Positions 1-64,000 of a stretch of 64,000 nt of DNA are shown here, piece by piece. The notes beneath the pieces are model-generated. The model had not been told where the DNA came from, searched no databases, and worked only from the letters and a program-made list of their open reading frames with translations. The stretch comes from an uncultured Alphaproteobacteria bacterium (lineage in GTDB: Bacteria > Pseudomonadota > Alphaproteobacteria > SP197), in the NCBI GenBank assembly GCA_958295695.1, contig OY282363.1, positions 1,864,225-1,928,224 of the forward strand, read 5' to 3'. The position numbers and the translations under genes are program-made. The first letter of the stretch is position 1, and every line of letters starts with the position of its first letter.

Positions 1-393
1 TTCAACGTCGGCTCCGCCGGCGACGTGCACCGGATCGGTCCCCTGGGCGAGCTCGTCGCCGCATGCGTTCCGAGGGATGTGGAGATCGAATGGTACGGCG
101 ACCCGGACCGGCGGAGCTACCGGGTGGCGTTCGACCGGATCGAGGCGCTCGGCTGGCGGGCCGAAAAGACCGCCGCCGACGGCGTGGCGGAGATCTGCGC
201 GGCGCTGGAGGCGGGGGCCGTCGACAAGACGGCCCGCACCGTCACCCTCGAATGGTACAGGGAGCTCGAACGCTGGAGCCGCGTCGTCCGCGCTGGAGGA
301 GACCCGCGGGATCGCGCCCGGCGCAAGGAGCTCGCGCGCTGGCGCCGCGTCGTCCGCGAGGTCGAGATGTACGGGGGCATTGTCGAGATATGA
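1..393 (+). CDS. NAD-dependent epimerase/dehydratase, C-terminal part only
   Basis: The frame is open from base 1, so the 5' end lies outside the window. The visible 130 residues begin with FNVGS, then a D-x-RSYRV block and a V-x-EI-x-AL helix. This is the usual C-terminal substrate-binding end of extended short-chain dehydrogenase sugar-nucleotide epimerases/dehydratases. The Rossmann fold and YxxxK motif are not in view, so the exact sugar substrate cannot be named. The stop overlaps the start of rfbD (ATGA), implying one operon for nucleotide-sugar synthesis. The tail (about residues 85-130) is rich in Arg, Glu and Trp and longer than usual. RmlB is less likely than a generic epimerase. 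Confidence 0.8.
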   Translation, partial: FNVGSAGDVHRIGPLGELVAACVPRDVEIEWYGDPDRRSYRVAFDRIEALGWRAEKTAADGVAEICAALEAGAVDKTARTVTLEWYRELERWSRVVRAGGDPRDRARRKELARWRRVVREVEMYGGIVEI

Positions 394-1280
394 GGGTCGT
401 CCTGCTGGGGCCGAACGGCCAGCTCGGCCACGACGTCCAACGCGCGTGCGCGGAAGCCGGGGAACCGTTCGAGCTGGTCCCGCTGGCGCGCGACCGGCTC
501 GATGTCTCGGTGGCGGGGGCGGTCGAGCGGGTTCTCGGCGAGACGAGCTTCGACGCCGTCCTCAACTGCATCGGCACCAACGCGGAGGATATGGAAGACA
601 ACGCCACCTTGGCCTTCTCCATCAACACGCACGCGGTGAAGGCGATGGCGCGGGTCTGCGCCGCCAAGGGAGCGCGGTTCGTCCATCTCAGCACCGACTA
701 CGTGTTCGGCGGCGACACCGCGCGCGCCCGGCCGTTCCGCGAGGACGACCCGACCGCGCCTGTCAACGTCTACGGCGCGTCCAAGGCCATGGGCGAAACC
801 CTTGTCCGCCTAGTCTGCGAGGACGCCATCGTCCTTCGCGTCGCGGCGCTGTTCGGCGTGGCCGGCTCCAGGAGCAATAGCGGCGGCAACTTCGTCGAGA
901 CCGCGATCCGCGTCGCCCGCGAGAAAGGCGCGCTCCAAGTCGTCGACGACCAGACCATATCGCCGACCTCCACCGCCGACGTGGCGCGCATCCTCTCGCG
1001 GGTGCTGCGGGAGGGGTGCGAACCCGGGATCTACCACGCGGTCAATTCGGGCATAACGACGAGGTTCGCATTCGCGTGCGAGATCGTCCGCCGCGTTGGA
1101 GTCGACGCCACGGTGACTCCCTGCTCCAGCGCCGACTATCCCTCCCGCATCATGCGGCCCAGATATACCCCCCTTGACAACGCCAAGGTCTCGGCCGCTT
1201 TCGGCCCGCCGCCGCCTTGGCAAGATGCGCTCGATCGTTACCTCCGCGCCAAGGGACACGCGGGTGGGGCAGCGGCATGA
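390..1280 (+). CDS. rfbD: dTDP-4-dehydrorhamnose reductase
   Basis: Reduces dTDP-4-keto-rhamnose to dTDP-L-rhamnose with NAD(P)H, the last step of dTDP-rhamnose synthesis. The 296-residue product starts with a Rossmann nucleotide-binding stretch (LLGPNGQLG, residues 4-12). It carries STDYVFGG and the catalytic YGASK (YxxxK), and ends with the family's C-terminal substrate-binding region. The ATG lies in an ATGA overlap with the preceding epimerase gene. The stop overlaps the rfbA start in the same way, so the three are translationally coupled. Length is normal for RmlD. Confidence 0.92.
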
Positions 1281-2212
1281 AAGGCATTCTGCTCGCCGGC
1301 GGCGAGGGCACGCGGCTCCGTCCCGTGACGACGGCGGTGAGCAAGCAGCTCCTGCCGGTCTACGACAAGCCGATGGTCTACTACCCGTTGAGCGTCCTGA
1401 TGCTGGCGGGTGTCCGGGACATCCTGGTGATCGCCACTCCGCGCGACGGCGACGGTTATCGGCGGCTGCTCGGCGATGGAAGCCAGTGGGGCCTGACGCT
1501 CCGGCACGCCGCGCAGCCGCGCCCGGACGGTCTGGCCCAGGCCTTCCTCATCGGCGAGTCGTTCATCGACGGCGATTCCTGCGCCCTGATCCTGGGCGAC
1601 AACATTTTTCACGGCAGCGGGCTGACCGGGTTGCTGCGCCGCGCCGCGTCCCGGCGGGAGGGAGCGACGGTTTTCGCCCACCGGGTCCCGGATCCGGAGA
1701 GCTACGGCGTGGCCGCGTTCGACGCGGCCGGCCGCGTCGTCTCGATCGACGAGAAGCCCGCCCGCCCGCGCTCCGAATGGGCGGTGACGGGCCTCTACTT
1801 CTACGACAACGACGTGGCGCGCATCGCGTCCGAAGTGCGGCCGAGCGCGCGGGGCGAGCTGGAGATCACCGACGTCAACCGGCGCTACCTCGAGCGCGGC
1901 GACCTGCGCGTGGAACTTCTGGGCCGCGGCTTCGCCTGGTTTGACGCCGGGACGCACGACGGCCTCCTGGAGGCCGGGAACTTCGTGCGCGTCGTCGAGA
2001 CGCGCCAGAACCAGCGTATCGGCGTTCCCGAGGAAGTCGCCTTCCGGAACGGCTGGATCGGCCGCGAAGAGCTGGCCGCGCTCGGCCGCGGCCAGCGCGC
2101 GAGCGCCTACGGCGCCTACCTGCTGGGGCTGGCCGATGAAGCCGATGAGGCGCGATTCCCGGAGTCCGCGGCGCGTTGCATGGGAATCGCCCGCCCCCAC
2201 GACGCGGCTTGA
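1277..2212 (+). CDS. rfbA: glucose-1-phosphate thymidylyltransferase
   Basis: Forms dTDP-glucose from glucose-1-phosphate and dTTP, the entry step to dTDP-rhamnose. The N-terminus shows the nucleotidyltransferase signature ([11 protein letters not shown], residues 5-15) followed by [12 protein letters not shown]. Further in are LGDNIFHG, the metal-binding region, and [19 protein letters not shown]. At 311 residues it is a little longer than most RmlA proteins because of an extended C-terminus. The ATG overlaps the rfbD stop (ATGA). rfbB and rfbC are not in view; they may lie left of the window. Confidence 0.94.
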
Positions 2213-2333
2213 CCGCCCCGCGGCGCCGCGATTAGACATGAAGGGACGATCTCGGATCGTGGGCGCGATCCGCGTTTCCGGCGCGGGCGGCCGGTCGGGT
2301 GCGTCATATCCAGGAGACGGAAAGGAAGCCCCA

Positions 2334-3227
2334 TTGCAGACAGCGCGCGCCGACGCGGATATCCGCCCCGGCGGTTCGCCGGGAGCCGCTCCCCCGTCCG
2401 CGCCGCCGCCGGGCGTTTCGCGGACCGCGCTCGCTCTCGACGACGTCGCCGAGGGCGCGCGCGCCTTCCACCTGTGGGGGCTGCTCGGCTGGCAGGACAT
2501 ACGCCGGCGCTACCGGCGCTCCAAGCTCGGGCCGTTCTGGCTCACCATCAGCATGGGCGTTCTGGTGGGCACGCTCGGGGTGCTGTACGCTAGTCTGTTC
2601 AACCTCGAGATCGCGAATTATCTGCCGTTCGTCGCCGTCGGCTTCATCGTCTGGGGCCTGATCTCCGGCCTGATCGCGGACGGATGCGAAACGTTCATCG
2701 GCGCCGAGGGCATCGTCAAGCAGGTGAACCTGCCGCTGTCGGTCCACGTCTACCGCGCGGTCTGGCGCAACCTTATCGTCTTCGCCCACAATGCCATCAT
2801 CTACGTCGTCGTGGCCGTCCTCTTCGCCATCTGGCCGGGGTGGGCCGGGCTGCTCGCCTTGCCGGGCCTCGCGCTGCTCTGCCTGAACGGCGTCTGGGTG
2901 GGGCTGCTGCTCGGCCTCGTGTCGGCCCGCTTCCGCGACATATCGCAGATCGTCGTCAGCATCGTGCAGGTCAGTTTCTTCCTCACGCCGATCATCTGGA
3001 CGCCCGAGCTGCTGTCCGGCCGCTCGTCGGTGCTGGGCGTCGACCCGTCGTTGGTGCTGGACGTCAACCCGTTCTTCCATCTCGTGGAAGTGGTGCGGGC
3101 GCCGTTGCTGGGGCAGGCGCCGGCGCTCCTCTCCTGGTACGCGGTCCTGGGCGTCGCCGGGGGCGGCTGGCTGGCGACGCTCGTCATGTACCGCCGCTAC
3201 CGCGGGCGGATCGCCTACTGGGTATGA
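2334..3227 (+). CDS. ABC-2 type polysaccharide export permease
   Basis: Inner-membrane permease of an O-antigen/capsule exporter, partner of the following ATPase. After a Pro/Ala-rich cytoplasmic N-terminus comes WQDIRRRYRRSKLGPFWLT, the typical entry to ABC-2 polysaccharide permeases of the Wzm/KpsM type. About six hydrophobic segments follow, including one ending FFLTPIIWTPELL. I chose the TTG at 2334 because AAAGGAAG lies five bases upstream. An in-frame ATG at 2238 has no visible ribosome-binding site but would give 32 more residues. The stop overlaps the ATPase start (ATGA), so the two subunits are coupled. Confidence 0.85.
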   Translation: MQTARADADIRPGGSPGAAPPSAPPPGVSRTALALDDVAEGARAFHLWGLLGWQDIRRRYRRSKLGPFWLTISMGVLVGTLGVLYASLFNLEIANYLPFVAVGFIVWGLISGLIADGCETFIGAEGIVKQVNLPLSVHVYRAVWRNLIVFAHNAIIYVVVAVLFAIWPGWAGLLALPGLALLCLNGVWVGLLLGLVSARFRDISQIVVSIVQVSFFLTPIIWTPELLSGRSSVLGVDPSLVLDVNPFFHLVEVVRAPLLGQAPALLSWYAVLGVAGGGWLATLVMYRRYRGRIAYWV

Positions 3228-3982
3228 GCGCGGACCTGAGCCTGCGGCTCGACGCCGTGACGGTCGACTTCCCGGTCTACGGCGCGGACGCCCGTTCCCT
3301 GAAGAACAACCTGCTGCGCAAGGGCACGGGCGGTCTGATCGGGCGCGGGACCGACAACCGCCTGTCGGTGCGGGCGCTCGAGGATGTAACCCTCGCGTTC
3401 GAGCGCGGCGCCCGGGTCGGGCTGGTCGGCGCCAACGGCGCGGGCAAGACGACCCTGCTGCGGGTGCTCGCGGGAGTCTACGAGCCGACGGGCGGGCGAG
3501 TGCGGCGCCGGGGACGGGTGGCTTCCCTGTTCGACGTGTCGCTCGGCATGGAGCCGGACGCGACGGGCTACGAGAACATCGTGATACGCGGCGTGCTCTT
3601 GGGGCATCCGCCCGCGCGGGTGCGGGAGCGCATGGACGAGATCGCGGCCTTCACCGGGCTCGGCGACTATCTGGCGATGCCGGTGCATACCTACTCGACC
3701 GGCATGGCGCTGCGGCTGGCTTTCGCGGTCTGCACCTGTATCGCGCCCGAGATCCTGCTGATGGACGAATGGATCGGCGTTGGCGACGCCGCCTTCATCG
3801 AGAAGGCCGGACGCCGGATGGAGGAGTTCGTGGACAGCGCCGGCCTCCTGGTGCTGGCCTCGCACAATCCCGCGTTGCTGGAGCGCGTCTGCGCCACGGG
3901 CGTGCTGCTCGACGCCGGGCGGGTGAAGGCTTCCGGCCCCATCGGGGACGTGCTGCGACGATACGAGGAGAGGGACGTTTGA
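3224..3982 (+). CDS. ABC transporter ATP-binding protein for polysaccharide export
   Basis: Powers the preceding permease. Walker A GANGAGKT is at residues 69-76, the signature is YSTGM at 157-161 (the STGM variant usual in Wzt/KpsT proteins), Walker B ILLMDE is at 177-182, and the switch histidine lies in LASHN. The 252-residue protein ends just after the nucleotide-binding domain. It therefore lacks the C-terminal carbohydrate-binding domain that lets some Wzt proteins recognise a capped O-antigen. It starts in an ATGA overlap with the permease, and its stop overlaps the TTG start of the glycosyltransferase. Confidence 0.92.
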   Translation: MSADLSLRLDAVTVDFPVYGADARSLKNNLLRKGTGGLIGRGTDNRLSVRALEDVTLAFERGARVGLVGANGAGKTTLLRVLAGVYEPTGGRVRRRGRVASLFDVSLGMEPDATGYENIVIRGVLLGHPPARVRERMDEIAAFTGLGDYLAMPVHTYSTGMALRLAFAVCTCIAPEILLMDEWIGVGDAAFIEKAGRRMEEFVDSAGLLVLASHNPALLERVCATGVLLDAGRVKASGPIGDVLRRYEERDV

Positions 3983-4923
3983 CCGCCGGAGGCGGACCGC
4001 GGCCGAAGGTCGCGGTGCTGATGGCGGTCTTTCGGGACGCCCGGTTCCTGTCGGCGCAGATCTCGTCCATCCGCGCCCAAAGCCACGCCGACCTCGACCT
4101 GTGGGTCTCGCGCGATTGCGACGAGGAGGATGTGGGGCGCGTCCTCGAAGAGCATCGGCGGACGTTTCGCGCGGGGCGCTTCCACCTGCGCGCCGGGCCG
4201 CGGCGGGGAGCTGCCGCGAATTTCCTCTCGCTGGCGTTCGACGAGGCGATCCGGGCCGACTACTTCGCCTACGCGGACCAGGACGACGTCTGGGAGCCGG
4301 ACAAGCTCTCCCGCGCCGTCGCGGCGCTGGAGCGCGTCCCCGCCGGCGCGCCGGCCCTCTATTGCTCGCGCTCGAGCCTGATCGACGAGAACGGCCGCCC
4401 GCTGGGCCTCGCGCCCTTTCACGGCCGACGGCCGCCGTGCTTCCGCAACGCGCTGGCGCAGAACATCGCCAGCGGCCACGGCGCGGTCTTCAACCGGGCG
4501 GCGCGCGAACTCCTGCGCGCCTCGGGCGTGAGGGAAGCGGCGTCCCACGACTGGTGGACCTACCTGCTCGTCACCGGCGCGGGCGGCCGGGTTGTCTACG
4601 ATCCCCGTCCCAATGTGCGTTATCGCCTGCACGACCGCAACGATGTGGGCGCGGCGATGGGCTGGCGGTCGCGCACGTTGCGGCGAATCCGGAACCTTGC
4701 CGGCCGTCGGTTCTCGCGGGTCACGGCCGCGAACATCCGCGCGCTGCGCGAAGCCGGGGGGCTTCTGACGGCGGAGAACAGGCGCATCCTCGACATTTAC
4801 GAAAGGGCGCGCGAAAGGCGTCTGCCGTTCAGGTTGTGGGGTCTGTGGAAGTCGGGCGTGCACCGGCAGACGCGCATGGAGAGCTTCTGGCTGTTCGCCG
4901 CCGCCGCGCTCAACAGGCTTTGA
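3979..4923 (+). CDS. family 2 glycosyltransferase
   Basis: Probably adds a sugar, perhaps rhamnose given the rfb genes, to the growing polysaccharide. The 314-residue protein has the GT-A nucleotide-binding start (VAVLMAVFRDARFL, from residue 11) and the metal-binding ADQDDVW at 99-105. That variant is common in rhamnosyltransferase-like GT2 proteins. SHDWW around residue 192 fits the acceptor/catalytic-base region. No transmembrane segment is evident. The start is a TTG overlapping the ATPase stop (TTGA), preceded by GAGGAGAGGG. The acceptor and linkage cannot be read from sequence. Confidence 0.87.
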   Translation: MTAGGGPRPKVAVLMAVFRDARFLSAQISSIRAQSHADLDLWVSRDCDEEDVGRVLEEHRRTFRAGRFHLRAGPRRGAAANFLSLAFDEAIRADYFAYADQDDVWEPDKLSRAVAALERVPAGAPALYCSRSSLIDENGRPLGLAPFHGRRPPCFRNALAQNIASGHGAVFNRAARELLRASGVREAASHDWWTYLLVTGAGGRVVYDPRPNVRYRLHDRNDVGAAMGWRSRTLRRIRNLAGRRFSRVTAANIRALREAGGLLTAENRRILDIYERARERRLPFRLWGLWKSGVHRQTRMESFWLFAAAALNRL

Positions 4924-5031
4924 CCCGGATTTCCCGAACCGGCCGGGATCTTCGAGCCGGCGCTTGAGGGAGCTTGACGGCGACCGGCGATCATGTGCTT
5001 CGTTCCGGACTCCGGCGAAGGAGGACGGACC

Positions 5032-5457
5032 ATGGAACAGCGGCTCAGCATCGTCACGCTCGGCGTGGCCGACCTGGCCCGTTCCCGGGCCTTCTACGAG
5101 GCGCTGGGCTGGCGGGTCGCGACCGGGGAGAACGCCGACCGGATCGTCTGTTTCACGCTGAACGGCGTCGGCTTCTCGCTCTATCCCCGGGACAGGCTCG
5201 ACGAGGACATCGGCGTCGCCGGTTCCGGCGGAACCGCCACGGGCGCCGTCACGCTGGCCCACAACGTCCGCTCGAGGGAGGAGGTCGCGGTCGTTCTGGC
5301 CGAGGCGGACCGGGCAGGTGGCGCGATCGTGAAGCCCGCGCGGGACGTCTTCTGGGGCGGCCACTCCGGCTATTTCAGCGACCCCGACGGGCATCTCTGG
5401 GAGGTCGCCTGGAATCCGTTCTCGCCGCTCGACGACGCGGGCAACTTCGCCTGGTGA
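5032..5457 (+). CDS. VOC (glyoxalase/dioxygenase superfamily) protein
   Basis: A 141-residue single-unit vicinal-oxygen-chelate protein. It begins with the beta-alpha-beta pattern TLGVADLARSRAFYEALGW and ends with GYFSDPDGHLWEVAWNP, where the E of WEVAW is the usual metal-ligand position. The family includes lyases, dioxygenases and antibiotic-binding proteins, and I cannot tell which applies here. The ATG is chosen by AAGGAGG at 5018-5024, seven bases upstream. It stands apart from the surface-polysaccharide genes and is followed by an esterase in the same direction. Confidence 0.85.
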   Translation: MEQRLSIVTLGVADLARSRAFYEALGWRVATGENADRIVCFTLNGVGFSLYPRDRLDEDIGVAGSGGTATGAVTLAHNVRSREEVAVVLAEADRAGGAIVKPARDVFWGGHSGYFSDPDGHLWEVAWNPFSPLDDAGNFAW

Positions 5458-5523
5458 GCCGCTCCGCCTCGGCGGCGGCCTTCATCCGGCGACCCGTCGG
5501 TCGCTTTCCGAGGAGGTTTCGCC

Positions 5524-6426
5524 ATGGTCAGTACGGGAATGCGTCGGGTGCTTGCCCGGCTCGAGGAAGAAAAGGCCGAGGCGGCCGGGCTCCCGGAACC
5601 GACTTGGGAACGGATGCGCCGGGATTACGAGGACCTCGGCAGGGACTTTCCGGCCGATCCGGCGGCGCCGGGCGAGCGGACCGAGCTCGGCGGCGTGCCG
5701 GCCGTCCGCTTCGCGGGGGAGGGCGCCGACGAGAGCCGCGCGGTGTACTTCCTCCATGGCGGCGGCTATGTGCTCGGCGGGATTCTCACGCACCGCGCCA
5801 TCACCTCGCGCATCGCCCTCGCGGCGGGCTGTCCGGTCTACGCGCTGGACTACCGGCTGGCGCCGGAGCACGTGTTTCCCGCCGCCGTCGACGACGCCGT
5901 CGCCGGCTACCGCGCCCTCGTGGGCCGGGGGCTCGCGCCGGACCGGATCGCGGTATCGGGCGATTCGGCCGGCGGCGGGCTGGCCCTGGCGTGTCTGCTG
6001 GCGTTGCGCGACGCCGGCGACGCCTTGCCCGCCTGCGCGATTCCCATCTCGCCGTGGACGGACCTCACCGGCGCGACCGGATGGGCCACAGCGGACGACG
6101 CGGTGGACCCCGTGCTCACGGCCGACATGCTGCGCCGCATGGCGCGCGACTACATGGCGGGCCAGGATGCGCGGACGGCCCTGGCGTCGCCCATGTTCGC
6201 CGAACCGGACGGCCTGCCGCCCCTGCTGATCCAGGTCGGGACGGCGGAAATCCTGCTGACCGATTCCACGCTGTTCGCGGAAAAGGCGCGGAACGCCGGA
6301 GTCGACGTCACGCTCGAGATCGAGACGGGCGCGCCGCATGTCTGGCATCATTTCGTGCCGCTGGCGGACGAGGCCGGCGCCGCGATCGGGCGCATCGGCG
6401 CCTTCGTCCGCGAGCGCACGGAATGA
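5524..6426 (+). CDS. alpha/beta hydrolase of the hormone-sensitive-lipase family
   Basis: A 300-residue carboxylesterase of the HSL (family IV) type, probably cytoplasmic since no signal peptide is seen. The oxyanion motif HGGGY is at 78-82, the nucleophile elbow GDSAGG at 146-151 (Ser148), the acid residue lies in the EILLTDST region, and the base histidine in APHVWHHF. Such enzymes cleave short- to medium-chain acyl esters; the natural substrate is unknown. AGGAGG at 5511-5516 precedes the ATG at a good distance. Confidence 0.9.
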   Translation: MVSTGMRRVLARLEEEKAEAAGLPEPTWERMRRDYEDLGRDFPADPAAPGERTELGGVPAVRFAGEGADESRAVYFLHGGGYVLGGILTHRAITSRIALAAGCPVYALDYRLAPEHVFPAAVDDAVAGYRALVGRGLAPDRIAVSGDSAGGGLALACLLALRDAGDALPACAIPISPWTDLTGATGWATADDAVDPVLTADMLRRMARDYMAGQDARTALASPMFAEPDGLPPLLIQVGTAEILLTDSTLFAEKARNAGVDVTLEIETGAPHVWHHFVPLADEAGAAIGRIGAFVRERTE

Positions 6427-6523
6427 GACGCGAGGCCCGGCGGCCGGGTGAAGGCCGATCCCGCTCTGCTCGGCGAGGGGTCGCTTCCGGACACCGGCGC
6501 CGCCCGATGCGGGGACGCCGGCG

Positions 6524-6766
6524 ATGAAAGCCTGGGCGATGGGCGGCGCGGCCGTGGTGCTCTGCGCGGCGCTCGCGACATGGCTGATCGACACGCTGTT
6601 CGCCGCGGACGGCGTCGATCTGGGAGTCCACGGCGCGCTCGCGGTGTTCCTTTGCCTCGTCTTCGTGCCGGGGTTGACGATCGCGCTGATGCGGCTCGCG
6701 CATCTCAGCGACGCCCGCGGCTTCGACCGGGCCGCGTCCGGACCGCCACGCCGCGACGACGACTGA
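6524..6766 (+). CDS. small two-span membrane protein of unknown function
   Basis: An 80-residue frame encoding two hydrophobic helices (about residues 5-25 and 37-58). They flank a short loop, and the tail is charged, rich in Arg and Asp. I do not recognise a family. A weak GGGGA lies about nine bases upstream of the ATG. It fills the gap between the esterase and the transglycosylase in the same direction. The membrane-protein pattern supports a real gene, but its short length leaves doubt. Confidence 0.55.
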   Translation: MKAWAMGGAAVVLCAALATWLIDTLFAADGVDLGVHGALAVFLCLVFVPGLTIALMRLAHLSDARGFDRAASGPPRRDDD

Positions 6767-6854
6767 TTCCCGCGACCGCCGTTTCGCCGCGGTTGCGTTC
6801 GTCGGGCCGGTGTGCCATAAGCAATGGGGAACAAAACCGATACGGACTCGATCC

Positions 6855-7826
6855 ATGACGCGACGTCTCGCGATCCTCTGCCTGGCCCTCGCGCTGGCCG
6901 CGATCGCGCCCGCGACGGCCCAGCAGCAGACATGGGACGACTTCCTCGACGGCGTCCGCGACGAGGCCCGCGCCGCGGGCGTCGGCGAGACCGCGCTCGC
7001 CCTCGCGCTGGACGGCCTGCGGCCGCTCCCCCGCGTGATCGAGCTCGACAGGAGCCAGCCCGAAGGCACGGTGAGCTTCCAGGAATACATGGAGCGCCGC
7101 GTTCCGGCCGAACTCGTCGCGACCGCGCGCCAGCGCCATGCCCGGCACGAGCCCCTGCTGGTCGCCATCGCCGACCACTTCGGGCTGGACCCCGAGTTCA
7201 TCGTCGCGTTGTGGGGCCTCGAAACCCGGTTCGGGAGCTACACCGGCGGCTTCGATGTCGTGGCCTCGGTCGCGACGCTGGCATGGGACGAACGGCGCGG
7301 CGACTTCTTTCGCCGCGAATTGATGCACGCGCTCCGCATCCTCGACGAGGGCCACATCGCGCGCGGCGACATGGTGGGCTCCTGGGCGGGCGCGATGGGC
7401 CAGAGCCAGTTCATGCCGTCGAGTTTCTCGACATACGCCTACGACTGGGACCTCGACGGCCGTCGCGACATCTGGACGAACAAGGGCGACGTGTTCGCGT
7501 CGGCCGCCAACTATCTCTCCCGTTCCGGTTGGCGCGAGGGTTTGCCGTGGGGCGGGCCGGTCAGCCTGCCGGAGGGCTTCGACGCCGGCCTCGAGGGCCA
7601 CGGCGGGACGAGGCCGCTGGCCGACTGGCTGGAGCTCGGCGTGACGTGGATCGGCGAGGGACCGGCCGTCGCGCTCGACGAGCAGGCGTCGCTCGTGACT
7701 CCGGGCGGCGAGCGGGGAGGGGTCTGGCTCGTCTTCGACAACTACCGCGCGATCCTGAAATGGAACCGGTCCGACTATTTCGCCATGTCGGTGGTCACGC
7801 TTGCGGACGCGATCGCCGGGCGGTAG
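6855..7826 (+). CDS. mltB: lytic murein transglycosylase (MltB-like)
   Basis: Cleaves peptidoglycan glycan strands with formation of 1,6-anhydro ends, acting in the periplasm. A cleavable signal peptide (residues 1-22, ending ATA before QQ) precedes the SLT/MltB domain. The catalytic glutamate lies in LETRFG (Glu123), followed by the family's MGQSQFMPSSF and the NYL region. At 323 residues it has no C-terminal peptidoglycan-binding domain. There is no lipobox, so it looks soluble or loosely membrane-associated rather than a lipoprotein. It begins the cell-wall run with rlpA and dacC. Confidence 0.9.
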   Translation: MTRRLAILCLALALAAIAPATAQQQTWDDFLDGVRDEARAAGVGETALALALDGLRPLPRVIELDRSQPEGTVSFQEYMERRVPAELVATARQRHARHEPLLVAIADHFGLDPEFIVALWGLETRFGSYTGGFDVVASVATLAWDERRGDFFRRELMHALRILDEGHIARGDMVGSWAGAMGQSQFMPSSFSTYAYDWDLDGRRDIWTNKGDVFASAANYLSRSGWREGLPWGGPVSLPEGFDAGLEGHGGTRPLADWLELGVTWIGEGPAVALDEQASLVTPGGERGGVWLVFDNYRAILKWNRSDYFAMSVVTLADAIAGR

Positions 7827-7858
7827 TCTCCCTCGGCATACAACATCTGGTGTCCGGG

Positions 7859-8689
7859 ATGTTTTCAGCCTCTCTGTTTCGCGGGACACGGCGCCGGTTG
7901 AGCCTCGCCGCGGTCGTGGCGGCCGGGCTTTCGGGGTGCGCGGAAACCGACATCGCGGCGACCGTCATCAAGGAGGTCGCGGGGCCTCCGCCGACCGGCG
8001 CGTACAAGGTCGGCGATCCCTACCGGATCGGCGGCGTCTGGTACTATCCGAAGGAAGAACCCCACTATGACGAAGTGGGAATCGCCTCTTGGTACGGCGA
8101 GGCGTTTCACGGCCGCGCGACCGCCAACGGCGAGATCTACGACATGAACGAGCTGACGGCGGCGCACAAGACGCTGCCGATGCCCGTCCATGTCCGCGTG
8201 ACGAACCTGGAGAACGGGCGTTCGCTGGTTCTGCGGGTCAACGACCGCGGGCCGTTCGTGGCGGGGCGGATCATCGATGTCTCGCGCCGGGCGGCCCAGC
8301 TCCTCGATTTCCATCTCGAAGGCACCGCCCAGGTGAGGGTCCAGGTTGTCGACGGGGACACCGAACGGACCTATGCCGAGTTGGGCCAGCCGGGGCCGGT
8401 CTCGACCGGCGGGATCCCGGTCGCCGGGACCGAACGGGCCGCGGAGCGCGGGAGCGGCGGCGAGCGGTTCGTTCAGGTCGGGGCCTACCGCGACGCCCGC
8501 AACGTGGCGACCGCCAGCAGCACCCTGAACGCGGTCGGCGAGGTTCAACTGCACCGGATCGCAAGGGGCGACCAGGTCTTGTATCGCGTTCGCCTGGGCC
8601 CCTTCGCGACCGACGCCGAGGCCGAGAGCGTGCGGCGCGCCGTGGCGCTGCGCGGCTACCCCGAGGCCATCGTCGTCGTCGAGCCCTGA
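7859..8689 (+). CDS. rlpA: septal ring lytic transglycosylase RlpA family lipoprotein
   Basis: Acts on denuded peptidoglycan at the septum in species where it has been studied. The N-terminus is a lipoprotein signal with lipobox LSGC (Cys27). The double-psi beta-barrel domain spans about 75-165, with GIASWYGEAFHGRATANGE and the catalytic-site NDRGPF. A C-terminal SPOR domain (about 195-276, FVQVGAYRD and VRLGPF) would bind denuded glycans. An alternative GTG start lies three codons upstream. It sits 32 bases after mltB and before dacC, the usual alphaproteobacterial order. Confidence 0.93.
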   Translation: MFSASLFRGTRRRLSLAAVVAAGLSGCAETDIAATVIKEVAGPPPTGAYKVGDPYRIGGVWYYPKEEPHYDEVGIASWYGEAFHGRATANGEIYDMNELTAAHKTLPMPVHVRVTNLENGRSLVLRVNDRGPFVAGRIIDVSRRAAQLLDFHLEGTAQVRVQVVDGDTERTYAELGQPGPVSTGGIPVAGTERAAERGSGGERFVQVGAYRDARNVATASSTLNAVGEVQLHRIARGDQVLYRVRLGPFATDAEAESVRRAVALRGYPEAIVVVEP

Positions 8690-8776
8690 GATCTGGCCAT
8701 CGGCCGGACGGCGGGCCAGAATTCCGCCGCAAAGGTCCGTTATGTCCGCGTTCGCTCCAGGGACGGTCCCACCGCG

Positions 8777-9916
8777 ATGAAACGACGCCTTCCGATCCTT
8801 CCCGTGGTCGCGCTCATGGCGCTCGCTCCGGTCGCGGCCGGAGCGTTCGAGACCGCCGCGCGGGAAGCCGTCCTGATCGACGAGAGCACCGGCGCCACGA
8901 TCCTGGGGAAGAACGTCCAGGCGCCCACGGCCCCGTCGTCCATGACCAAGATCATGACGATCTATCTGCTCTTCGAACGGCTGGCCGAGGGTTCGCTCGG
9001 CCTGACCGACACCCTGCCGGTCAGCGAGAAGGCCTGGCGGATGGGCGGTTCCAAGATGTTCGTCGAAGTCGGCGACCGCGTGACCGTGGAGGACCTGATC
9101 CGCGGCATCGTGGTGCAGTCGGGCAACGACGCCACGGTCGTGGTGGCCGAGGGGCTCGCCGGGTCGGAGGACGCCTTCGCGCGCGAGATGACCGACAAGG
9201 CGCGGGAATTCGGCATGGCGTCGACCACGTTCCGCAATGCGTCCGGCTGGCCCGACCCCGAACACGTCACCACGGTCGGCGACCTCGCCATCCTCGTGCG
9301 CCGGACGATCCAGGATTTTCCGCAGTACTACCATTACTACTCGGAGACCGACTTCACCTTCAGCGACATCCAGCAATCGAACCGCAACCCTCTGCTCTAC
9401 ACGGGGACCGGCGCCGACGGCCTCAAGACCGGCTACACCGAGGCCGCGGGTTACGGCCTCGCGGCCTCGGTCGTCCGGGGCGACCGGCGCCTCATTCTCG
9501 TGGTCAACGGCTTCGGCGGCTCGCGGGAGCGCGCCGACGAAGCGCGGCGCATGCTGGAATGGGGCTTTCGCGAGTTCGACGCCGTGGAGCTCTTCGAAGC
9601 CGGCGAGACCGTCGCCGAGGCCGAGGTCTGGCTCGGCGACGACGACTTCGTCCCTCTCGTGCTCGACGAGGATATCGCGGTCACGCTGCCCCGCGCGTCA
9701 CGGCGCGACATGACGGTCAAGGTCGTCTACGACGGTCCGGTCCCCGCTCCGATCCGGGCCGGCGCCCCGATAGCCGATCTGGTGATCGAGATCCCGGACA
9801 TGGCGCCTGTCGAGCGCGCGTTGCTTGCCGGGTCTGATGTGGGGGAACTGTCCTTCCTGGGCAAGCTGGGCTCGGCCGCCGCCTATCTGGTCTTCGGGCC
9901 GCCGGCCGAGCCTTGA
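8777..9916 (+). CDS. dacC: D-alanyl-D-alanine carboxypeptidase (class A/PBP5 type)
   Basis: Trims the terminal D-Ala from peptidoglycan pentapeptides in the periplasm. A signal peptide covers residues 1-23. The active-site serine and lysine lie in SMTK (55-58), the second motif is SGN (about 115-117), and KTG is in GLKTGY (about 216-218). The PBP5-type beta-rich C-terminal domain follows, ending in an amphipathic or hydrophobic segment that could anchor the enzyme to the membrane. Its stop overlaps the TTG start of tmk. Confidence 0.93.
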   Translation: MKRRLPILPVVALMALAPVAAGAFETAAREAVLIDESTGATILGKNVQAPTAPSSMTKIMTIYLLFERLAEGSLGLTDTLPVSEKAWRMGGSKMFVEVGDRVTVEDLIRGIVVQSGNDATVVVAEGLAGSEDAFAREMTDKAREFGMASTTFRNASGWPDPEHVTTVGDLAILVRRTIQDFPQYYHYYSETDFTFSDIQQSNRNPLLYTGTGADGLKTGYTEAAGYGLAASVVRGDRRLILVVNGFGGSRERADEARRMLEWGFREFDAVELFEAGETVAEAEVWLGDDDFVPLVLDEDIAVTLPRASRRDMTVKVVYDGPVPAPIRAGAPIADLVIEIPDMAPVERALLAGSDVGELSFLGKLGSAAAYLVFGPPAEP

Positions 9917-10539
9917 CGGCCGCGCGGTTCATCACGTTCGAAGGCGGCGAGGGAACCGGAAAGTCGACCCAGGTCCGGCGCCTCGCCTCGTGGTTGGCCG
10001 AGGAACGGGGCCTCGATGTCCTGACGACGCGCGAGCCGGGCGGCGCGCCCGGCGCGGAAACGCTCCGGAACCTGCTCGTCGGCGGCGCCACGGACAGGTG
10101 GGACGCGCGCACCGAGGCTCTCCTCCACGTCGCCGCCCGGCGCGACCACGTTCTCACGACGATCGGGCCGGCCCTGGACGCGGGGACTTGGGTCGTCTGC
10201 GACCGGTTCGCCGATTCGACACGGGCCTATCAGGGGATCGTCCAGGGAGCCGGCGAGGATTTCACCGCGGCGCTCCATGCGTTGGCCCTCGACGACCTGC
10301 GGCCCGATCTCACGCTGATTCTCGACCTTCCCGTCGACGAGGGCCTGCGGCGGGCGTCCATGCGCGGAGGAGGCGACCGCTACGAGCGCATGGGCGCGGC
10401 CTTCCACGAACGTCTGCGCGAGGCGTTTCTCGCCATCGCGCGCGGCGACCCCGAACGTTGCGCGGCGATCGACGCGGGCGGGAGCGAAGGCGAGGTCTGC
10501 CGGCGAATCCGCGCCGAGGTGGCGGGTCGATGGCCTTAG
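9913..10539 (+). CDS. tmk: thymidylate kinase
   Basis: Phosphorylates dTMP to dTDP using ATP. The P-loop is GGEGTGKST (residues 11-19), the dTMP-binding DR motif is in CDRFADSTRAYQG, and the lid region carries Arg residues (RMGAAFHERLREAF). Length is standard at 208 residues. The start is a TTG sharing bases with the dacC stop (TTGA), so translation depends on coupling. It overlaps holB by ten bases. The tmk-holB-metG-tatD order is conserved in alphaproteobacteria. Confidence 0.93.
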   Translation: MTAARFITFEGGEGTGKSTQVRRLASWLAEERGLDVLTTREPGGAPGAETLRNLLVGGATDRWDARTEALLHVAARRDHVLTTIGPALDAGTWVVCDRFADSTRAYQGIVQGAGEDFTAALHALALDDLRPDLTLILDLPVDEGLRRASMRGGGDRYERMGAAFHERLREAFLAIARGDPERCAAIDAGGSEGEVCRRIRAEVAGRWP

Positions 10540-11651
10540 CCGACGATCCGGTCGATCCGCGCGCGCATCCGGACCACCCCGCCAGCGATGCGCCCGCGCC
10601 GCGCGCCAACCCGAGCCTCGTGGGCCACGCGGACGCGGAACGGCGCCTCGCGCGGGCCGCCGCCGACGGAACGCTCGCGGGCGCCTGGCTGATCGGCGGT
10701 CCCCCGGGAATCGGCAAGGCCACGCTGGCGTACCGCCTCGCGCGCCACCTGCTGGCGGGCGGCGGCAACGACCTCTTCGGCGACGCGGGAGAGACGCTCG
10801 CGGTCGATCCGGGCGAGCCGGCGTTCGCGCGCGTCGCCGGCGGCGCGCACGCGAACCTTCTCGCCGTCGAGCTGGGCCCGAACGACAAGGGCAGGCCGAG
10901 GACGGAAATTATCGTCGATGATGTCCGCAGGCTCGGGCCGTTCTTCCATCGGTCGGCGGGGGAGGGCGGCTGGCGCGTGGCCATCATCGACGGGGCCGAG
11001 CTGATGAACGACAGCGCCGCCAACGCGGCGTTGAAGCTGGTCGAGGAACCGCCCGTCCGTTCGGTCGTCCTGCTTGTCAGCCATGCGCCCGCGCGCCTGG
11101 CGCCGACGATCCGTTCGCGCTGCCGCATGCTCCACCTTCGGGCCCCGAAGCCCGAGCAGGCCGCGGTTCTTCTGGAGCAATACCTCCCGAAGCTGACGGA
11201 CGAGGAACGTCGGCCGCTGGCCCGTCTGGCCGGGGGCAGCGTCGGCCGCGCACTGGCGTTCGACTCCCTGGGCGGCCTGGCGCTCTACCGCGAGCTTCTG
11301 GCCAGGATCGCCGAGGCGCCCCGGATCGACCCCAAGGCCCTCCACGACCTCGCGGACCGGCTCGGCCGCCGCGGCAACGAGAGGGCCTGCCGAACCGCCA
11401 TGGGCTTTCTCGGCGACTGGATCGCGCGGCTCGCGCGGGGCGCCGCGGACGGCGGTTCGGGATGGCGCGACATCGTCGGCGGCGAGCGCCGGCTCATGGA
11501 GCGGCTCGCCCAGGCCGGCGACCTTGAACGCTGGGTGGACGTATGGGAAAAGGTCGCGGGCCTACGGAACAGGGCTGACAGCCTGAATCTGGACCGCAAG
11601 CAAGTCGTGCTCGCCGCGTTCGGCGCCCTCGAGGCCGCCGCCCGGACCTGA
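10530..11651 (+). CDS. holB: DNA polymerase III subunit delta prime
   Basis: Clamp-loader subunit of the replicative polymerase. The 373-residue protein has a P-loop-like GGPPGIGKATLAYRLARHLL, the Walker B-like VAIIDGAELM, AALKLVEEPP, and the SRC-type arginine motif TIRSRC of clamp-loader AAA+ proteins. An acidic/Pro-rich N-terminal extension of about 25 residues precedes the conserved part. The ATG lies inside the end of tmk. Confidence 0.9.
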   Translation: MALADDPVDPRAHPDHPASDAPAPRANPSLVGHADAERRLARAAADGTLAGAWLIGGPPGIGKATLAYRLARHLLAGGGNDLFGDAGETLAVDPGEPAFARVAGGAHANLLAVELGPNDKGRPRTEIIVDDVRRLGPFFHRSAGEGGWRVAIIDGAELMNDSAANAALKLVEEPPVRSVVLLVSHAPARLAPTIRSRCRMLHLRAPKPEQAAVLLEQYLPKLTDEERRPLARLAGGSVGRALAFDSLGGLALYRELLARIAEAPRIDPKALHDLADRLGRRGNERACRTAMGFLGDWIARLARGAADGGSGWRDIVGGERRLMERLAQAGDLERWVDVWEKVAGLRNRADSLNLDRKQVVLAAFGALEAAART

Positions 11652-11692
11652 GGCCCCAAACGCAACCTGCGCCGCGCCCAAGGAGCCCTGGC

Positions 11693-13249
11693 ATGTCCGG
11701 GAAGCCCGCCTTCTACATCACGACGCCGATCTACTACGTCAACGACAACCCGCATATCGGCCATGCGTACACCACGCTGGCCTGCGACGTGATGGCGCGT
11801 TTCATGCGACTCGACGGGCACGACGTGATGTTCCTGACCGGCACCGACGAACACGGCCAGAAGGTCGAGAAAGCCGCGAGAGAAGCCGGGCTCGATCCAC
11901 GAGCGTTTTGCGACAAGGTCTCAAAAAACTTCCGTATCCTCGCGAAAGAATGGAACTTTTCAAACGACGACTTCATCCGCACGACGGAGCCGCGCCATGT
12001 CCGCTCCGTCCAGGCCCTGTGGCGAAGGCTCGAGGAGGCGGGCGAGATCTATCTCGACCACTACGAGGGCTGGTACGCCGTCCGCGACGAGGCCTTCTAT
12101 GCCGAGGACGAGCTCGGCGAAGGCCCCGACGGCCGGAAACTCGCGCCGTCGGGGGCGCCGGTCGAATGGGTGAAGGAGCCGAGCTACTTCTTCCGGCTTT
12201 CGGCCTGGCGGGATCGTCTGCTCGACCTCTACGACAGCCGGCCCGGCTTCATCATGCCCGAGACGCGACGCAACGAGGTCAGGAGCTTCGTCGCCGGCGG
12301 GCTGCGCGACCTCTCGATCTCGCGCACCAGCTTCTCGTGGGGCGTTCCGGTCCCCGGCGACCCCGGCCACGTCATGTACGTCTGGATCGACGCGCTGACG
12401 AACTACATCACCGCGGCCGGCTATCCGGACGAGGACGGCGGAGACTTCCGGCGCCGGTGGCCCGCGCTCCACATGGTCGGCAAGGACATCCTGCGTTTTC
12501 ACGCGGTCTACTGGCCCGCGTTCCTCATGGCCGCGGGGATCGAGGTTCCCAGGCGCGTGTTCGCCCACGGCTGGTGGACCAGCGAGGGCCGGAAGATCTC
12601 GAAGTCGCTCGGCAACGTCATCGTGCCGTCGGAGATCGTGGCGCGCTACGGCCTCGACCAGGTGCGCTACACGCTGATGCGCGAGGTGAACTTCGGCAAC
12701 GACGGCGATTTCTCCCATCGCGGCACGGTGCGGCGCTGCAACCACGATCTCGCCAACGACTACGGCAACCTGGCCCAGCGCGTGCTCTCGATGATCGCCA
12801 GGAACTGCGGGGGAAGGGCGCCGCGGCCGGGCGATCTGAACGACGGCGACCGCGAACTCCTGGACGGGGCCTATGGGCTCTTGCCCGCGACGCGCGAACA
12901 CATCGCCGTCCAGGCCTTCCACCTCATGCTCCAGGCGATCTGGGGCGTGGTGGGCGACGCCAATCGCTATGTCGACGAGCAGGCGCCCTGGGCGCTCCGG
13001 AAGACCGATCCGGCGAGGATGGAAACGGTGCTTTACGTGCTGGCGGAAACCCTCCGCGTGCTGGCGCTCCTGACGCAGCCGGTGATGCCGGAGTCGTCGT
13101 CGCGTCTGCTCGATCAACTCGCCGTTCCGGAGAGCGAGCGACAGTTCGACCGGCTGAACGCCGATCACGCCCTGCGGCCGGGCGCGGACCTGCCCGAGCC
13201 CACGGGCGTGTTCCCGCGCTACCGGGACGAGGAGCAGGGAGCGGCCTGA
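11693..13249 (+). CDS. metG: methionine--tRNA ligase
   Basis: Charges tRNA-Met. It is a class I synthetase of 518 residues with the HIGH motif in PHIGHAY (about 20-26), the KMSKS-type loop KISKSLGN, and an anticodon-binding alpha domain at the C-terminus. It lacks the C-terminal EMAP/tRNA-binding appendix seen in E. coli, as is usual for the short alphaproteobacterial form. The stop overlaps the tatD start (TGATG). Confidence 0.95.
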   Translation: MSGKPAFYITTPIYYVNDNPHIGHAYTTLACDVMARFMRLDGHDVMFLTGTDEHGQKVEKAAREAGLDPRAFCDKVSKNFRILAKEWNFSNDDFIRTTEPRHVRSVQALWRRLEEAGEIYLDHYEGWYAVRDEAFYAEDELGEGPDGRKLAPSGAPVEWVKEPSYFFRLSAWRDRLLDLYDSRPGFIMPETRRNEVRSFVAGGLRDLSISRTSFSWGVPVPGDPGHVMYVWIDALTNYITAAGYPDEDGGDFRRRWPALHMVGKDILRFHAVYWPAFLMAAGIEVPRRVFAHGWWTSEGRKISKSLGNVIVPSEIVARYGLDQVRYTLMREVNFGNDGDFSHRGTVRRCNHDLANDYGNLAQRVLSMIARNCGGRAPRPGDLNDGDRELLDGAYGLLPATREHIAVQAFHLMLQAIWGVVGDANRYVDEQAPWALRKTDPARMETVLYVLAETLRVLALLTQPVMPESSSRLLDQLAVPESERQFDRLNADHALRPGADLPEPTGVFPRYRDEEQGAA

Positions 13250-14034
13250 TGCTGGTCGACAGCCATTGCCATCTCGACTTTCCGGATTTCGCCGGCGAGC
13301 TGGACGACGTCGTCGCCCGGGCCCGGAAGGCTGGCGTCGGCGTCATCCAGACCATCTGCACGCGCATGACCGGATTCGACGAGGTCAAGGCCCTCGCGGA
13401 CCGTTTCGAGAACATGTACTGCTCCGTCGGCGTCCATCCGCACAATGTCGAGGGCGAAGGCGTCGCGCCGGCGGCCGACATCGTGGCCCGGACGAACGAT
13501 CCCAAGGTGATCGGCGTTGGCGAAACCGGGCTCGATTTCCACTACGACCGCAGCCCGCGCGCGGCGCAGCGCGCGAGCTTCCGCGAGCACATCGCGGCGG
13601 CGCGCGAGACCGGGTTGCCGCTCATCGTCCACACCCGCGACGCCGACGACGACACGATGGCGATCCTCGAGGACGAGATGGGGAAGGGGGCCTTTCCCGG
13701 TCTGATCCACTGCTTCAGCGCATCCCGCGAACTCGCCGGACGCAGCCTCGCGATCGGGTTTTCGATCTCGATCTCCGGCATCGCCACGTTCAAGAGCGCG
13801 TGGGATCTGCGCGACACGATTTCCGATCTTCCGCTCGACCGGCTGCTTGTGGAAACCGACGCGCCCTATCTCGCGCCGGTTCCCGAACGCGGCAAGAGAA
13901 ACGAGCCGGGTTTCGTGAGCCATACCGCTGCCCTGGTGGCGCGACTTAAAGGAGTTTCCGAAGACGAGATCGCCGCCGCGACGACGAACAACTTCTTCAA
14001 TCTGTTCACCAAGGCGGATCGGCCATCTCACTGA
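13249..14034 (+). CDS. tatD: TatD family metal-dependent hydrolase/DNase
   Basis: A TIM-barrel metallohydrolase; TatD proteins have 3'-exonuclease activity and are linked to DNA repair. The metal ligands are visible as HCHLD (residues 6-10), GETGLDFHY, IVHTRDAD, HCFSA and ETDAPYL. The length of 261 residues is standard. It is coupled to metG by overlapping stop and start and ends the run of forward genes, converging on a carboxylate-amine ligase gene. Confidence 0.93.
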   Translation: MLVDSHCHLDFPDFAGELDDVVARARKAGVGVIQTICTRMTGFDEVKALADRFENMYCSVGVHPHNVEGEGVAPAADIVARTNDPKVIGVGETGLDFHYDRSPRAAQRASFREHIAAARETGLPLIVHTRDADDDTMAILEDEMGKGAFPGLIHCFSASRELAGRSLAIGFSISISGIATFKSAWDLRDTISDLPLDRLLVETDAPYLAPVPERGKRNEPGFVSHTAALVARLKGVSEDEIAAATTNNFFNLFTKADRPSH

Positions 14035-14075
14035 AAAACAAGAGCGTTTTCTCCCGGTCGCGACTTGTCGGCCGG
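14033..14075. terminator. candidate bidirectional terminator between tatD and the carboxylate-amine ligase gene
   Basis: In the 42-base convergent gap an imperfect GC stem (CCGGTCG at 14054-14060 with CGGCCGG at 14069-14075) is followed, on the minus strand, by GAAAAC...GTTTTTC and a T-rich run. The placement fits termination of both genes. The stem is short and has a G-T pair. Confidence 0.35.
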
Positions 14076-14076
14076 C

Positions 14077-15252
14077 TCAACCGGAGGCGTCCCCGATCCC
14101 TTCCCGGGTCTCGGCGAGCGTCTGGTCGACGATATGCCGAAGCGCCTCCTCCTCCGTGTCTCCCTCCAGGCGGCGCAGGCGAAACAGATCGACCTGCCGG
14201 TCGGCGCCGGTTCCCTCGCGGACGATGGCGAGCGCGCGGCGCGTTTCGGCCTCGCAGCCGAGCGCGCGGGCGTCGGAGGCGAGCTCCTCGACCAGGTCGG
14301 CCGCGAAGTCGTCGATATCCACCCGGCCGTCCTCGCGCGCCGCGTCGCCGAAGAAGGCGAGCACGCCGTAGCGCTGGGCGACCCAGCGGTTTTCCGCGAT
14401 GATTTCGGTGGGCGGCTCCGGGGGCAGGGCGCCCTCCCGGTCCCGGCGCAGCAGCAGCCGGATGAGGGACGCATACAGCGCCGCGATGCACACCGCGTCC
14501 TCAAGGCGCGTGCACACGTCGCAGATCCGCATCTCCACCGTCGGGTAGGTCGAAGACGGGCGGATGTCCCACCACAGCTCGCTGCCGTCGTCGATGAACC
14601 TCATGCGGCGGTACTCGTCGACAAGGCGGTCGTAGTCCGCGCGCGACCGCAGAGGCCCCGGAATGCCGGTGCGGGGAAGGCCGCCGACGAGGGTCAACCG
14701 CCAGGACTTGAACCCCGTCTCGCGTCCGGCGCTGAAGGGCGACGATGTGGACAGCGCATGAAGCAGGGGCAGGTAGCGCCGGATCGCGGTCATGATCCGG
14801 ACGCGGTCGTCGGCGTCGCCGAAGCCGGCGTGAATGTGCATGCCGCCGATGAGGAACCGGCGCACGTTGTCCTGGAACGTGGCCGTGAACCGCGCATAGC
14901 GCTCTTTCGGCGTGATCGCCTGGGCCCGCCACGATGCGAAGGGATGGGTGGAGGCGGCCATCGCCGCCGCTCCGTGCCGCTCGGCCGCCTCGATGACGGT
15001 CCGTCGCGTCTCGCGCAGGGCCTGGCGCAGCTCCGCCACGGAACCGCAGACACGGGTGTTGGTTTCGATCTGGGAGCGGAGGAGCTCGTGCACGACCCGG
15101 TGCGGTCCGCGCGTTTTCTCGCAAGCCTCGAAGATGGCGGGGTCCGGGTCGACAAGCAGGTCGCGCGACTCGGGATCGACGAGAAAGAGCTCTTCCTCGA
15201 CCCCGAGCGAGACCGAGAGGTCCTCCCGGCCGCTCGCGGCGGCATCGGTCAC
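14077..15252 (-). CDS. carboxylate-amine ligase, YbdK/GCS2 family
   Basis: A member of the glutamate-cysteine ligase 2 family, ATP-dependent enzymes joining a carboxylate to an amine. YbdK itself has weak glutamate-cysteine ligase activity, and the true substrate here is unknown. The signature N-terminal SLGVEEELFLVDPESRDLL is followed by HELLRSQIETNT, GGMHIHAGF (metal- and ATP-site region) and STYPTVEMRICDVCT. I start at the GTG at 15252 because GGAG lies eight bases upstream. An earlier in-frame GTG at 15339 adds 29 unconserved residues. Length from the chosen start is 391 residues, normal for the family. Confidence 0.85.
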   Translation of the reverse strand: MTDAAASGREDLSVSLGVEEELFLVDPESRDLLVDPDPAIFEACEKTRGPHRVVHELLRSQIETNTRVCGSVAELRQALRETRRTVIEAAERHGAAAMAASTHPFASWRAQAITPKERYARFTATFQDNVRRFLIGGMHIHAGFGDADDRVRIMTAIRRYLPLLHALSTSSPFSAGRETGFKSWRLTLVGGLPRTGIPGPLRSRADYDRLVDEYRRMRFIDDGSELWWDIRPSSTYPTVEMRICDVCTRLEDAVCIAALYASLIRLLLRRDREGALPPEPPTEIIAENRWVAQRYGVLAFFGDAAREDGRVDIDDFAADLVEELASDARALGCEAETRRALAIVREGTGADRQVDLFRLRRLEGDTEEEALRHIVDQTLAETREGIGDASG

Positions 15253-15339
15253 GGCGTCTTCTCCATCGTTCGCAAGAGCTTCGAGGACTGTGTCCGGCGC
15301 GACGGGCGGGATACCCCATATCCGGCGGCCGGACCACAC

Positions 15340-15370
15340 AAATCAAAAAGTTTCCATAATATATATTATG
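15340..15370. promoter_or_regulatory. AT-rich divergent promoter region with a perfect 14-bp palindrome
   Basis: Between the divergent carboxylate-amine ligase and glutathione transferase genes, this short patch is almost free of G and C in a roughly two-thirds GC surrounding. It contains the perfect palindrome ATAATATATATTAT at 15356-15369. It is the obvious place for promoters facing both ways, and the palindrome could be a regulator site or simply paired -10 elements. Confidence 0.45.
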
Positions 15371-15482
15371 CGTCTTTTGTTGAAGCTATCGAAGCTGGCG
15401 ACGACGGCGGCGCCGGGGACTCTTCTTGCCCCGGCCCGGCGTTCGCGCGAGCGTGAGAGCGTCGCGACACGGGAGCCTCGCC

Positions 15483-16190
15483 ATGATCGACCTTTACTTC
15501 GACCACACGCCGAACGGCCAGAAGGTCCACATCATGCTCGAGGAGTGCGGCTTGCCCTACAACCTCGTCGTCGTGAACATCGACAAGGGCGAACAGTTCG
15601 CGCCGGAGTTCCTCGAGATCAGCCCGAACAACAAGGTGCCGGCGATCGTCGACCGCGAGGGACCCGGCGGCCAGCCGCTCTCGATGTTCGAATCCGGCGC
15701 GATCCTGCAGTATCTCGCCGAGAAGACCGGCAGGTTCGTACCCGCCGATCCGGCGAAGCGCTGGGACGTGACCCAATGGCTCTTCTGGCAAATGGGCGGC
15801 TTCGGCCCGATGCTGGGCCAGGCCCATCACTTCCTCGCCTATGCGCCGATGAATCCCAACGGACCGCAGGTTCTGCCCTATGCCCAGGACCGCTACCGCA
15901 ACGAGGCGGCCCGTCTCTACGGCGTGCTCGACAGGAAGCTCGACGGCGAGGAGCATGTGGCCGGCGGCATGTACTCGATCGCCGACATGGCGATCTTTCC
16001 CTGGTGCCGGCTCCACGAGCGCCAGCGGCAGGACCTCGACGATTTTCCGAACGTCAAGCGCTGGTACGAGGCCATGGCGCGACGTCCCGCCGTCGCCCGC
16101 GACATCGAGGCCTCGGCCGATGTCGTCACCGGCTTCACGCCCGAAAGCTGGGCCGTGTCCTTCGGCGCGGAGCAGTACAGGCGGCGGTGA
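15483..16190 (+). CDS. glutathione S-transferase family protein (YfcG/Ure2-like)
   Basis: A 235-residue GST. The N-terminal thioredoxin fold starts at MIDLYF and contains TPNGQKVHIMLEE and NKVPAIVD (the cis-Pro), then FESGAILQYLAE, the glutathione-binding Glu-Ser pair. The C-terminal helical domain includes YSIADMAIFPW. TPNGQKV is typical of the YfcG/Ure2p-like group, which reduces disulfides using two glutathiones. The ATG is chosen because homology starts there. The substrate is unknown. Confidence 0.9.
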   Translation: MIDLYFDHTPNGQKVHIMLEECGLPYNLVVVNIDKGEQFAPEFLEISPNNKVPAIVDREGPGGQPLSMFESGAILQYLAEKTGRFVPADPAKRWDVTQWLFWQMGGFGPMLGQAHHFLAYAPMNPNGPQVLPYAQDRYRNEAARLYGVLDRKLDGEEHVAGGMYSIADMAIFPWCRLHERQRQDLDDFPNVKRWYEAMARRPAVARDIEASADVVTGFTPESWAVSFGAEQYRRR

Positions 16191-16425
16191 TCCCTCCACC
16201 CGAACCGTCGCGGTTGCGGCGGCCGCGTCCATTGGCCACGGTCGCGTCATGGCCACGCTCCGGCTCGTTTCCTGCGACTGCTTCTCCGCGGAGCCTTTCG
16301 GCGGGAACGTCGCATACACGATCTCCGGCGGCGGCGGCGGACGCGCGCGGACGCTTCGCGCCGGCGGCATGGCGACGCGCACGATCTCCGGCTCGATCCC
16401 CTTCCCCGCCCGAGGTTCGCCCCCG

Positions 16426-17250
16426 ATGAGCGTCGCCCCCTCCTCCACGGCCCCTCTGCACCGCCTGCTCGCGATCGTGGCGAAGCTGCGCGACCGCGAC
16501 GGCGGTTGCCCGTGGGACACGGAGCAGACCTTCCGCACGATCGCGCCCTACACGATCGAGGAGGCCTACGAGGTGGCGGACGCGATCGAGAAGGAGGACT
16601 GGGCGGCGCTCAAGGACGAACTGGGCGACCTTCTCTTCCAGGTCGTGTTCCACGCCCGGATGGCCGAAGAGGACGGCCGCTTCGCCTTCGATGACGTGGC
16701 CCGGACGATCGCGGACAAGATGGTCCGCCGTCATCCCCATGTTTTCGGTGGCCGGCCCGGTCCCGATACGGCGGACGACCAGACGGCCGACTGGGAGGCG
16801 CGCAAGGCGGCGGAGCGCCAAGCCGCCGCGGAGAGGGACGGCCGCGGATCCTCGGTGCTCGACGGGGTCGCGACGGGCTTGCCTTCGCTGACCCGGGCCG
16901 TCAAGCTCCAGAAGCGCGTGGCCCGCGTCGGCTTCGACTGGCCCGACGCGGACCGCGTCCTGTCCGATGTGCTCGAGGAATTCGACGAATTGCGGCGGGA
17001 GATCGTAGAGGGCGGCGACCGCGACCGCCTCGGAGACGAGACGGGCGACCTCCTCTTCACCGTCGTCAACCTCGCCCGGCATCTCGGCGTCGATCCGGAG
17101 AGCGCGCTTCGCGGAACGAACGCCAAGTTCGAGCGGCGCTTCCGCTATGTCGAGGAGCGGCTTGCGGCGGACGGGCGCTCGACGGAGAGCGCGACGCTGG
17201 ACGAGATGGACGCGCTGTGGGACGAGGCCAAGTCCGCCACCCCGTCGTGA
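16426..17250 (+). CDS. mazG: nucleoside triphosphate pyrophosphohydrolase
   Basis: Hydrolyses NTPs or dNTPs to the monophosphate and pyrophosphate, cleaning the nucleotide pool. The 274-residue protein has two MazG domains. The first has GGCPWDTEQTF and the metal-binding EE-x-x-E ... E-x-x-D set (IEEAYEVADAI, DELGDLLFQVV). The second repeats it (VLEEFDELRREI, DETGDLLFTVVNLARH). It converges on hflX with a 17-base gap. The 235 bases between the GST gene and mazG hold nothing I can name. Confidence 0.93.
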   Translation: MSVAPSSTAPLHRLLAIVAKLRDRDGGCPWDTEQTFRTIAPYTIEEAYEVADAIEKEDWAALKDELGDLLFQVVFHARMAEEDGRFAFDDVARTIADKMVRRHPHVFGGRPGPDTADDQTADWEARKAAERQAAAERDGRGSSVLDGVATGLPSLTRAVKLQKRVARVGFDWPDADRVLSDVLEEFDELRREIVEGGDRDRLGDETGDLLFTVVNLARHLGVDPESALRGTNAKFERRFRYVEERLAADGRSTESATLDEMDALWDEAKSATPS

Positions 17251-17267
17251 CGCGCCCGCGACCCGTT

Positions 17268-18602
17268 TCAGCCCGCCCGCGCCATTTTCCGGAACCGCTC
17301 CAAGTCCCTGTGTTCGATGCCGACCTTCAGCGCGATCTCGGTCTCGCCGTCGGCGCGGTCGAGCACTTCGCCATGGCGGTAGAGGAAGCCGATGGCCTTG
17401 CCGTCGGTGACCGGGACCTTGAGGTCGACGACCCGACGGCCATTCCACGCGCGGCGGTCGACGAGATCGAGCAGCGCCTCGACGCCCTCGCCCGTGACAG
17501 CCGAAATGGCGACCGCGTCGTGGCGTCGGCCGGCCGTGCCGTCGATGCGTTCGCGCGCCTCGCCGTCGAGCCGGTCGATCTTGTTGAAGACCTCGACCAT
17601 GCGGTCCGAGCGGTCGGCCTCGCCGATACCGAGCTCGTCGAGGATCGAGAGGACATCGGCGGCCTGGGCCTCGGCGTCTGGGTCGCTCATGTCGCGGACA
17701 TGGAGGATGACATCGGCCTCGACCGTTTCCTCCAGCGTCGCGCGGAACGCCGCGACGAGCGCGGTCGGCAGGTTCGAGATGAACCCCACGGCGTCGGACA
17801 GGATCGCGCGCCGGCCCGAGGGCAGGCCGAGCCCGCGCATGGTGGGATCGAGCGTGGCGAAGACCTTGTCGTCGGCGTAGACGGCCGTGCCGGTGAGCCG
17901 GTTGAACAGCGTCGACTTGCCCGCGTTGGTGTAGCCCACGAGCGCGACCGTGGGATACGGCGCCCTGCGCCGGGCGTTCCTGTGTTGCCCGCGCGTGCGC
18001 GCCACGTCATCGAGTTCCCCGCGCAGCTTGGCGAGCCGCCCGTCGATCAGGCGCCGGTCGATCTCGAGCTGCGATTCGCCGGGGCCGCCCACGAAGCCCA
18101 GGCTGCCGCGCTGGCGCTCGAGATGGGTCCAACTCCGCACCAGACGGCTTCGCTGATAGGTCAGAGCCGCCATCTCGACCTGGAGCACGCCCTCGCGGGT
18201 CGCCGCCCGGGCGCCGAAGATGTCCAGGATCAGGCCGGTGCGGTCGATGACCTTCGCGTTCCAGGCCCTCTCGAGAGTGCGCTGTTGCACGGGCGTGAGC
18301 GCGGTGTCGAGAAAGACCAGCCCGATCTCCTTCTCGGCGATATAGCCCTTGAGCTCCTCGACCTGGCCGGAACCCATGAAGGATCCCGGACGCGGTTGGC
18401 GCACGGCGACGATCTCGCCGTCCACGATATCGAGGTCGATCGCGCGCGCCAGCGCCATGGCCTCTTCGAGCGCGCGCCCATCGTCGCGTGGACGGCGCCA
18501 CTTGCCGCGCATCGAGGGGTAGAGAACCAGGGTGCGCGTCGCCGCGGCCCGGGTTGGAATCGGATCAGACGTCGACCGTCTCCTCGGCGCTCCCGGCGTC
18601 AT
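17268..18602 (-). CDS. hflX: GTPase HflX
   Basis: A ribosome-associated GTPase that can split stalled ribosomes. It has the HflX N-terminal domain ([12 protein letters not shown] and the [15 protein letters not shown] region), a coiled linker with [12 protein letters not shown], and then the G domain. The G domain carries G1 [10 protein letters not shown]3 DAVGF in place of the common DTVGF, and G4 NKID. The ATG lies 38 bases inside the hfq gene. No later start codon precedes the conserved TLVLYP, so this overlap seems real. It is the last gene of the minus-strand run. Confidence 0.94.
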
Positions 18603-18831
18603 CGTGTTCGAAGAGCCGGATCGGCGAAGCGGGCATCACCGTCGAGATCGCGTGCTTGTAGACCAGTTGCGAATGGCCATCGCGGCGCAGCAGGACGCAG
18701 AAGTTGTCGAACCAGGTGATGACGCCCTGAAGCTTCACGCCGTTTACCAGGAAGATGGTGACCGGCATCTTCGATTTGCGGACATTGTTGAGGAACGTGT
18801 CCTGCAGGTTGCGCGGCTTGTCCTGCGGCAT
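18565..18831 (-). CDS. hfq: RNA chaperone Hfq
   Basis: Hexameric Sm-like protein that pairs small RNAs with mRNAs. The 88-residue product starts with [14 protein letters not shown], has Sm1 ([20 protein letters not shown]) and Sm2 ([10 protein letters not shown], the residues lining the U-rich RNA pore), and a short acidic tail. GGGGAGG lies directly upstream of the ATG. It is transcribed toward hflX, which it overlaps. Upstream lies a FinO/ProQ-domain gene rather than dat, its usual neighbour. Confidence 0.97.
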
Positions 18832-19251
18832 GACGCTGCCTCCCCGGTTCCGTGTTTCCCGGATGGTCCCGCCGGCCGGCCCACCGATCCCGCCATCCGT
18901 TGACGCATATGCGCGACGAAAGCCTAGTCGCAGGACGGGCCGCGGCACAAGCGAAAGCCACGGACTTCATGGGCGATGAATGTTTGTATTTTGTTCTTGT
19001 CATGGACGGCCCGTTTCCTCTACATTTCGAATCGATGCTGGCGAAGATGCGCCGCGCCGGAGTCGAGGGGCCGAGACAGCGGCCTCGACGACGAGCCGGA
19101 CCCGTTCCCCGCCCCGTCAGCGGTCCTGCGCGGATGGCCCCGGCGGGCTTCGACGGCGTATTCAAGCGGTTCCGCGCGCGCATGCCGCCAGAGATGGATC
19201 GCGAGCACCCCGGAGCGGGCGTCCCCACCCGGTCGCGATCCACACTCGTGC
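18832..19251. other. 420-bp gap upstream of hfq without a convincing gene
   Basis: No frame here resembles a conserved protein. It includes an AT-richer patch at about 18970-19030 that stands out from the GC-rich flanks. It may hold the hfq promoter, a 5' UTR, or the degraded 3' end of the upstream FinO-like gene, whose frame runs through it without a stop. On the minus strand a 62-codon frame (19020-19208) looks like a possible frameshifted tail. Confidence 0.4.
18921..18950 (-). promoter_or_regulatory. hfq: weak candidate promoter for hfq
   Basis: On the minus strand, TTGTGC (18945-18950) is 18 bases from TAGGCT (18921-18926), about 90 bases upstream of the hfq start. Both boxes match the sigma-70 consensus only partly. 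It is listed as the best match I see in the hfq upstream gap. Confidence 0.22.
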
Positions 19252-19732
19252 TCATTCGCTTTTTGCCGTTTGCGATCATGCGTTCAGCGTACAACCTGTG
19301 TTCCTCCGTAACCGGCTCGACCGGAGTTCCGTCAACGTCGTGCCGCTGGGCGCCTTCGGCCGCGATCGCCTTCTGGTAAGTCTGGAGGCTGGTCATTCGC
19401 CCGAGTTCCCGCCGCAGTCTCTTCGCGTCTGCCTTGGGGTAGGCGCGCAGCAGGACCGCGAAGGTGCCGAGAGCCATGGGCAGTGCTGGCAGGCGCCCGT
19501 CCTTCAGCCAGGCGAGGACCGCCGGTGCTTCTCCACCGAGTGCAGCATCGATCGCCGCCGCATGGTGTGCCCTCCGGCTGGGTCTCTTCGGTGGTGCTGG
19601 GCGTGGGCGTGGTTCCTCGCCGGGGTTGCTGGCGCATTTGCCGGTTCCCGCAACCGGTGGTCCGTGTTCTTCGTGCCCTGTCTTGCCTTTCAGCGACAGC
19701 GTTCCTCCGATCCGTCTTTCTGCTGCGCTCAT
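19252..19732 (-). CDS. ProQ/FinO-domain RNA-binding protein, 3' end uncertain
   Basis: Predicted RNA chaperone of the ProQ/FinO family, which binds structured small RNAs. The N-terminus has TLSLKGKT (residues 11-18), like the TLKRKT of plasmid FinO, then a basic Pro/Arg-rich linker. The FinO-like domain covers about 60-159: VLLRAYPKADAKRLRRELGRMT, a TYQKAI helix, the turn HDVDGTPVEP, and VTEEHRLYAERMI. The zero frame has no stop after K158-R159 until 18599, inside hfq. A one-base shift in the A5 run at 19260-19264 gives a TGA at 19252-19254, so I end the gene there. A GAGGGA ribosome-binding site precedes the ATG. The preceding unknown gene ends 27 bases upstream. Confidence 0.7.
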
Positions 19733-19759
19733 CGCGTTCCCTCGGTCTCGCGTTCTGGA

Positions 19760-20458
19760 CTATTCCTCCAGGCGCTCCGCTCTGTAGATGAGTCCGTGCA
19801 GGTCGTACGACCCGAGTGCTCCGTCCGCCAGTACGGCGTAATACTCCTGGTGCGGAGAATCCTTGTGCGGAGAATCCTTGATCCGGAACCGGCTCAGCTC
19901 TCCGTCGCCTGGTGCGATAGCTTCCAGCGTTCCGGTTCCTGAAGACCCGTCGGGATACGTCGTCGTCATCATGAGAAGTCCATTTTGACGCCATATCTTG
20001 TGGTGTGAGCCGAACCAGTACACGGAGGGTTTCGCCTCCCATTCTCCGGTGACTTCATCCCCGCCGGTGTCGGCGACCGTCTCCCAGCTGGATACCGGTG
20101 ATCGCGCTGCCGCGATCTCGCGTTCCCAGTGTTGGGCACCCTCCATGTCCCCCTTGGCGTACATGAGACCGAGCTGGACAAGCTCTCCCGGCAGTATCCC
20201 GAACCCTCCCATGAATTCCTGGATCGAGGCTTTTCCGCTCAACGCCTCCACACGGCGTTTCCAGGTGTAGTACTTGCAGCATCGTCCGTAGGCCACCTGC
20301 TTGAACTTCCGGTCGTCCTTGAACTCGTGCAGCTCCTCGTAGAGGCTTTCCAGTGCCTCCACAGTGGTGTTGCCGGTTTCGGTCGCCTTTGCCACGTCCA
20401 ATGTGGTGCTCGCCAAGAGGATGGCTCCTGCAAGACTCCAGCAGTTTCTCGATTTCAT
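19760..20458 (-). CDS. secreted protein of unknown function (232 aa)
   Basis: I do not recognise a family. An N-terminal signal peptide (Lys/Arg start, hydrophobic core, cleavage near VAKA at 22-25) points to the periplasm or outside. A helical charged middle (about 30-120) contains a CC pair in YGRCCKYY. A beta-rich C-terminal half (about 140-232) has alternating aromatic and polar residues. KDSPH occurs twice in tandem near residue 195. AAGGAGA precedes the ATG by eleven bases. It follows the 102-codon unknown gene by 15 bases, so the two are probably cotranscribed. GC content is lower than the flanks (35 of 60 bases in the line at 20221, against 41 of 60 at 17881). Confidence 0.7.
   Translation of the reverse strand: MKSRNCWSLAGAILLASTTLDVAKATETGNTTVEALESLYEELHEFKDDRKFKQVAYGRCCKYYTWKRRVEALSGKASIQEFMGGFGILPGELVQLGLMYAKGDMEGAQHWEREIAAARSPVSSWETVADTGGDEVTGEWEAKPSVYWFGSHHKIWRQNGLLMMTTTYPDGSSGTGTLEAIAPGDGELSRFRIKDSPHKDSPHQEYYAVLADGALGSYDLHGLIYRAERLEE
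19851..19880 (-). repeat. 15-bp perfect tandem duplication inside the secreted unknown gene
   Basis: TGCGGAGAATCCTTG occurs twice head to tail (19851-19865 and 19866-19880), encoding KDSPH-KDSPH on the minus strand. It keeps the reading frame, so it is a recent in-frame duplication or a two-unit repeat. Confidence 0.9.
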
Positions 20459-20473
20459 GTCAGCTCGCTCTCC

Positions 20474-20782
20474 TTATGGGGTGACCTCAAGGTACATCCC
20501 GGTGTCCTCTTCCTCTTGCCTGGTCGAGTACGACCCACAGGTGTTCGGAGCACTCCGGATCGGTCCGACTTCTCCTGTCCGACGGTCCCTGACCCGGACG
20601 CCCCAGTGGCATCCTGCCGCCCTTCGGTGGATTGCTTCGATGTAATGGGTGATTTGCCAGCCGTCCCCGTAGCCGATGAAGCTGGTTTCCTCCGCCCGGA
20701 CATGCAATGCACGCCAATGGTAAGCCTTCGTCCACAGATCTTCGGTCGGTTGATGTCCGGGGTCGCTCTGGAATGACGCCAC
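20474..20782 (-). CDS. protein of unknown function (102 aa from the first GTG)
   Basis: I do not recognise it. The sequence is rich in Trp, His and Tyr (LWTKAYHWRALHV, GYGDGWQITHYIEAI, CHWGVRVRDR) and looks like a folded cytoplasmic domain, with no signal peptide. Upstream of the GTG at 20782 the frame stays open to the dat stop and encodes another protein-like stretch (SVDTWDQKRHELLVASF). No ATG, GTG or TTG occurs there, so either an ATT near 20825 starts it or the 5' end was lost. The next gene starts 15 bases after its stop. Confidence 0.6.
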   Translation of the reverse strand: MASFQSDPGHQPTEDLWTKAYHWRALHVRAEETSFIGYGDGWQITHYIEAIHRRAAGCHWGVRVRDRRTGEVGPIRSAPNTCGSYSTRQEEEDTGMYLEVTP

Positions 20783-20833
20783 CAGTAGCTCGTGCCTTTT
20801 CTGGTCCCATGTGTCGACCGATGCAATGACTCT

Positions 20834-21703
20834 CTACGCCGCGTCCGCCACGGAGGCCCGCCGCGTGAAATCGAGGTAGGCCGAGAGCAGCGCGCGGGTC
20901 GTGGCGCCGGGATGGCCGTTGCCGATCGTCGTGTCGTCGATCTGGGTGACAGGCTTCACGAAGGAGGTGGTGCTCGTGAGGAACGCCTCGCGCGCGTTCA
21001 ACGCTTCCCCGACCGAGAACGGGCGTTCGACGACGGCGATGCCGTTCTTTCTTGCAAGCGCGATCACGCGGTCGCGGGTGACGCCCGGCAGGATGTCGAC
21101 ACCCAGCGGGCGGGTGACGACGCGGCCGTCCCGGTCCACGATCCATGCGTTCGAGGAACTGCATTCGGTGACGAAACCGCCATCGTCGACCAGCCACGCC
21201 TCATAGGCCCCTTCCCTCGCGGCCGCCGTCTTGGCGAGCGCGTTGGGCAGCAGCGAGACGGTCTTGATGTCGACCCGCTCCCAGCGGTTGTCGGGCCGGG
21301 TGACGACCTTGACGCCGGGCGCCGCGTCGGCGTCCCGGGGCAACGCCACGGACCTGGCGGTGCAGACCACGGTCGGCGTCAGCCCGTCGTCGTAGACGTG
21401 GTTGCGCGGCGCCGTCCCGCGGTTGACCTGCAGATAGACCATGCCGTCCTTCACGCGGTTGCGCGCGATGGTCTGATGCATGATGTGACGCAGCGCGCGG
21501 TCGCTCATCGGCGCGGGCATGTCGAGCTCGCGCAGGGAACGCGCCAGACGGACCATGTGACCCTCTTCATCGACCATGCGGCCATCGACCGCGAGGATCA
21601 CTTCATAAACCCCGTCGGCGAAATTGTGCGCCCGGTCGTCGATATGCACCCTGGCGCGGCCGTGGGGCAGGTAACGGCCGTTGACGTATGCGACGCGGGA
21701 CAT
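20834..21703 (-). CDS. dat: D-amino-acid transaminase
   Basis: A class IV PLP aminotransferase interconverting D-amino acids and 2-oxo acids, e.g. D-Ala and D-Glu. The 289-residue protein begins YVNGRYLPHGRARVHIDDRAHNFADGVYE. The PLP lysine lies in DIKTVSLLPN, and the cofactor phosphate-binding loops are ECSSSNAW and TSTTSFVKPV. The class also contains branched-chain aminotransferases and aminodeoxychorismate lyase, but the sequence and position near hfq fit Dat. The stop TAG is followed at once by the open frame of the unknown small gene. Confidence 0.9.
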   Translation of the reverse strand: MSRVAYVNGRYLPHGRARVHIDDRAHNFADGVYEVILAVDGRMVDEEGHMVRLARSLRELDMPAPMSDRALRHIMHQTIARNRVKDGMVYLQVNRGTAPRNHVYDDGLTPTVVCTARSVALPRDADAAPGVKVVTRPDNRWERVDIKTVSLLPNALAKTAAAREGAYEAWLVDDGGFVTECSSSNAWIVDRDGRVVTRPLGVDILPGVTRDRVIALARKNGIAVVERPFSVGEALNAREAFLTSTTSFVKPVTQIDDTTIGNGHPGATTRALLSAYLDFTRRASVADAA

Positions 21704-21734
21704 GCGGCCCTTCCTTTCGCTCGCGCTTCTTCCG

Positions 21735-21815
21735 ATTCGACGCTAAACTGGAACACGCATAAAACAGTGTAGTTGTTTGATATAGTATCGTTTTTCTTTC
21801 TTGCGATGTCAGGGG
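21735..21815 (-). promoter_or_regulatory. AT-rich upstream region of dat
   Basis: The 261-base gap between dat and the secreted hydrolase gene contains a markedly AT-rich core (about 21745-21810, with runs such as TTTTTCTTTCTT and GATATAGTAT). It is the likely promoter region for the dat operon. No -35/-10 pair is good enough to choose. The rest of the gap holds nothing I can name. Confidence 0.35.
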
Positions 21816-21964
21816 ACGGCTTCCGCGATGGCCAGCGTCCGGCCGCAACCCGAACCGTCGGAGGAACCGTGTCCAAACTCACCCTTGCCAGGCCCCGCGT
21901 CAAGCCGCCGCCCATCGTCCGACCGAATCCGGCCCAGCCCGGTCGTATCCGGTCACTTCCGAAT

Positions 21965-23011
21965 TCACGGCGATATCCGGCCGTCCACGGCCCGCAAGCC
22001 GAGAAAATGTGCGATCCGTGTCACGATCCGTCGGTGCGGCGACACCCGGTCCACGTCCGGTGGATCGTCGCAAAGCGGATCGTCGCCCTCTTCGGCCAGA
22101 ATCGCCGCCCCTCGCGGCTTGCAGGGCGAAAGCGCCGAGAAGTGGGCCGCCGGGGCCACGATCTCCACGTCGGCCTTGGGAAGATGCGCCACGAACCCGC
22201 TTCCCGTTTTATTGAAATCGGTCGCCGGAAGCCGGGTCTCGCCGACGCCGAGGCCAATCAACAGCACCTTGTCGACAAGATCGCGCGCGTGCGCTGCTCC
22301 GAGGCCGTAGGTCAGCGCCGGGTCGATCGCGGCCACGGCTCGGATACGATCGTCCTTGCGGCCGGCATTCCAGTCCTCTGCCGAGTACTCCCGGAAATCG
22401 ACCCCTCGTCGGGTCAGGTCGGCGCAATGATACGGCGACGCGGGCGCGGTTTCGCAATGGGTTGCATAGCCCCCGAGATCGGCGCGCAGACCGCCCATGG
22501 CTAGCGCCGTCCAGCCGCCGTAGGAAAATCCAACAGCGTAGATCCGGGAAAGGTCGGCGTGGGCGGCAAGGTCCGGCCGGCCGGCGAGATAGTCGAGAGC
22601 TACCTGAAGATCCCACACGCGCGTCCAGTGCTTCAGACCCTCCCGAAGGTCGAAATCCCCCGCCGAGCTGCCGGCATGGTTGACCGAAACGACCAAGGCG
22701 CCCGCCTCGGCCAAACCGGCGGTCAGCCAACCGAGCGTGTCGATGTTGCCGCCGAGACCATGACTGGCCACGATCACCGGAAAGGGCCCGTCCGCTATCC
22801 GGGCGCCGTCCAGAACCTCGGTGCCGTGAAAGACGGGGTTTTCACCGTGGAGCACCGTCCGGCCGCCGCCCGCGGACGGGTACCAGAGGGCGCCGGACAT
22901 CTCACGTCCGTGATGCTCCGCGGGGATGATGAGAGCCCGATATCCCGCGGGCTCCGCGGCGGCGGTCTGGACGACCGGAAGGAGGAACGCGACGGCCAAC
23001 AAGTGTTTCAT
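21965..23011 (-). CDS. secreted alpha/beta hydrolase, dienelactone-hydrolase/PAF-acetylhydrolase-like
   Basis: A 348-residue periplasmic or exported serine hydrolase. Signal peptide residues 1-19 end at TAAA. SHGLGG (83-88) forms the oxyanion region, the nucleophile elbow is GFSYGG (161-166, Ser163), and the late histidine is in APAAHFSAL. Two or more Cys in the C-terminal half could form a disulfide. The fold resembles predicted dienelactone hydrolases and bacterial PAF-acetylhydrolase homologues; the substrate is unknown. I chose the ATG at 23011 because the signal peptide begins there. It diverges from an AraC-type regulator gene and may be its target. Confidence 0.85.
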   Translation of the reverse strand: MKHLLAVAFLLPVVQTAAAEPAGYRALIIPAEHHGREMSGALWYPSAGGGRTVLHGENPVFHGTEVLDGARIADGPFPVIVASHGLGGNIDTLGWLTAGLAEAGALVVSVNHAGSSAGDFDLREGLKHWTRVWDLQVALDYLAGRPDLAAHADLSRIYAVGFSYGGWTALAMGGLRADLGGYATHCETAPASPYHCADLTRRGVDFREYSAEDWNAGRKDDRIRAVAAIDPALTYGLGAAHARDLVDKVLLIGLGVGETRLPATDFNKTGSGFVAHLPKADVEIVAPAAHFSALSPCKPRGAAILAEEGDDPLCDDPPDVDRVSPHRRIVTRIAHFLGLRAVDGRISP

Positions 23012-23049
23012 CGTCTTTCTCCCGATGCTGGTCGCACCGGGATAGGGCT

Positions 23050-23107
23050 CGAACGAACAAACATCGTCCTCGAACCGGTTTGAGGTCGTTCGCAATCCGG
23101 TTTTGGG
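23050..23107. promoter_or_regulatory. candidate operator between the divergent hydrolase and AraC-type genes
   Basis: The 112-base divergent gap has three patterns. One is a near-perfect 18-bp palindrome CCTCGAACCGGTTTGAGG (23068-23085, one mismatched pair). The second is a flanking inverted pair CGAACGA (23050-23056) and TCGTTCG (23086-23092). The third is a direct repeat CCGGTTTGAGG (23075-23085) and CCGGTTTTGGG (23097-23107), offset by 22 bp. Direct repeats about two helical turns apart are the usual binding pattern of AraC-family regulators. Confidence 0.5.
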
Positions 23108-23123
23108 TCACGACAGGGATACC

Positions 23124-24128
23124 ATGCTTCTCAGCCTGCCCCTGCCCCTGATGTCCGCCCTCGTGCTGGGCTTTCTGCTGGCGGGTCTGCTGCTGCGTCG
23201 CGACCGGCCCGGTTTCTTCGCCGCGCTCGTGGGCGCTTGCGCCATTCAGGCGGTGGTGATCTCGCTCGCACACCACTACGAGATGGCCGTCTTCAGGTCC
23301 CTGCAGCCCATCACGGCCTCGACGATCCCCCCGCTCGCCTGGGCGGCGCTTCAATTCAGCGCCGTGCGACAACCCCGCCTGCCGCACGATCTGGTCCATC
23401 TCGCAGGACCTGTCCTGGCGCTGATGGCGTCCCTGTTCCTGCCGGCGCTGCTCGACGGTCTGCTTCCAGCACTCTTCCTAGGCTACGGCGCGACAATTCT
23501 CCGGGCCGCATGGCGCGGACCCGACGACCTGCCGCGCCTGCCTTTCGAGACAGGCGACACACCTGGGCGCGTCTGGAAGATCATTGCGCTGTCGCTCATG
23601 ATGTCGGCTATCGCCGACGCGCTGATCGCGGTCGCGTTGATCGGAGGCTGGCAGGGCTGGAAACCGTGGATCATCACCCTGTCGTCCTCTCTCGGGCTCC
23701 TGACGGTCGGTGGTCTGGTCCTCGTCCGAAGCCCCGGACCGGACGAACGGGATCCAACCTCGAAGGCTCTCCCGATCCTTCACGACCTAGAGGCGGACAA
23801 AGATCTGGTGGTGCGGCTCGACACACTCCTCGAGACCCGGAAGCTGTATCTCGATCCCGATCTGACGCTCACCCGCCTTGCGCGCGCCCTGCGGGTTCCG
23901 ATCAAGCGTCTTTCCGCCGCGATCAACCGCGGCGCCGGCGTCAATGTCTCCCGGTATGTCAATGGCTACAGGATTCGCGAGGCTTGCCGTATCCTGGAAG
24001 GAGGAGCGAGCGTGACCGAAGCGATGCTGGCGTCCGGCTTCAACACCAAGAGCAACTTCAACCGCGAGTTCCTGCGTGTGACGGGCAAGACGCCCACGGC
24101 ATGGCGCGACGCGCTTGCCACGGAGTAG
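23124..24128 (+). CDS. membrane-anchored AraC-family transcriptional regulator
   Basis: The N-terminal 200 residues contain about six hydrophobic segments with no known ligand domain. The C-terminal 100 residues are an AraC/XylS-type pair of helix-turn-helix units (LTLTRLARALRVPIKRLSAAI, and SVTEAMLASGFNTKSNFNREF before TGKTPTAWR). Such proteins sense a membrane or envelope signal and bind DNA at the inner face. I start at the ATG at 23124 with AGGGA upstream; a TTG at 23103 would add seven residues. It diverges from the secreted hydrolase and probably controls it and itself. Confidence 0.87.
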   Translation: MLLSLPLPLMSALVLGFLLAGLLLRRDRPGFFAALVGACAIQAVVISLAHHYEMAVFRSLQPITASTIPPLAWAALQFSAVRQPRLPHDLVHLAGPVLALMASLFLPALLDGLLPALFLGYGATILRAAWRGPDDLPRLPFETGDTPGRVWKIIALSLMMSAIADALIAVALIGGWQGWKPWIITLSSSLGLLTVGGLVLVRSPGPDERDPTSKALPILHDLEADKDLVVRLDTLLETRKLYLDPDLTLTRLARALRVPIKRLSAAINRGAGVNVSRYVNGYRIREACRILEGGASVTEAMLASGFNTKSNFNREFLRVTGKTPTAWRDALATE

Positions 24129-24170
24129 CTTCAGCGGATCGGCCCCCCCGGTCGGCGGCGCGGGAGCCGG

Positions 24171-24188
24171 ACGCGCCGCGGAGCGCGT
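24171..24188. terminator. inverted repeat between convergent araC-type gene and trkA
   Basis: ACGCGC (24171-24176) and GCGCGT (24183-24188) form a perfect six-pair stem with a six-base loop in the 83-base convergent gap. No T-run follows on either strand, so termination is only inferred from position. Confidence 0.3.
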
Positions 24189-24211
24189 GCGTTGGCGCAT
24201 GGGACGAAAAA

Positions 24212-25588
24212 CTAGAAAAACTCGAGGCCGACCGAGAACAGCTTTTCCACCTTCTTGATGAGGTCGGCGTTGGTGAACAGCACGACGCGGTCGTGAGCGA
24301 GAATCTCGGTGTCGCCCCGGGGCACGATGACCTCGCCGTCCCGGATGACGGAGCCGACCAGGATGCCCTTGGGCAGGCGCACGTCGCGAATGCTCTTGCC
24401 GGTGATGCTGGAGGTGTCCAGCGCCTCGGCCTCGATGAACTCGCCGGCTCCCTCGCGCACGCTGTGGACGCCGCGGATCCGGCCCCGGCGGACATGCTGC
24501 AGGATCGTGGACACCGTCGAGCCGCGCGGGTTGACGACGGCATCGACGCCGAGCTGGCCCACGAGCGGCCCGTAACTGTTGGAGTTCACGAGCGTGATCG
24601 CCCAGTCCGCTCCGAGCCGCTTGGCCAGCAGGGAGGACAGGATGTTGACCTCGTCGTCGTTGGAGACGGCCACGACCGTCTCGGTCTGCGCGACGTTGGC
24701 CTCCTCCAGGATCTCGCGCTCCAGCGCGTCGCCGAGGAGCACCGTGGTGCGCGAAAGCTGGTCGGCCGCCACGCGGGCGCGCGCCTCGCCGACCTCGACC
24801 AGCTTGCAACGGACGTCGGGGTGTTCTTCCTCCAGTTCGCGGGCGATGTAGAGCCCGATGTTGCCGCCGCCGATGATGATAATGCGCCGCGCCTCGGTTT
24901 CCTCGTGGCCGAACGCCGACATGGACCGGCGCACATGGTCGGTATCGGCGATGAAATAGACCTCGTCGCCGGCCTGCATTTCGGTCTTGCGGTTGGGCAC
25001 GATCAGGGCGTCGTCGCGGATGATGCCCACCACGAAGATCTTGAGGTCGGGGAACAGTTCCGTCAGCTCGCCCAGCGGCGTGTCGAGCACCGGGCAGTCC
25101 GGCATGCAGCGCACGGCGATGGCGCGGACGCGGTCGTCGGCCATCGGGATGACATCGAGCGCGCCGGGCACCTCGAGCCTGCGAAGAATGGCCCGAGCGA
25201 CCTCGACCTCGGGCGAGATGATCACGTCGATCGGCAGGTGGTCGCGGCTGAAGAGGTTCCGCCACGCCGGCTCCAGATAGGACTGGTGGCGCACGCGCGC
25301 GATCTTGGTGGGCACGTTGAAAATCGAATGGGCCACTTGGCAGGCGATCATGTTGACCTCGTCTGCGTAGGTCACGGCGATCAGCATGTCGGCGTCCTCG
25401 GCGCCCGCCTGCCGGAGGACCGGCGGATGGGCGGCGAAGCCCACGAGCCCCTTCACGTCGATGGCCTCGGCCACTCGCCGGACACGTCCGGCGTCCCGGT
25501 CGATCACCGTGACGTCGTTGGCCTCGTTGGCGAGTTGTCGCGCGATGTTGAAACCGACCTGACCGGCGCCGCAGACGATGACCTGCAT
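24212..25588 (-). CDS. trkA: Trk potassium uptake regulatory protein TrkA
   Basis: Peripheral NAD-binding subunit that gates TrkH/TrkG potassium channels. It has two RCK halves, each with a Rossmann domain (GAGQVG at residues 7-12 and GGGNIG near 240) and a TrkA-C domain. The 458-residue length is standard. The trkH channel gene is not in the window. It follows ntrX by 12 bases on the minus strand, the common alphaproteobacterial order, so it probably belongs to the ntr transcript. Confidence 0.95.
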   Translation of the reverse strand: MQVIVCGAGQVGFNIARQLANEANDVTVIDRDAGRVRRVAEAIDVKGLVGFAAHPPVLRQAGAEDADMLIAVTYADEVNMIACQVAHSIFNVPTKIARVRHQSYLEPAWRNLFSRDHLPIDVIISPEVEVARAILRRLEVPGALDVIPMADDRVRAIAVRCMPDCPVLDTPLGELTELFPDLKIFVVGIIRDDALIVPNRKTEMQAGDEVYFIADTDHVRRSMSAFGHEETEARRIIIIGGGNIGLYIARELEEEHPDVRCKLVEVGEARARVAADQLSRTTVLLGDALEREILEEANVAQTETVVAVSNDDEVNILSSLLAKRLGADWAITLVNSNSYGPLVGQLGVDAVVNPRGSTVSTILQHVRRGRIRGVHSVREGAGEFIEAEALDTSSITGKSIRDVRLPKGILVGSVIRDGEVIVPRGDTEILAHDRVVLFTNADLIKKVEKLFSVGLEFF

Positions 25589-25600
25589 GATGCGCCGCCG

Positions 25601-27013
25601 TCAGATCCCGCCGGCCAGTCCGGCCGTCCGTTCTCCGTCGCCGATTCCGAGCGTCTTCAGCTTGCGGTGGAGCGCCGAGCGTTCCATCCCGACGAAGGTC
25701 GCGGTCCGCGAGATGTTGCCGCCGAAGCGCAGGAGTTGCGACGTCAGGTACTGGCGTTCGAACGCTTCGCGGGCTTCGCGCAACGACATCGCCATCATCT
25801 CCATGCCATCGTTGGCGCGCATGGGGATGGCGCCGCGGGACACGATCTCGGGCGGCAGCATGTCGGCGGCGATGCTCCCGTCGCCCTCGTTGGGCGCCAT
25901 GATCAGAAGCCAGTCGATCGCGTTGCGGAGCTGCCGGACGTTGCCGGGCCACTCGGCCGCCTGGAGGGTCGCCATCGCGTCGTCGGAGATGCGCCGCATG
26001 GGAAGCCCCTGGGACTCGGCGGCGCGCTCGACGAAATGCCGACAGAGCAGGGTCACGTCCTCGCGGCGCTCGGCCAGCGAAGGCACGCGGATCGGGACGA
26101 CATTGAGGCGATAGAACAGATCCTCCCGGAAATGGCCCGCGGCGATTTCGGCGTCGAGCCCGCGGTTTGCCGTGGCGATCACGCGTACATCGACCTGGAC
26201 GGGCGTGTTTCCGCCCACCCGGTAGAATGTCTGCTCTTGCAAGGCGCGCAGGATCTTCCCCTGAGTCTCGAGCGGCATGTCCGTGACGTTGTCGAGGAGC
26301 AGGGTGCCGTTGTGGGCGCGCTCGAATGTGCCCACGGCGCCGCGCGTTTCGGGACCCTGTGCGCCGCGCTCGGTGCCGAACAGCTCGGTCTCGACTCGCT
26401 CGGGCGCCATGGTCGCCGCATTGAGCACGACGAAGGGCCCCGACGCCCGTTGCGACAGCCGGTGAATCCGACGCGCCACGATCTCCTTGCCTGTCCCGGC
26501 GGGACCGGTGATCAGCACGCGGCTTCCGGTCGGAGCCACGCGCTTGATCGCGGCGCGCAACTGGTTGATGGCGTGAGACGCACCTATGAGTTCGTCCTCC
26601 ACCGGGCTTTTTTGCCTGAGCTCCTCGTTTTCGCGCCGGAGCCGGGCAGCCTCGATAGCGCGTCGCACGATCACCAGAAGGCGCGCCGCCTGGAACGGTT
26701 TTTCGATGAAGTCGTAGGCGCCGATCTTGATGGCGTTGACGGCCGTTTCGATGTTGCCGTGCCCGCTGATCATGATCGCCGGCGTGGCCGGATGTTCGGC
26801 GACGAACTGCTCGAGCAGCTCAAGACCGTCGCGCGCGCTTCCCCGCAGCCAGATGTCGAGGATCATCAGCGATGGCGCGCGCGACCGCACGGCCGCCTCG
26901 GCCGACGTCGAGTCCGGCGCCGTGCGCACCGTGAATCCCTCGTCTTCGAGGATACCGGAGAGTGAGGCGCGATTGTCGGCCTCGTCATCGACGATCAGGA
27001 TGTCATGGGCCAT
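25601..27013 (-). CDS. ntrX: response regulator NtrX
   Basis: Output regulator of the NtrY/NtrX system, linked in alphaproteobacteria to nitrogen metabolism, redox state and cell-envelope traits. The receiver domain begins ILIVDDE with phosphoacceptor Asp in LMILDIW. The AAA+ domain has Walker A GPAGTGKE, and a Fis-type helix-turn-helix closes the protein (ISRTATFVGMERSALHRKLKTLG). Where NtrC has GAFTGA, this protein reads GTERGAQGPETRGAVG, so the sigma-54 contact loop is missing, as known for several NtrX proteins. I start at the ATG at 27013, four bases after the ntrY stop; an earlier ATG adds eight residues. Confidence 0.94.
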   Translation of the reverse strand: MAHDILIVDDEADNRASLSGILEDEGFTVRTAPDSTSAEAAVRSRAPSLMILDIWLRGSARDGLELLEQFVAEHPATPAIMISGHGNIETAVNAIKIGAYDFIEKPFQAARLLVIVRRAIEAARLRRENEELRQKSPVEDELIGASHAINQLRAAIKRVAPTGSRVLITGPAGTGKEIVARRIHRLSQRASGPFVVLNAATMAPERVETELFGTERGAQGPETRGAVGTFERAHNGTLLLDNVTDMPLETQGKILRALQEQTFYRVGGNTPVQVDVRVIATANRGLDAEIAAGHFREDLFYRLNVVPIRVPSLAERREDVTLLCRHFVERAAESQGLPMRRISDDAMATLQAAEWPGNVRQLRNAIDWLLIMAPNEGDGSIAADMLPPEIVSRGAIPMRANDGMEMMAMSLREAREAFERQYLTSQLLRFGGNISRTATFVGMERSALHRKLKTLGIGDGERTAGLAGGI

Positions 27014-27017
27014 GGCG

Positions 27018-29267
27018 TCAACTCCCCGCGCCGCCATCGGTCCGGCGTGTCTCGTCCAGCGGCAGCATCGCCGTTGCGCACGCTCCGCTGTCCGGGTTGT
27101 TCCGAAGGTCGAGGCGACCGCCGTGCTCTTCGACGATTCGTTGGGCGATCGCCAACCCCAAACCCGTGCCCTTGTCCCTGTGCGTTACGTACGGCTCGAA
27201 CAGCTTCTCGCGCGGGACCGGGGGCAAACCTCGTCCGTTGTCCTCGATCCGGATGATACAATGGCCGCCTCCTTCGGCAACCGTCACGGCGATCCGTCCG
27301 TCCGCCCCGTCACCGCAAGGGCCGATCGCCTCGATCGCGTTCTTGATGAGGTTGTTGAGCACCTGCCCCATCTGCCTCCGGTCGCAGCCGATCGGGCAGG
27401 GTCCTTCCGGATAGGTCCGCTCGAACGTCACGCCCGATCCGGCGATCTCCTGCAGGGTCAGCGCGTGTTCGACCAGCTCGACAGCCTCCTCCGTGGCGAA
27501 CACGGGCGACGGGAGGCGCGCGAAGTTCGAGAACTCGTCGACGATGTGACGCAGATCGCCGACCTGGCGCACGATGGTGTCGGTGCAGGCTTCGAAGACG
27601 TCCGGTGAATCCTCGATCTGGGACAGGTACTTTCGTTTCAGGCGTTCGGCGGAGAGCTGGATCGGCGTCAGCGGGTTCTTGATCTCGTGGGCGATGCGCC
27701 GCGCGACGTCGCCCCACGCCGCCTTGCGCTGAGCCGCGGCGAGCGGCGTGACGTCGTCGAAGGTCACGACGTAGCCGCTGTGCGCTCGCGTCTCATCCTC
27801 GTCGGAGCGGGACCCGTTCGAGCCGCGCTCCAGGCTGATGCGCACCATGAGATTGGTGACGAGTCCGTCCCGGACGATCTCCACATTGCCCGAAGAGCGG
27901 CGATCGTCGCTCGTCATGGCGGTTTCCAGCAGAGGGGCGAGTTCCGGCGCGGCCTGTTCGAGGCGGGCGCCCACGAGGTCCCGATGGAGCACCCCGAGCA
28001 AGGCCAGGGCGCGACGGTTCGGCAACTCCACGATCCCCGCCTCGTCGAGGCCGATCACGCCGGCGCTGACGCCGGACAGCACGGATTCGGTGAAGCGCCG
28101 CCTTGCGTCGAGTTGCCGGTTGGCCTCGACCAGCTCGTGCCGCTGGGCCGCGAGCTGGCCGGTCATGCGGTTGAACGCGCGGCTCAGCGAGGCCAGTTCG
28201 TCGCTTCCCGTCTCGTCCTCGACCCGGGCCTCGAGGTCGCCCGCCCTCACCTGCTCGGCCGCGCCGGCCAACGCGGCGATCGGCTGGACCAGCCGCAGCG
28301 CGAACTGCAGCGCGAACCACATGGCGACGAAGAGGAGAAGCAGGGCCGCCACCATATAGACGAGCGCGAAGACGATCTGGAGGTCGGACCGACGGCCTTC
28401 GAGATCCTGGAATTCGTCGACCGCCTCCGCCACTCGTTCGGTGTGGCCGATGACGAGAGGATCGACCAGACGCCCCACGAAGAGATAGGTGTCGGGAGCG
28501 CTCCCAAGCCCGATCAGCGCGCGGACCCGGTCGCCGGCCTCGGTCTTCAGCATGAGGACGGTCTGGGGATCGACGCGCGGGACCAGATCTTCCGGAAGGG
28601 GTTGAAGCGCGAGCGCCAGCGAGAAGCTGAGCGACGTTTGCCCCAGGATGCGGCCGTCGCCGCGGAAGACGACGGCCTCCGACAGTTCTCTCAACGCGGC
28701 CTGGGTTTCGAGCGTTCGGTTGAGATTGTGTTCATTCGCGAACAGCGCCGGGCCTGTTCGGTCGAGATCGCGCGCCATGGCCAGGACGTGGGACCGGAGA
28801 TTGCCGGCGTGCTCGGCCAGATAGGCGTCGGCGACCTCGGCCGACTGGTCGAGCGCCGTCCTGACCCGTTCGCTGAACCAAGCCTCGACGCCAAGGTTGA
28901 AGAACAGTACCGACGAAACGCCGACGAGAATGGCGGGCACGATGGCGGTCAGCGAGAAAGCGGCGACCAGGCGCGTCTGAAGGCGCGATCCGGTCAGACC
29001 GCGGCGGCGATGCGACCACAGCATCAACAGACGACGCGCGACGATGGCGCCGAGGATCAGCAGCAGGACGAGATCGATGTTGAGCAGGATGAGGACGGTC
29101 TCGGTGTCGGGTCCATAAGGTCCCGAACGGGTCAGCACGCCGTAGGTGGCCAAACCCGAGAGAGTCGCGGCAAACGCCAGCAACAGCATCAGCTTGCGGG
29201 TGATCCCTTGCCTACGCGACCACGGCAGGAGCCGGTGCCCTTCCGAAACATCCCGCGCGGCGGTCAC
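27018..29267 (-). CDS. ntrY: nitrogen regulation sensor histidine kinase NtrY
   Basis: A 749-residue membrane sensor kinase. Transmembrane segments near the N-terminus enclose a periplasmic domain of roughly 170 residues. HAMP (about 320-375), PAS (about 390-500), HisKA ([18 protein letters not shown], phospho-His) and the ATPase domain ([27 protein letters not shown]) follow. The GTG start overlaps the ntrC stop (GTGA) and is preceded by GGGAG. The frame stays open upstream, but that part lies antiparallel to no known domain. It phosphorylates NtrX, encoded next. Confidence 0.94.
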
Positions 29268-30697
29268 CGGCTCACTCCCTGTCCGCGGATGGCCGCGATG
29301 TCGAGTTCGCGCAGCTTCTTGCGTAGCGTGTTGCGGTTGATCCCGAGGATCTCGGCCGCGCGAAGCTGGTTGCCTTCCGTCGCGTCGAGCGTCAGGGTGA
29401 GCAACGGGCGCTCGAGTTCGCGAAGCGTCCGTTCGTAGAGGCCGGGAGGAGGAAGCACGCCCCCGTGGTTGTCGAAGTAGGCTTCGAGGTGGATCTCGAT
29501 GCTTTCGGCAAGGCTCCCGGACTGGCGTCGGGAAGCGACCCGGCCGCGGGCGACTTCCGGCAGGACATCGGCCCGGTCGATCGTCTCGTTGGGACAGAGC
29601 GCGGCAAGACGGTGAACGAGGTTCTCGAGTTCGCGGACATTGCCGGGCCAATTGTGTTCCTCCAAAGCCTCGATGGCCCCGGAATTCACGGATTTGGCAG
29701 GCAGGCCGCCGTTCGCGGCCCGGCGCAGGAAATGCTGGACGAGCAGACCGATGTCCTCCCTGCGGTCGCGCAAAGGCGGCACCTGGACCGGCACGACGTT
29801 CAGGCGATAGAACAGATCTTCGCGGAACGCGCCCCGGCGGATGGCCTCCGCAAGGTCCCGGTGGGTCGCGGCGACGATGCGGGTGTCGGCGCGCACCGTA
29901 CGACGCGATCCGACGGGCGCGAACACGCCGTCCTGCAGGACACGCAACAGGCGTGTCTGCGCCTCGGGCGGCATGTCGCCGATCTCGTCGAGGAACAGCG
30001 TACCCCCTTGAGCCTGGGCGAAACGGCCGTCGCGGCTCCGGTCGGCGCCGGTGAAGGCGCCCTTCTCATGGCCGAACAGCTCGCTTTCTATCAGTTCGCG
30101 CGGGATGGCCGCCATGTTGACCGCGACGAACGGGGCGTTCCGCCTGTGTCCGTGGTCGTGCAGGGCGCGAGCGACCAGTTCCTTGCCGCTGCCCGATTCG
30201 CCTTCGATCATGACGGTCAGGTCGGTCGATGCGAGCCGGCCGATGGCGCGGAAAACGGTCTGCATGGCCGGGGAGCGGCCGACGATCGACGGCGCGTCGT
30301 CGCTGTCGTCGTGTCGTTCGGCCGGGGCGGCCGGACCCGCGAGAGCGCGCATCGCGGTTTCGCACAGGGCGTCGATATCGAACGGTTTGGCGAGATAGTC
30401 GTAGGCGCCGCCCTGGGCCGCCTTGACGGCGGTCATCAGGGTGCCGCGCGCGCTGACCACGATGACCGGCAGGTCCGGCCGGCGCGCGCCGATGCGCGGG
30501 AGAAGGTCGAGACCGTCGCCGTCGGGCATCGCGACATCGGTGATGACGAGGTCGCCCTCGCCTTCCGCCACCCACGACCACAACGTGGCGGCGTTGCCGG
30601 TCGCCTTGGTCTCGTGGCCGTCGCGCCGCAGGGCGCGCTCCATGACGGTCCGGACGGCGCGGTCGTCGTCGGCGATGAGGATGCGGCCCGCGCTCAT
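29264..30697 (-). CDS. ntrC: nitrogen regulation response regulator NtrC
   Basis: Sigma-54 activator of nitrogen-assimilation genes. The receiver domain carries ILIADDD and phosphoacceptor Asp in [12 protein letters not shown]. The AAA+ domain has Walker A GESGSGKE, an intact GAFTGA loop and Walker [11 protein letters not shown]. The Fis-type helix-turn-helix is [20 protein letters not shown]. Length is 477 residues. The ATG overlaps the ntrB stop (ATGA), and its own stop overlaps the ntrY start. Confidence 0.96.
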
Positions 30698-31794
30698 GGC
30701 TCCGCCTCGCGGCCTGCGAAGGGGAACGCGACCTTGAACTCCGTGCGGCCCGGTACGCTGTCGACCGTCACGACACCGCCGTGGTCGTCGACGATCCTGG
30801 AGACCAGCGAGAGGCCCAAGCCCGATCGGGTCTCGCTGCCGCTGACGAAAGGCTCGAACAGGGTGTCGATCAGATCGGGCGGAACGCCGGGGCCGTCGTC
30901 GGCGACCGTCACGACCAGCGGGCGATGCCCCGTGCTGTCCCGCCGTATGTTGCCGTCGTAGGCCGTCCCGAGCGTGATGACGCCGCCCGGACCGCATGCT
31001 TCGGCCGCGTTCCTGACGAGGTTGAGGAAAACCTGGATCAGGGCGTCGCGATTGCCGTCGACCGCGGGCAGCGACGGGTCGTAGACCTCGTTGAGCACGA
31101 GCCCGGCGGCGCCGCCGGCGCGGCCGAGGCGGGCGACGCGATCGAGGACCTCATGGATGTTCAGCGCTTCGCGCGCCATGGGATGGCGCTCCGAAAATGC
31201 TTCCATCCGCTCGAGCAACGCGCAGATGCGGTCGACCTCATCGGCGATCAGCCGGGCGAGGTCCCGGTCGTCGTCGCCGACCGCCGTCTCCAACAACTGG
31301 GCCGCGCCACGGATGCCGGAAAGCGGGTTCCTGATTTCATGGGCGACCGCGGCGGCGAAACCGGACAGCGACCGAGACGCGCCACGGTTGTGCGGCGGGT
31401 TGTCCTTCCACCGGCCGATCCCCCGCGCCCTGAGGCTCAAGGTCAGGACAGAGCCGCCGGGACCGTCGCGCGAGACCCGGGCGTCGTAGACGCCGCGCCG
31501 CATCGGAGGACGGCCTTCCAGGCGCAGCTCGCGTTCGCGCACGGATTGGGCCCCGGGCCCCGTGGCGCGGCACAGCGCCTCGAGCGCCGAACCGCGCCCG
31601 AGCAGTTCGGACAGCGGCCGGCCCACGATTGTCGACCGGCCCAGACCGAAGAGTTCCTCGCCCGCCGTATTGATCCACAACACGGGCCCGTCGCGTTCCA
31701 CGACCAGAACCGCATCGGGAAGCCGGTCGAGCAGGGTCCAGGGATCGGGCAGAAGCCGTGCGACCGGTTCGGTCGGGATCGGGACCGCGCTCAT
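30694..31794 (-). CDS. ntrB: nitrogen regulation sensor kinase NtrB
   Basis: Cytoplasmic kinase/phosphatase for NtrC, governed by PII proteins. The 366-residue protein has an N-terminal PAS domain ([22 protein letters not shown]), the HisKA segment [19 protein letters not shown] and the ATPase boxes [18 protein letters not shown] and SGLGLSLV. No membrane span is seen, as expected. The ATG at 31794 starts just before the conserved PAS region. A 17-bp NtrC-type palindrome lies 35-51 bases upstream of it. Confidence 0.94.
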
Positions 31795-31828
31795 TTCGAA
31801 TGCCCATTCTTTTGGCGGAATCGAAATC

Positions 31829-31845
31829 TGCACAAAATTTGTGCA
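31829..31845. promoter_or_regulatory. NtrC-type binding palindrome upstream of ntrB
   Basis: TGCACAAAATTTGTGCA is a perfect 8+1+8 palindrome. It agrees with the enteric NtrC site pattern TGCAC-N7-GTGCA, including the 17-bp span. It lies in the 84-base gap between the CcsA-like stop and the ntrB start, centred about 43 bases before the ntrB ATG. That suggests NtrC feedback control of its own operon. Confidence 0.7.
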
Positions 31846-31878
31846 TCTCTTACGCGGTGTCCGCGCCCGGCGCAACGC

Positions 31879-32673
31879 TCAACCGATCAAAATGTCCGTC
31901 ACGAACTTCACGCCGGGATACGCCAGCGTCATCAGGAGATAGCCGACCAGAACGTAACGCGCCGCCCGCCGGCCCCGTGTGCCCCATCGCTGGCGCGCCA
32001 GCAGCAGCGCGCCGATCACCACGAAGGCGGCGACCGTCAGGATCGTCTTGTGATTGATGACGATCGGAGCGCCGTCCGATACGTATTGCGCGCCCATGCC
32101 GGTGACGATGCCGGCGGCGAGGACCGCTTCCCCCACGCCGAGCAGCCGGTACTCGAGGTGCTCGCAGTCGTTCAGCGACGGCAGGAGCTTGGCGAAGCGG
32201 CCCGGCTCGCGACGCTTGAGCGCCCGTTCCTGCAAAACCACGCCGACGCCGGCGACCGCCGCAAGGGTCACGAACGCGTAGGTCGCTACCGACAGGGCGG
32301 TGTGGACGCCGAACCATGCCACCGGCACGTTGTCGGTCGTGGCGCGCGCCGGCGCTTGGCTCCAGACGGCCGCGATCAGGCCCAGAAGGGCGAGATAGGG
32401 CGCGAGCAGGCATGCGATCCGTCGGATTCTCGTCGTAACGAGGCAGAGCGCCAGATACGTCGCCAGGGTCGCCGCCACGGTGAGCCAGAGCGCGCTTCCG
32501 AAGCCGGGCGACCAGGACGGTCCGAACTGCGCCGTTGTCCAGGCCGCCGCGACCAGCCCCGCGAAACCGAACGAGGCCCAAAGGGCGACGCCCCGTCCGT
32601 CTCGGACGGCCACCACGGCGGCCGGCAGAAGACAGGCGGCGGCGGCGAGATGGGGCGCGAGTCCCATGGTCAT
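31879..32673 (-). CDS. CcsA/YpjD-family inner-membrane protein (cytochrome c assembly-like)
   Basis: A 264-residue polytopic protein with about eight hydrophobic segments. The C-terminal half follows the cytochrome c assembly/HemX/YpjD pattern: WFGVHTALSVATYAFVTLA, a loop with CEHLEYRLLGVGEAVLAAG, and NHKTILTVAAFVV. Conserved His residues (WFGVH, NHK) are likely haem-pocket ligands. YpjD is of uncertain function; CcsA members handle haem for c-type cytochromes. It sits between ispDF (divergent) and ntrB, where dusB is common in alphaproteobacteria. Two ATGs, 32673 and 32667, are possible starts. Confidence 0.82.
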   Translation of the reverse strand: MTMGLAPHLAAAACLLPAAVVAVRDGRGVALWASFGFAGLVAAAWTTAQFGPSWSPGFGSALWLTVAATLATYLALCLVTTRIRRIACLLAPYLALLGLIAAVWSQAPARATTDNVPVAWFGVHTALSVATYAFVTLAAVAGVGVVLQERALKRREPGRFAKLLPSLNDCEHLEYRLLGVGEAVLAAGIVTGMGAQYVSDGAPIVINHKTILTVAAFVVIGALLLARQRWGTRGRRAARYVLVGYLLMTLAYPGVKFVTDILIG

Positions 32674-32778
32674 GCGCGTATGTAGATCATTTCCGCGTGG
32701 CGCGTAACCGCGCGGGGGACGTCGACCGGTTCCCCATGCATGGTCTACGGTGCGCCGTTCGTGACGGGACTCGGGGCC

Positions 32779-33939
32779 ATGCTTCAGATTGCCGCGGTGG
32801 TCGCGGCCGCGGGCCGGGGCGAACGAACCGGGGGTGGCGTACCGAAGCAGTATCGTCCGGTCGCCGGCCGCCCTCTGTTGAGTTGGACCTTGCACGGCCT
32901 CGGGGCGCTCGACGGCGTCGGACCCGTTCAGGTCGTCTGCGACCCCGTCCACCACGACCGCTACAGCGCTTCGGTGGAGGGGTTCGATCCGCTCCCGCCC
33001 GTCGCCGGCGGCGCCACGCGCCAAGCTTCGGTCCTGCGGGGTCTCGAGGCGCTGGCCGCCCACGAGCCCGACTATGTCATGGTTCACGACGCCGCCCGGC
33101 CCTTCGTCGCGCCGGATCTCGTCGGCCGCCTTCGCGTCGCGCTGGACGGCGGGGCCGAGGGCGTCATACCCGTTCTGCCGGTGACCGACACGGTCAAGCG
33201 CTGTCGCGACAAGGTCATCGCCGAAACTCTCGACAGGCGTGGACTCGCGCTGGCGCAGACCCCGCAGGCCTTCCGTTACGCCAATCTGCTTTTGGCGCAC
33301 CGCGCCTGCGCCGGTCGGGAGTTCACGGACGATGCGGCGGTGGCGGAGGCCGCCGGCATGACGGTCGCGACGGTCGCGGGCGATGCCGGAAACATGAAGG
33401 TGACCACGGCCGACGATCTCGTCGAGGCGGAACGCCGGCTCGAAGCGCGCGAAATCCGGGTCGGGACGGGATTCGACGCCCATGCCTTCGCGAAGGGCGA
33501 CCGTGTGACGCTGTGCGGCGTCCGGATTCCCCACGGCAGGACCCTGGCCGGCGACACCGACGCCGACGTCGGCCTCCACGCCCTGGTCGACGCCATGCTG
33601 GGCGCGATGGGCGAAGGCGACCTCGGCGCGCATTTCCCCGTGGGCGATCCGGCATGGAAGGGCCGGCCCTCGAGCGACCTCGTGGCCGTGGCCGTCGGTC
33701 TCATGAAAGCGCGCCGCGCCCGGCTGGTAAACGCCGACATCACGCTGATCTGCCAACGGCCCCGGCTGGCGCCCCATCGGCCGGCCATGAAGGCCAGGGT
33801 GGCCGCGCTCCTCGGCGTCGATCCCGCGCGCGTCAACATCAAGGCCACCTCGACCGACGGCCTGGGGTTCGCCGGCCGCGGCGAAGGCGTCGCGGGCCAG
33901 GCCGCGGTGACCCTCGCGATGCCGGCGACCGTGTCGTGA
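32779..33939 (+). CDS. ispDF: bifunctional 2-C-methyl-D-erythritol 4-phosphate cytidylyltransferase / 2,4-cyclodiphosphate synthase
   Basis: Fused IspD and IspF of the non-mevalonate isoprenoid pathway. IspD (about 1-225) has VAAAGRGERTGG-x-PKQY, VHDAARPF and LAQTPQAF. IspF (about 230-386) has VGTGFDAHAF with metal ligands DAH, GDTDADVGLHALVDA, AHFP and KATSTDGLGF. The fusion is typical of alphaproteobacteria. I start at the ATG at 32779, where homology begins; an in-frame ATG at 32740 would add 13 residues. The stop overlaps the GTG of pgpA. Confidence 0.94.
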   Translation: MLQIAAVVAAAGRGERTGGGVPKQYRPVAGRPLLSWTLHGLGALDGVGPVQVVCDPVHHDRYSASVEGFDPLPPVAGGATRQASVLRGLEALAAHEPDYVMVHDAARPFVAPDLVGRLRVALDGGAEGVIPVLPVTDTVKRCRDKVIAETLDRRGLALAQTPQAFRYANLLLAHRACAGREFTDDAAVAEAAGMTVATVAGDAGNMKVTTADDLVEAERRLEAREIRVGTGFDAHAFAKGDRVTLCGVRIPHGRTLAGDTDADVGLHALVDAMLGAMGEGDLGAHFPVGDPAWKGRPSSDLVAVAVGLMKARRARLVNADITLICQRPRLAPHRPAMKARVAALLGVDPARVNIKATSTDGLGFAGRGEGVAGQAAVTLAMPATVS

Positions 33940-34421
33940 CCGTTACCCTGCGCGCTCCCGGCGCCTTGGTCGCCACGTGGTTCGGCATCGGTCTGGTCCG
34001 GCCCGCGCCGGGGACCTGGGGTTCGCTTGCCGCGCTTCCTCTCGGCGTCGTCATACTTTACGCCGCCGGGCCCTGGGGCCTCGCCGTCGCCGTTCTGGCC
34101 GTCTATGGCCTGGGTATGCTGGAGGTTCGGAGGTTTCTGGCGTCCTTTCCCGACGACGCCGACCGCGACCATGGCGCGATCGTCGTCGACGAGGTCGCGG
34201 GGCAACTCATCGCGCTGATCCCCGCCATGCTGTCGCCAATGCTCTGGATCGCCGCGTTCGTGCTGTTCCGCCTCTTCGATATCTGGAAGCCGTGGCCGGT
34301 CCGGCTGCTCGACCGCGCGGTGCCCGGCGCGCTCGGGGTCATGCTCGACGATGTCGCCGCGGGACTGATGGCCGCCGCCGCGGTGGTTCTCCTCGGTCTT
34401 GCGGGGCTGGGCGATGTTTGA
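33936..34421 (+). CDS. pgpA: phosphatidylglycerophosphatase A
   Basis: Removes the phosphate of phosphatidylglycerophosphate to give phosphatidylglycerol in the inner membrane. The 161-residue protein has the family's PGTWGS near residue 28, the metal-site VVDEVAGQLIAL and FRLFDIWKPWPV, and about four hydrophobic segments. It starts at a GTG overlapping the ispDF stop (GTGA). The next gene starts eight bases before its end. Confidence 0.92.
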   Translation: MTVTLRAPGALVATWFGIGLVRPAPGTWGSLAALPLGVVILYAAGPWGLAVAVLAVYGLGMLEVRRFLASFPDDADRDHGAIVVDEVAGQLIALIPAMLSPMLWIAAFVLFRLFDIWKPWPVRLLDRAVPGALGVMLDDVAAGLMAAAAVVLLGLAGLGDV

Positions 34422-34905
34422 CGAGGAGACCGTCGAGGCCGCCGCCGCCGTGCTGAACGCCTGCCGCGAACGTTCGCTGATGCTGGTGACGGCAGAATCC
34501 TGTACGGGCGGCCTGGTCGCCGGGGCGTTGACGGCGGTCCCGGGATCGTCCGACGTCGTGGACTGTGGCTACGTCGCCTATTCCTACGACGCCAAGACCA
34601 AGATGCTGGGCGTGGAGCGGGCTCCGATCCTGGCGCACGGCGCGGTCAGCGAACAGGTCGCCCGCGCCATGGCCGCCGGCGTTCTGGCCGCGCACCCCGG
34701 CCGGGTCGCCGTGGCCGTCACGGGCGTCGCCGGGCCCGGCGGCGACAGCCAGGCCAAGCCCGCCGGCCTCGTGCATTTCGGCGCGGGCCTGGGGCGAAGA
34801 ACGCTGCACATGGAACGCCGCTACGGCGACATCGGCCGTTGTGGGGTCCGCCTGGCCGCCGTCCGGGACGCTCTCGGTCTCGTCCTGAAGCTGCTGGAGG
34901 GCTGA
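34414..34905 (+). CDS. CinA-type nicotinamide-nucleotide amidohydrolase
   Basis: Corresponds to the C-terminal CinA/PncC domain, which deamidates NMN to nicotinate mononucleotide in pyridine-nucleotide recycling. The 163-residue protein has the signature TAESCTGGLVAGALTAVPGSS, the active-site region with GYVAYSYDAK, and AVTGVAGPGGD. The N-terminal MoCF domain of full CinA is absent, as in many proteobacteria. Its last 85 bases overlap, on the other strand, the 3' end of the DUF1989 gene. Confidence 0.92.
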   Translation: MFDEETVEAAAAVLNACRERSLMLVTAESCTGGLVAGALTAVPGSSDVVDCGYVAYSYDAKTKMLGVERAPILAHGAVSEQVARAMAAGVLAAHPGRVAVAVTGVAGPGGDSQAKPAGLVHFGAGLGRRTLHMERRYGDIGRCGVRLAAVRDALGLVLKLLEG

Positions 34906-35519
34906 CCGGCCCGGCGCCCGCCCCTCGCCCCGAAGGTTTCGAGGCGCAGCGGCGTGGAGCGGCCCGCATTGATCGACTCGGACGAACAGGCCGTCACGAT
35001 GACGATGCAGTCGATTTCCGCCCGGAACTCCACATGATCTCCGGCGTCCGACATCGCGACGCCGTAGAAGAACGAGCCGTCGGGCCGCGGCGGCGTGTTC
35101 TGGAAGATGTTGACGGGATCGGGGATGTGCGCGCGCCCGATGCCGGCGCGGACGGCGGCGGCGAAGTAGTTGTCGCGGCAATTGGGATGGCCCGCGTGGC
35201 CCCGGCGGGCGTAGAGCCTGTCGCAGCACGAGGCGAAGAGCATGTCGTGATGGCCCGGCGACGTGTCCTTCGTCCAGGTCAGGATCGGCCGGTCCCGAGT
35301 GGACATGAACGCGCCGCCCAGCTCCGGGAACATGCGGCCCGTCAGCATGCGCGTGATCGCGGCGCCGAGGTATTCGTCGCTATCCTCCGCGTTGAAGGCC
35401 CAGAGATCGGCGACCTGATGGCCGGCGATATCCGTCAACCGGATCGTCTGGCCCTTCCCGGCCGAGACGAAGCCGTTGCCGTACCCGGGGATCTCGACCG
35501 TCGCGACGGCTTCCGCCAT
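34821..35519 (-). CDS. DUF1989 / urea-carboxylase-associated family protein
   Basis: A 232-residue cytoplasmic protein of the DUF1989 family, often linked to urea or amino-acid metabolism; its reaction is unknown. Conserved parts are GQTIRLTDIAGHQVADLWAF, the His/Cys-rich SCCDRLYARRG-x-x-GHPNC (possible metal site) and DPVNIFQNTPP. Homology ends around residue 197 (STPLRLETFG). The last 35 residues are Arg/Pro-rich and lie antisense to the end of the CinA-type gene. They may be a read-through after loss of the original stop. Confidence 0.82.
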   Translation of the reverse strand: MAEAVATVEIPGYGNGFVSAGKGQTIRLTDIAGHQVADLWAFNAEDSDEYLGAAITRMLTGRMFPELGGAFMSTRDRPILTWTKDTSPGHHDMLFASCCDRLYARRGHAGHPNCRDNYFAAAVRAGIGRAHIPDPVNIFQNTPPRPDGSFFYGVAMSDAGDHVEFRAEIDCIVIVTACSSESINAGRSTPLRLETFGARGGRRAGQPSSSFRTRPRASRTAARRTPQRPMSP

Positions 35520-35535
35520 GGCGTTCCCCCTCCCC

Positions 35536-36000
35536 TCAGTCGGTCGCGTCCCTCTCCCCGGCCCGGCACGGTCCGTAGAGATCGAGGGCGCGCGCCTCGA
35601 AGGCGCCCACGGTGCGCCGGAACGCCTCGTGAAACAACATTCCGACAGCCTTCTGGAACACCCTGGAGCGGAATTCGAAGTCGATGTCGAAGTCGACGAC
35701 GCAGCAGCCGTCCTCTTGCGGAACGAAAAGCCATCGGTTCCGCATGCGCTTGAATGGACCGTCGGTGTAGGCGACGTCGATGCGTTCGGCCGGCGTCAGC
35801 GTCACCCTGGATGTGAAGCGTTCGCGGAACACCTTGAAGCCGATGACGAGATCCGCCCAGAACACGTCCCCCTCGCGCTCGCGGATGCGCGCGGACACGC
35901 ACCAGGGGATGAACTCCGGATAGCTCGCGACATCGGCCACGAGCGCATAAAGCTGCTCGGCGCTCCAGGGCAGCCGTTTCCGCTCGCGATGGGCCGGCAT
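35536..36000 (-). CDS. RatA/Coq10-like SRPBCC (START-fold) protein
   Basis: A 154-residue single-domain helix-grip protein. Family features are YALVADVASYPEFIPWC near the N-terminus, the beta-sheet segment FTSRVTLTP, and a C-terminal long helix (AVGMLFHEAFRRTVGAFEARA). Mitochondrial Coq10 members bind ubiquinone; E. coli RatA was described as a ribosome-associated toxin. The alphaproteobacterial members next to lipA have no proven role. The ATG overlaps the lipA stop (ATGA). Confidence 0.88.
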   Translation of the reverse strand: MPAHRERKRLPWSAEQLYALVADVASYPEFIPWCVSARIREREGDVFWADLVIGFKVFRERFTSRVTLTPAERIDVAYTDGPFKRMRNRWLFVPQEDGCCVVDFDIDFEFRSRVFQKAVGMLFHEAFRRTVGAFEARALDLYGPCRAGERDATD

Positions 36001-37022
36001 CAGACGGCGCCGGCCTCGCGCCGCTGTTTCAGGGTGGCGAAATCCTTGTCGGCGTGGTGCGACGAACGGGTCAGGGGGCTCGCGCTCACCAACAGAAAGC
36101 CCTTGGCGTAGGCGAGCCGTTCCAGTTCTTCGAATTCCCCCGGAGTCCAGAACCGGTCGATCGTGCGGTGGCGCGGCGTGGGCTGAAGATACTGGCCGAG
36201 CGTGAGGAAATCGACGCCGGCCTCGCGCAGGTCGTCCATCACCTGCAGGACTTCGGTCTTGCTCTCGCCCAGGCCCACCATCAGCCCCGACTTCGTGAAG
36301 ATCGCGGGGTCGATCCGCTTCACGAGCCACAGCAGGTTGAGAGACGCGAAATAGCGGGAACCGGGCCGGACCTCGCGATAGAGGCGCGGGACCGTTTCGA
36401 GGTTGTGGTTGAAGACGTCGGGCTTCGCGCGGGCGACCCGCTCCACGGCGCCCTTCTTGCGCAGGAAATCGGGAGTGAGGACCTCGATCGTCGCGCCGGG
36501 CGCCGTGGCGCGGAGCTCGTCGATGCAGGCGACGAAATGTCCCGCGCCGCCGTCCTCGAGATCGTCTCGGTCGACCGAGGTGACGACCGCATGGTTGAGG
36601 CCGAGGCCGCCGACCATGCGGGCCAGCCGCGCGGGCTCGTCCCGGTCGACGGGGCCCGGTTTGCCGGTGGCGACGTTGCAGAAGGCGCAGCCGCGCGTGC
36701 AGATATCGCCCAGGATCATCACCGTGACATGCCGGTCGGCCCAGCATTCGCCGATGTTCGGACAGGCGGCCTCCTCGCATACCGTCGAGAGGCCGGCCTC
36801 GCGGATCAGTTTGCGCGTTTCGTGAAAGGCGGGCGAACCGGGCGCCTTGGCCCGGATCCAGGGCGGCTTGCGCGCCGGCGCGCTGCCGGGCCTCCAAGCC
36901 TTTTCCGGATGCCTCGGTCTGGGCGCCGCCGCCCGAGCCGTCTCGATGAGGGAAACCTTGGTGATGACAGGCTCCTTGCGGGCTCCGGCGCTATATGTGG
37001 AGCGCCCGGCCGTAGGCATCAA
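36000..37022 (-). CDS. lipA: lipoyl synthase
   Basis: Radical-SAM enzyme inserting two sulfurs into octanoyl groups on the E2 subunits encoded nearby. The auxiliary cluster cysteines are in [12 protein letters not shown] and the radical-SAM cluster is [13 protein letters not shown]; the C-terminal RSSHHAD Ser is also present. The ATG at 37022 (or 37019) lies inside lpdA, which ends at 36991. A strong AAGGAG (36972-36977) stands six bases before an ATC at 36965, and no ATG, GTG or TTG follows before the conserved region. The true start is therefore uncertain, but the product is not. Confidence 0.94.
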
Positions 37023-38394
37023 GCACGGCCTCGTGCATCGTTTCCGAGAGCGTCGGATGCGGGAAGATCGCGCGGATCAATTCCGCTTCGGTCGTCTCGA
37101 GCTCCTTGGCGATCGTGAAGCCCTGGATGAGCTCGGTCACCTCCGCCCCGACCATGTGCGCGCCCAGGAGCTCGCCGGTCCCGGCGTCGAACACGGTCTT
37201 GATCAGTCCCCGGTCGTCGCCCATGGCGATCGCCTTGCCGTTGCCGATGAACGGAAAACGCCCGACCTTGATGTCGCGTCCCGCCTCTCTGGCCGCGTCC
37301 TCGCTCAAGCCCACGCTCGCGACCTGCGGGTTGCAGTATGTGCAGCCGGGGATGTTGAGCGTCTCGAGCGGCTCGACATGGCGGAGCCCGGCGATCTTCT
37401 CGACACAGATGACGCCCTCATGGCTGGCCTTGTGCGCGAGCCAGGGCGGTCCGACGAGGTCGCCGATGGCGTGGACGCCGGGTTCGCCGGTTTCGAGCCA
37501 CTCGTCGACCGCCACATGACCCCGGTCCGTCTCGACCCCGGTATTCTCGAGGCCGAGGCTCTCGACATTGCCCGTGATGCCGGCGGCGAGGATGACCTTG
37601 TCGACCTCGACGGTCCGAATCCGGTCTTCCGAATCTCCCACGTCGACCTTCGCATTCGACCTTGAAACGCGCATGGCCTTCACCCGTGCGCCTGTCATGA
37701 TCCGGATGCCCCGTTTCTCGAACGCCTTGCGGGCGAGATCGGCGATCTCCTTGTCCTCGGCGGGCAGGATGCGTTCGACGACCTCGACGACCGTCACGTC
37801 CGATCCCATCTCGCGGTAGAAGCTCGCGAACTCGATGCCGATGGCGCCGGCGCCGACCACGAGGATGGAGCCGGGAATAGCGTCCGGCGTCATGGCCTCC
37901 CTGTAGGTCCAGACGATTTCGCCGTCGGGCGCGATCTCCGGCAGTTCCCGGGGCCGGGCGCCGGTCGCGAGAACGATGTGCCGGGCCGACAACTCTCCGA
38001 CGTCTTCTCCGTCCCTGGCCACGACAAGCTTGCCCTTGCCGGCCAGACGGCCCTCGCCATCGAAGACCGCGACCTTGTTCTTCTTCATGAGATGGCCGAC
38101 GCCCTTCGACAACCGGTCCGCCACCTCGCGGCTGCGTTCGACGACCTTCCCGGCGTCGAAACCGACGTTGTCGGCTTTCAGCCCGAAGTCGGCGGCGTGC
38201 TTCATGAGATGCAGCACCTCGGCCGAGCGCAGCAGCGTCTTGGTCGGGATGCAGCCCCAGTTGAGACAGACGCCGCCGAGACGTTCGCGCTCGACGACCG
38301 CGGTCTCCAAGCCGAGTTGCGCGGCTCGAATCGCGGCGACGTAGCCGCCGGGTCCGCCGCCGACCACCACCACGTCGAAGCTCTTCCCGGCCAC
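36991..38394 (-). CDS. lpdA: dihydrolipoyl dehydrogenase
   Basis: E3 of the pyruvate dehydrogenase complex; reoxidises dihydrolipoamide and passes electrons to NAD. FAD site [17 protein letters not shown] (residues 12-28), redox disulfide [13 protein letters not shown] (CxxxxC), NAD site [14 protein letters not shown], and the catalytic His-Glu near the C-terminus (HPTLSE). The 467-residue length is standard. It follows pdhC by 11 bases on the minus strand and precedes lipA. Confidence 0.96.
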
Positions 38395-38405
38395 CGGCGC
38401 CTCCG

Positions 38406-39650
38406 TCAGAGCAGCATGGCGAGCGGGTCTTCGATGTAACCCTTGAAGGCCGTCAGAAGCCTCGCCCCGATGGCTCCGTCGATCACCCGGTGATCGCAGG
38501 AGAGCGTGCAGCTCATCACGGTGGCGACGTGAAGAGCGCCGTCCTTCACCACGGGACGCTGTTCACCCGCGCCCACGGCCAGGATTCCGGCCTGCGGCGG
38601 ATTGATCACGGCGTCGAACTGTCTGACGCCGTACATGCCGAGATTGGAGAGACTGAACCCGCCTCCCCGGTATTCCTCGGGCGCCAGCTTGCCCTCGCGG
38701 GCGCGAGCGGCGAGGTCCTTCATTTCCCTGGAAATCGTGGCAAGCCCCTTGGCGTCCGCGTGGCGCACGATGGGCGTGACGAGCCCGCCTTCGACCGCGA
38801 CGGCGACCGAGATGTCGACCGTCGCGAAGCGACGGATCGTGTCTCCGGCCCATTGCGCGTTGGCGTCCGGCGTCTTCCCGAGCGCGAGCGCGAGAGCCCG
38901 GATGACGAAGTCGTTGACCGATAGCTTGTAGTCCTCGCCGCGGTCGTTCAGATCCTTACGCATGGCGAGCAGGCGGTCGAGCTCGCAATCGACGGTCAGG
39001 TAGAAGTGCGGGATGGTCCGCTTGGCTTCCTGGAGACGCTCGGCGATGACGCGGCGCATGTTGGAGACCCTGACCTCCACGAAGCCCGCGACCGGAGGAC
39101 GAGGCTCCGGCGTCGCGGCGACGGGATGCGGCGCGTGCGCGGTCGCCGGGGCCGCGCCGGAGGCCAGGGCCGCCTCGATGTCGCGCTTGACGATCCGGCC
39201 GCGGGGGCCGCTGCCCGTGAGTGTGACGAGCTCCAGGCCGGTCTGGCGCGCCATGCTGCGCGCGAGCGGGCTCGCCCTGACCCGGCTGTCGTCGGCGCCG
39301 TCCTCCGGCGCCGCGCGTTTCGCGCCCGGAGACGGTTCCGCCGCCGGGGATCCGGCGGCAGGCGCCGGGGTTTCGTCCCCGATCCCTTCGAGCGCGGAGG
39401 CGTCTTCGCCGTCCTCCAGCAACAGGGCGATCGCCCGATTGACCGGCACGTTGTCGGTCCCCTCGGCCACGAGAATCCTGCCGACCCTGCCCTCGTCCAC
39501 GGCCTCGACTTCCATCGTGGCCTTGTCGGTCTCGATCTCGGCGAGAATGTCGCCCGAAGCCACGTCGTCGCCCTCCTTGACGAGCCAGCGGGCGAGCGTG
39601 CCGGCTTCCATCGTCGGCGAGAGCTGGGGCATGATGATCTCGATCGGCAT
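38406..39650 (-). CDS. pdhC: pyruvate dehydrogenase complex dihydrolipoyllysine acetyltransferase (E2)
   Basis: Core of the complex; moves acetyl from lipoyl-lysine to CoA. One N-terminal lipoyl domain (residues 1-80, lipoylated Lys in [11 protein letters not shown]). A Pro/Ala linker follows, then the E3/E1-binding domain ([14 protein letters not shown]) and a catalytic domain ending in [11 protein letters not shown], with the active-site His and Asp. Length is 414 residues, with one lipoyl domain only. The ATG at 39650 begins at the lipoyl-domain homology, 23 bases after pdhB. Confidence 0.95.
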
Positions 39651-39673
39651 CGGTGGACTCTCCAGCCGGGACG

Positions 39674-40660
39674 TCAGGTCTTGACGTAACAGACATCGCG
39701 GGCCGCCGCCGCGATCCGTTCCGCGCGCGGCAAGGCCGCATCCTCGAGATTCGCGGCATAGGGCAAGGGCGCATCGACCGCCGTCACGCGGCGGACAGGC
39801 GCGTCGAGCAGGTCGAACCCTTCCTCCATCGCGACGGCGGCCAGTTCCGCGCCGATCCCGGAGAAAGCCCAACCTTCCTCGACGCAGACCAGTCTGCCGG
39901 TTCTGCCCAGCGATTCGATCACCGTCGCCGTGTCCATGGGGCGGATCGTGCGCAGGTTGACGACCTCGGCGTCGATTCCCTCGTCCGCGAGCGTCTCGGC
40001 GGCCTGGAGCGCCTTCGCGACCATGATCGAATAGGCCACGATCGTGACGTCGCGGCCCTCGCGCTCGATCTTCGCCTTGCCGATCGGCAACACGAGGTCG
40101 TCATCGTCGGGGAGATCGAACGTCTGGCCGTAGAGGATCTCGTTTTCGAGAAAGATCACCGGATTCGGGTCGCGGATCGCCGCCTTCAGGAGACCCTTGG
40201 CGTCCTCGGCCGAAAACGGCGCGATGACCTTCAGCCCCGGCACGTGGCCGTACCAGCTCGCATAGTCCTGGCTGTGCTGGGCGGCCACGCGGGCGGCGGC
40301 GCCGTTGGGACCGCGGAACACGATGGGGCACCGGACCTTGCCTCCCGACATGTAGAGCGTCTTGCCCGCCGAGTTGACGATCTGGTCGATGGCCTGCATC
40401 GCGAAGTTGAAGGTCATGAACTCGGTAATGGGCTTGAGGCCAGCCATCGCGAGGCCGATGGACAGGCCGGCGAAACCGTGTTCGGTGATCGGCGTGTCGA
40501 TGACGCGCCATTCGCCGAACTCATCCAACAGGCCCTGGCTGACCTTGTAGGCGCCCTGGTACTGCGCGACCTCCTCGCCGATCAGAAGGACATCCCCGTC
40601 CCGGCGCATCTCCTCGGCCATGGCGTCCCGCAGGGCCTCGCGGACGGTGATCCCGGCCAT
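39674..40660 (-). CDS. pdhB: pyruvate dehydrogenase E1 component subunit beta
   Basis: Pairs with PdhA to decarboxylate pyruvate on thiamine diphosphate. Features: [17 protein letters not shown] near residue 28 (the Glu activating thiamine), the middle transketolase pyrimidine domain with [17 protein letters not shown], and a C-terminal domain with [12 protein letters not shown]. At 328 residues it lacks the N-terminal lipoyl domain that many alphaproteobacterial PdhB proteins carry. It follows pdhA by 11 bases. Confidence 0.95.
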
Positions 40661-40671
40661 CGCGTCCTCCC

Positions 40672-41712
40672 TCAGGCCGCCGTTTCGACGGTGATGTCGG
40701 TCAACAGTTCCGAAAGGTCGGGTTCGGGACTGATCTGGGCGAACTCGGCGGCTTCGGCGACGCGGCTCTTGACGTCCCTGTCGATCTGTCTGAGCCGGTC
40801 GTCATCGGCGGCGCCGCGCCTTGCGATCGTTTCGCGCAGGTGGTCGATCGGATCGCGCTCGGTCCGAATCTTCTGGACCTCGTCCCTGGTGCGGTACTTG
40901 GCGGGGTCCGACATCGAGTGGCCGCGGTAACGGTAGGTCTGCATCTCCACCAGAATCGGCCCCTCGCCCGAACGGGCATGGGCGGCGGCCTCCAGGGTCG
41001 CGGCGTAAACCTTCTCCACATCCATGCCGTCGACCCGCACGCCCGGGATGCCGAAGGCCTCGCCCCGGTGGCAGAGCTCCGTGCCGGCCTTGGCGCGCGC
41101 GACCGCCGTTCCCATGGCGTAACGGTTGTTCTCGACGACGAAGACGACCGGCAGTTTCCAGAGACTCGCCATGTTGAAGGTTTCGTAGACTTGGCCCTGG
41201 TTGGCCGCGCCCTCGCCGAAGAAGGTCAGCGTGATGTTGTTCTCCTTCCTGTATTTCTGCGCGAACGCGATGCCCGCGCCGAGCGGGACCTGGGCGCCGA
41301 CGATGCCGTGGCCGCCATAGAATCCCCGCTCCGGATCGAAGATGTGCATCGATCCGCCCTTGCCCTTGGAAACGCCGTCCGCCCGGCCGGTCAGTTCCGC
41401 CATCACCGCCTTGGGCTCGACGCCGCGGACGAGAGCGTGGCCGTGGCAGCGGTAGCTCGCGATGACCGCGTCGTCGGGGCCGATCGCGGCCTCCATGCCG
41501 ACCACGACCGCTTCCTGCCCGATATAGAGATGGCAGAAACCGCCGATCAGGCCCATGCCGTACATCTGGCCGACCTTTTCCTCGAAGCGCCGGACCAGCA
41601 GCATTCCGCCGTAGAAGTCGAGCAGGAGATCGTCGGCGACGGGCGGAGCGTCGTTTTCGCCGCGTTCGGCGGCCTTGCGCGGCGCTTTCGTCTTCGCGGC
41701 TGTCCGGGCCAT
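40672..41712 (-). CDS. pdhA: pyruvate dehydrogenase E1 component subunit alpha
   Basis: Binds thiamine diphosphate and carries out the first step of pyruvate oxidation. A basic, flexible N-terminus of about 25 residues precedes the dehydrogenase fold. The fold has [20 protein letters not shown], the thiamine-Mg motif GEGAANQG ... ENNRYAMGT, and the regulated-loop region [15 protein letters not shown]. It is the first gene of the pdhABC-lpdA-lipA run, separated from ftsB by 135 bases that may hold its own promoter. Confidence 0.96.
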
Positions 41713-41847
41713 GGGAGGTCCCCCTTCGTCGCCTCCGGGGCGATGTCGGCTCGGGTCAACGTAGAAAGGCGGCGGCGCGGATGCAAGCGGAGGAGCACGA
41801 CAGGACGATGAATGGATGGGGAAGTTTCCCCGGAATGGGAAATTGCC

Positions 41848-42180
41848 CTATCGAGATGACTGCCGCGGATCGTCGCGCATGACGACAATGTCGTCGGGAT
41901 GAGCGAGATTGAGCAAAAGACGCGCCTGTTCGTCCAGCATGTCGCGGTCGAGACTCCGGGGCCGGAGCAGTTCGACGCGGCGGGCCAAGCGTTCTTCCTC
42001 GGCCTTCGCGGCGGCAAGCTCGACCTCGGCCTGGACGACGCGCCGCTCGAGCGAAAGAAAAGCCATTACGCCGTTCTCGCCCTGGATCGCGTGATAGCCG
42101 AAGTAGACCACGGCGCACATGCCGACCAGAACCGGCATGGAGCGTCGTGACGAGCGGAAGAGGTCCCGAGGCCATCGCAT
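41848..42180 (-). CDS. FtsB/DivIC-type septum formation initiator protein
   Basis: A small bitopic division protein. After a basic cytoplasmic start, one transmembrane helix (about 16-33, VLVGMCAVVYFGYHAI) leads to a coiled coil (about 42-85, LERRVVQAEVELAAAKAEEERLARRVELL). The usual C-terminal LDEQARLLLNLAHPDDIVV follows. It lies between eno and pdhA, its conserved place in alphaproteobacteria. ATG 42180 is preferred; a GTG three codons upstream is possible. Confidence 0.9.
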   Translation of the reverse strand: MRWPRDLFRSSRRSMPVLVGMCAVVYFGYHAIQGENGVMAFLSLERRVVQAEVELAAAKAEEERLARRVELLRPRSLDRDMLDEQARLLLNLAHPDDIVVMRDDPRQSSR

Positions 42181-42286
42181 GGCGCGCACTGAACCACAAA
42201 GCCATGGCCCTCGTCAAGAAAAACACACCGGTTTCATGCAGTTGTCGTCTTTACCTGAGTCCTTCGAGAAGATATCCGGCGTAACT

Positions 42287-44460
<2,174 letters not shown>

Positions 44461-44471
44461 CGCGCCCACGG

Positions 44472-46100
44472 TCAGACCAGACGCGACTGCGCGATGGCCG
44501 CTTCGATGAACGAGGCGAACAGGGGATGGGGAGAGAACGGCTTGGATTTGAGCTCCGGGTGGAATTGCACGCCGACGAACCATGGGTGGCCGGCGAGCTC
44601 GACGATTTCGGGCAATTCGCCGTCGGGCGACAGGCCGGCGATCGTCATGCCGCAACCCTCGAGAACGGTCCTGTAGTTGATGTTGACCTCATAGCGATGC
44701 CGATGCCGCTCGCTGATCCGGTCCGAACCGTAGATCGCGCGAACGCGGCTGTCGGGGACGAGATCGCAGTCGTAGGCGCCGAGCCGCATGGTGCCGCCCA
44801 GGTCGCCGCCGGCGGCGCGCGTCTCGATCCGGTTTTCGCGAGTCCATTCGGTCATCGGGCCAACCACCGGGTTCTCGCAGGGCCCGAACTCGGTCGATGA
44901 AGCGTTCTCGATCCCGGCAAGATTGCGCGTCGCCTCGATGACGGCCATTTGCATGCCAAAGCATATCCCGAAGTAGGGGATGCGGTGCTGGCGGGCGAAT
45001 GTGACCGCCAGAATCTTGCCTTCGGCCCCGCGCTCCCCGAAACCGCCGGGAACGAGGATGCCGTGGACCGATCCGAGATGGGCCACCGCATCCTCGCGTT
45101 CGAAGATCTCCGAATCGATCCAGTCGAGATCGACCCGCGCGCGGTTCGCGATGCCGCCGTGGGTGAGCGCCTCGGCGAGCGATTTGTAGGCGTCCGCCAG
45201 ACCCGTGTACTTGCCGACCACCGCGATCGTCACCTCGCCTTCGGGATTGCGGACGCCATCGACGATGCGGCGCCACACGTCGAGATCCGGGCCGCGCCGG
45301 TCGGCGAGGCCGAAAGCCGCCAGGACCTCCCGGTCGAGCCCGGCGTCGTGGTAGGAGATCGGCACCTGGTAGATGGTGTCGACATCGAGGGCCGGGATCA
45401 CGGCCGATTCGCGCACGTTGCAGAACCGCGCGATCTTGCGGCGTTCGCCTTCGGGGATCGGATGCTCCGAACGGCACACCAGGATGTCGGGCTGCAGGCC
45501 GATCGAGCGCAATTCCTTCACCGAATGCTGCGTCGGTTTGGTTTTCAGTTCGCCGGCCGCCTTCAGATACGGCACCAGGGTGTGGTGAACGAGGATAGCG
45601 CGCCGATGCGGCAACTCCTGCGCCATCTGACGCATGGCCTCGAAGAACGGCAGACCCTCGATGTCGCCCACTGTGCCGCCGACCTCGCAAAGCACGATAT
45701 CGGCGTCTCCGGTATCGGCCTGGATGTATTCCTTGATGACGTCGGTCACATGCGGGATCACCTGCACCGTGCCGCCCAGGTAGTCGCCGCGCCGCTCGCG
45801 CTGCAGCACGTCGGAATAGACCCGGCCGCTGGTCACCGTGTCGCTGCGCCGCGCCGGAACGCCCGTGAACCGCTCATAGTGGCCGAGGTCGAGATCGGTC
45901 TCCGCGCCATCGTCGGTGACGTAGACCTCGCCGTGCTGGTAAGGGCTCATCGTGCCCGGATCGATGTTGAGATAGGGATCGAACTTCCTGAGGCGCACCT
46001 TGTATCCGCGCGCCTGGAGCAACGCGCCGAGCGCGGCCGTCGTGAGACCCTTGCCGAGCGAGGAAACCACGCCGCCGGTGACGAAGATGTACCGGGCCAT
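44472..46100 (-). CDS. pyrG: CTP synthase
   Basis: Aminates UTP to CTP with glutamine. The N-terminal synthetase domain shows [20 protein letters not shown] and [19 protein letters not shown]. The C-terminal class I glutamine amidotransferase has the nucleophile Cys in GICFGMQM and the His-x-Glu in VQFHPEL. At 542 residues it is full length. The next gene, kdsA, needs CTP-activated KDO downstream, so the pair is metabolically linked. Confidence 0.97.
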
Positions 46101-46198
46101 GGGCGATCACCCTACCACAAGCACGGGCGCGCCGGACGCCGGCGTCGGTGGCGGGGATACGAAGTCTGTGGAGGAACCGGGTTTCGCCAGGCGTCCGC

Positions 46199-46534
46199 TC
46201 ATTCGGTGACCGGAACGCTGGGCGCGTTGTTCTCACCCGCTTCGGCCGGGACGTCCTGGACGGAGATGTCCTCGACGATCGAGCGGCGTTCGACGTCGTT
46301 CGAGACCAACATGCTCAGGCCAAGGCTGGAAATGAAGAACAGGGTCGCAACGACCGCGGTGGCGCGGGTCAGAAGACTGGCCGTCCCACGGGCCGACATC
46401 AGGCCCGACATGCCGCCGGCGCCGCCTCCGCCACCGCCAAGACCCAAGCCGCCGCCCTCGCTGCGCTGCAGCAGCACGAGGCCGACGATCGAAAGGGCGA
46501 ACAGGACATGCAGGATGACGAGGATTGTCTGCAT
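46199..46534 (-). CDS. secG: preprotein translocase subunit SecG
   Basis: Small subunit of the SecYEG channel. Two transmembrane helices (about 2-22 and 56-76) flank the typical LLQRSEGGGLG and a Gly-rich loop, with a SARGTASLLTRATA segment before the second helix. An acidic C-terminal tail of about 30 residues is common in alphaproteobacteria. It lies between tpiA and pyrG, the conserved order. Confidence 0.93.
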   Translation of the reverse strand: MQTILVILHVLFALSIVGLVLLQRSEGGGLGLGGGGGGAGGMSGLMSARGTASLLTRATAVVATLFFISSLGLSMLVSNDVERRSIVEDISVQDVPAEAGENNAPSVPVTE

Positions 46535-46647
46535 GGAAGCCTTCGGGTTGCTGGAGGCGGGCGAAAAGAGCGAAACCCCGAACGGGCGCGCGAGCGTTTA
46601 GCATGGCGCATTCGCCGGCGCCAGACGTGGCGTGACCGCGCATCCGG

Positions 46648-47397
46648 TCAAGCCGTGCGCCCGCTTTCGACAATCGTCCAGAACTCGTCGACGTTCAGGC
46701 TGGCGCCGCCGACCAGCGCCCCATCGACGTCCGGAACCGCAAGCAGTTCCGCCGCGTTACCGGCGTTGACGGACCCCCCGTAGAGCAGCCGGATCCCCGC
46801 TCCATCGTCGCCGAGGATGTCCAGCAGGTCCTCGCGCAGGTTCCGGTGCAGGGCCGCGACATTGTCGGGCGTCGCCGTGTCGCCTGTCCCGATGGCCCAG
46901 ACGGGTTCGTACGCGACGATCGTGTTCGTGCTGTCGGCGGATCGCGGAACGGAAGCGCGCAGCTGCCCGCGCACGACGTCCCTCGCCCCGCCGGCGTCGC
47001 GCTGCTCCGCGCTTTCGCCCAGGCATACGATGGCGGCGAGACCGGCGTCGTGGACGGCGCTTGCCTTGGCGGCGACCGACGCATCGGTCTCGCCGTGGTC
47101 GCGCCGGCGCTCGGAATGCCCCACGATGACGTGGGAACAGCCGAGATCCGCGAGCATCGGCGCCGCGATGTCGCCGGTGAAGGCGCCCTCGGCTTCGGCG
47201 TGACAGTCCTGCGCGCCCAGCATGACAGGACTTCCACGAAGCCGGGCGGCCAGCTCGCCCAACAGGGTCGCCGGAGGACAGAGGAGGATATCGCAGACAT
47301 CCGCGCCGCCGGCCCGCGCGGCGATGACGCCGGCGCGCTCGCGGCCATCGGCCAGCAGGCTGTTCATCTTCCAGTTTCCGGCAATCAGGGAGCGCAT
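46648..47397 (-). CDS. tpiA: triose-phosphate isomerase
   Basis: Interconverts dihydroxyacetone phosphate and glyceraldehyde-3-phosphate. GNWKMN (residues 7-12), GHSERR (catalytic His region), the signature AYEPVWAIGTG (catalytic Glu) and the phosphate-binding YGGSVN are all present. The 249-residue length is normal. It diverges from ppiD and leads the long minus-strand operon-like run toward lipA. Confidence 0.96.
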   Translation of the reverse strand: MRSLIAGNWKMNSLLADGRERAGVIAARAGGADVCDILLCPPATLLGELAARLRGSPVMLGAQDCHAEAEGAFTGDIAAPMLADLGCSHVIVGHSERRRDHGETDASVAAKASAVHDAGLAAIVCLGESAEQRDAGGARDVVRGQLRASVPRSADSTNTIVAYEPVWAIGTGDTATPDNVAALHRNLREDLLDILGDDGAGIRLLYGGSVNAGNAAELLAVPDVDGALVGGASLNVDEFWTIVESGRTA

Positions 47398-47490
47398 GGT
47401 CCCGGCGCCTTCGGCGGTGTCCGAAGACTGCCTACCACGTCCGCGCGAACCCTTGTAAGCCCGCGAAGCCACGGCAGCGAGCGGGTATCG

Positions 47491-47919
47491 TCAGCAAAAC
47501 GGCCCTTGTGCTTCAGGTAGCCCGAGGACGCGGTCGATCGCGCGCCGCCGCCGCGATGCCCGGGCGCATTCGAAGATAAGAGGGGAAAGTTGTGTTTCAA
47601 TCATGCTCAATTTCTTGAAAATCAACATCTTTTTCAATGGCCGGCCGCCAAGCGTCCCGGCCGAAACCGCTGCGATCCGGCCCTCTTCCGCCGGTTCCGG
47701 AGACGCCTCGTCGCGGCCCAGGATATAGCGCCCCACGAAGGTCGGCTTGCCCTTCACCTCCGCCAACTCCCGCTCCACGCCGCCCAGGCGATCCCCGACC
47801 CGATCCAGACGCGCGCCCAAACGGTCTCCCACCCGGTCCATGCGTCCGCTCCGACGCTCCTCGGAGCGGCGAATGTCCGAGCGCGGCCAAGCGAAGAGGC
47901 CGATCGCCGGACCGGCCAT
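47491..47919 (-). CDS. small coiled-coil protein of unknown function, 5' end doubtful
   Basis: I do not recognise a family. The 142-residue frame begins with a hydrophobic stretch (MAGPAIGLFAW) that continues upstream as VLAVGVG in the same frame. That suggests the start of the transmembrane helix has been cut off. Heptad-like repeats (LDRVGDRLG twice, then VERELAEVKG) and an AT-rich tail follow. In another frame a well-placed GAGGAAGG precedes an ATG at 48019 (MFEPFDV...), so a frameshift could separate the true start. The remaining parts of the 787-base tpiA/ppiD gap hold nothing else I can name. Confidence 0.4.
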   Translation of the reverse strand: MAGPAIGLFAWPRSDIRRSEERRSGRMDRVGDRLGARLDRVGDRLGGVERELAEVKGKPTFVGRYILGRDEASPEPAEEGRIAAVSAGTLGGRPLKKMLIFKKLSMIETQLSPLIFECARASRRRRAIDRVLGLPEAQGPFC

Positions 47920-48184
47920 GCCGACGCCGACGGCCAGTACGGCGGTCGGAAGGGTGGCGGGATCGGGGGCACGACGCGAGCCCGCAAGAGGAGCGGCGGA
48001 CGTCGAAGGGTTCGAACATGACGCGCGCCTTCCTCGATCATGGGAACGAAGACAAAACGGACTTTACTCAAGGGCCGGCAACACGCGCAAGTGAGCCGCG
48101 GCGACTCCTCCGCGCGGTTGCCGCGGCCGGACGCCGCACCTAAGATGCGCGCCCTTTCCAACCCACCCTTGCGACGGTGCCGTC

Positions 48185-50071
48185 ATGCTCACGAGAATGC
48201 GTCAGGGGGCCTCGTCCTGGCCGGCGAAGATCTTCCTCGGCGTCATCGCGTTGAGCTTCGTGGGCTGGGGAGTCGGCGACATTTTCGTGGACCGCGGCGA
48301 TACGGTCGTCGCCGAGGTCGATGCGACGGAGATCGACGTTCGCGACCTCCAGATCGCCTACCGGAACCAGATCCGCCAGTTCCAGGACTCGGGCGTCCAG
48401 GTCGAACCGGGTTCCGACCTTGCCCATTCCCTGGCGCGGGCGGCGCTCAACCGGCTCATTCTGGACACCCTTCGGACCAACGCCGCCGCCAGCATGGGAG
48501 TCACGGTCGGCAAGGAGACGCTCGCCCAGGACATCCGGAACAACACCCTGTTCGCCGACGCGTCGGGCTCCTTCAGCGCGTCGCGGTTCGCGGGGGTTCT
48601 CGCGACGAACGGTCTCACCGAGGAGCGCTATCTGGCGATCCTCGGCGCCGACATTCGCGAAGGCCAGTTCGTGAACAGCATCGGGGCCGCGCCGCCGCCG
48701 CCGTCGACGCTGGTCGTCAATGTCTTCCGGCACCGCCACGAGCGCCGCGCCGCCACCCTCGCCGTCATCCCGAACGAGGCCCTCGCGCCAGAGCCCCAGC
48801 CCGGAGCCGGCGAGCTTGAGAGCTATTTCGAGGACCGTCTCTTCGACTACGGCGCTCCAGAGTACCGCTCCGCACACTATCTCCTAGTCTATCCGCAAGA
48901 CCTGACGGAAGACCTGCCGGTGAACGAAGAGGAGGTCCGCGCGACCTATGAGGCCTCGCCGGACGCATGGACCGACCCGGAGCGGCGCTATCTTCAGCAG
49001 ATCTCCTTCGATACGAAGGAGTCTGCGGACCGGGCCTTCGCCCGGATCGCAGGAGGAGCGGATTTCGCGCGGGTCGCTTTCGAGGAGGCCGGGATCGACG
49101 CCGGGACTCTCGATTTCGGCTGGGTCGCGGCGGCGGACCTCTTCCCCGAGCTGGCCGAACCCATCTTCGCCGGCGAGCCCGGCGTCGCGCTGCCTCCGCT
49201 CGCCTCGCCCATCGGCGGCTGGCTGATCTTCCGGATCGCGGAGACCGAGCCGGGGCGGTTCGTGTCGTTCGAGGAAGCCCGCCCGGCGATCGAAAGCGAA
49301 TTGAAGCTCCGGCTCGCGCGCGACGCGATCTACGACCTCGCGTTCGATATGGACGATCTCGTCGCGGGCGGCGCCACGATCGCGGAAACCGCGGAGGCTC
49401 TGGATCTGGACCATGCGGCGGTCGAGCGCGTCGCCGAAAACGGAATGTTCGAGGACTCCCTGTCGCCGGGGGATTTCCCGACCGCGCGGGAGTTCCTGGA
49501 GGAAGTCTTCCGCGGCGAGGTCGACGTCCCCTCGCCCGTGATCGAGACGCGGGATGGCGGGCTGCTGGTCGTCGAGGTCAAGGAGGTCGTCGAGGCGCGT
49601 CTGCGCGATTTCGCAGAAGTCCGGGATGACGTGCTCGAGGACTGGCGAGGGGACGAGCGGGCCCGTCTGGCCCACGAGGCCGCCCGCGCCATTGTCGACG
49701 CCGCCGGCGCCGTCGGCGACCTTGCCGCGGCATTTTCCGGCACCGGCGCGACCTTCGATCCGGTCGCGCCGGTGCGCCGGACCCAGACGCCGGGCGTCCC
49801 CAACGTCGGCCTGGATGTCGTCTCCGCGCTGTTCGAGGCCCGGCCGGGCGAAACCGCGGTCGTTCCGTCGATCGACGGCCGCGCCCAGGTGGTGGCGCGT
49901 CTCCTCGACATCGTCGATGGCGACCCCCTCGCCGACGCGGAAGACTTCGCGGGCGTCGAGGCGTCGCTGGAGAGCGGACTGATCGCCGACATCATCGATC
50001 AGGACACCGCGGCGATCCATGACGGCTCGGCGGTCGGCATCGACGAGACCATGATCGAGCAATACTTCTGA
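48185..50071 (+). CDS. ppiD: SurA N-terminal/PpiD-type periplasmic folding factor
   Basis: Inner-membrane-anchored periplasmic chaperone with peptidyl-prolyl isomerase architecture. One N-terminal transmembrane helix (about 16-35) follows a short basic cytoplasmic part, then a SurA-N-type helical region (about 40-170). The central rotamase-like domain (about 230-390) contains SAHYLLVYPQ and GADFARVAFEEAG, and a second helical region closes the protein. At 628 residues it is full length for the family. Whether the central domain keeps isomerase activity is uncertain; PpiD of E. coli is mostly a chaperone. trpE starts one base after its stop. Confidence 0.9.
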   Translation: MLTRMRQGASSWPAKIFLGVIALSFVGWGVGDIFVDRGDTVVAEVDATEIDVRDLQIAYRNQIRQFQDSGVQVEPGSDLAHSLARAALNRLILDTLRTNAAASMGVTVGKETLAQDIRNNTLFADASGSFSASRFAGVLATNGLTEERYLAILGADIREGQFVNSIGAAPPPPSTLVVNVFRHRHERRAATLAVIPNEALAPEPQPGAGELESYFEDRLFDYGAPEYRSAHYLLVYPQDLTEDLPVNEEEVRATYEASPDAWTDPERRYLQQISFDTKESADRAFARIAGGADFARVAFEEAGIDAGTLDFGWVAAADLFPELAEPIFAGEPGVALPPLASPIGGWLIFRIAETEPGRFVSFEEARPAIESELKLRLARDAIYDLAFDMDDLVAGGATIAETAEALDLDHAAVERVAENGMFEDSLSPGDFPTAREFLEEVFRGEVDVPSPVIETRDGGLLVVEVKEVVEARLRDFAEVRDDVLEDWRGDERARLAHEAARAIVDAAGAVGDLAAAFSGTGATFDPVAPVRRTQTPGVPNVGLDVVSALFEARPGETAVVPSIDGRAQVVARLLDIVDGDPLADAEDFAGVEASLESGLIADIIDQDTAAIHDGSAVGIDETMIEQYF

Positions 50072-50072
50072 G

Positions 50073-51590
50073 ATGCCGGAGTATCGTCCCGATTTCGCGG
50101 CGTTCGAGGCGATCCACGACGACGGACGGCCCCAGGTCGTCTGGACCAGGATGGTGGCCGATCTCGAGACGCCGGTCTCGGCGATGCTCAAGCTGGCGGG
50201 ATCGCAGCCCAACGCGTTCCTGCTCGAATCGGTCGAAGGCGGCGCCGTTCGGGGCCGTTACTCGATGATCGGGCTGCGACCCGACCTCATCTGGCGCTGC
50301 GTCGACGATCGGGCCGAGATCAACCGGCGGGCCCGCTACGATCCGCACGCCTTCGCGCCGGAGGAGCTCGGCGCGATCGAGTCCCTGAAGCGCTTGATCC
50401 GGGAATGCCGCATCGACCTGCCCGAGGAACTGCCTCCGATGGCGGCGGCCCTCGTCGGATATGTCGGTTACGAGATGGTGCGGTTGATGGAGCGGCTGCC
50501 CACCGGGCGCGAACGGGCGGTCGACGTGCCGGACGGACTGCTGGTGCGGCCGACCGTCATGGCGATCTTCGACAACGTGGCCGACGAGGTCACCCTCGTG
50601 ACGCCGGTCCGGCCCGCCGACGGCGTCGGCGCCCGCGCCGCTTACGCCCGAGCGTGCGAACGTCTCGCGGACGCCATCGCCGATTTCGACCGCGGCCTTC
50701 CCCAAGCCGGTGAAACCGTGCCCGATCGGGGTCTCGACGAGGCCGTGTCCAACACGCCCCACGAGCGGTTTCTGGACATCGTCCGGTCGGCGAAGGACTA
50801 CATCAACGCGGGCGACGCCTTTCAGATCGTGCTCTCGCAGCGGTTCGACCTGCCCTTCGCGCTCCCGCCTCTGGCCTACTACCGCGCGCTGCGCCGCGTG
50901 AACCCGTCGCCCTTCCTGTTCTATCTCGACTTCGGGACGTTCTCGGTCGTCGGATCGAGTCCCGAGATCCTGGTCCGCGTGCGCGACAACCGGGTCACCA
51001 TCCGCCCGCTGGCCGGAACCCGCGGACGCGGCGTCGACAAGGCCGAGGACGCGGCCCTGCGCGACGACCTCCTGGCCGACCCCAAGGAGCGGGCCGAGCA
51101 CCTGATGCTGCTGGATCTGGGGCGCAACGACGTGGGGCGCGTGGCCAAGGTCGGGACCGTCGAGGTCACCGAGAGCTTCCAGATCGAATACTACAGCCAT
51201 GTCATGCACATCAGCTCGAACGTCGAAGGCGAACCGCGCGACGATGTCGACGCCATCGACGCCCTGGTGGCGGGCTTTCCGGCCGGCACGGTGAGCGGCG
51301 CGCCGAAGGTGCGCGCCATGGAGATCATCGACGAGTTGGAGACCGAACGACGCGGAGTTTACGCCGGAGCGATCGGCTATTTCTCGGCCGGCGGCGCGAT
51401 GGACACATGCATCGCGTTGCGGACGGCGATCATCAAGGACGGCGTGCTGCACGTTCAGGCCGGAGCCGGCGTGGTGGCCGACAGCGATCCCGAGTCCGAG
51501 CATCAGGAATGCCGCAGCAAGGCCCGGGCCCTGCTCCGGGCCGCCGAAGAAGCTGTCCGCTTCGCCTCGCGCGACGGGCTCAACCGTTGA
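50073..51590 (+). CDS. trpE: anthranilate synthase component I
   Basis: Makes anthranilate from chorismate with TrpG supplying ammonia. The N-terminal domain contains NAFLLESVEGG, whose LLES element is part of tryptophan feedback binding. The chorismate-utilising domain has GDAFQIVLSQRF, PLAGTRGRG, DLGRNDVGRV, and FPAGTVSGAPKVRAMEII. The 505-residue length is standard and it is not fused to TrpG. It starts right after ppiD with no room for a classical leader-peptide attenuator. Confidence 0.96.
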   Translation: MPEYRPDFAAFEAIHDDGRPQVVWTRMVADLETPVSAMLKLAGSQPNAFLLESVEGGAVRGRYSMIGLRPDLIWRCVDDRAEINRRARYDPHAFAPEELGAIESLKRLIRECRIDLPEELPPMAAALVGYVGYEMVRLMERLPTGRERAVDVPDGLLVRPTVMAIFDNVADEVTLVTPVRPADGVGARAAYARACERLADAIADFDRGLPQAGETVPDRGLDEAVSNTPHERFLDIVRSAKDYINAGDAFQIVLSQRFDLPFALPPLAYYRALRRVNPSPFLFYLDFGTFSVVGSSPEILVRVRDNRVTIRPLAGTRGRGVDKAEDAALRDDLLADPKERAEHLMLLDLGRNDVGRVAKVGTVEVTESFQIEYYSHVMHISSNVEGEPRDDVDAIDALVAGFPAGTVSGAPKVRAMEIIDELETERRGVYAGAIGYFSAGGAMDTCIALRTAIIKDGVLHVQAGAGVVADSDPESEHQECRSKARALLRAAEEAVRFASRDGLNR

Positions 51591-51708
51591 CGGAGCCCTC
51601 GTCCGCATCGAGGCGCCGCGGGGCCGCCGTCGCCGCGTTGTTCGGCCGGCGCGCAGTCGCTATCCTGCGCGACCGCCCGCCGGAGGCGGCCGTTCCGAGG
51701 ACCGTTTC

Positions 51709-52296
51709 ATGCTCGTGCTGATCGACAACTACGACAGCTTTACCTACAACCTTTGGCACTATCTGGGCGAATTGGGCGCGGACGCCCGCGTGTTCCGCAA
51801 CGACGCCGTCACGGTCGATGAGGTCTTCCTGATGGAGCCCGAGGCCGTCGTGATCTCGCCGGGACCGTGCGATCCCGACCGGGCCGGAATCTGTCTCGAT
51901 CTGGTGGAGCGCTGCGCCGAAAGGACAATGCCCGTCTTCGGGGTATGCTTGGGGCACCAGTGCATCGGCCAGGCCTTCGGCGGACGGATCGAGCGCTCGC
52001 CCAAGCCGATGCACGGCAAGCTCTCCGAGGTCAAGCACTCGGGAACCGGGGTGCTCGAACGGATCCCCTCCCCGTTCAGGGCGACGCGGTACCACTCCTT
52101 GACGATCGCGCCGGACGCCGTTCCCGAATGCCTGGAGATCAACGCCACGACCGATGACGGCGCGATCATGGGCGTGCGGCACAGGGACCTCCCGGTCCAC
52201 GGCGTGCAGTTTCATCCCGAAAGCATCGAATCGGAGCACGGTCACGCCGTGCTGCGGAACTTCCTGCGCGAAGCCGGGGTCGGGGAAGCGGCATGA
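51709..52296 (+). CDS. trpG: anthranilate synthase component II (glutamine amidotransferase)
   Basis: Class I glutamine amidotransferase feeding ammonia to TrpE. Catalytic Cys in [16 protein letters not shown], and His-Glu in [12 protein letters not shown] near the C-terminus. It starts with [16 protein letters not shown], typical for TrpG/PabA. In many bacteria the same subunit also serves folate synthesis. A 118-base gap follows trpE. The stop overlaps the trpD start (ATGA). Confidence 0.96.
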
Positions 52297-53333
52297 ACGA
52301 CACGCCCCAGAGCCTCAAGCCCTTCATCGCGCGCGCCGCCGCGGGACGGGCGCTCACGCTCGACGAAGCCGGCCGGGCCTTCGACATCATCATGTCCGGC
52401 GCGGCGACGTCCTCCCAGATCGGCGGTTTCCTGATGGCGCTCGCCGTGCGCGGCGAAACGGTCGACGAGATCGCGGGCGGAGCCCGGGCGATGCGGGCCA
52501 GGATGCGCCGGATGTCCGCGCCCGCGGACGCCATGGACATCGTCGGCACCGGCGGCGACGGCAAGGGTACGCTCAACATCTCGACGGCCACGGCGCTCGC
52601 GGTCGCCGGTTGCGGCGTGACGGTCGCCAAGCATGGCAACCGCGCCGCCTCGTCGAAGTCCGGCACGGCCGACGTGCTCTCGCTCCTGGGAGTCGACGTG
52701 GATGCGGACTTCGCCCAAGTGCAGCACGCGATCGACGAGGCCGGAATCGGGTTCATGCTGGCGCCGCGCTACCACGGCGCCATGCGCCACGTGATGCCGG
52801 CCCGCGTGGAGCTGGGAACCCGGACCGTCTTCAACCTCCTGGGCCCGCTGTCGAACCCAGCCGGGGTGACGCGCTATCTGCTCGGCGTCTTCGCGGAACG
52901 GTGGGTCGAGCCGGTCGCGCGCGTGCTGGGCCAGCTCGGCGCGGAGCGGGCCTGGGTCGTTCACAGCGGCGACGGCTGCGACGAGCTCACGCTGTCCGCG
53001 GACAACACCGTCGCGGTGCTCGACAACGGCGCGGTGTCCATGCGCACGGTCGGCGCCGGCGACGCGGGACTCGAACGCCGCGAGCTCGCCGGGATCCTGG
53101 GCGGAACGCCCGACGAGAACGCGAAGGCGCTGACGGACCTGCTCGACGGCGCGCCCGGCGCTTACCGCGAGACCGTTCTGCTGAACGCGGCGGCGGCGCT
53201 GGTCGTCGCGGAACGGGCGGGCGGTCTGGCCGAGGGAGCGCGTCTTGCCGCCCGGGCCATCGACAACGGCGCGGCCAAGGACGCGCTCGTCCGCCTTGCC
53301 GCCGCAATGTCCGGCGCGGCCGGGGCGCCGTGA
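52293..53333 (+). CDS. trpD: anthranilate phosphoribosyltransferase
   Basis: Adds phosphoribose to anthranilate. The glycine-rich PRPP site is [14 protein letters not shown], followed by [22 protein letters not shown], and [18 protein letters not shown]-type binding elements are present. The 346-residue length is standard. It is coupled on both sides: ATGA with trpG and GTGA with trpC. Confidence 0.96.
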
Positions 53334-54139
53334 GCGACATTCTCGCCAGGATCTGCGGCGACAAGCGCCGACATGTCTCCGACCGCAAGGCCCTCCGGCC
53401 TCTGGCCGAGATCGAGGTGGCGGCGCGGTCCATGCCGCGGCCGTTCGGGTTCGCCCGGTCGCTGTCGCGGGCCGCGGACGAGGGCTTCGGCCTGATCGCC
53501 GAGATCAAGAGAGCCTCGCCCAGCGCGGGCGAGATTCGCGCCGATTTCAGCCCTCCGGCGATCGCGAGAGCGTATCGCGACGCCGGCGCGGCCTGTCTCT
53601 CGGTCTTGACCGACCGGCCCTATTTCCAGGGCGACGACAGTCATGTCGTCGAGGCCAAGAGAGAGGCCGGTTTACCCTGCCTTCGCAAGGACTTCACAAT
53701 CGATCCTTATCAGGTGGTTGAAGCTCGGGCGATCGGAGCCGACTGTATCCTCGTCATCATGGCCGCGGTCGATGACGTGCTGGCGGCGGAACTGTGCGCG
53801 ACCGCCGCCGCCCTCGACCTCGATGTTCTCGTCGAAGTCCACGACCGGGCCGAGCTCGACCGGGCGCTCGCGCTCGACGCGCCGTTGATCGGCGTCAACA
53901 ACCGCGATCTCAAGACGCTTTCGGTCGATCTCGCGACGACGGAGATGCTGGCGCCGCATGTTCCGGCCGACCGCGATGCGGTCTGCGAAAGCGGGCTGAA
54001 GTCCCACGACGACCTCCGTCGCATGGCGGCGTGCGGCGTGCGCAGGTTTCTCGTCGGCGAACACCTCATGCGGCAGCCGGACATCGCGGCCGCGACGCGC
54101 GCGCTGCTCCACGGCGCCGAGGAAAGGGCGGCGTCGTGA
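53330..54139 (+). CDS. trpC: indole-3-glycerol phosphate synthase
   Basis: Closes the indole ring in tryptophan synthesis. A TIM barrel with [12 protein letters not shown] (catalytic Lys), [20 protein letters not shown] and the ESGL phosphate site. The 269-residue protein is monofunctional: the phosphoribosylanthranilate isomerase domain fused in enteric bacteria is absent. It starts at a GTG overlapping the trpD stop, and its stop overlaps the moaC GTG. Confidence 0.95.
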
Positions 54140-54618
54140 GCGCGCGCCTCTCCCATCTCGACGACGAGGGCAGGGCCCGGATGGTCGACGTCTCCGACAA
54201 GGACGAGACCGACCGGATCGCGGTAGCCGAGGGCCGGGTCTCGATGCGGCCGGAAACGCTCGCGCTGATCGCCGACGGGCGGGTTCCCAAGGGCGACGTG
54301 CTGGCCGTCGCCCGGGTCGCGGGCGTCATGGCCGCGAAACGGACGCCGGACCTGATCCCGCTCTGCCACCCCCTGAGCCTCTCGTCGGTCGCGGTCGAGC
54401 TCGAGCCGGAGGCCGAGACCTCCAGCGTCTCGATCCGGGCGACCTGCAAGCTCAAGGGCCGCACCGGCGTCGAAATGGAGGCGCTGACGGCGGTCTCCGC
54501 CGCCGCGCTGACGGTCTACGACATGTGCAAGGCCGTCGATCGCGAGATGACGCTTGGAGACATCCGCCTCGTCCACAAGTCGGGCGGCGGGACAGCCGCC
54601 TTCGATCGGGCGCCATGA
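54136..54618 (+). CDS. moaC: cyclic pyranopterin monophosphate synthase
   Basis: With MoaA converts GTP to cyclic pyranopterin monophosphate, the first stage of molybdenum cofactor synthesis. [18 protein letters not shown] near the N-terminus, [21 protein letters not shown] and the catalytic CKAVDREM are all present. It starts at a GTG sharing bases with the trpC stop. moaA is not in the window; the link to trp genes is positional only. Confidence 0.95.
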
Positions 54619-55808
54619 TCTCGGTCGACGAAGCGCGTTCGCGCATTCTCCGTCATTTCGCGCGATTGCCGGCCGAGCAGATCGCCATCTCCGAGGCCGC
54701 GGGGCGCGTCCTCGCCGAGAATGTCGTGTCGCGCGTGACGAAGCCTCCACGGGCGGTCTCCGCCATGGACGGATATGCGGTTCGCGCGGCGGACGTGGCG
54801 GCGACGCCGACCGATCTCGATATTGTCGGCGAGGCTCCGGCCGGCGGCGCTCATGACGCCGGGCTCCTGCCCGGCCAGACCGTGCGCATCTTCACGGGGG
54901 GCCCCCTGCCCCCGGGCGCCGACAGCATCGTCATCCAGGAAAACACCGTGCGCGACGGCGACAGGGTCACGGTCAACGTCGCGGTGGACGAAGGCCGATA
55001 CGTGCGGCGCAAGGGTCTCGATTTCTCGGAAGGCGATCCCGGACCGTGCGCGGGACGGCGGCTGGGTCCGCGGGAGATCGGTCTGATCGCGGCGATGAAC
55101 GTGCCGTGGATCAAGGTGACGCGGCGTCCGCGGGTCGCCATCGTCGGGACCGGCGACGAGATCGTCATGCCCGGCGAACCCCTCGGCCCCAACCGGATCG
55201 CGAGCTCGAACTCCCTGGCGTTGGCCGCGATCGTGAAGGAGGCGGGCGGCGATGCGACCAGCCTGGGGATCGCGCGGGATGACGAAACGGCGATCCGCGA
55301 CATCGTGCGCGGCGCGGCGCGGGCGGACCTTCTCGTCATCACCGGCGGCATGTCGGTCGGCGAACGCGACCTCGTTCGCGCCGTTCTCGCCAGGGAGGGT
55401 CTCGAACTCGACTTCTGGAAGATCGCCATGCGTCCGGGCAAGCCTCTCGCTTTCGGTTCGCTCGGCCCGACGCCGATGCTCGGCTTTCCCGGCAACCCGG
55501 TGTCCGCCCTGGTCTGCGGCCTCCTGTTCCTCAGGCCGGCCATCGCGGCGATGCTGGGGGAGACGATACCGGACGACGGCCGCGACACCGCCATTCTCGG
55601 CGCCGATCTGGTCGGCAACGACGAACGGCAGGACTATCTGCGCGCCATCCTGGACCGCGGCGCCAACGGCGCCGCGGTCGCGCGCCCCTTCCCCCGGCAG
55701 GACAGCTCCATGCTGGCCGCCCTGGCGAACGCCGCCTGTCTCATCGTGAGACCCCCCCACGCGCCGCCGGCGGCGGCGGGAGATACGGTCGAGATCGTCC
55801 GGTTCTGA
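54615..55808 (+). CDS. moeA: molybdopterin molybdenumtransferase
   Basis: Inserts molybdate into adenylated molybdopterin. The MoeA N-terminal domains contain [11 protein letters not shown], the MoCF-like domain has [22 protein letters not shown] and [11 protein letters not shown], and a C-terminal beta domain follows. Length is 397 residues. It is coupled to moaC by ATGA. A palindrome and the lexA promoter follow its stop. Confidence 0.95.
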
Positions 55809-55826
55809 CGCCTTACGCGGAACATG

Positions 55827-55841
55827 GCCGACCGGGTCGGC
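55827..55841. repeat. perfect inverted repeat between moeA and the lexA promoter
   Basis: GCCGACCGGGTCGGC is a perfect 7+1+7 palindrome 18 bases after the moeA stop and 17 bases before the lexA -35 box. It could end the moeA transcript (no T-run follows) or bind a regulator. Confidence 0.4.
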
Positions 55842-55858
55842 ACAATCCAGCAACAAAC

Positions 55859-55887
55859 TTGACACGGGGCACGAACCTAACTAGAAC
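55859..55887 (+). promoter_or_regulatory. lexA: lexA promoter with overlapping SOS box
   Basis: TTGACA (55859-55864) and TAGAAC (55882-55887) are 17 bases apart, a good sigma-70-type promoter. The -10 region overlaps a direct repeat GAAC-N7-GAAC (55873-55887), the established LexA operator of alphaproteobacteria. LexA should therefore repress its own gene. Confidence 0.8.
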
Positions 55888-55936
55888 CTGTGGCGAAGTT
55901 GGTGGTTCGTTCCATATCTGGTGGGGGATCAAGACG

Positions 55937-56626
55937 ATGTTGACTCGGAAACAGCAGGAACTCCTGCTCTACATCAACGGCAGGCTCGCGGACGATGGCG
56001 TGTCGCCGTCGTTCGACGAAATGAAGGACGCCGTGGGCCTGAAGTCCAAATCCGGCATCCATCGCCTGATCACGGCGCTCGAGGAGCGGGGGTTCATCCG
56101 CCGGCTGCCCCATCGCGCCCGGGCCCTGGAGGTCCTCAAGCTGCCTCCCGGCGCCGAGGGCGCCGTCGCGGCCCTGAGTGTGATCGAGGGAACGCGCGGT
56201 CGCCGGGCCCTGGCGGCGGGCGCTCCGGCCGAAGTCAACGACAACGCGGTCGCGCTGGCGCTCCATGGCAGGATCGCCGCGGGCACCCCGATCGAGGCCC
56301 TGAGCGATCCGACGCAAAGTATCGACGTTCCGGCGGCGATGATCGGCCGGCGCGACTGCTATGCGCTCGAGATCGAAGGCGATTCGATGATCGAGGCGGG
56401 CATCCTCGACGGCGACAAGGTCATCGTCGAACGCAGCGACACCGCCGAAAGCGGCTCGATCGTGGTCGCCCTGATCGACGACCAGGAAGCCACGCTCAAG
56501 CGGCTGCGGCGCAAAGGCGACTCGGTGGCGCTGGAACCCGCCAACGCGGCCTACGAGACGCGGATCTTCGGCCCCGACAGGGTCAGGATCCAGGGGCGGC
56601 TGGTCGGTCTCCTCCGCGACTACTGA
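55937..56626 (+). CDS. lexA: LexA repressor
   Basis: Represses SOS genes and cuts itself when RecA is activated. The N-terminal winged helix ([16 protein letters not shown] ... [18 protein letters not shown]) binds the SOS box. The cleavage bond is the Ala-Gly in RIAAGTPIE, the nucleophile is Ser in [10 protein letters not shown], and the general-base Lys lies in EATLKRLRR. The ATG at 55937 begins at the conserved MLTRKQ. It sits 50 bases after its own SOS box. The stop overlaps the end of comEC by seven bases on the other strand. Confidence 0.97.
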
Positions 56627-58734
56627 TCCTTCGCGGCGGGCGTCCACGGACGCCCGCCGCGCGCCGAAGTCACGGTGGAGACGGTCACGCCGTCGTCTTC
56701 GATCCAGATGGCGTGGGTTCCCCCGCGCCACAGGTCGAACCGGTCGATCACGCCCCACGCGGCGGGACATGTCCGGCGGATCGGGACGGCGCTGATTACG
56801 AGGTCGGCGACGCCGCAATCGTCGTCCAGCGCCGCGACCCCGTTCTCTATCGCGATCACGGGCCCACCCATGCCATCCGGGCGGTAGAGACAGCCCAGGC
56901 TGTCGCAGCCCAGCCGGTCGTCCGCCAGCGTCTCGCCGGACACGGGCCACGCCACGGCGGCCGGCCGGCCCAGCACGGCAAGCCAGGTCTCCCGCACGAA
57001 ACGCCCGCGGCGCAGGCTCGAGAACGCGGTCCGCCGGTCGTCGAGCCGCACGGCGACGAGACCGGCGTCCTCCGTGATGAGGATGTCGGGCGGCCGCACG
57101 GTCGCGATGGCGGCCAGGCAGGCCGCGACAGGCAGCAGGCCGAGAAGGCGCCAGCGCCTTCGCCAGATGCACAGCCATGCGAGGCCCAGCCCGAACGGCA
57201 GGGCCAACCACGCGGGCGCGGCCGGAACGGCGAGGCGGCTGCCCGGTAGCGCCGTCGTCGTTCCGGCGACCGCGAGGACCGCGTCGATTCCCCAGCCCAT
57301 CGGCGCCAGCGCGAGCGATTCGAGCCCGAACGGTATCAGGACGAGGGCGAGCAGGCCCCATGGCATGACCCAGAAGGCGGTGATCGGAACCGCGAGCAGG
57401 TTCGCGAGCAGGCCATAGGTCGCGACCCGCCCGAAGTGGATGAGGACGAGCGGCGTCGTGGCGAGGCTGGCGACAAGGGTGGTGATCCCGACGCCGCCGA
57501 AGTAGAGGACGAGACGCCCGAACGGGCCTTGGGAGACCCGCCACCGCGGCCATCGGTCGCGCAGCGCCTCATAGACGGCGACCAGCGCCACGACCGCCGC
57601 GAACGAGAGCTGGAAGCTGGCGCCGACGACCGCATGGGGCGACAGCGCCATCACCACCACCGCGGCCAGCGCGACCAGCCTGAGCGAGATGGCCTGACGG
57701 CCGACGGAAACGGCGAGAAGCACGATCGCCGTCATCAGGAAGGCCCGCTGGGTCGGAACGGTCATGCCGCTGATCAAAAGGTAGAACCCGGCGCCGGCGA
57801 GAGCGAAACCGGCGGCCCAGGTCTTGATCGGCGCGCGCAGGGCGACCGGTTCGATCGCGGCGAGCGCGGCGCGGGCGGTGAAGAACAGGATGGCGGCCAC
57901 CAGTCCGAGATGGAGGCCGGATATGGCCAGAAGGTGCGCAAGGCCGGCCGCCCGGATCGTCTCCAGCACGTTCGCGTCCACGGCGCCCCTTTGCCCCGTC
58001 AGCAAGGCCGCGGCGACGCCGTTGGCGGGGTCGGGCAATGCGCCGAGGATGCGTTCGGTCGCCTCGGCGCGCAGAGCTTCGATCGAAACGAAAATCCGGT
58101 CCGTCAGGGTCATGGCGTTCCCGCCGGTCCGGACGGATTCGAGAGGTCCGACCGCATAGCCGGTCGCACCGATACCGTCGAAGAAGGCCTCGCGCGCAAA
58201 ATCGAAGCCGCCGGGATAGGTGGGTGGCGGGGGCGGCCCGAGTATGGCGAGGATCCGGACGCGATCCCCCGGCACGGGATCGATCCCGCCGTGGGTCCTG
58301 ACCGAGATGCGGACGCGCTTGGGCGTCTCGTCCCCGCCCAGCCTCGGGATGGCCGGATCGTCGAGAACGATCCTGACGCCCCTGTCGCGAACATCGACGG
58401 CCGCGATCGTTCCTTCGACCGGCCTGGGCCCGGTCTCGCCCTCAAGCAAGGGTCCGTCGGCCCGCCACGTTTCGAACTGCGCCAGGGAGACTCCCGCGAA
58501 CATCAGGGCGCCCGCCGCCCAGAACACCCTGACCGGCGCGTGACGGTGCGGCAGCAGGGCGGGAACGGCCAGGAGGGCGGCGAGGACCGGCCCCGACCAC
58601 GGCCAGGGTTCGTCGGGAAGCCAGAAATAGAGGCTTATCCCCAACAGCAGCGCAACCGGAATCCAGAGGATCCACCGCTCGCGCTCTTCGCCCAGAAGCG
58701 TGTCGAGATCGCTGGTGTCCGCGGCGACGGCCAT
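56620..58734 (-). CDS. comEC: ComEC/Rec2 family competence channel protein
   Basis: Predicted inner-membrane channel for DNA uptake. About 704 residues from ATG 58734: an N-terminal DUF4131/OB-type region, then the competence domain with [18 protein letters not shown] and many transmembrane helices (about residues 230-530). A C-terminal soluble region lacks the clear metal-binding histidines of a full metallo-beta-lactamase domain, so it may be shortened. No other competence gene is in view. The same order lexA-comEC-gltX is common in alphaproteobacteria. Confidence 0.9.
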
Positions 58735-58865
58735 GGCCCATTCTATGCCGCGGCGCGCCGGGCGGGCACGATCCTCGTGCTTGCCGCTTGTGGCGTGGGG
58801 CCGATCTGCTAAAGAGCGTGCTGGGCCCATGCGGCGGGACTTCCGGGAAAGTTGCGGGGCATCTC

Positions 58866-60275
58866 ATGACGGTCGTGACGCGGTTTGCCCCCTCGCCCAC
58901 CGGTTTCCTCCATATCGGCGGCGCAAGGACGGCGCTGTTCAACTGGCTTTACGCCCGCCGCAACGGCGGCAGGTTCCTGCTGCGCATCGAGGACACCGAC
59001 CGCCAACGTTCGACCGTGGAGGCCATCGAGGCGATCTTCGAGAGCCTCCGATGGCTGGGCCTCGACTGGGACGAGGACCCCACGTTCCAGTTCGCGCGGG
59101 CGGACAGGCATATCGACGTTGCGCAAGCATTGCTTGCGGCCGGGAAAGCCTATCCCTGCTACTGCTCGCCCGAGGAGCTGGCGGTCATGCGCGAGAAGGC
59201 GCGCGCCGAGGGACGGCCCGTCCGCTATGATGGGACCTGGCGCGACCGCGACCCTTCGGAAGCGCCCGAGGGGGTCCGGCCCGCCATCCGGCTCAAGGCT
59301 CCGCGCGACGGCGACACCGTGATCCGGGATCGGGTCCAGGGCGACGTCACCGTCGCCAACGCGCAACTCGACGACATGATTCTGCTGCGTTCGGACCGCA
59401 CCCCGACATACATGCTGGCCGTGGTGGTGGACGACCGCGACATGGGCGTGACCCACGTGATCCGGGGCGACGACCATCTGATCAACGCGGCCCGCCAGAT
59501 CCGGCTTTTCGAGGCCATGGGCTGGGATCTCCCGGCGTTCGCCCATGTTCCGCTGATCCACGGTCCCGACGGAGCCAGGCTGTCGAAGCGCCATGGCGCC
59601 GTGGGTCTGGAAACCTACCGCGACCTCGGGTTCCTGCCCGAGGCGATGCGGAACTACCTGCTGCGGCTCGGCTGGGCCCACGGCGACGACGAGATCATTC
59701 CCCTCGACAAGGCGGTCGCCTGGTTCGACCTCGGCGGCGTCGGCAAGTCCCCTGCCCGGTTCGACGCCGGCAAGCTGACGGCGCTCAATCTACACTATCT
59801 CAAGGCGGCCGACGACAGGCGGCTGGCCGAACGGGTCGCCGGGTTCCTCGAGGACACGCTGGGGAGGACTTTGGACGACGACGGCCTCGCCCTGCTCGAA
59901 CGGGCCATGCCGTCGATGAAGGAACGGGCGAAGACGCTGGTGGAGCTCGCGGAGAACGCGCGGTTCTACTTCGAGAAGCGGCCGCTCTCCTTCGACGCCA
60001 GGGCCGAAAAGCTGCTCGGGCCCGAAGCGGTCGCCGTCCTCGAGAAACTGAGGGGACGTCTCGCCGCCGAAGACGACTGGACGGCGACATCCCTGGAAAC
60101 GCTGGTTCGCGCCTTCGCGGAAGAGCGGGAGCTCGGCCTCGGCAAGATCGCCCAGCCTCTTCGCGCGGCCGTCACCGGAGGCGCGGTCTCGCCGCCGATT
60201 TTCGATGTGCTCGCCGTCTTCGGGCGGGACGAGAGCCTTGCGAGGCTTGACGAAGCGGTCGCGGCTTTCTCCTGA
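58866..60275 (+). CDS. gltX: glutamate--tRNA ligase
   Basis: Class I synthetase charging tRNA-Glu. The HIGH-type motif is in [18 protein letters not shown] (about residues 11-28), and the KMSKS-type loop is [10 protein letters not shown] zinc-like CYCSPEEL segment lies near residue 97, and the helical anticodon-binding domain is at the C-terminus. Length is 469 residues. Alphaproteobacteria often have two GltX copies, one also charging tRNA-Gln; the sequence alone does not tell which this is. The ATG at 58866 is where homology begins. Confidence 0.95.
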
Positions 60276-60309
60276 CACGGAGATTCGACGCTTGCCGGGC
60301 GCGCCCGAT

Positions 60310-60339
60310 TTGCGGGCGTTCGGCGCTTCCGGATAGATT
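60310..60339 (+). promoter_or_regulatory. gltA: weak candidate promoter for gltA
   Basis: TTGCGG (60310-60315) and TAGATT (60334-60339) are 18 bases apart, about 85 bases before the gltA start in a 149-base gap. The boxes match the consensus only in part. Confidence 0.25.
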
Positions 60340-60424
60340 ACGGGCCAGAAGACGGTCGACACGGCGCCGCCACGCGCGGCCGGCGACCCACCGGCGACAG
60401 ACAACCTTCATGGAGGAGCGACAG

Positions 60425-61761
<1,337 letters not shown>

Positions 61762-61765
<4 letters not shown>

Positions 61766-61795
61766 AGCCGCGCGGCCGGGTCGGCGGGCGGCTAC
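61762..61795. terminator. candidate terminator hairpin between gltA and gloA
   Basis: GTAG-CCGC (with an AG bulge, 61762-61771) pairs with GCGGCTAC (61788-61795), starting within the gltA stop in a convergent gap. No T-run follows on either strand. Confidence 0.3.
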
Positions 61796-61819
61796 ATCGC
61801 GCGGGACGACGGACCGGGT

Positions 61820-62221
61820 TCAGAGCTCGCGCGTGCCGGTCTCGATCAGCTCCACCTTGTAGCCGTCCGGGTCCTCCACGAACGCGATCACGGTCGTTCC
61901 GCCCTTGACCGGTCCGGCCTCCCGCGCGATGTAGCCGCCCGCCGACCGGATCCGCTCGCACGTCTCGGCGACATTGTTCACGCCCAGCGCGATGTGCCCG
62001 TACGCGGTGCCGAGGTCGTATTCCGATACGCCGTGGTTGTAGGTCAGCTCCAGTTCGGCCTCGCCATTCTTGTTGCCGCCGCCGAAGGCGACGAAAGCGA
62101 GGGTGTATCCTTGATCGGCGCGCTCGGTGGTGCGCAGCAGGTCCATGCCGATCGTCTCGGTGTAGAAATCGATGGAGCGCTGGAGGTCGCCCACTCGGAG
62201 CATCGTGTGCAGAAGTTGCAT
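61820..62221 (-). CDS. gloA: lactoylglutathione lyase (glyoxalase I)
   Basis: Turns the methylglyoxal-glutathione adduct into lactoylglutathione. The 133-residue protein has [18 protein letters not shown] at the start (metal His), LELTYNHG (metal Glu), YGHIALGV (second His) and [14 protein letters not shown] (second Glu). Two ATGs lie six bases apart. GGGAGA is directly next to the first but six bases before the second, so I start at 62221, giving the usual GloA length. Confidence 0.94.
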
Positions 62222-62360
62222 GGTCATTCTCCCTGGATGATGACGCGGCGAGACGGGCGGATCGGCGCGTGGTTTGCCCGTTGCCGCATTCCCTTCGGTT
62301 GGCGTGCAAGACGGCGTTCGGGCAGGCCGCCTCATCGAACCGGAAATCGCGTTTCGGTCT

Positions 62361-63479
62361 TCACCGCAGGCGGCCCGCCACGAGTTCCTGGAAGCTGCGA
62401 ACGGAATCCTCCCACACGGGGGAAAGCACCCCGCAACCGGCGGCGACGTCGGAGACGCGGCCCTGCTGGAGCCGCTCGCAGATGACCTGATCCTCCACGT
62501 GCACGTTGCGCCAGAGCGTGGCGAGTTGCTCGGCGCGTTCGGCCGACACCGGCTCGGGAAGGAGGCTGTAGATCGCGCGACGCTGATGCGTGCGGTCCGG
62601 CGCCAGAGGCACGTCGAGATGAACGCCTATCTGATCGGGGAGGTAGAGCCCGAACATGAAGTTGGGGAAGAGCGTGAGGTAGCGGGAGTCCTGCGCGAGC
62701 GTGTCCGTCCTCTTCGCTCCGCCGGAGACATCGACGGCGCATCCGAGGCAGCCCGGATCGTTCACCGTGTAGTGGTCCGTGAGCGGTTGCTCGGTGGTCG
62801 TCGAGTGCACGAACTGCACGTGATAGGGTTCGATGAAGTTCTCAATCAGGAGCTTCCAGTTCGCGGCGATCTCTCCCAGGTCGATGGTGGCGACGTGGCG
62901 CAGCCGCGAGAGGTCGACGCCCTGGAGCCGGCCCTGGAGCGGAGCGATGAAATCCTCGAACGGCGGCGCCGCGCCGCTCGGGTTGACGAAGATCCAGTCG
63001 TGCCACGTCGCCACCTTCACCGGGACCAACCCGTGCCGCCCGCGGTCGAAGCCGTCCGGCGCCGCGCGCGGCTCGCGCCCGCCGAAGTAGGGAGCGAGGT
63101 GGAGCGCGCCGTCGAGCTTGTAGGTCCAGGAGTGGTAGGGACAACAGATCGACGGCCCCACATTGCCGGGCTCCTCGACAAGCTTGAGGCACCGGTGGCG
63201 ACACACGTTGTAGAACGCCCTCACCTTCCGGGCCGCGTCGCGCACCAGCAGCACCGGCCGGCCGGCCACGGTGACCGGCGCCACGTCGCCGGGCCGGCCC
63301 AGCTCGTGCGCAAGGCCGGCGAAGACCCATGTGTCGGCGAAGATCCGCTCGTTCTCGAGCGCGAAAAACGCCTCGCTCGTGTAGGCCGCCGCCGGCAGTC
63401 CGCGCGCCACCGGCCCCCGGTTCTCGAACGCGGCCAGCGCCTCGGTCCCCAGGATCGATTGCAGCGATGGGCTGCTCAT
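62361..63479 (-). CDS. aromatic-ring-hydroxylating/Rieske oxygenase alpha subunit
   Basis: Rieske non-haem iron oxygenase. The [2Fe-2S] ligands are C-x-H (CRH at 93-95) and C-x-x-H (CPYH at 113-116). The mononuclear iron site is in [13 protein letters not shown], with further acidic ligands later. At 372 residues it resembles single-component alpha subunits such as choline/betaine- or carnitine-type demethylating oxygenases, but the substrate is not readable. No reductase or ferredoxin gene is next to it. An Lrp-type regulator gene ends 27 bases upstream on the same strand. Confidence 0.9.
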
Positions 63480-63506
63480 GGCGCTCTCCTGTCCGCCCCT
63501 GCCGGG

Positions 63507-64000
63507 TCAGGCCACGTTGCGTTTCAGCAGGAACTGGTTCTTGAACATGCCGAGCCGGGTCATGACCTCGACGTGGGCGATATCGGGCTGATTGTGAATG
63601 TGGTCGTCGAGGAAGCCCGTGAGCTCGGTTTCCTCGTCGCACACCACCTCGACCAGCAGGTCGAACCGGCCGCTGACCCACATGATGTAGACGACGGCGG
63701 GATGGGGATCGAGCCTCCGGGCGACCGCGGCCGGAGCGGTTCCCGGCGCTGTCTTGACGCCGAGCATCGCGTCCGACTCGTAATCCACGGCCACCGGATC
63801 GACCACGGCCACGATGCGGAGCATGCCGGCTTCGCGCATCCGGGCGACCCGGTTCCGGACCGTTCCGGCCGATACGCCGAGCTCTTGCCCGATGACGTCA
63901 TAGGTGGCGCGCCCGTCATCCTGGAGCAAGCGCACGATCCGCCGGTTCAGATCGTCGTGAGGGGACGATAGCGGTGGAACATCGCCGCCGTCGGCGGTCA
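63507..64000 (-). CDS. Lrp/AsnC family transcriptional regulator, 5' end outside window
   Basis: Helix-turn-helix (DDLNRRIVRLLQDDGRATY ... GVSAGTVRNRVARMREAGML) followed by the RAM ligand-binding domain (VVYIMWVSGRFDLLVEV and HVEVMTRLGMFKNQFLL). The first in-window start codon is the GTG at 63935. The recognised HTH begins upstream of it and the frame stays open to base 64000, so the true start lies outside. It probably regulates the Rieske oxygenase gene just downstream in response to an amino acid or related ligand. Confidence 0.88.
   Translation of the reverse strand, partial: TADGGDVPPLSSPHDDLNRRIVRLLQDDGRATYDVIGQELGVSAGTVRNRVARMREAGMLRIVAVVDPVAVDYESDAMLGVKTAPGTAPAAVARRLDPHPAVVYIMWVSGRFDLLVEVVCDEETELTGFLDDHIHNQPDIAHVEVMTRLGMFKNQFLLKRNVA

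Follow-up and report, generated by a model that had tools for sequence, protein, structure and literature searches.

A conserved operator-like element between the genes of a predicted seven-span AraC-type regulator and an exported hydrolase

In the 64,000-nucleotide stretch of DNA analysed here (the window), the genes of a membrane-bound AraC-type regulator and an exported hydrolase diverge from a short gap filled with repeats, which an earlier note had read as an operator shared by the two genes. The locus raises the question of whether these repeats are a regulatory site and, if so, which protein they serve and which gene they control. The genes and the gap are the following:

21965 to 23011, minus strand: exported serine alpha/beta-hydrolase P0002, with a signal peptide recognised by eye (MKHLLAVAFLLPVVQTAAA)
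23012 to 23123: intergenic gap of 112 bp between the divergent hydrolase (minus strand) and regulator (plus strand) genes
23124 to 24128, plus strand: membrane AraC-type regulator P0001, 334 aa, matching Pfam HTH_18 (PF12833) with 62.5 bits against a cut-off of 33.6
23124 to 23738, plus strand: seven predicted transmembrane helices of the regulator (residues 7-200), N-out and C-in by loop charge
23787 to 24125, plus strand: AraC-type double-HTH domain of the regulator (residues 222-334)

The gap contains three repeats:

23068 to 23085: 18-bp palindrome with the halves CCTCGAACC and GGTTTGAGG, symmetric at 16 of 18 positions
23064 to 23085 and 23086 to 23107: direct repeat with an offset of 22 bp, identical at 16 of 22 positions
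23050 to 23056 (CGAACGA) and 23086 to 23092 (TCGTTCG), no strand assigned: outer inverted pair, not conserved

The symmetry of the palindrome extends outward to 20 of the 24 positions from 23065 to 23088. To evaluate chance as the source of these repeats, the 112-bp gap was shuffled 2000 times with dinucleotides preserved. A palindrome with at least 16 of 18 symmetric positions appeared in 27 shuffles and a direct repeat with at least 16 of 22 identities (offset 15-30) in 3, while the two never appeared jointly. The repeats of the window are thus real and beyond chance, and the decisive evidence for this is their conservation in orthologous gaps.

In the aligned orthologous gaps, the conserved block is an element of about 47 bp with the consensus [AG]CG[TA]CCTnnAACCGGTTTnAGGTCG-n5-AACCGGTTTTnGGaCTA. 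In the window it takes this form:

23064 to 23111, plus strand: operator-like element found by profile match, 48 bp here and 47 bp in most orthologues
23065 to 23088, no strand assigned: unit 1, a 24-bp palindrome with the halves CGTCCTCGAACC and GGTTTGAGGTCG, centred between 23076 and 23077 (element positions 2-25)
23094 to 23110, plus strand: unit 2, a second core AATCCGGTTTT with GGGTCA, repeating the right-hand portion of unit 1 in direct orientation

Unit 2 repeats the CCGG core and the right arm of unit 1, and its own left arm is weak. The best core spacing was 21 bp in 67 of the 77 elements, 22 bp in 8 (the window, L039, L040, L059, L082, L101, L109, and L114) and 20 bp in 2, the spacings of L082, L057, and L079 being taken from weakly matching cores. 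The element of the window is 48 bp long because its cores are 22, not 21, bp apart. The offset of 22 bp claimed earlier for the direct repeat is therefore correct for the window, but 21 bp is the usual value in the family. The second inverted pair, also claimed as part of the operator, is present in the window but not conserved: its left arm falls outside the conserved block, and the gaps of L039 and L040, the nearest two orthologues, do not contain it. For these reasons the pair is probably a product of chance, and it was dropped as a part of the operator.

To measure conservation, loci were fetched via the regulator with one genome per species, and 80 of the 216 encoding a relative were kept. 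They come from Silicimonas, Stappia, Rhodobacter, Nitratireductor, Roseibium, Pseudooceanicola, Martelella, Thalassospira, and Sulfitobacter, among others. Relatives were also found in Billgrantia and Bisbaumannia, which we take to be halomonads and thus outside the alphaproteobacteria, and the element thereby occurs in Rhodobacterales, Rhizobiales, Thalassospira, and two halomonads. A divergent hydrolase homologue was present in 77 of the 80 loci. With the forward strand scanned, unit 1 was found in 78 (more than 10 bits, within the 500 bp that precede the regulator), and hydrolase and unit 1 occurred together in 76 loci; a coding stretch of equal length, used as a control, had unit 1 in 0 of 80. 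The 38 regulators compared are just 42-70% identical to that of the window, and the element is nonetheless conserved. The aligned sequences are akin to each other, and the counts are accordingly not numbers of independent events. These results confirmed the prediction that the repeats should recur in orthologous gaps, whose failure would have spoken against an operator; the near-perfect 18-bp palindrome is among the repeats that do recur, and an operator shared by the membrane regulator and the exported hydrolase is supported by the loci that hold both element and pair. As for accidental repeats in a GC-rich gap, the window does have 26 centres with palindromes of at least 16/18, so that a palindrome alone is not rare. 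This conservation, together with the joint occurrence of palindrome and direct repeat in none of the shuffles, refutes that explanation, whose probability we regard as negligible.

The element was also scored with a matrix, which was trained on the same sequences that it scored. From 91 gaps, the duplicates L002, L021, L022, L023, L025, and L038 were removed, as were L076 and L080, which had no usable gap, giving 83 gaps (L009 and L108 are still the same sequence). Scores above 15 bits were obtained in 77 of them, and the best of 830 shuffles reached -14.3. The gaps below 15 bits were L031, L087, L066, L074, L069, and L034. L087 was nonetheless matched by the profile described below (E 1.1e-8), and L034 had no element by profile. 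L034 and L013 have variant palindromes only, to which the matrix is blind. Unit 2 is missing in L066, L074, and L076, and the element of L069 is degraded.

Some of these variants were inspected individually. In L074 (3650-3675), compared with its relative L046 (3628-3674), one 21-bp repeat period is missing and a single fused unit remains, which looks like a natural deletion variant. The regulator-side gaps of L046, L051, and L074 are 344-424 bp long, enlarged by an insert with inverted repeats that looks like a small mobile element or a REP-like one. L034 (1443-1468), the gap of a relative with 31% identity, has a different palindrome, GTCCTAGA...TCTAGGAC, which suggests that the operator sequence drifted together with the regulator.

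The conservation is confined to the element. Its columns carry up to 1.8 bits, and the 60 columns of the left flank reach a maximum of 0.59 and are mostly below 0.3. Since the flank is nearly uninformative, common descent alone cannot account for the conserved block. Across the 65 aligned elements, C2, C5, C6, C13, G15, G21, and G22 are invariant. By chance, the two middle columns of the unit-2 core would be expected to be complementary in 42.6 of 64 elements; they are so in 52 (CC/GG changing to CG/CG). This was the one pair among 26 mirrored column pairs clearly above chance complementarity; no covariation is visible in unit 1 because it is too invariant. The repeats might also work at the RNA level, forming a hairpin or attenuator within a leader transcript, since the palindrome could pair and the element could be partly transcribed. 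Such a function is very improbable, because the palindrome is loopless with a CCGG core that is symmetric through its centre, the invariant positions show conservation of sequence beyond pairing, no T run follows the palindrome in the window, and the element precedes the hydrolase whether the genes are divergent, in tandem, or tail to tail.

To which of the two genes does the element belong? Rearranged pairs were informative, as in most of those examined the element was upstream of the hydrolase. In G048, G176, and G273, the regulator lies 23-33 kb away without an element (L026-L028), while the hydrolase has one (L010-L012). The genes of L017 and L029 are arranged tail to tail and those of L019 in tandem, each with the element upstream of the hydrolase, and the same holds for L018, a paralogue apart from the regulator, and L016, where the contig ends. 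Upstream of the separated regulators (L026-L028, L029, and L032), no such palindrome was found. The hydrolases L007, L015, and L020 of G126 and G065 have no element, and neither genome has a regulator match. G007 has a hydrolase with the element (L004) and no regulator match; its contig ends about 200 bp past the hydrolase start, so that an assembly break may explain the absence. In a genome that has the regulator, the hydrolase paralogue L014 lacks the element, and L083 has neither a hydrolase homologue nor the element.

The element could instead be mainly a promoter element of the regulator gene, serving autoregulation only, with the hydrolase as a bystander. L045 and L086 are in keeping with this, as they retain the element beside the regulator where no hydrolase homologue was found; the element then also matters to the regulator, or the hydrolase losses are recent. 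The right edge of the element is moreover close to the regulator ATG. But the separated pairs keep the element at the hydrolase and not at the regulator, and the distance to the hydrolase ATG is narrow, which makes autoregulation alone an unlikely account. In L045 (2307-5487), another gene occupies the hydrolase position, unit 2 is degraded, and element and regulator remain; by eye, the replacement gene looks like a beta-ketoacyl-ACP synthase, and a FabA-like gene lies beyond the regulator. These results show a conserved element, present in a single copy, that goes with this gene pair and most of all with the hydrolase. Our reading is that the putative operator acts on both genes, with the hydrolase as its main target.

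The copy number per genome was determined with a profile (R1) built from 63 orthologous elements with the window left out; its E-values are rough. In the window genome, R1 matched the element with 36.8 bits (E 9.7e-9), and the next separate place was a partial match of 13.9 bits (E 0.145). Among 32 further genomes reached via the named loci, 30 had exactly one full copy (45 or more of the 47 positions), always in this gap, and the remaining two (L066 and L076) had unit 1 only, likewise in the gap. No second full copy was found by profile in the window genome or the 32 others, and a wider regulon was therefore dropped. The switch had earlier been called self-contained, a description borne out by the single full copy in this gap in 30 of the 32 genomes. 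In a class sample of 385 genomes, full-length matches at E <1e-7 occurred only at the gap of G000, G224, and G279. Some profile match at E up to 0.1 was present in 106 of the 385; apart from the full-length ones, these were mostly partial matches of 13-22 bits, which were taken collectively for chance. The profile is blind to diverged elements and missed those of G048, G176, and G273 in this sample, which the matrix found. Elsewhere, the profile gave a weak match in G407 (C13:643244, E 7e-4, covering positions 13-36), and the 32-genome scan had eight places at E 0.005-0.01.

There was one clear extra site, in Thalassospira (G279/G423, C4:1108526; L018:2601-2626), in front of a paralogous hydrolase gene located apart from the regulator. 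It is a near-perfect unit-1 palindrome without a second unit, and Thalassospira thus has a probable two-gene regulon as judged from these sites.

A more global transcription factor might bind the element and control this pair incidentally. The AraC-type regulator is tied to the element by co-occurrence only, hydrolases apart from the regulator carry the element (L018 and L010-L012), and G007 has it without a regulator match at its contig end. A single full copy per genome is nevertheless unlike the pattern of a global regulator, and G126 and G065, which have the hydrolase, lack both the regulator match and the element. We consider a global factor quite unlikely.

The adjacent regulator is thus the favoured binding protein. 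It belongs to the AraC/XylS family, with structural matches to AraC-type domains at Z 12-15, and it has the layout of a membrane-bound one-component regulator, that is, a predicted transmembrane N-terminal part fused to an AraC domain. HTH_18 and HTH_AraC were the only Pfam matches of the window regulator at E up to 0.1; all 39 orthologues matched HTH_18, with nothing beyond these two families at E up to 0.01. The sensor had been described as a six-span membrane domain, and this has to be corrected, as seven helices are predicted. The structure model has a pLDDT of 88, with the predicted membrane helices mostly above 90. Lys+Arg averaged 2.0-2.6 in loops 1, 3, 5, and 7 of the 39 orthologues, compared with at most 0.3 in the other four; the positive loops indicate an N-out, C-in topology, and loop 7, the linker, is also acidic. 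The Pfam scans of the window regulator and the 39 orthologues revealed no 7TMR-DISM domain, and Foldseek gave the seven-helix part, outside the HTH, no significant match (the best GPCR had E 0.79). The seven-helix bundle (residues 1-205) was superposed on GPCR structures with Z up to 13.8 over 201 residues at an rmsd of 3.6, a level that is ambiguous for helical bundles.

One regulator match is present in the window genome. The sequence GFNTKSNFNREF is identical in 39 of 39 aligned regulators. Six diverged regulators carry GFQ instead, and four of the six are paired with ATCnnGAT cores, a hint, from few and related lineages, that HTH and core co-evolve. Three regulators are exceptions: L029 and L031 have GFQ without a full ATCnnGAT, and L104 has GFN with ATCGCGAT.

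The hydrolase has its nucleophile S163 in a GFSxGG motif, and H290 and the cysteines 186, 196, 297, and 314 are invariant in 33 sequences. From this alignment (A4), L041 was left out for a stop codon in the translated stretch, and L055, L056, L064, L075, L078, L079, L095, L104, and L112 were omitted as a precaution; L009, L010, L016, and L018 were added. The AF2 model has a pLDDT of 92, and the nearest solved folds are a ferulic acid esterase (5yal) and the Lp-PLA2/PAF acetylhydrolase (3d59), which it resembles in predicted fold and in the nucleophile region, whereas identity is just 14-20% in the structural alignments with TM-scores of 0.55-0.58. The window hydrolase stayed below the cut-offs of PAF-AH isoform II (PF03403; 19.6 bits vs 20) and of the BHET hydrolase BdeA (NF051441; 24.5 bits vs 520).

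The element is arranged like AraC-type sites: a site is repeated at a distance of about two turns of the helix, ahead of a divergently transcribed target. In 42 of 75 loci, 55-60 nt separate the left edge of the element from the hydrolase ATG, and its right edge is at most 50 nt from the regulator ATG in 70 of 75, with 12-13 bp in the window. In 9 of the 75 orthologues, the right edge is 10 nt from the regulator ATG and no ribosome-binding site is seen there; this combination suggests that those nine regulator transcripts are leaderless, with a -10 at the terminal TA of the element. The 77 aligned flanks yielded no convincing -10 consensus for a hydrolase promoter; the one sign there was a weak GGCAA, some 19-23 nt away from the element on the hydrolase side.

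Taken as a whole, the sequence data make it likely that the element is a dedicated operator of the adjacent seven-span AraC-type regulator, which would activate the hydrolase and probably repress its own gene. The regulator would bind from the inner membrane as a dimer, or as two dimers, its C-terminal double HTH contacting both the palindrome and, two turns further along the same face of the DNA, the second core. This dimer geometry is assumed from the precedent of AraC, in which the I1/I2 spacing is 21 bp. With its signal bound, the regulator would activate the hydrolase in class-II style, because the left edge lies where an activator overlapping the -35 would sit. Since little space separates the right edge from the regulator ATG, the bound protein would block the regulator's own promoter and probably cause autorepression. 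We infer activation of the hydrolase with autorepression as the simplest model, as in AraC. The signal read by the seven-span domain would be lipophilic or come from the envelope; the exported esterase might supply it as a substrate or product, and no partner protein would be involved.

E. coli AraC likewise has a double HTH, a divergent promoter region, and two sites about 21 bp apart, and target activation with autorepression is likely here too. Unlike AraC with its soluble sugar-binding domain, the present regulator has a seven-span membrane sensor, and unit 1 is a full palindrome rather than an asymmetric half-site only. In Saccharophagus degradans 2-40, 16 of 31 AraC-type regulators are described as membrane-bound, 13 of the 16 being paralogues; several lie near degradative enzymes, and they were proposed to detect extracellular polysaccharide (PMC2386152). 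The likeness is an AraC-type HTH on a membrane protein coded near a degradative enzyme. Where S. degradans has many regulators with cellulose-degrading neighbours, and the consulted part of that article gives no operator, the present system has one regulator, an ester-hydrolase partner, and an operator-like element of about 47 bp (PMC2386152). In Caulobacter, the four-span LytTR protein HigX targets the promoter of higBA, the genes beside it, and its authors present it as the first member of its class to have been characterised from alphaproteobacteria (PMC13384398). Like HigX and BcrR, the present protein is an inner-membrane-anchored one-component regulator without an evident periplasmic domain; those two have four-span membrane domains, with LytTR in HigX, whereas here seven spans are joined to an AraC domain (PMC13384398). 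No paper on this regulator family or operator was recognised among the matches listed from the open-licence PMC literature. The type of system is thus known, and the present one appears new in its putative operator, in the restriction of that operator to a single gene pair, and in having seven spans in the sensor.

A bolder and rather doubtful extension is that a GPCR-like seven-helix receptor, N-out and C-in and with an AraC tail, reads a lipid-like ligand and, through one dedicated composite operator per genome, controls one exported esterase that makes or destroys this ligand, which would be a widespread feedback loop across the envelope. To our knowledge, membrane-embedded one-component regulators are common, and few have a known operator, target, and signal. 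The predicted operator described here can be delimited almost to the single base, is present once in each genome, and has one obvious target, so that the signal of the seven-span factor could be searched for with one reporter. The locus would also offer a clean case for how a membrane-tethered DNA-binding domain locates its sole site.
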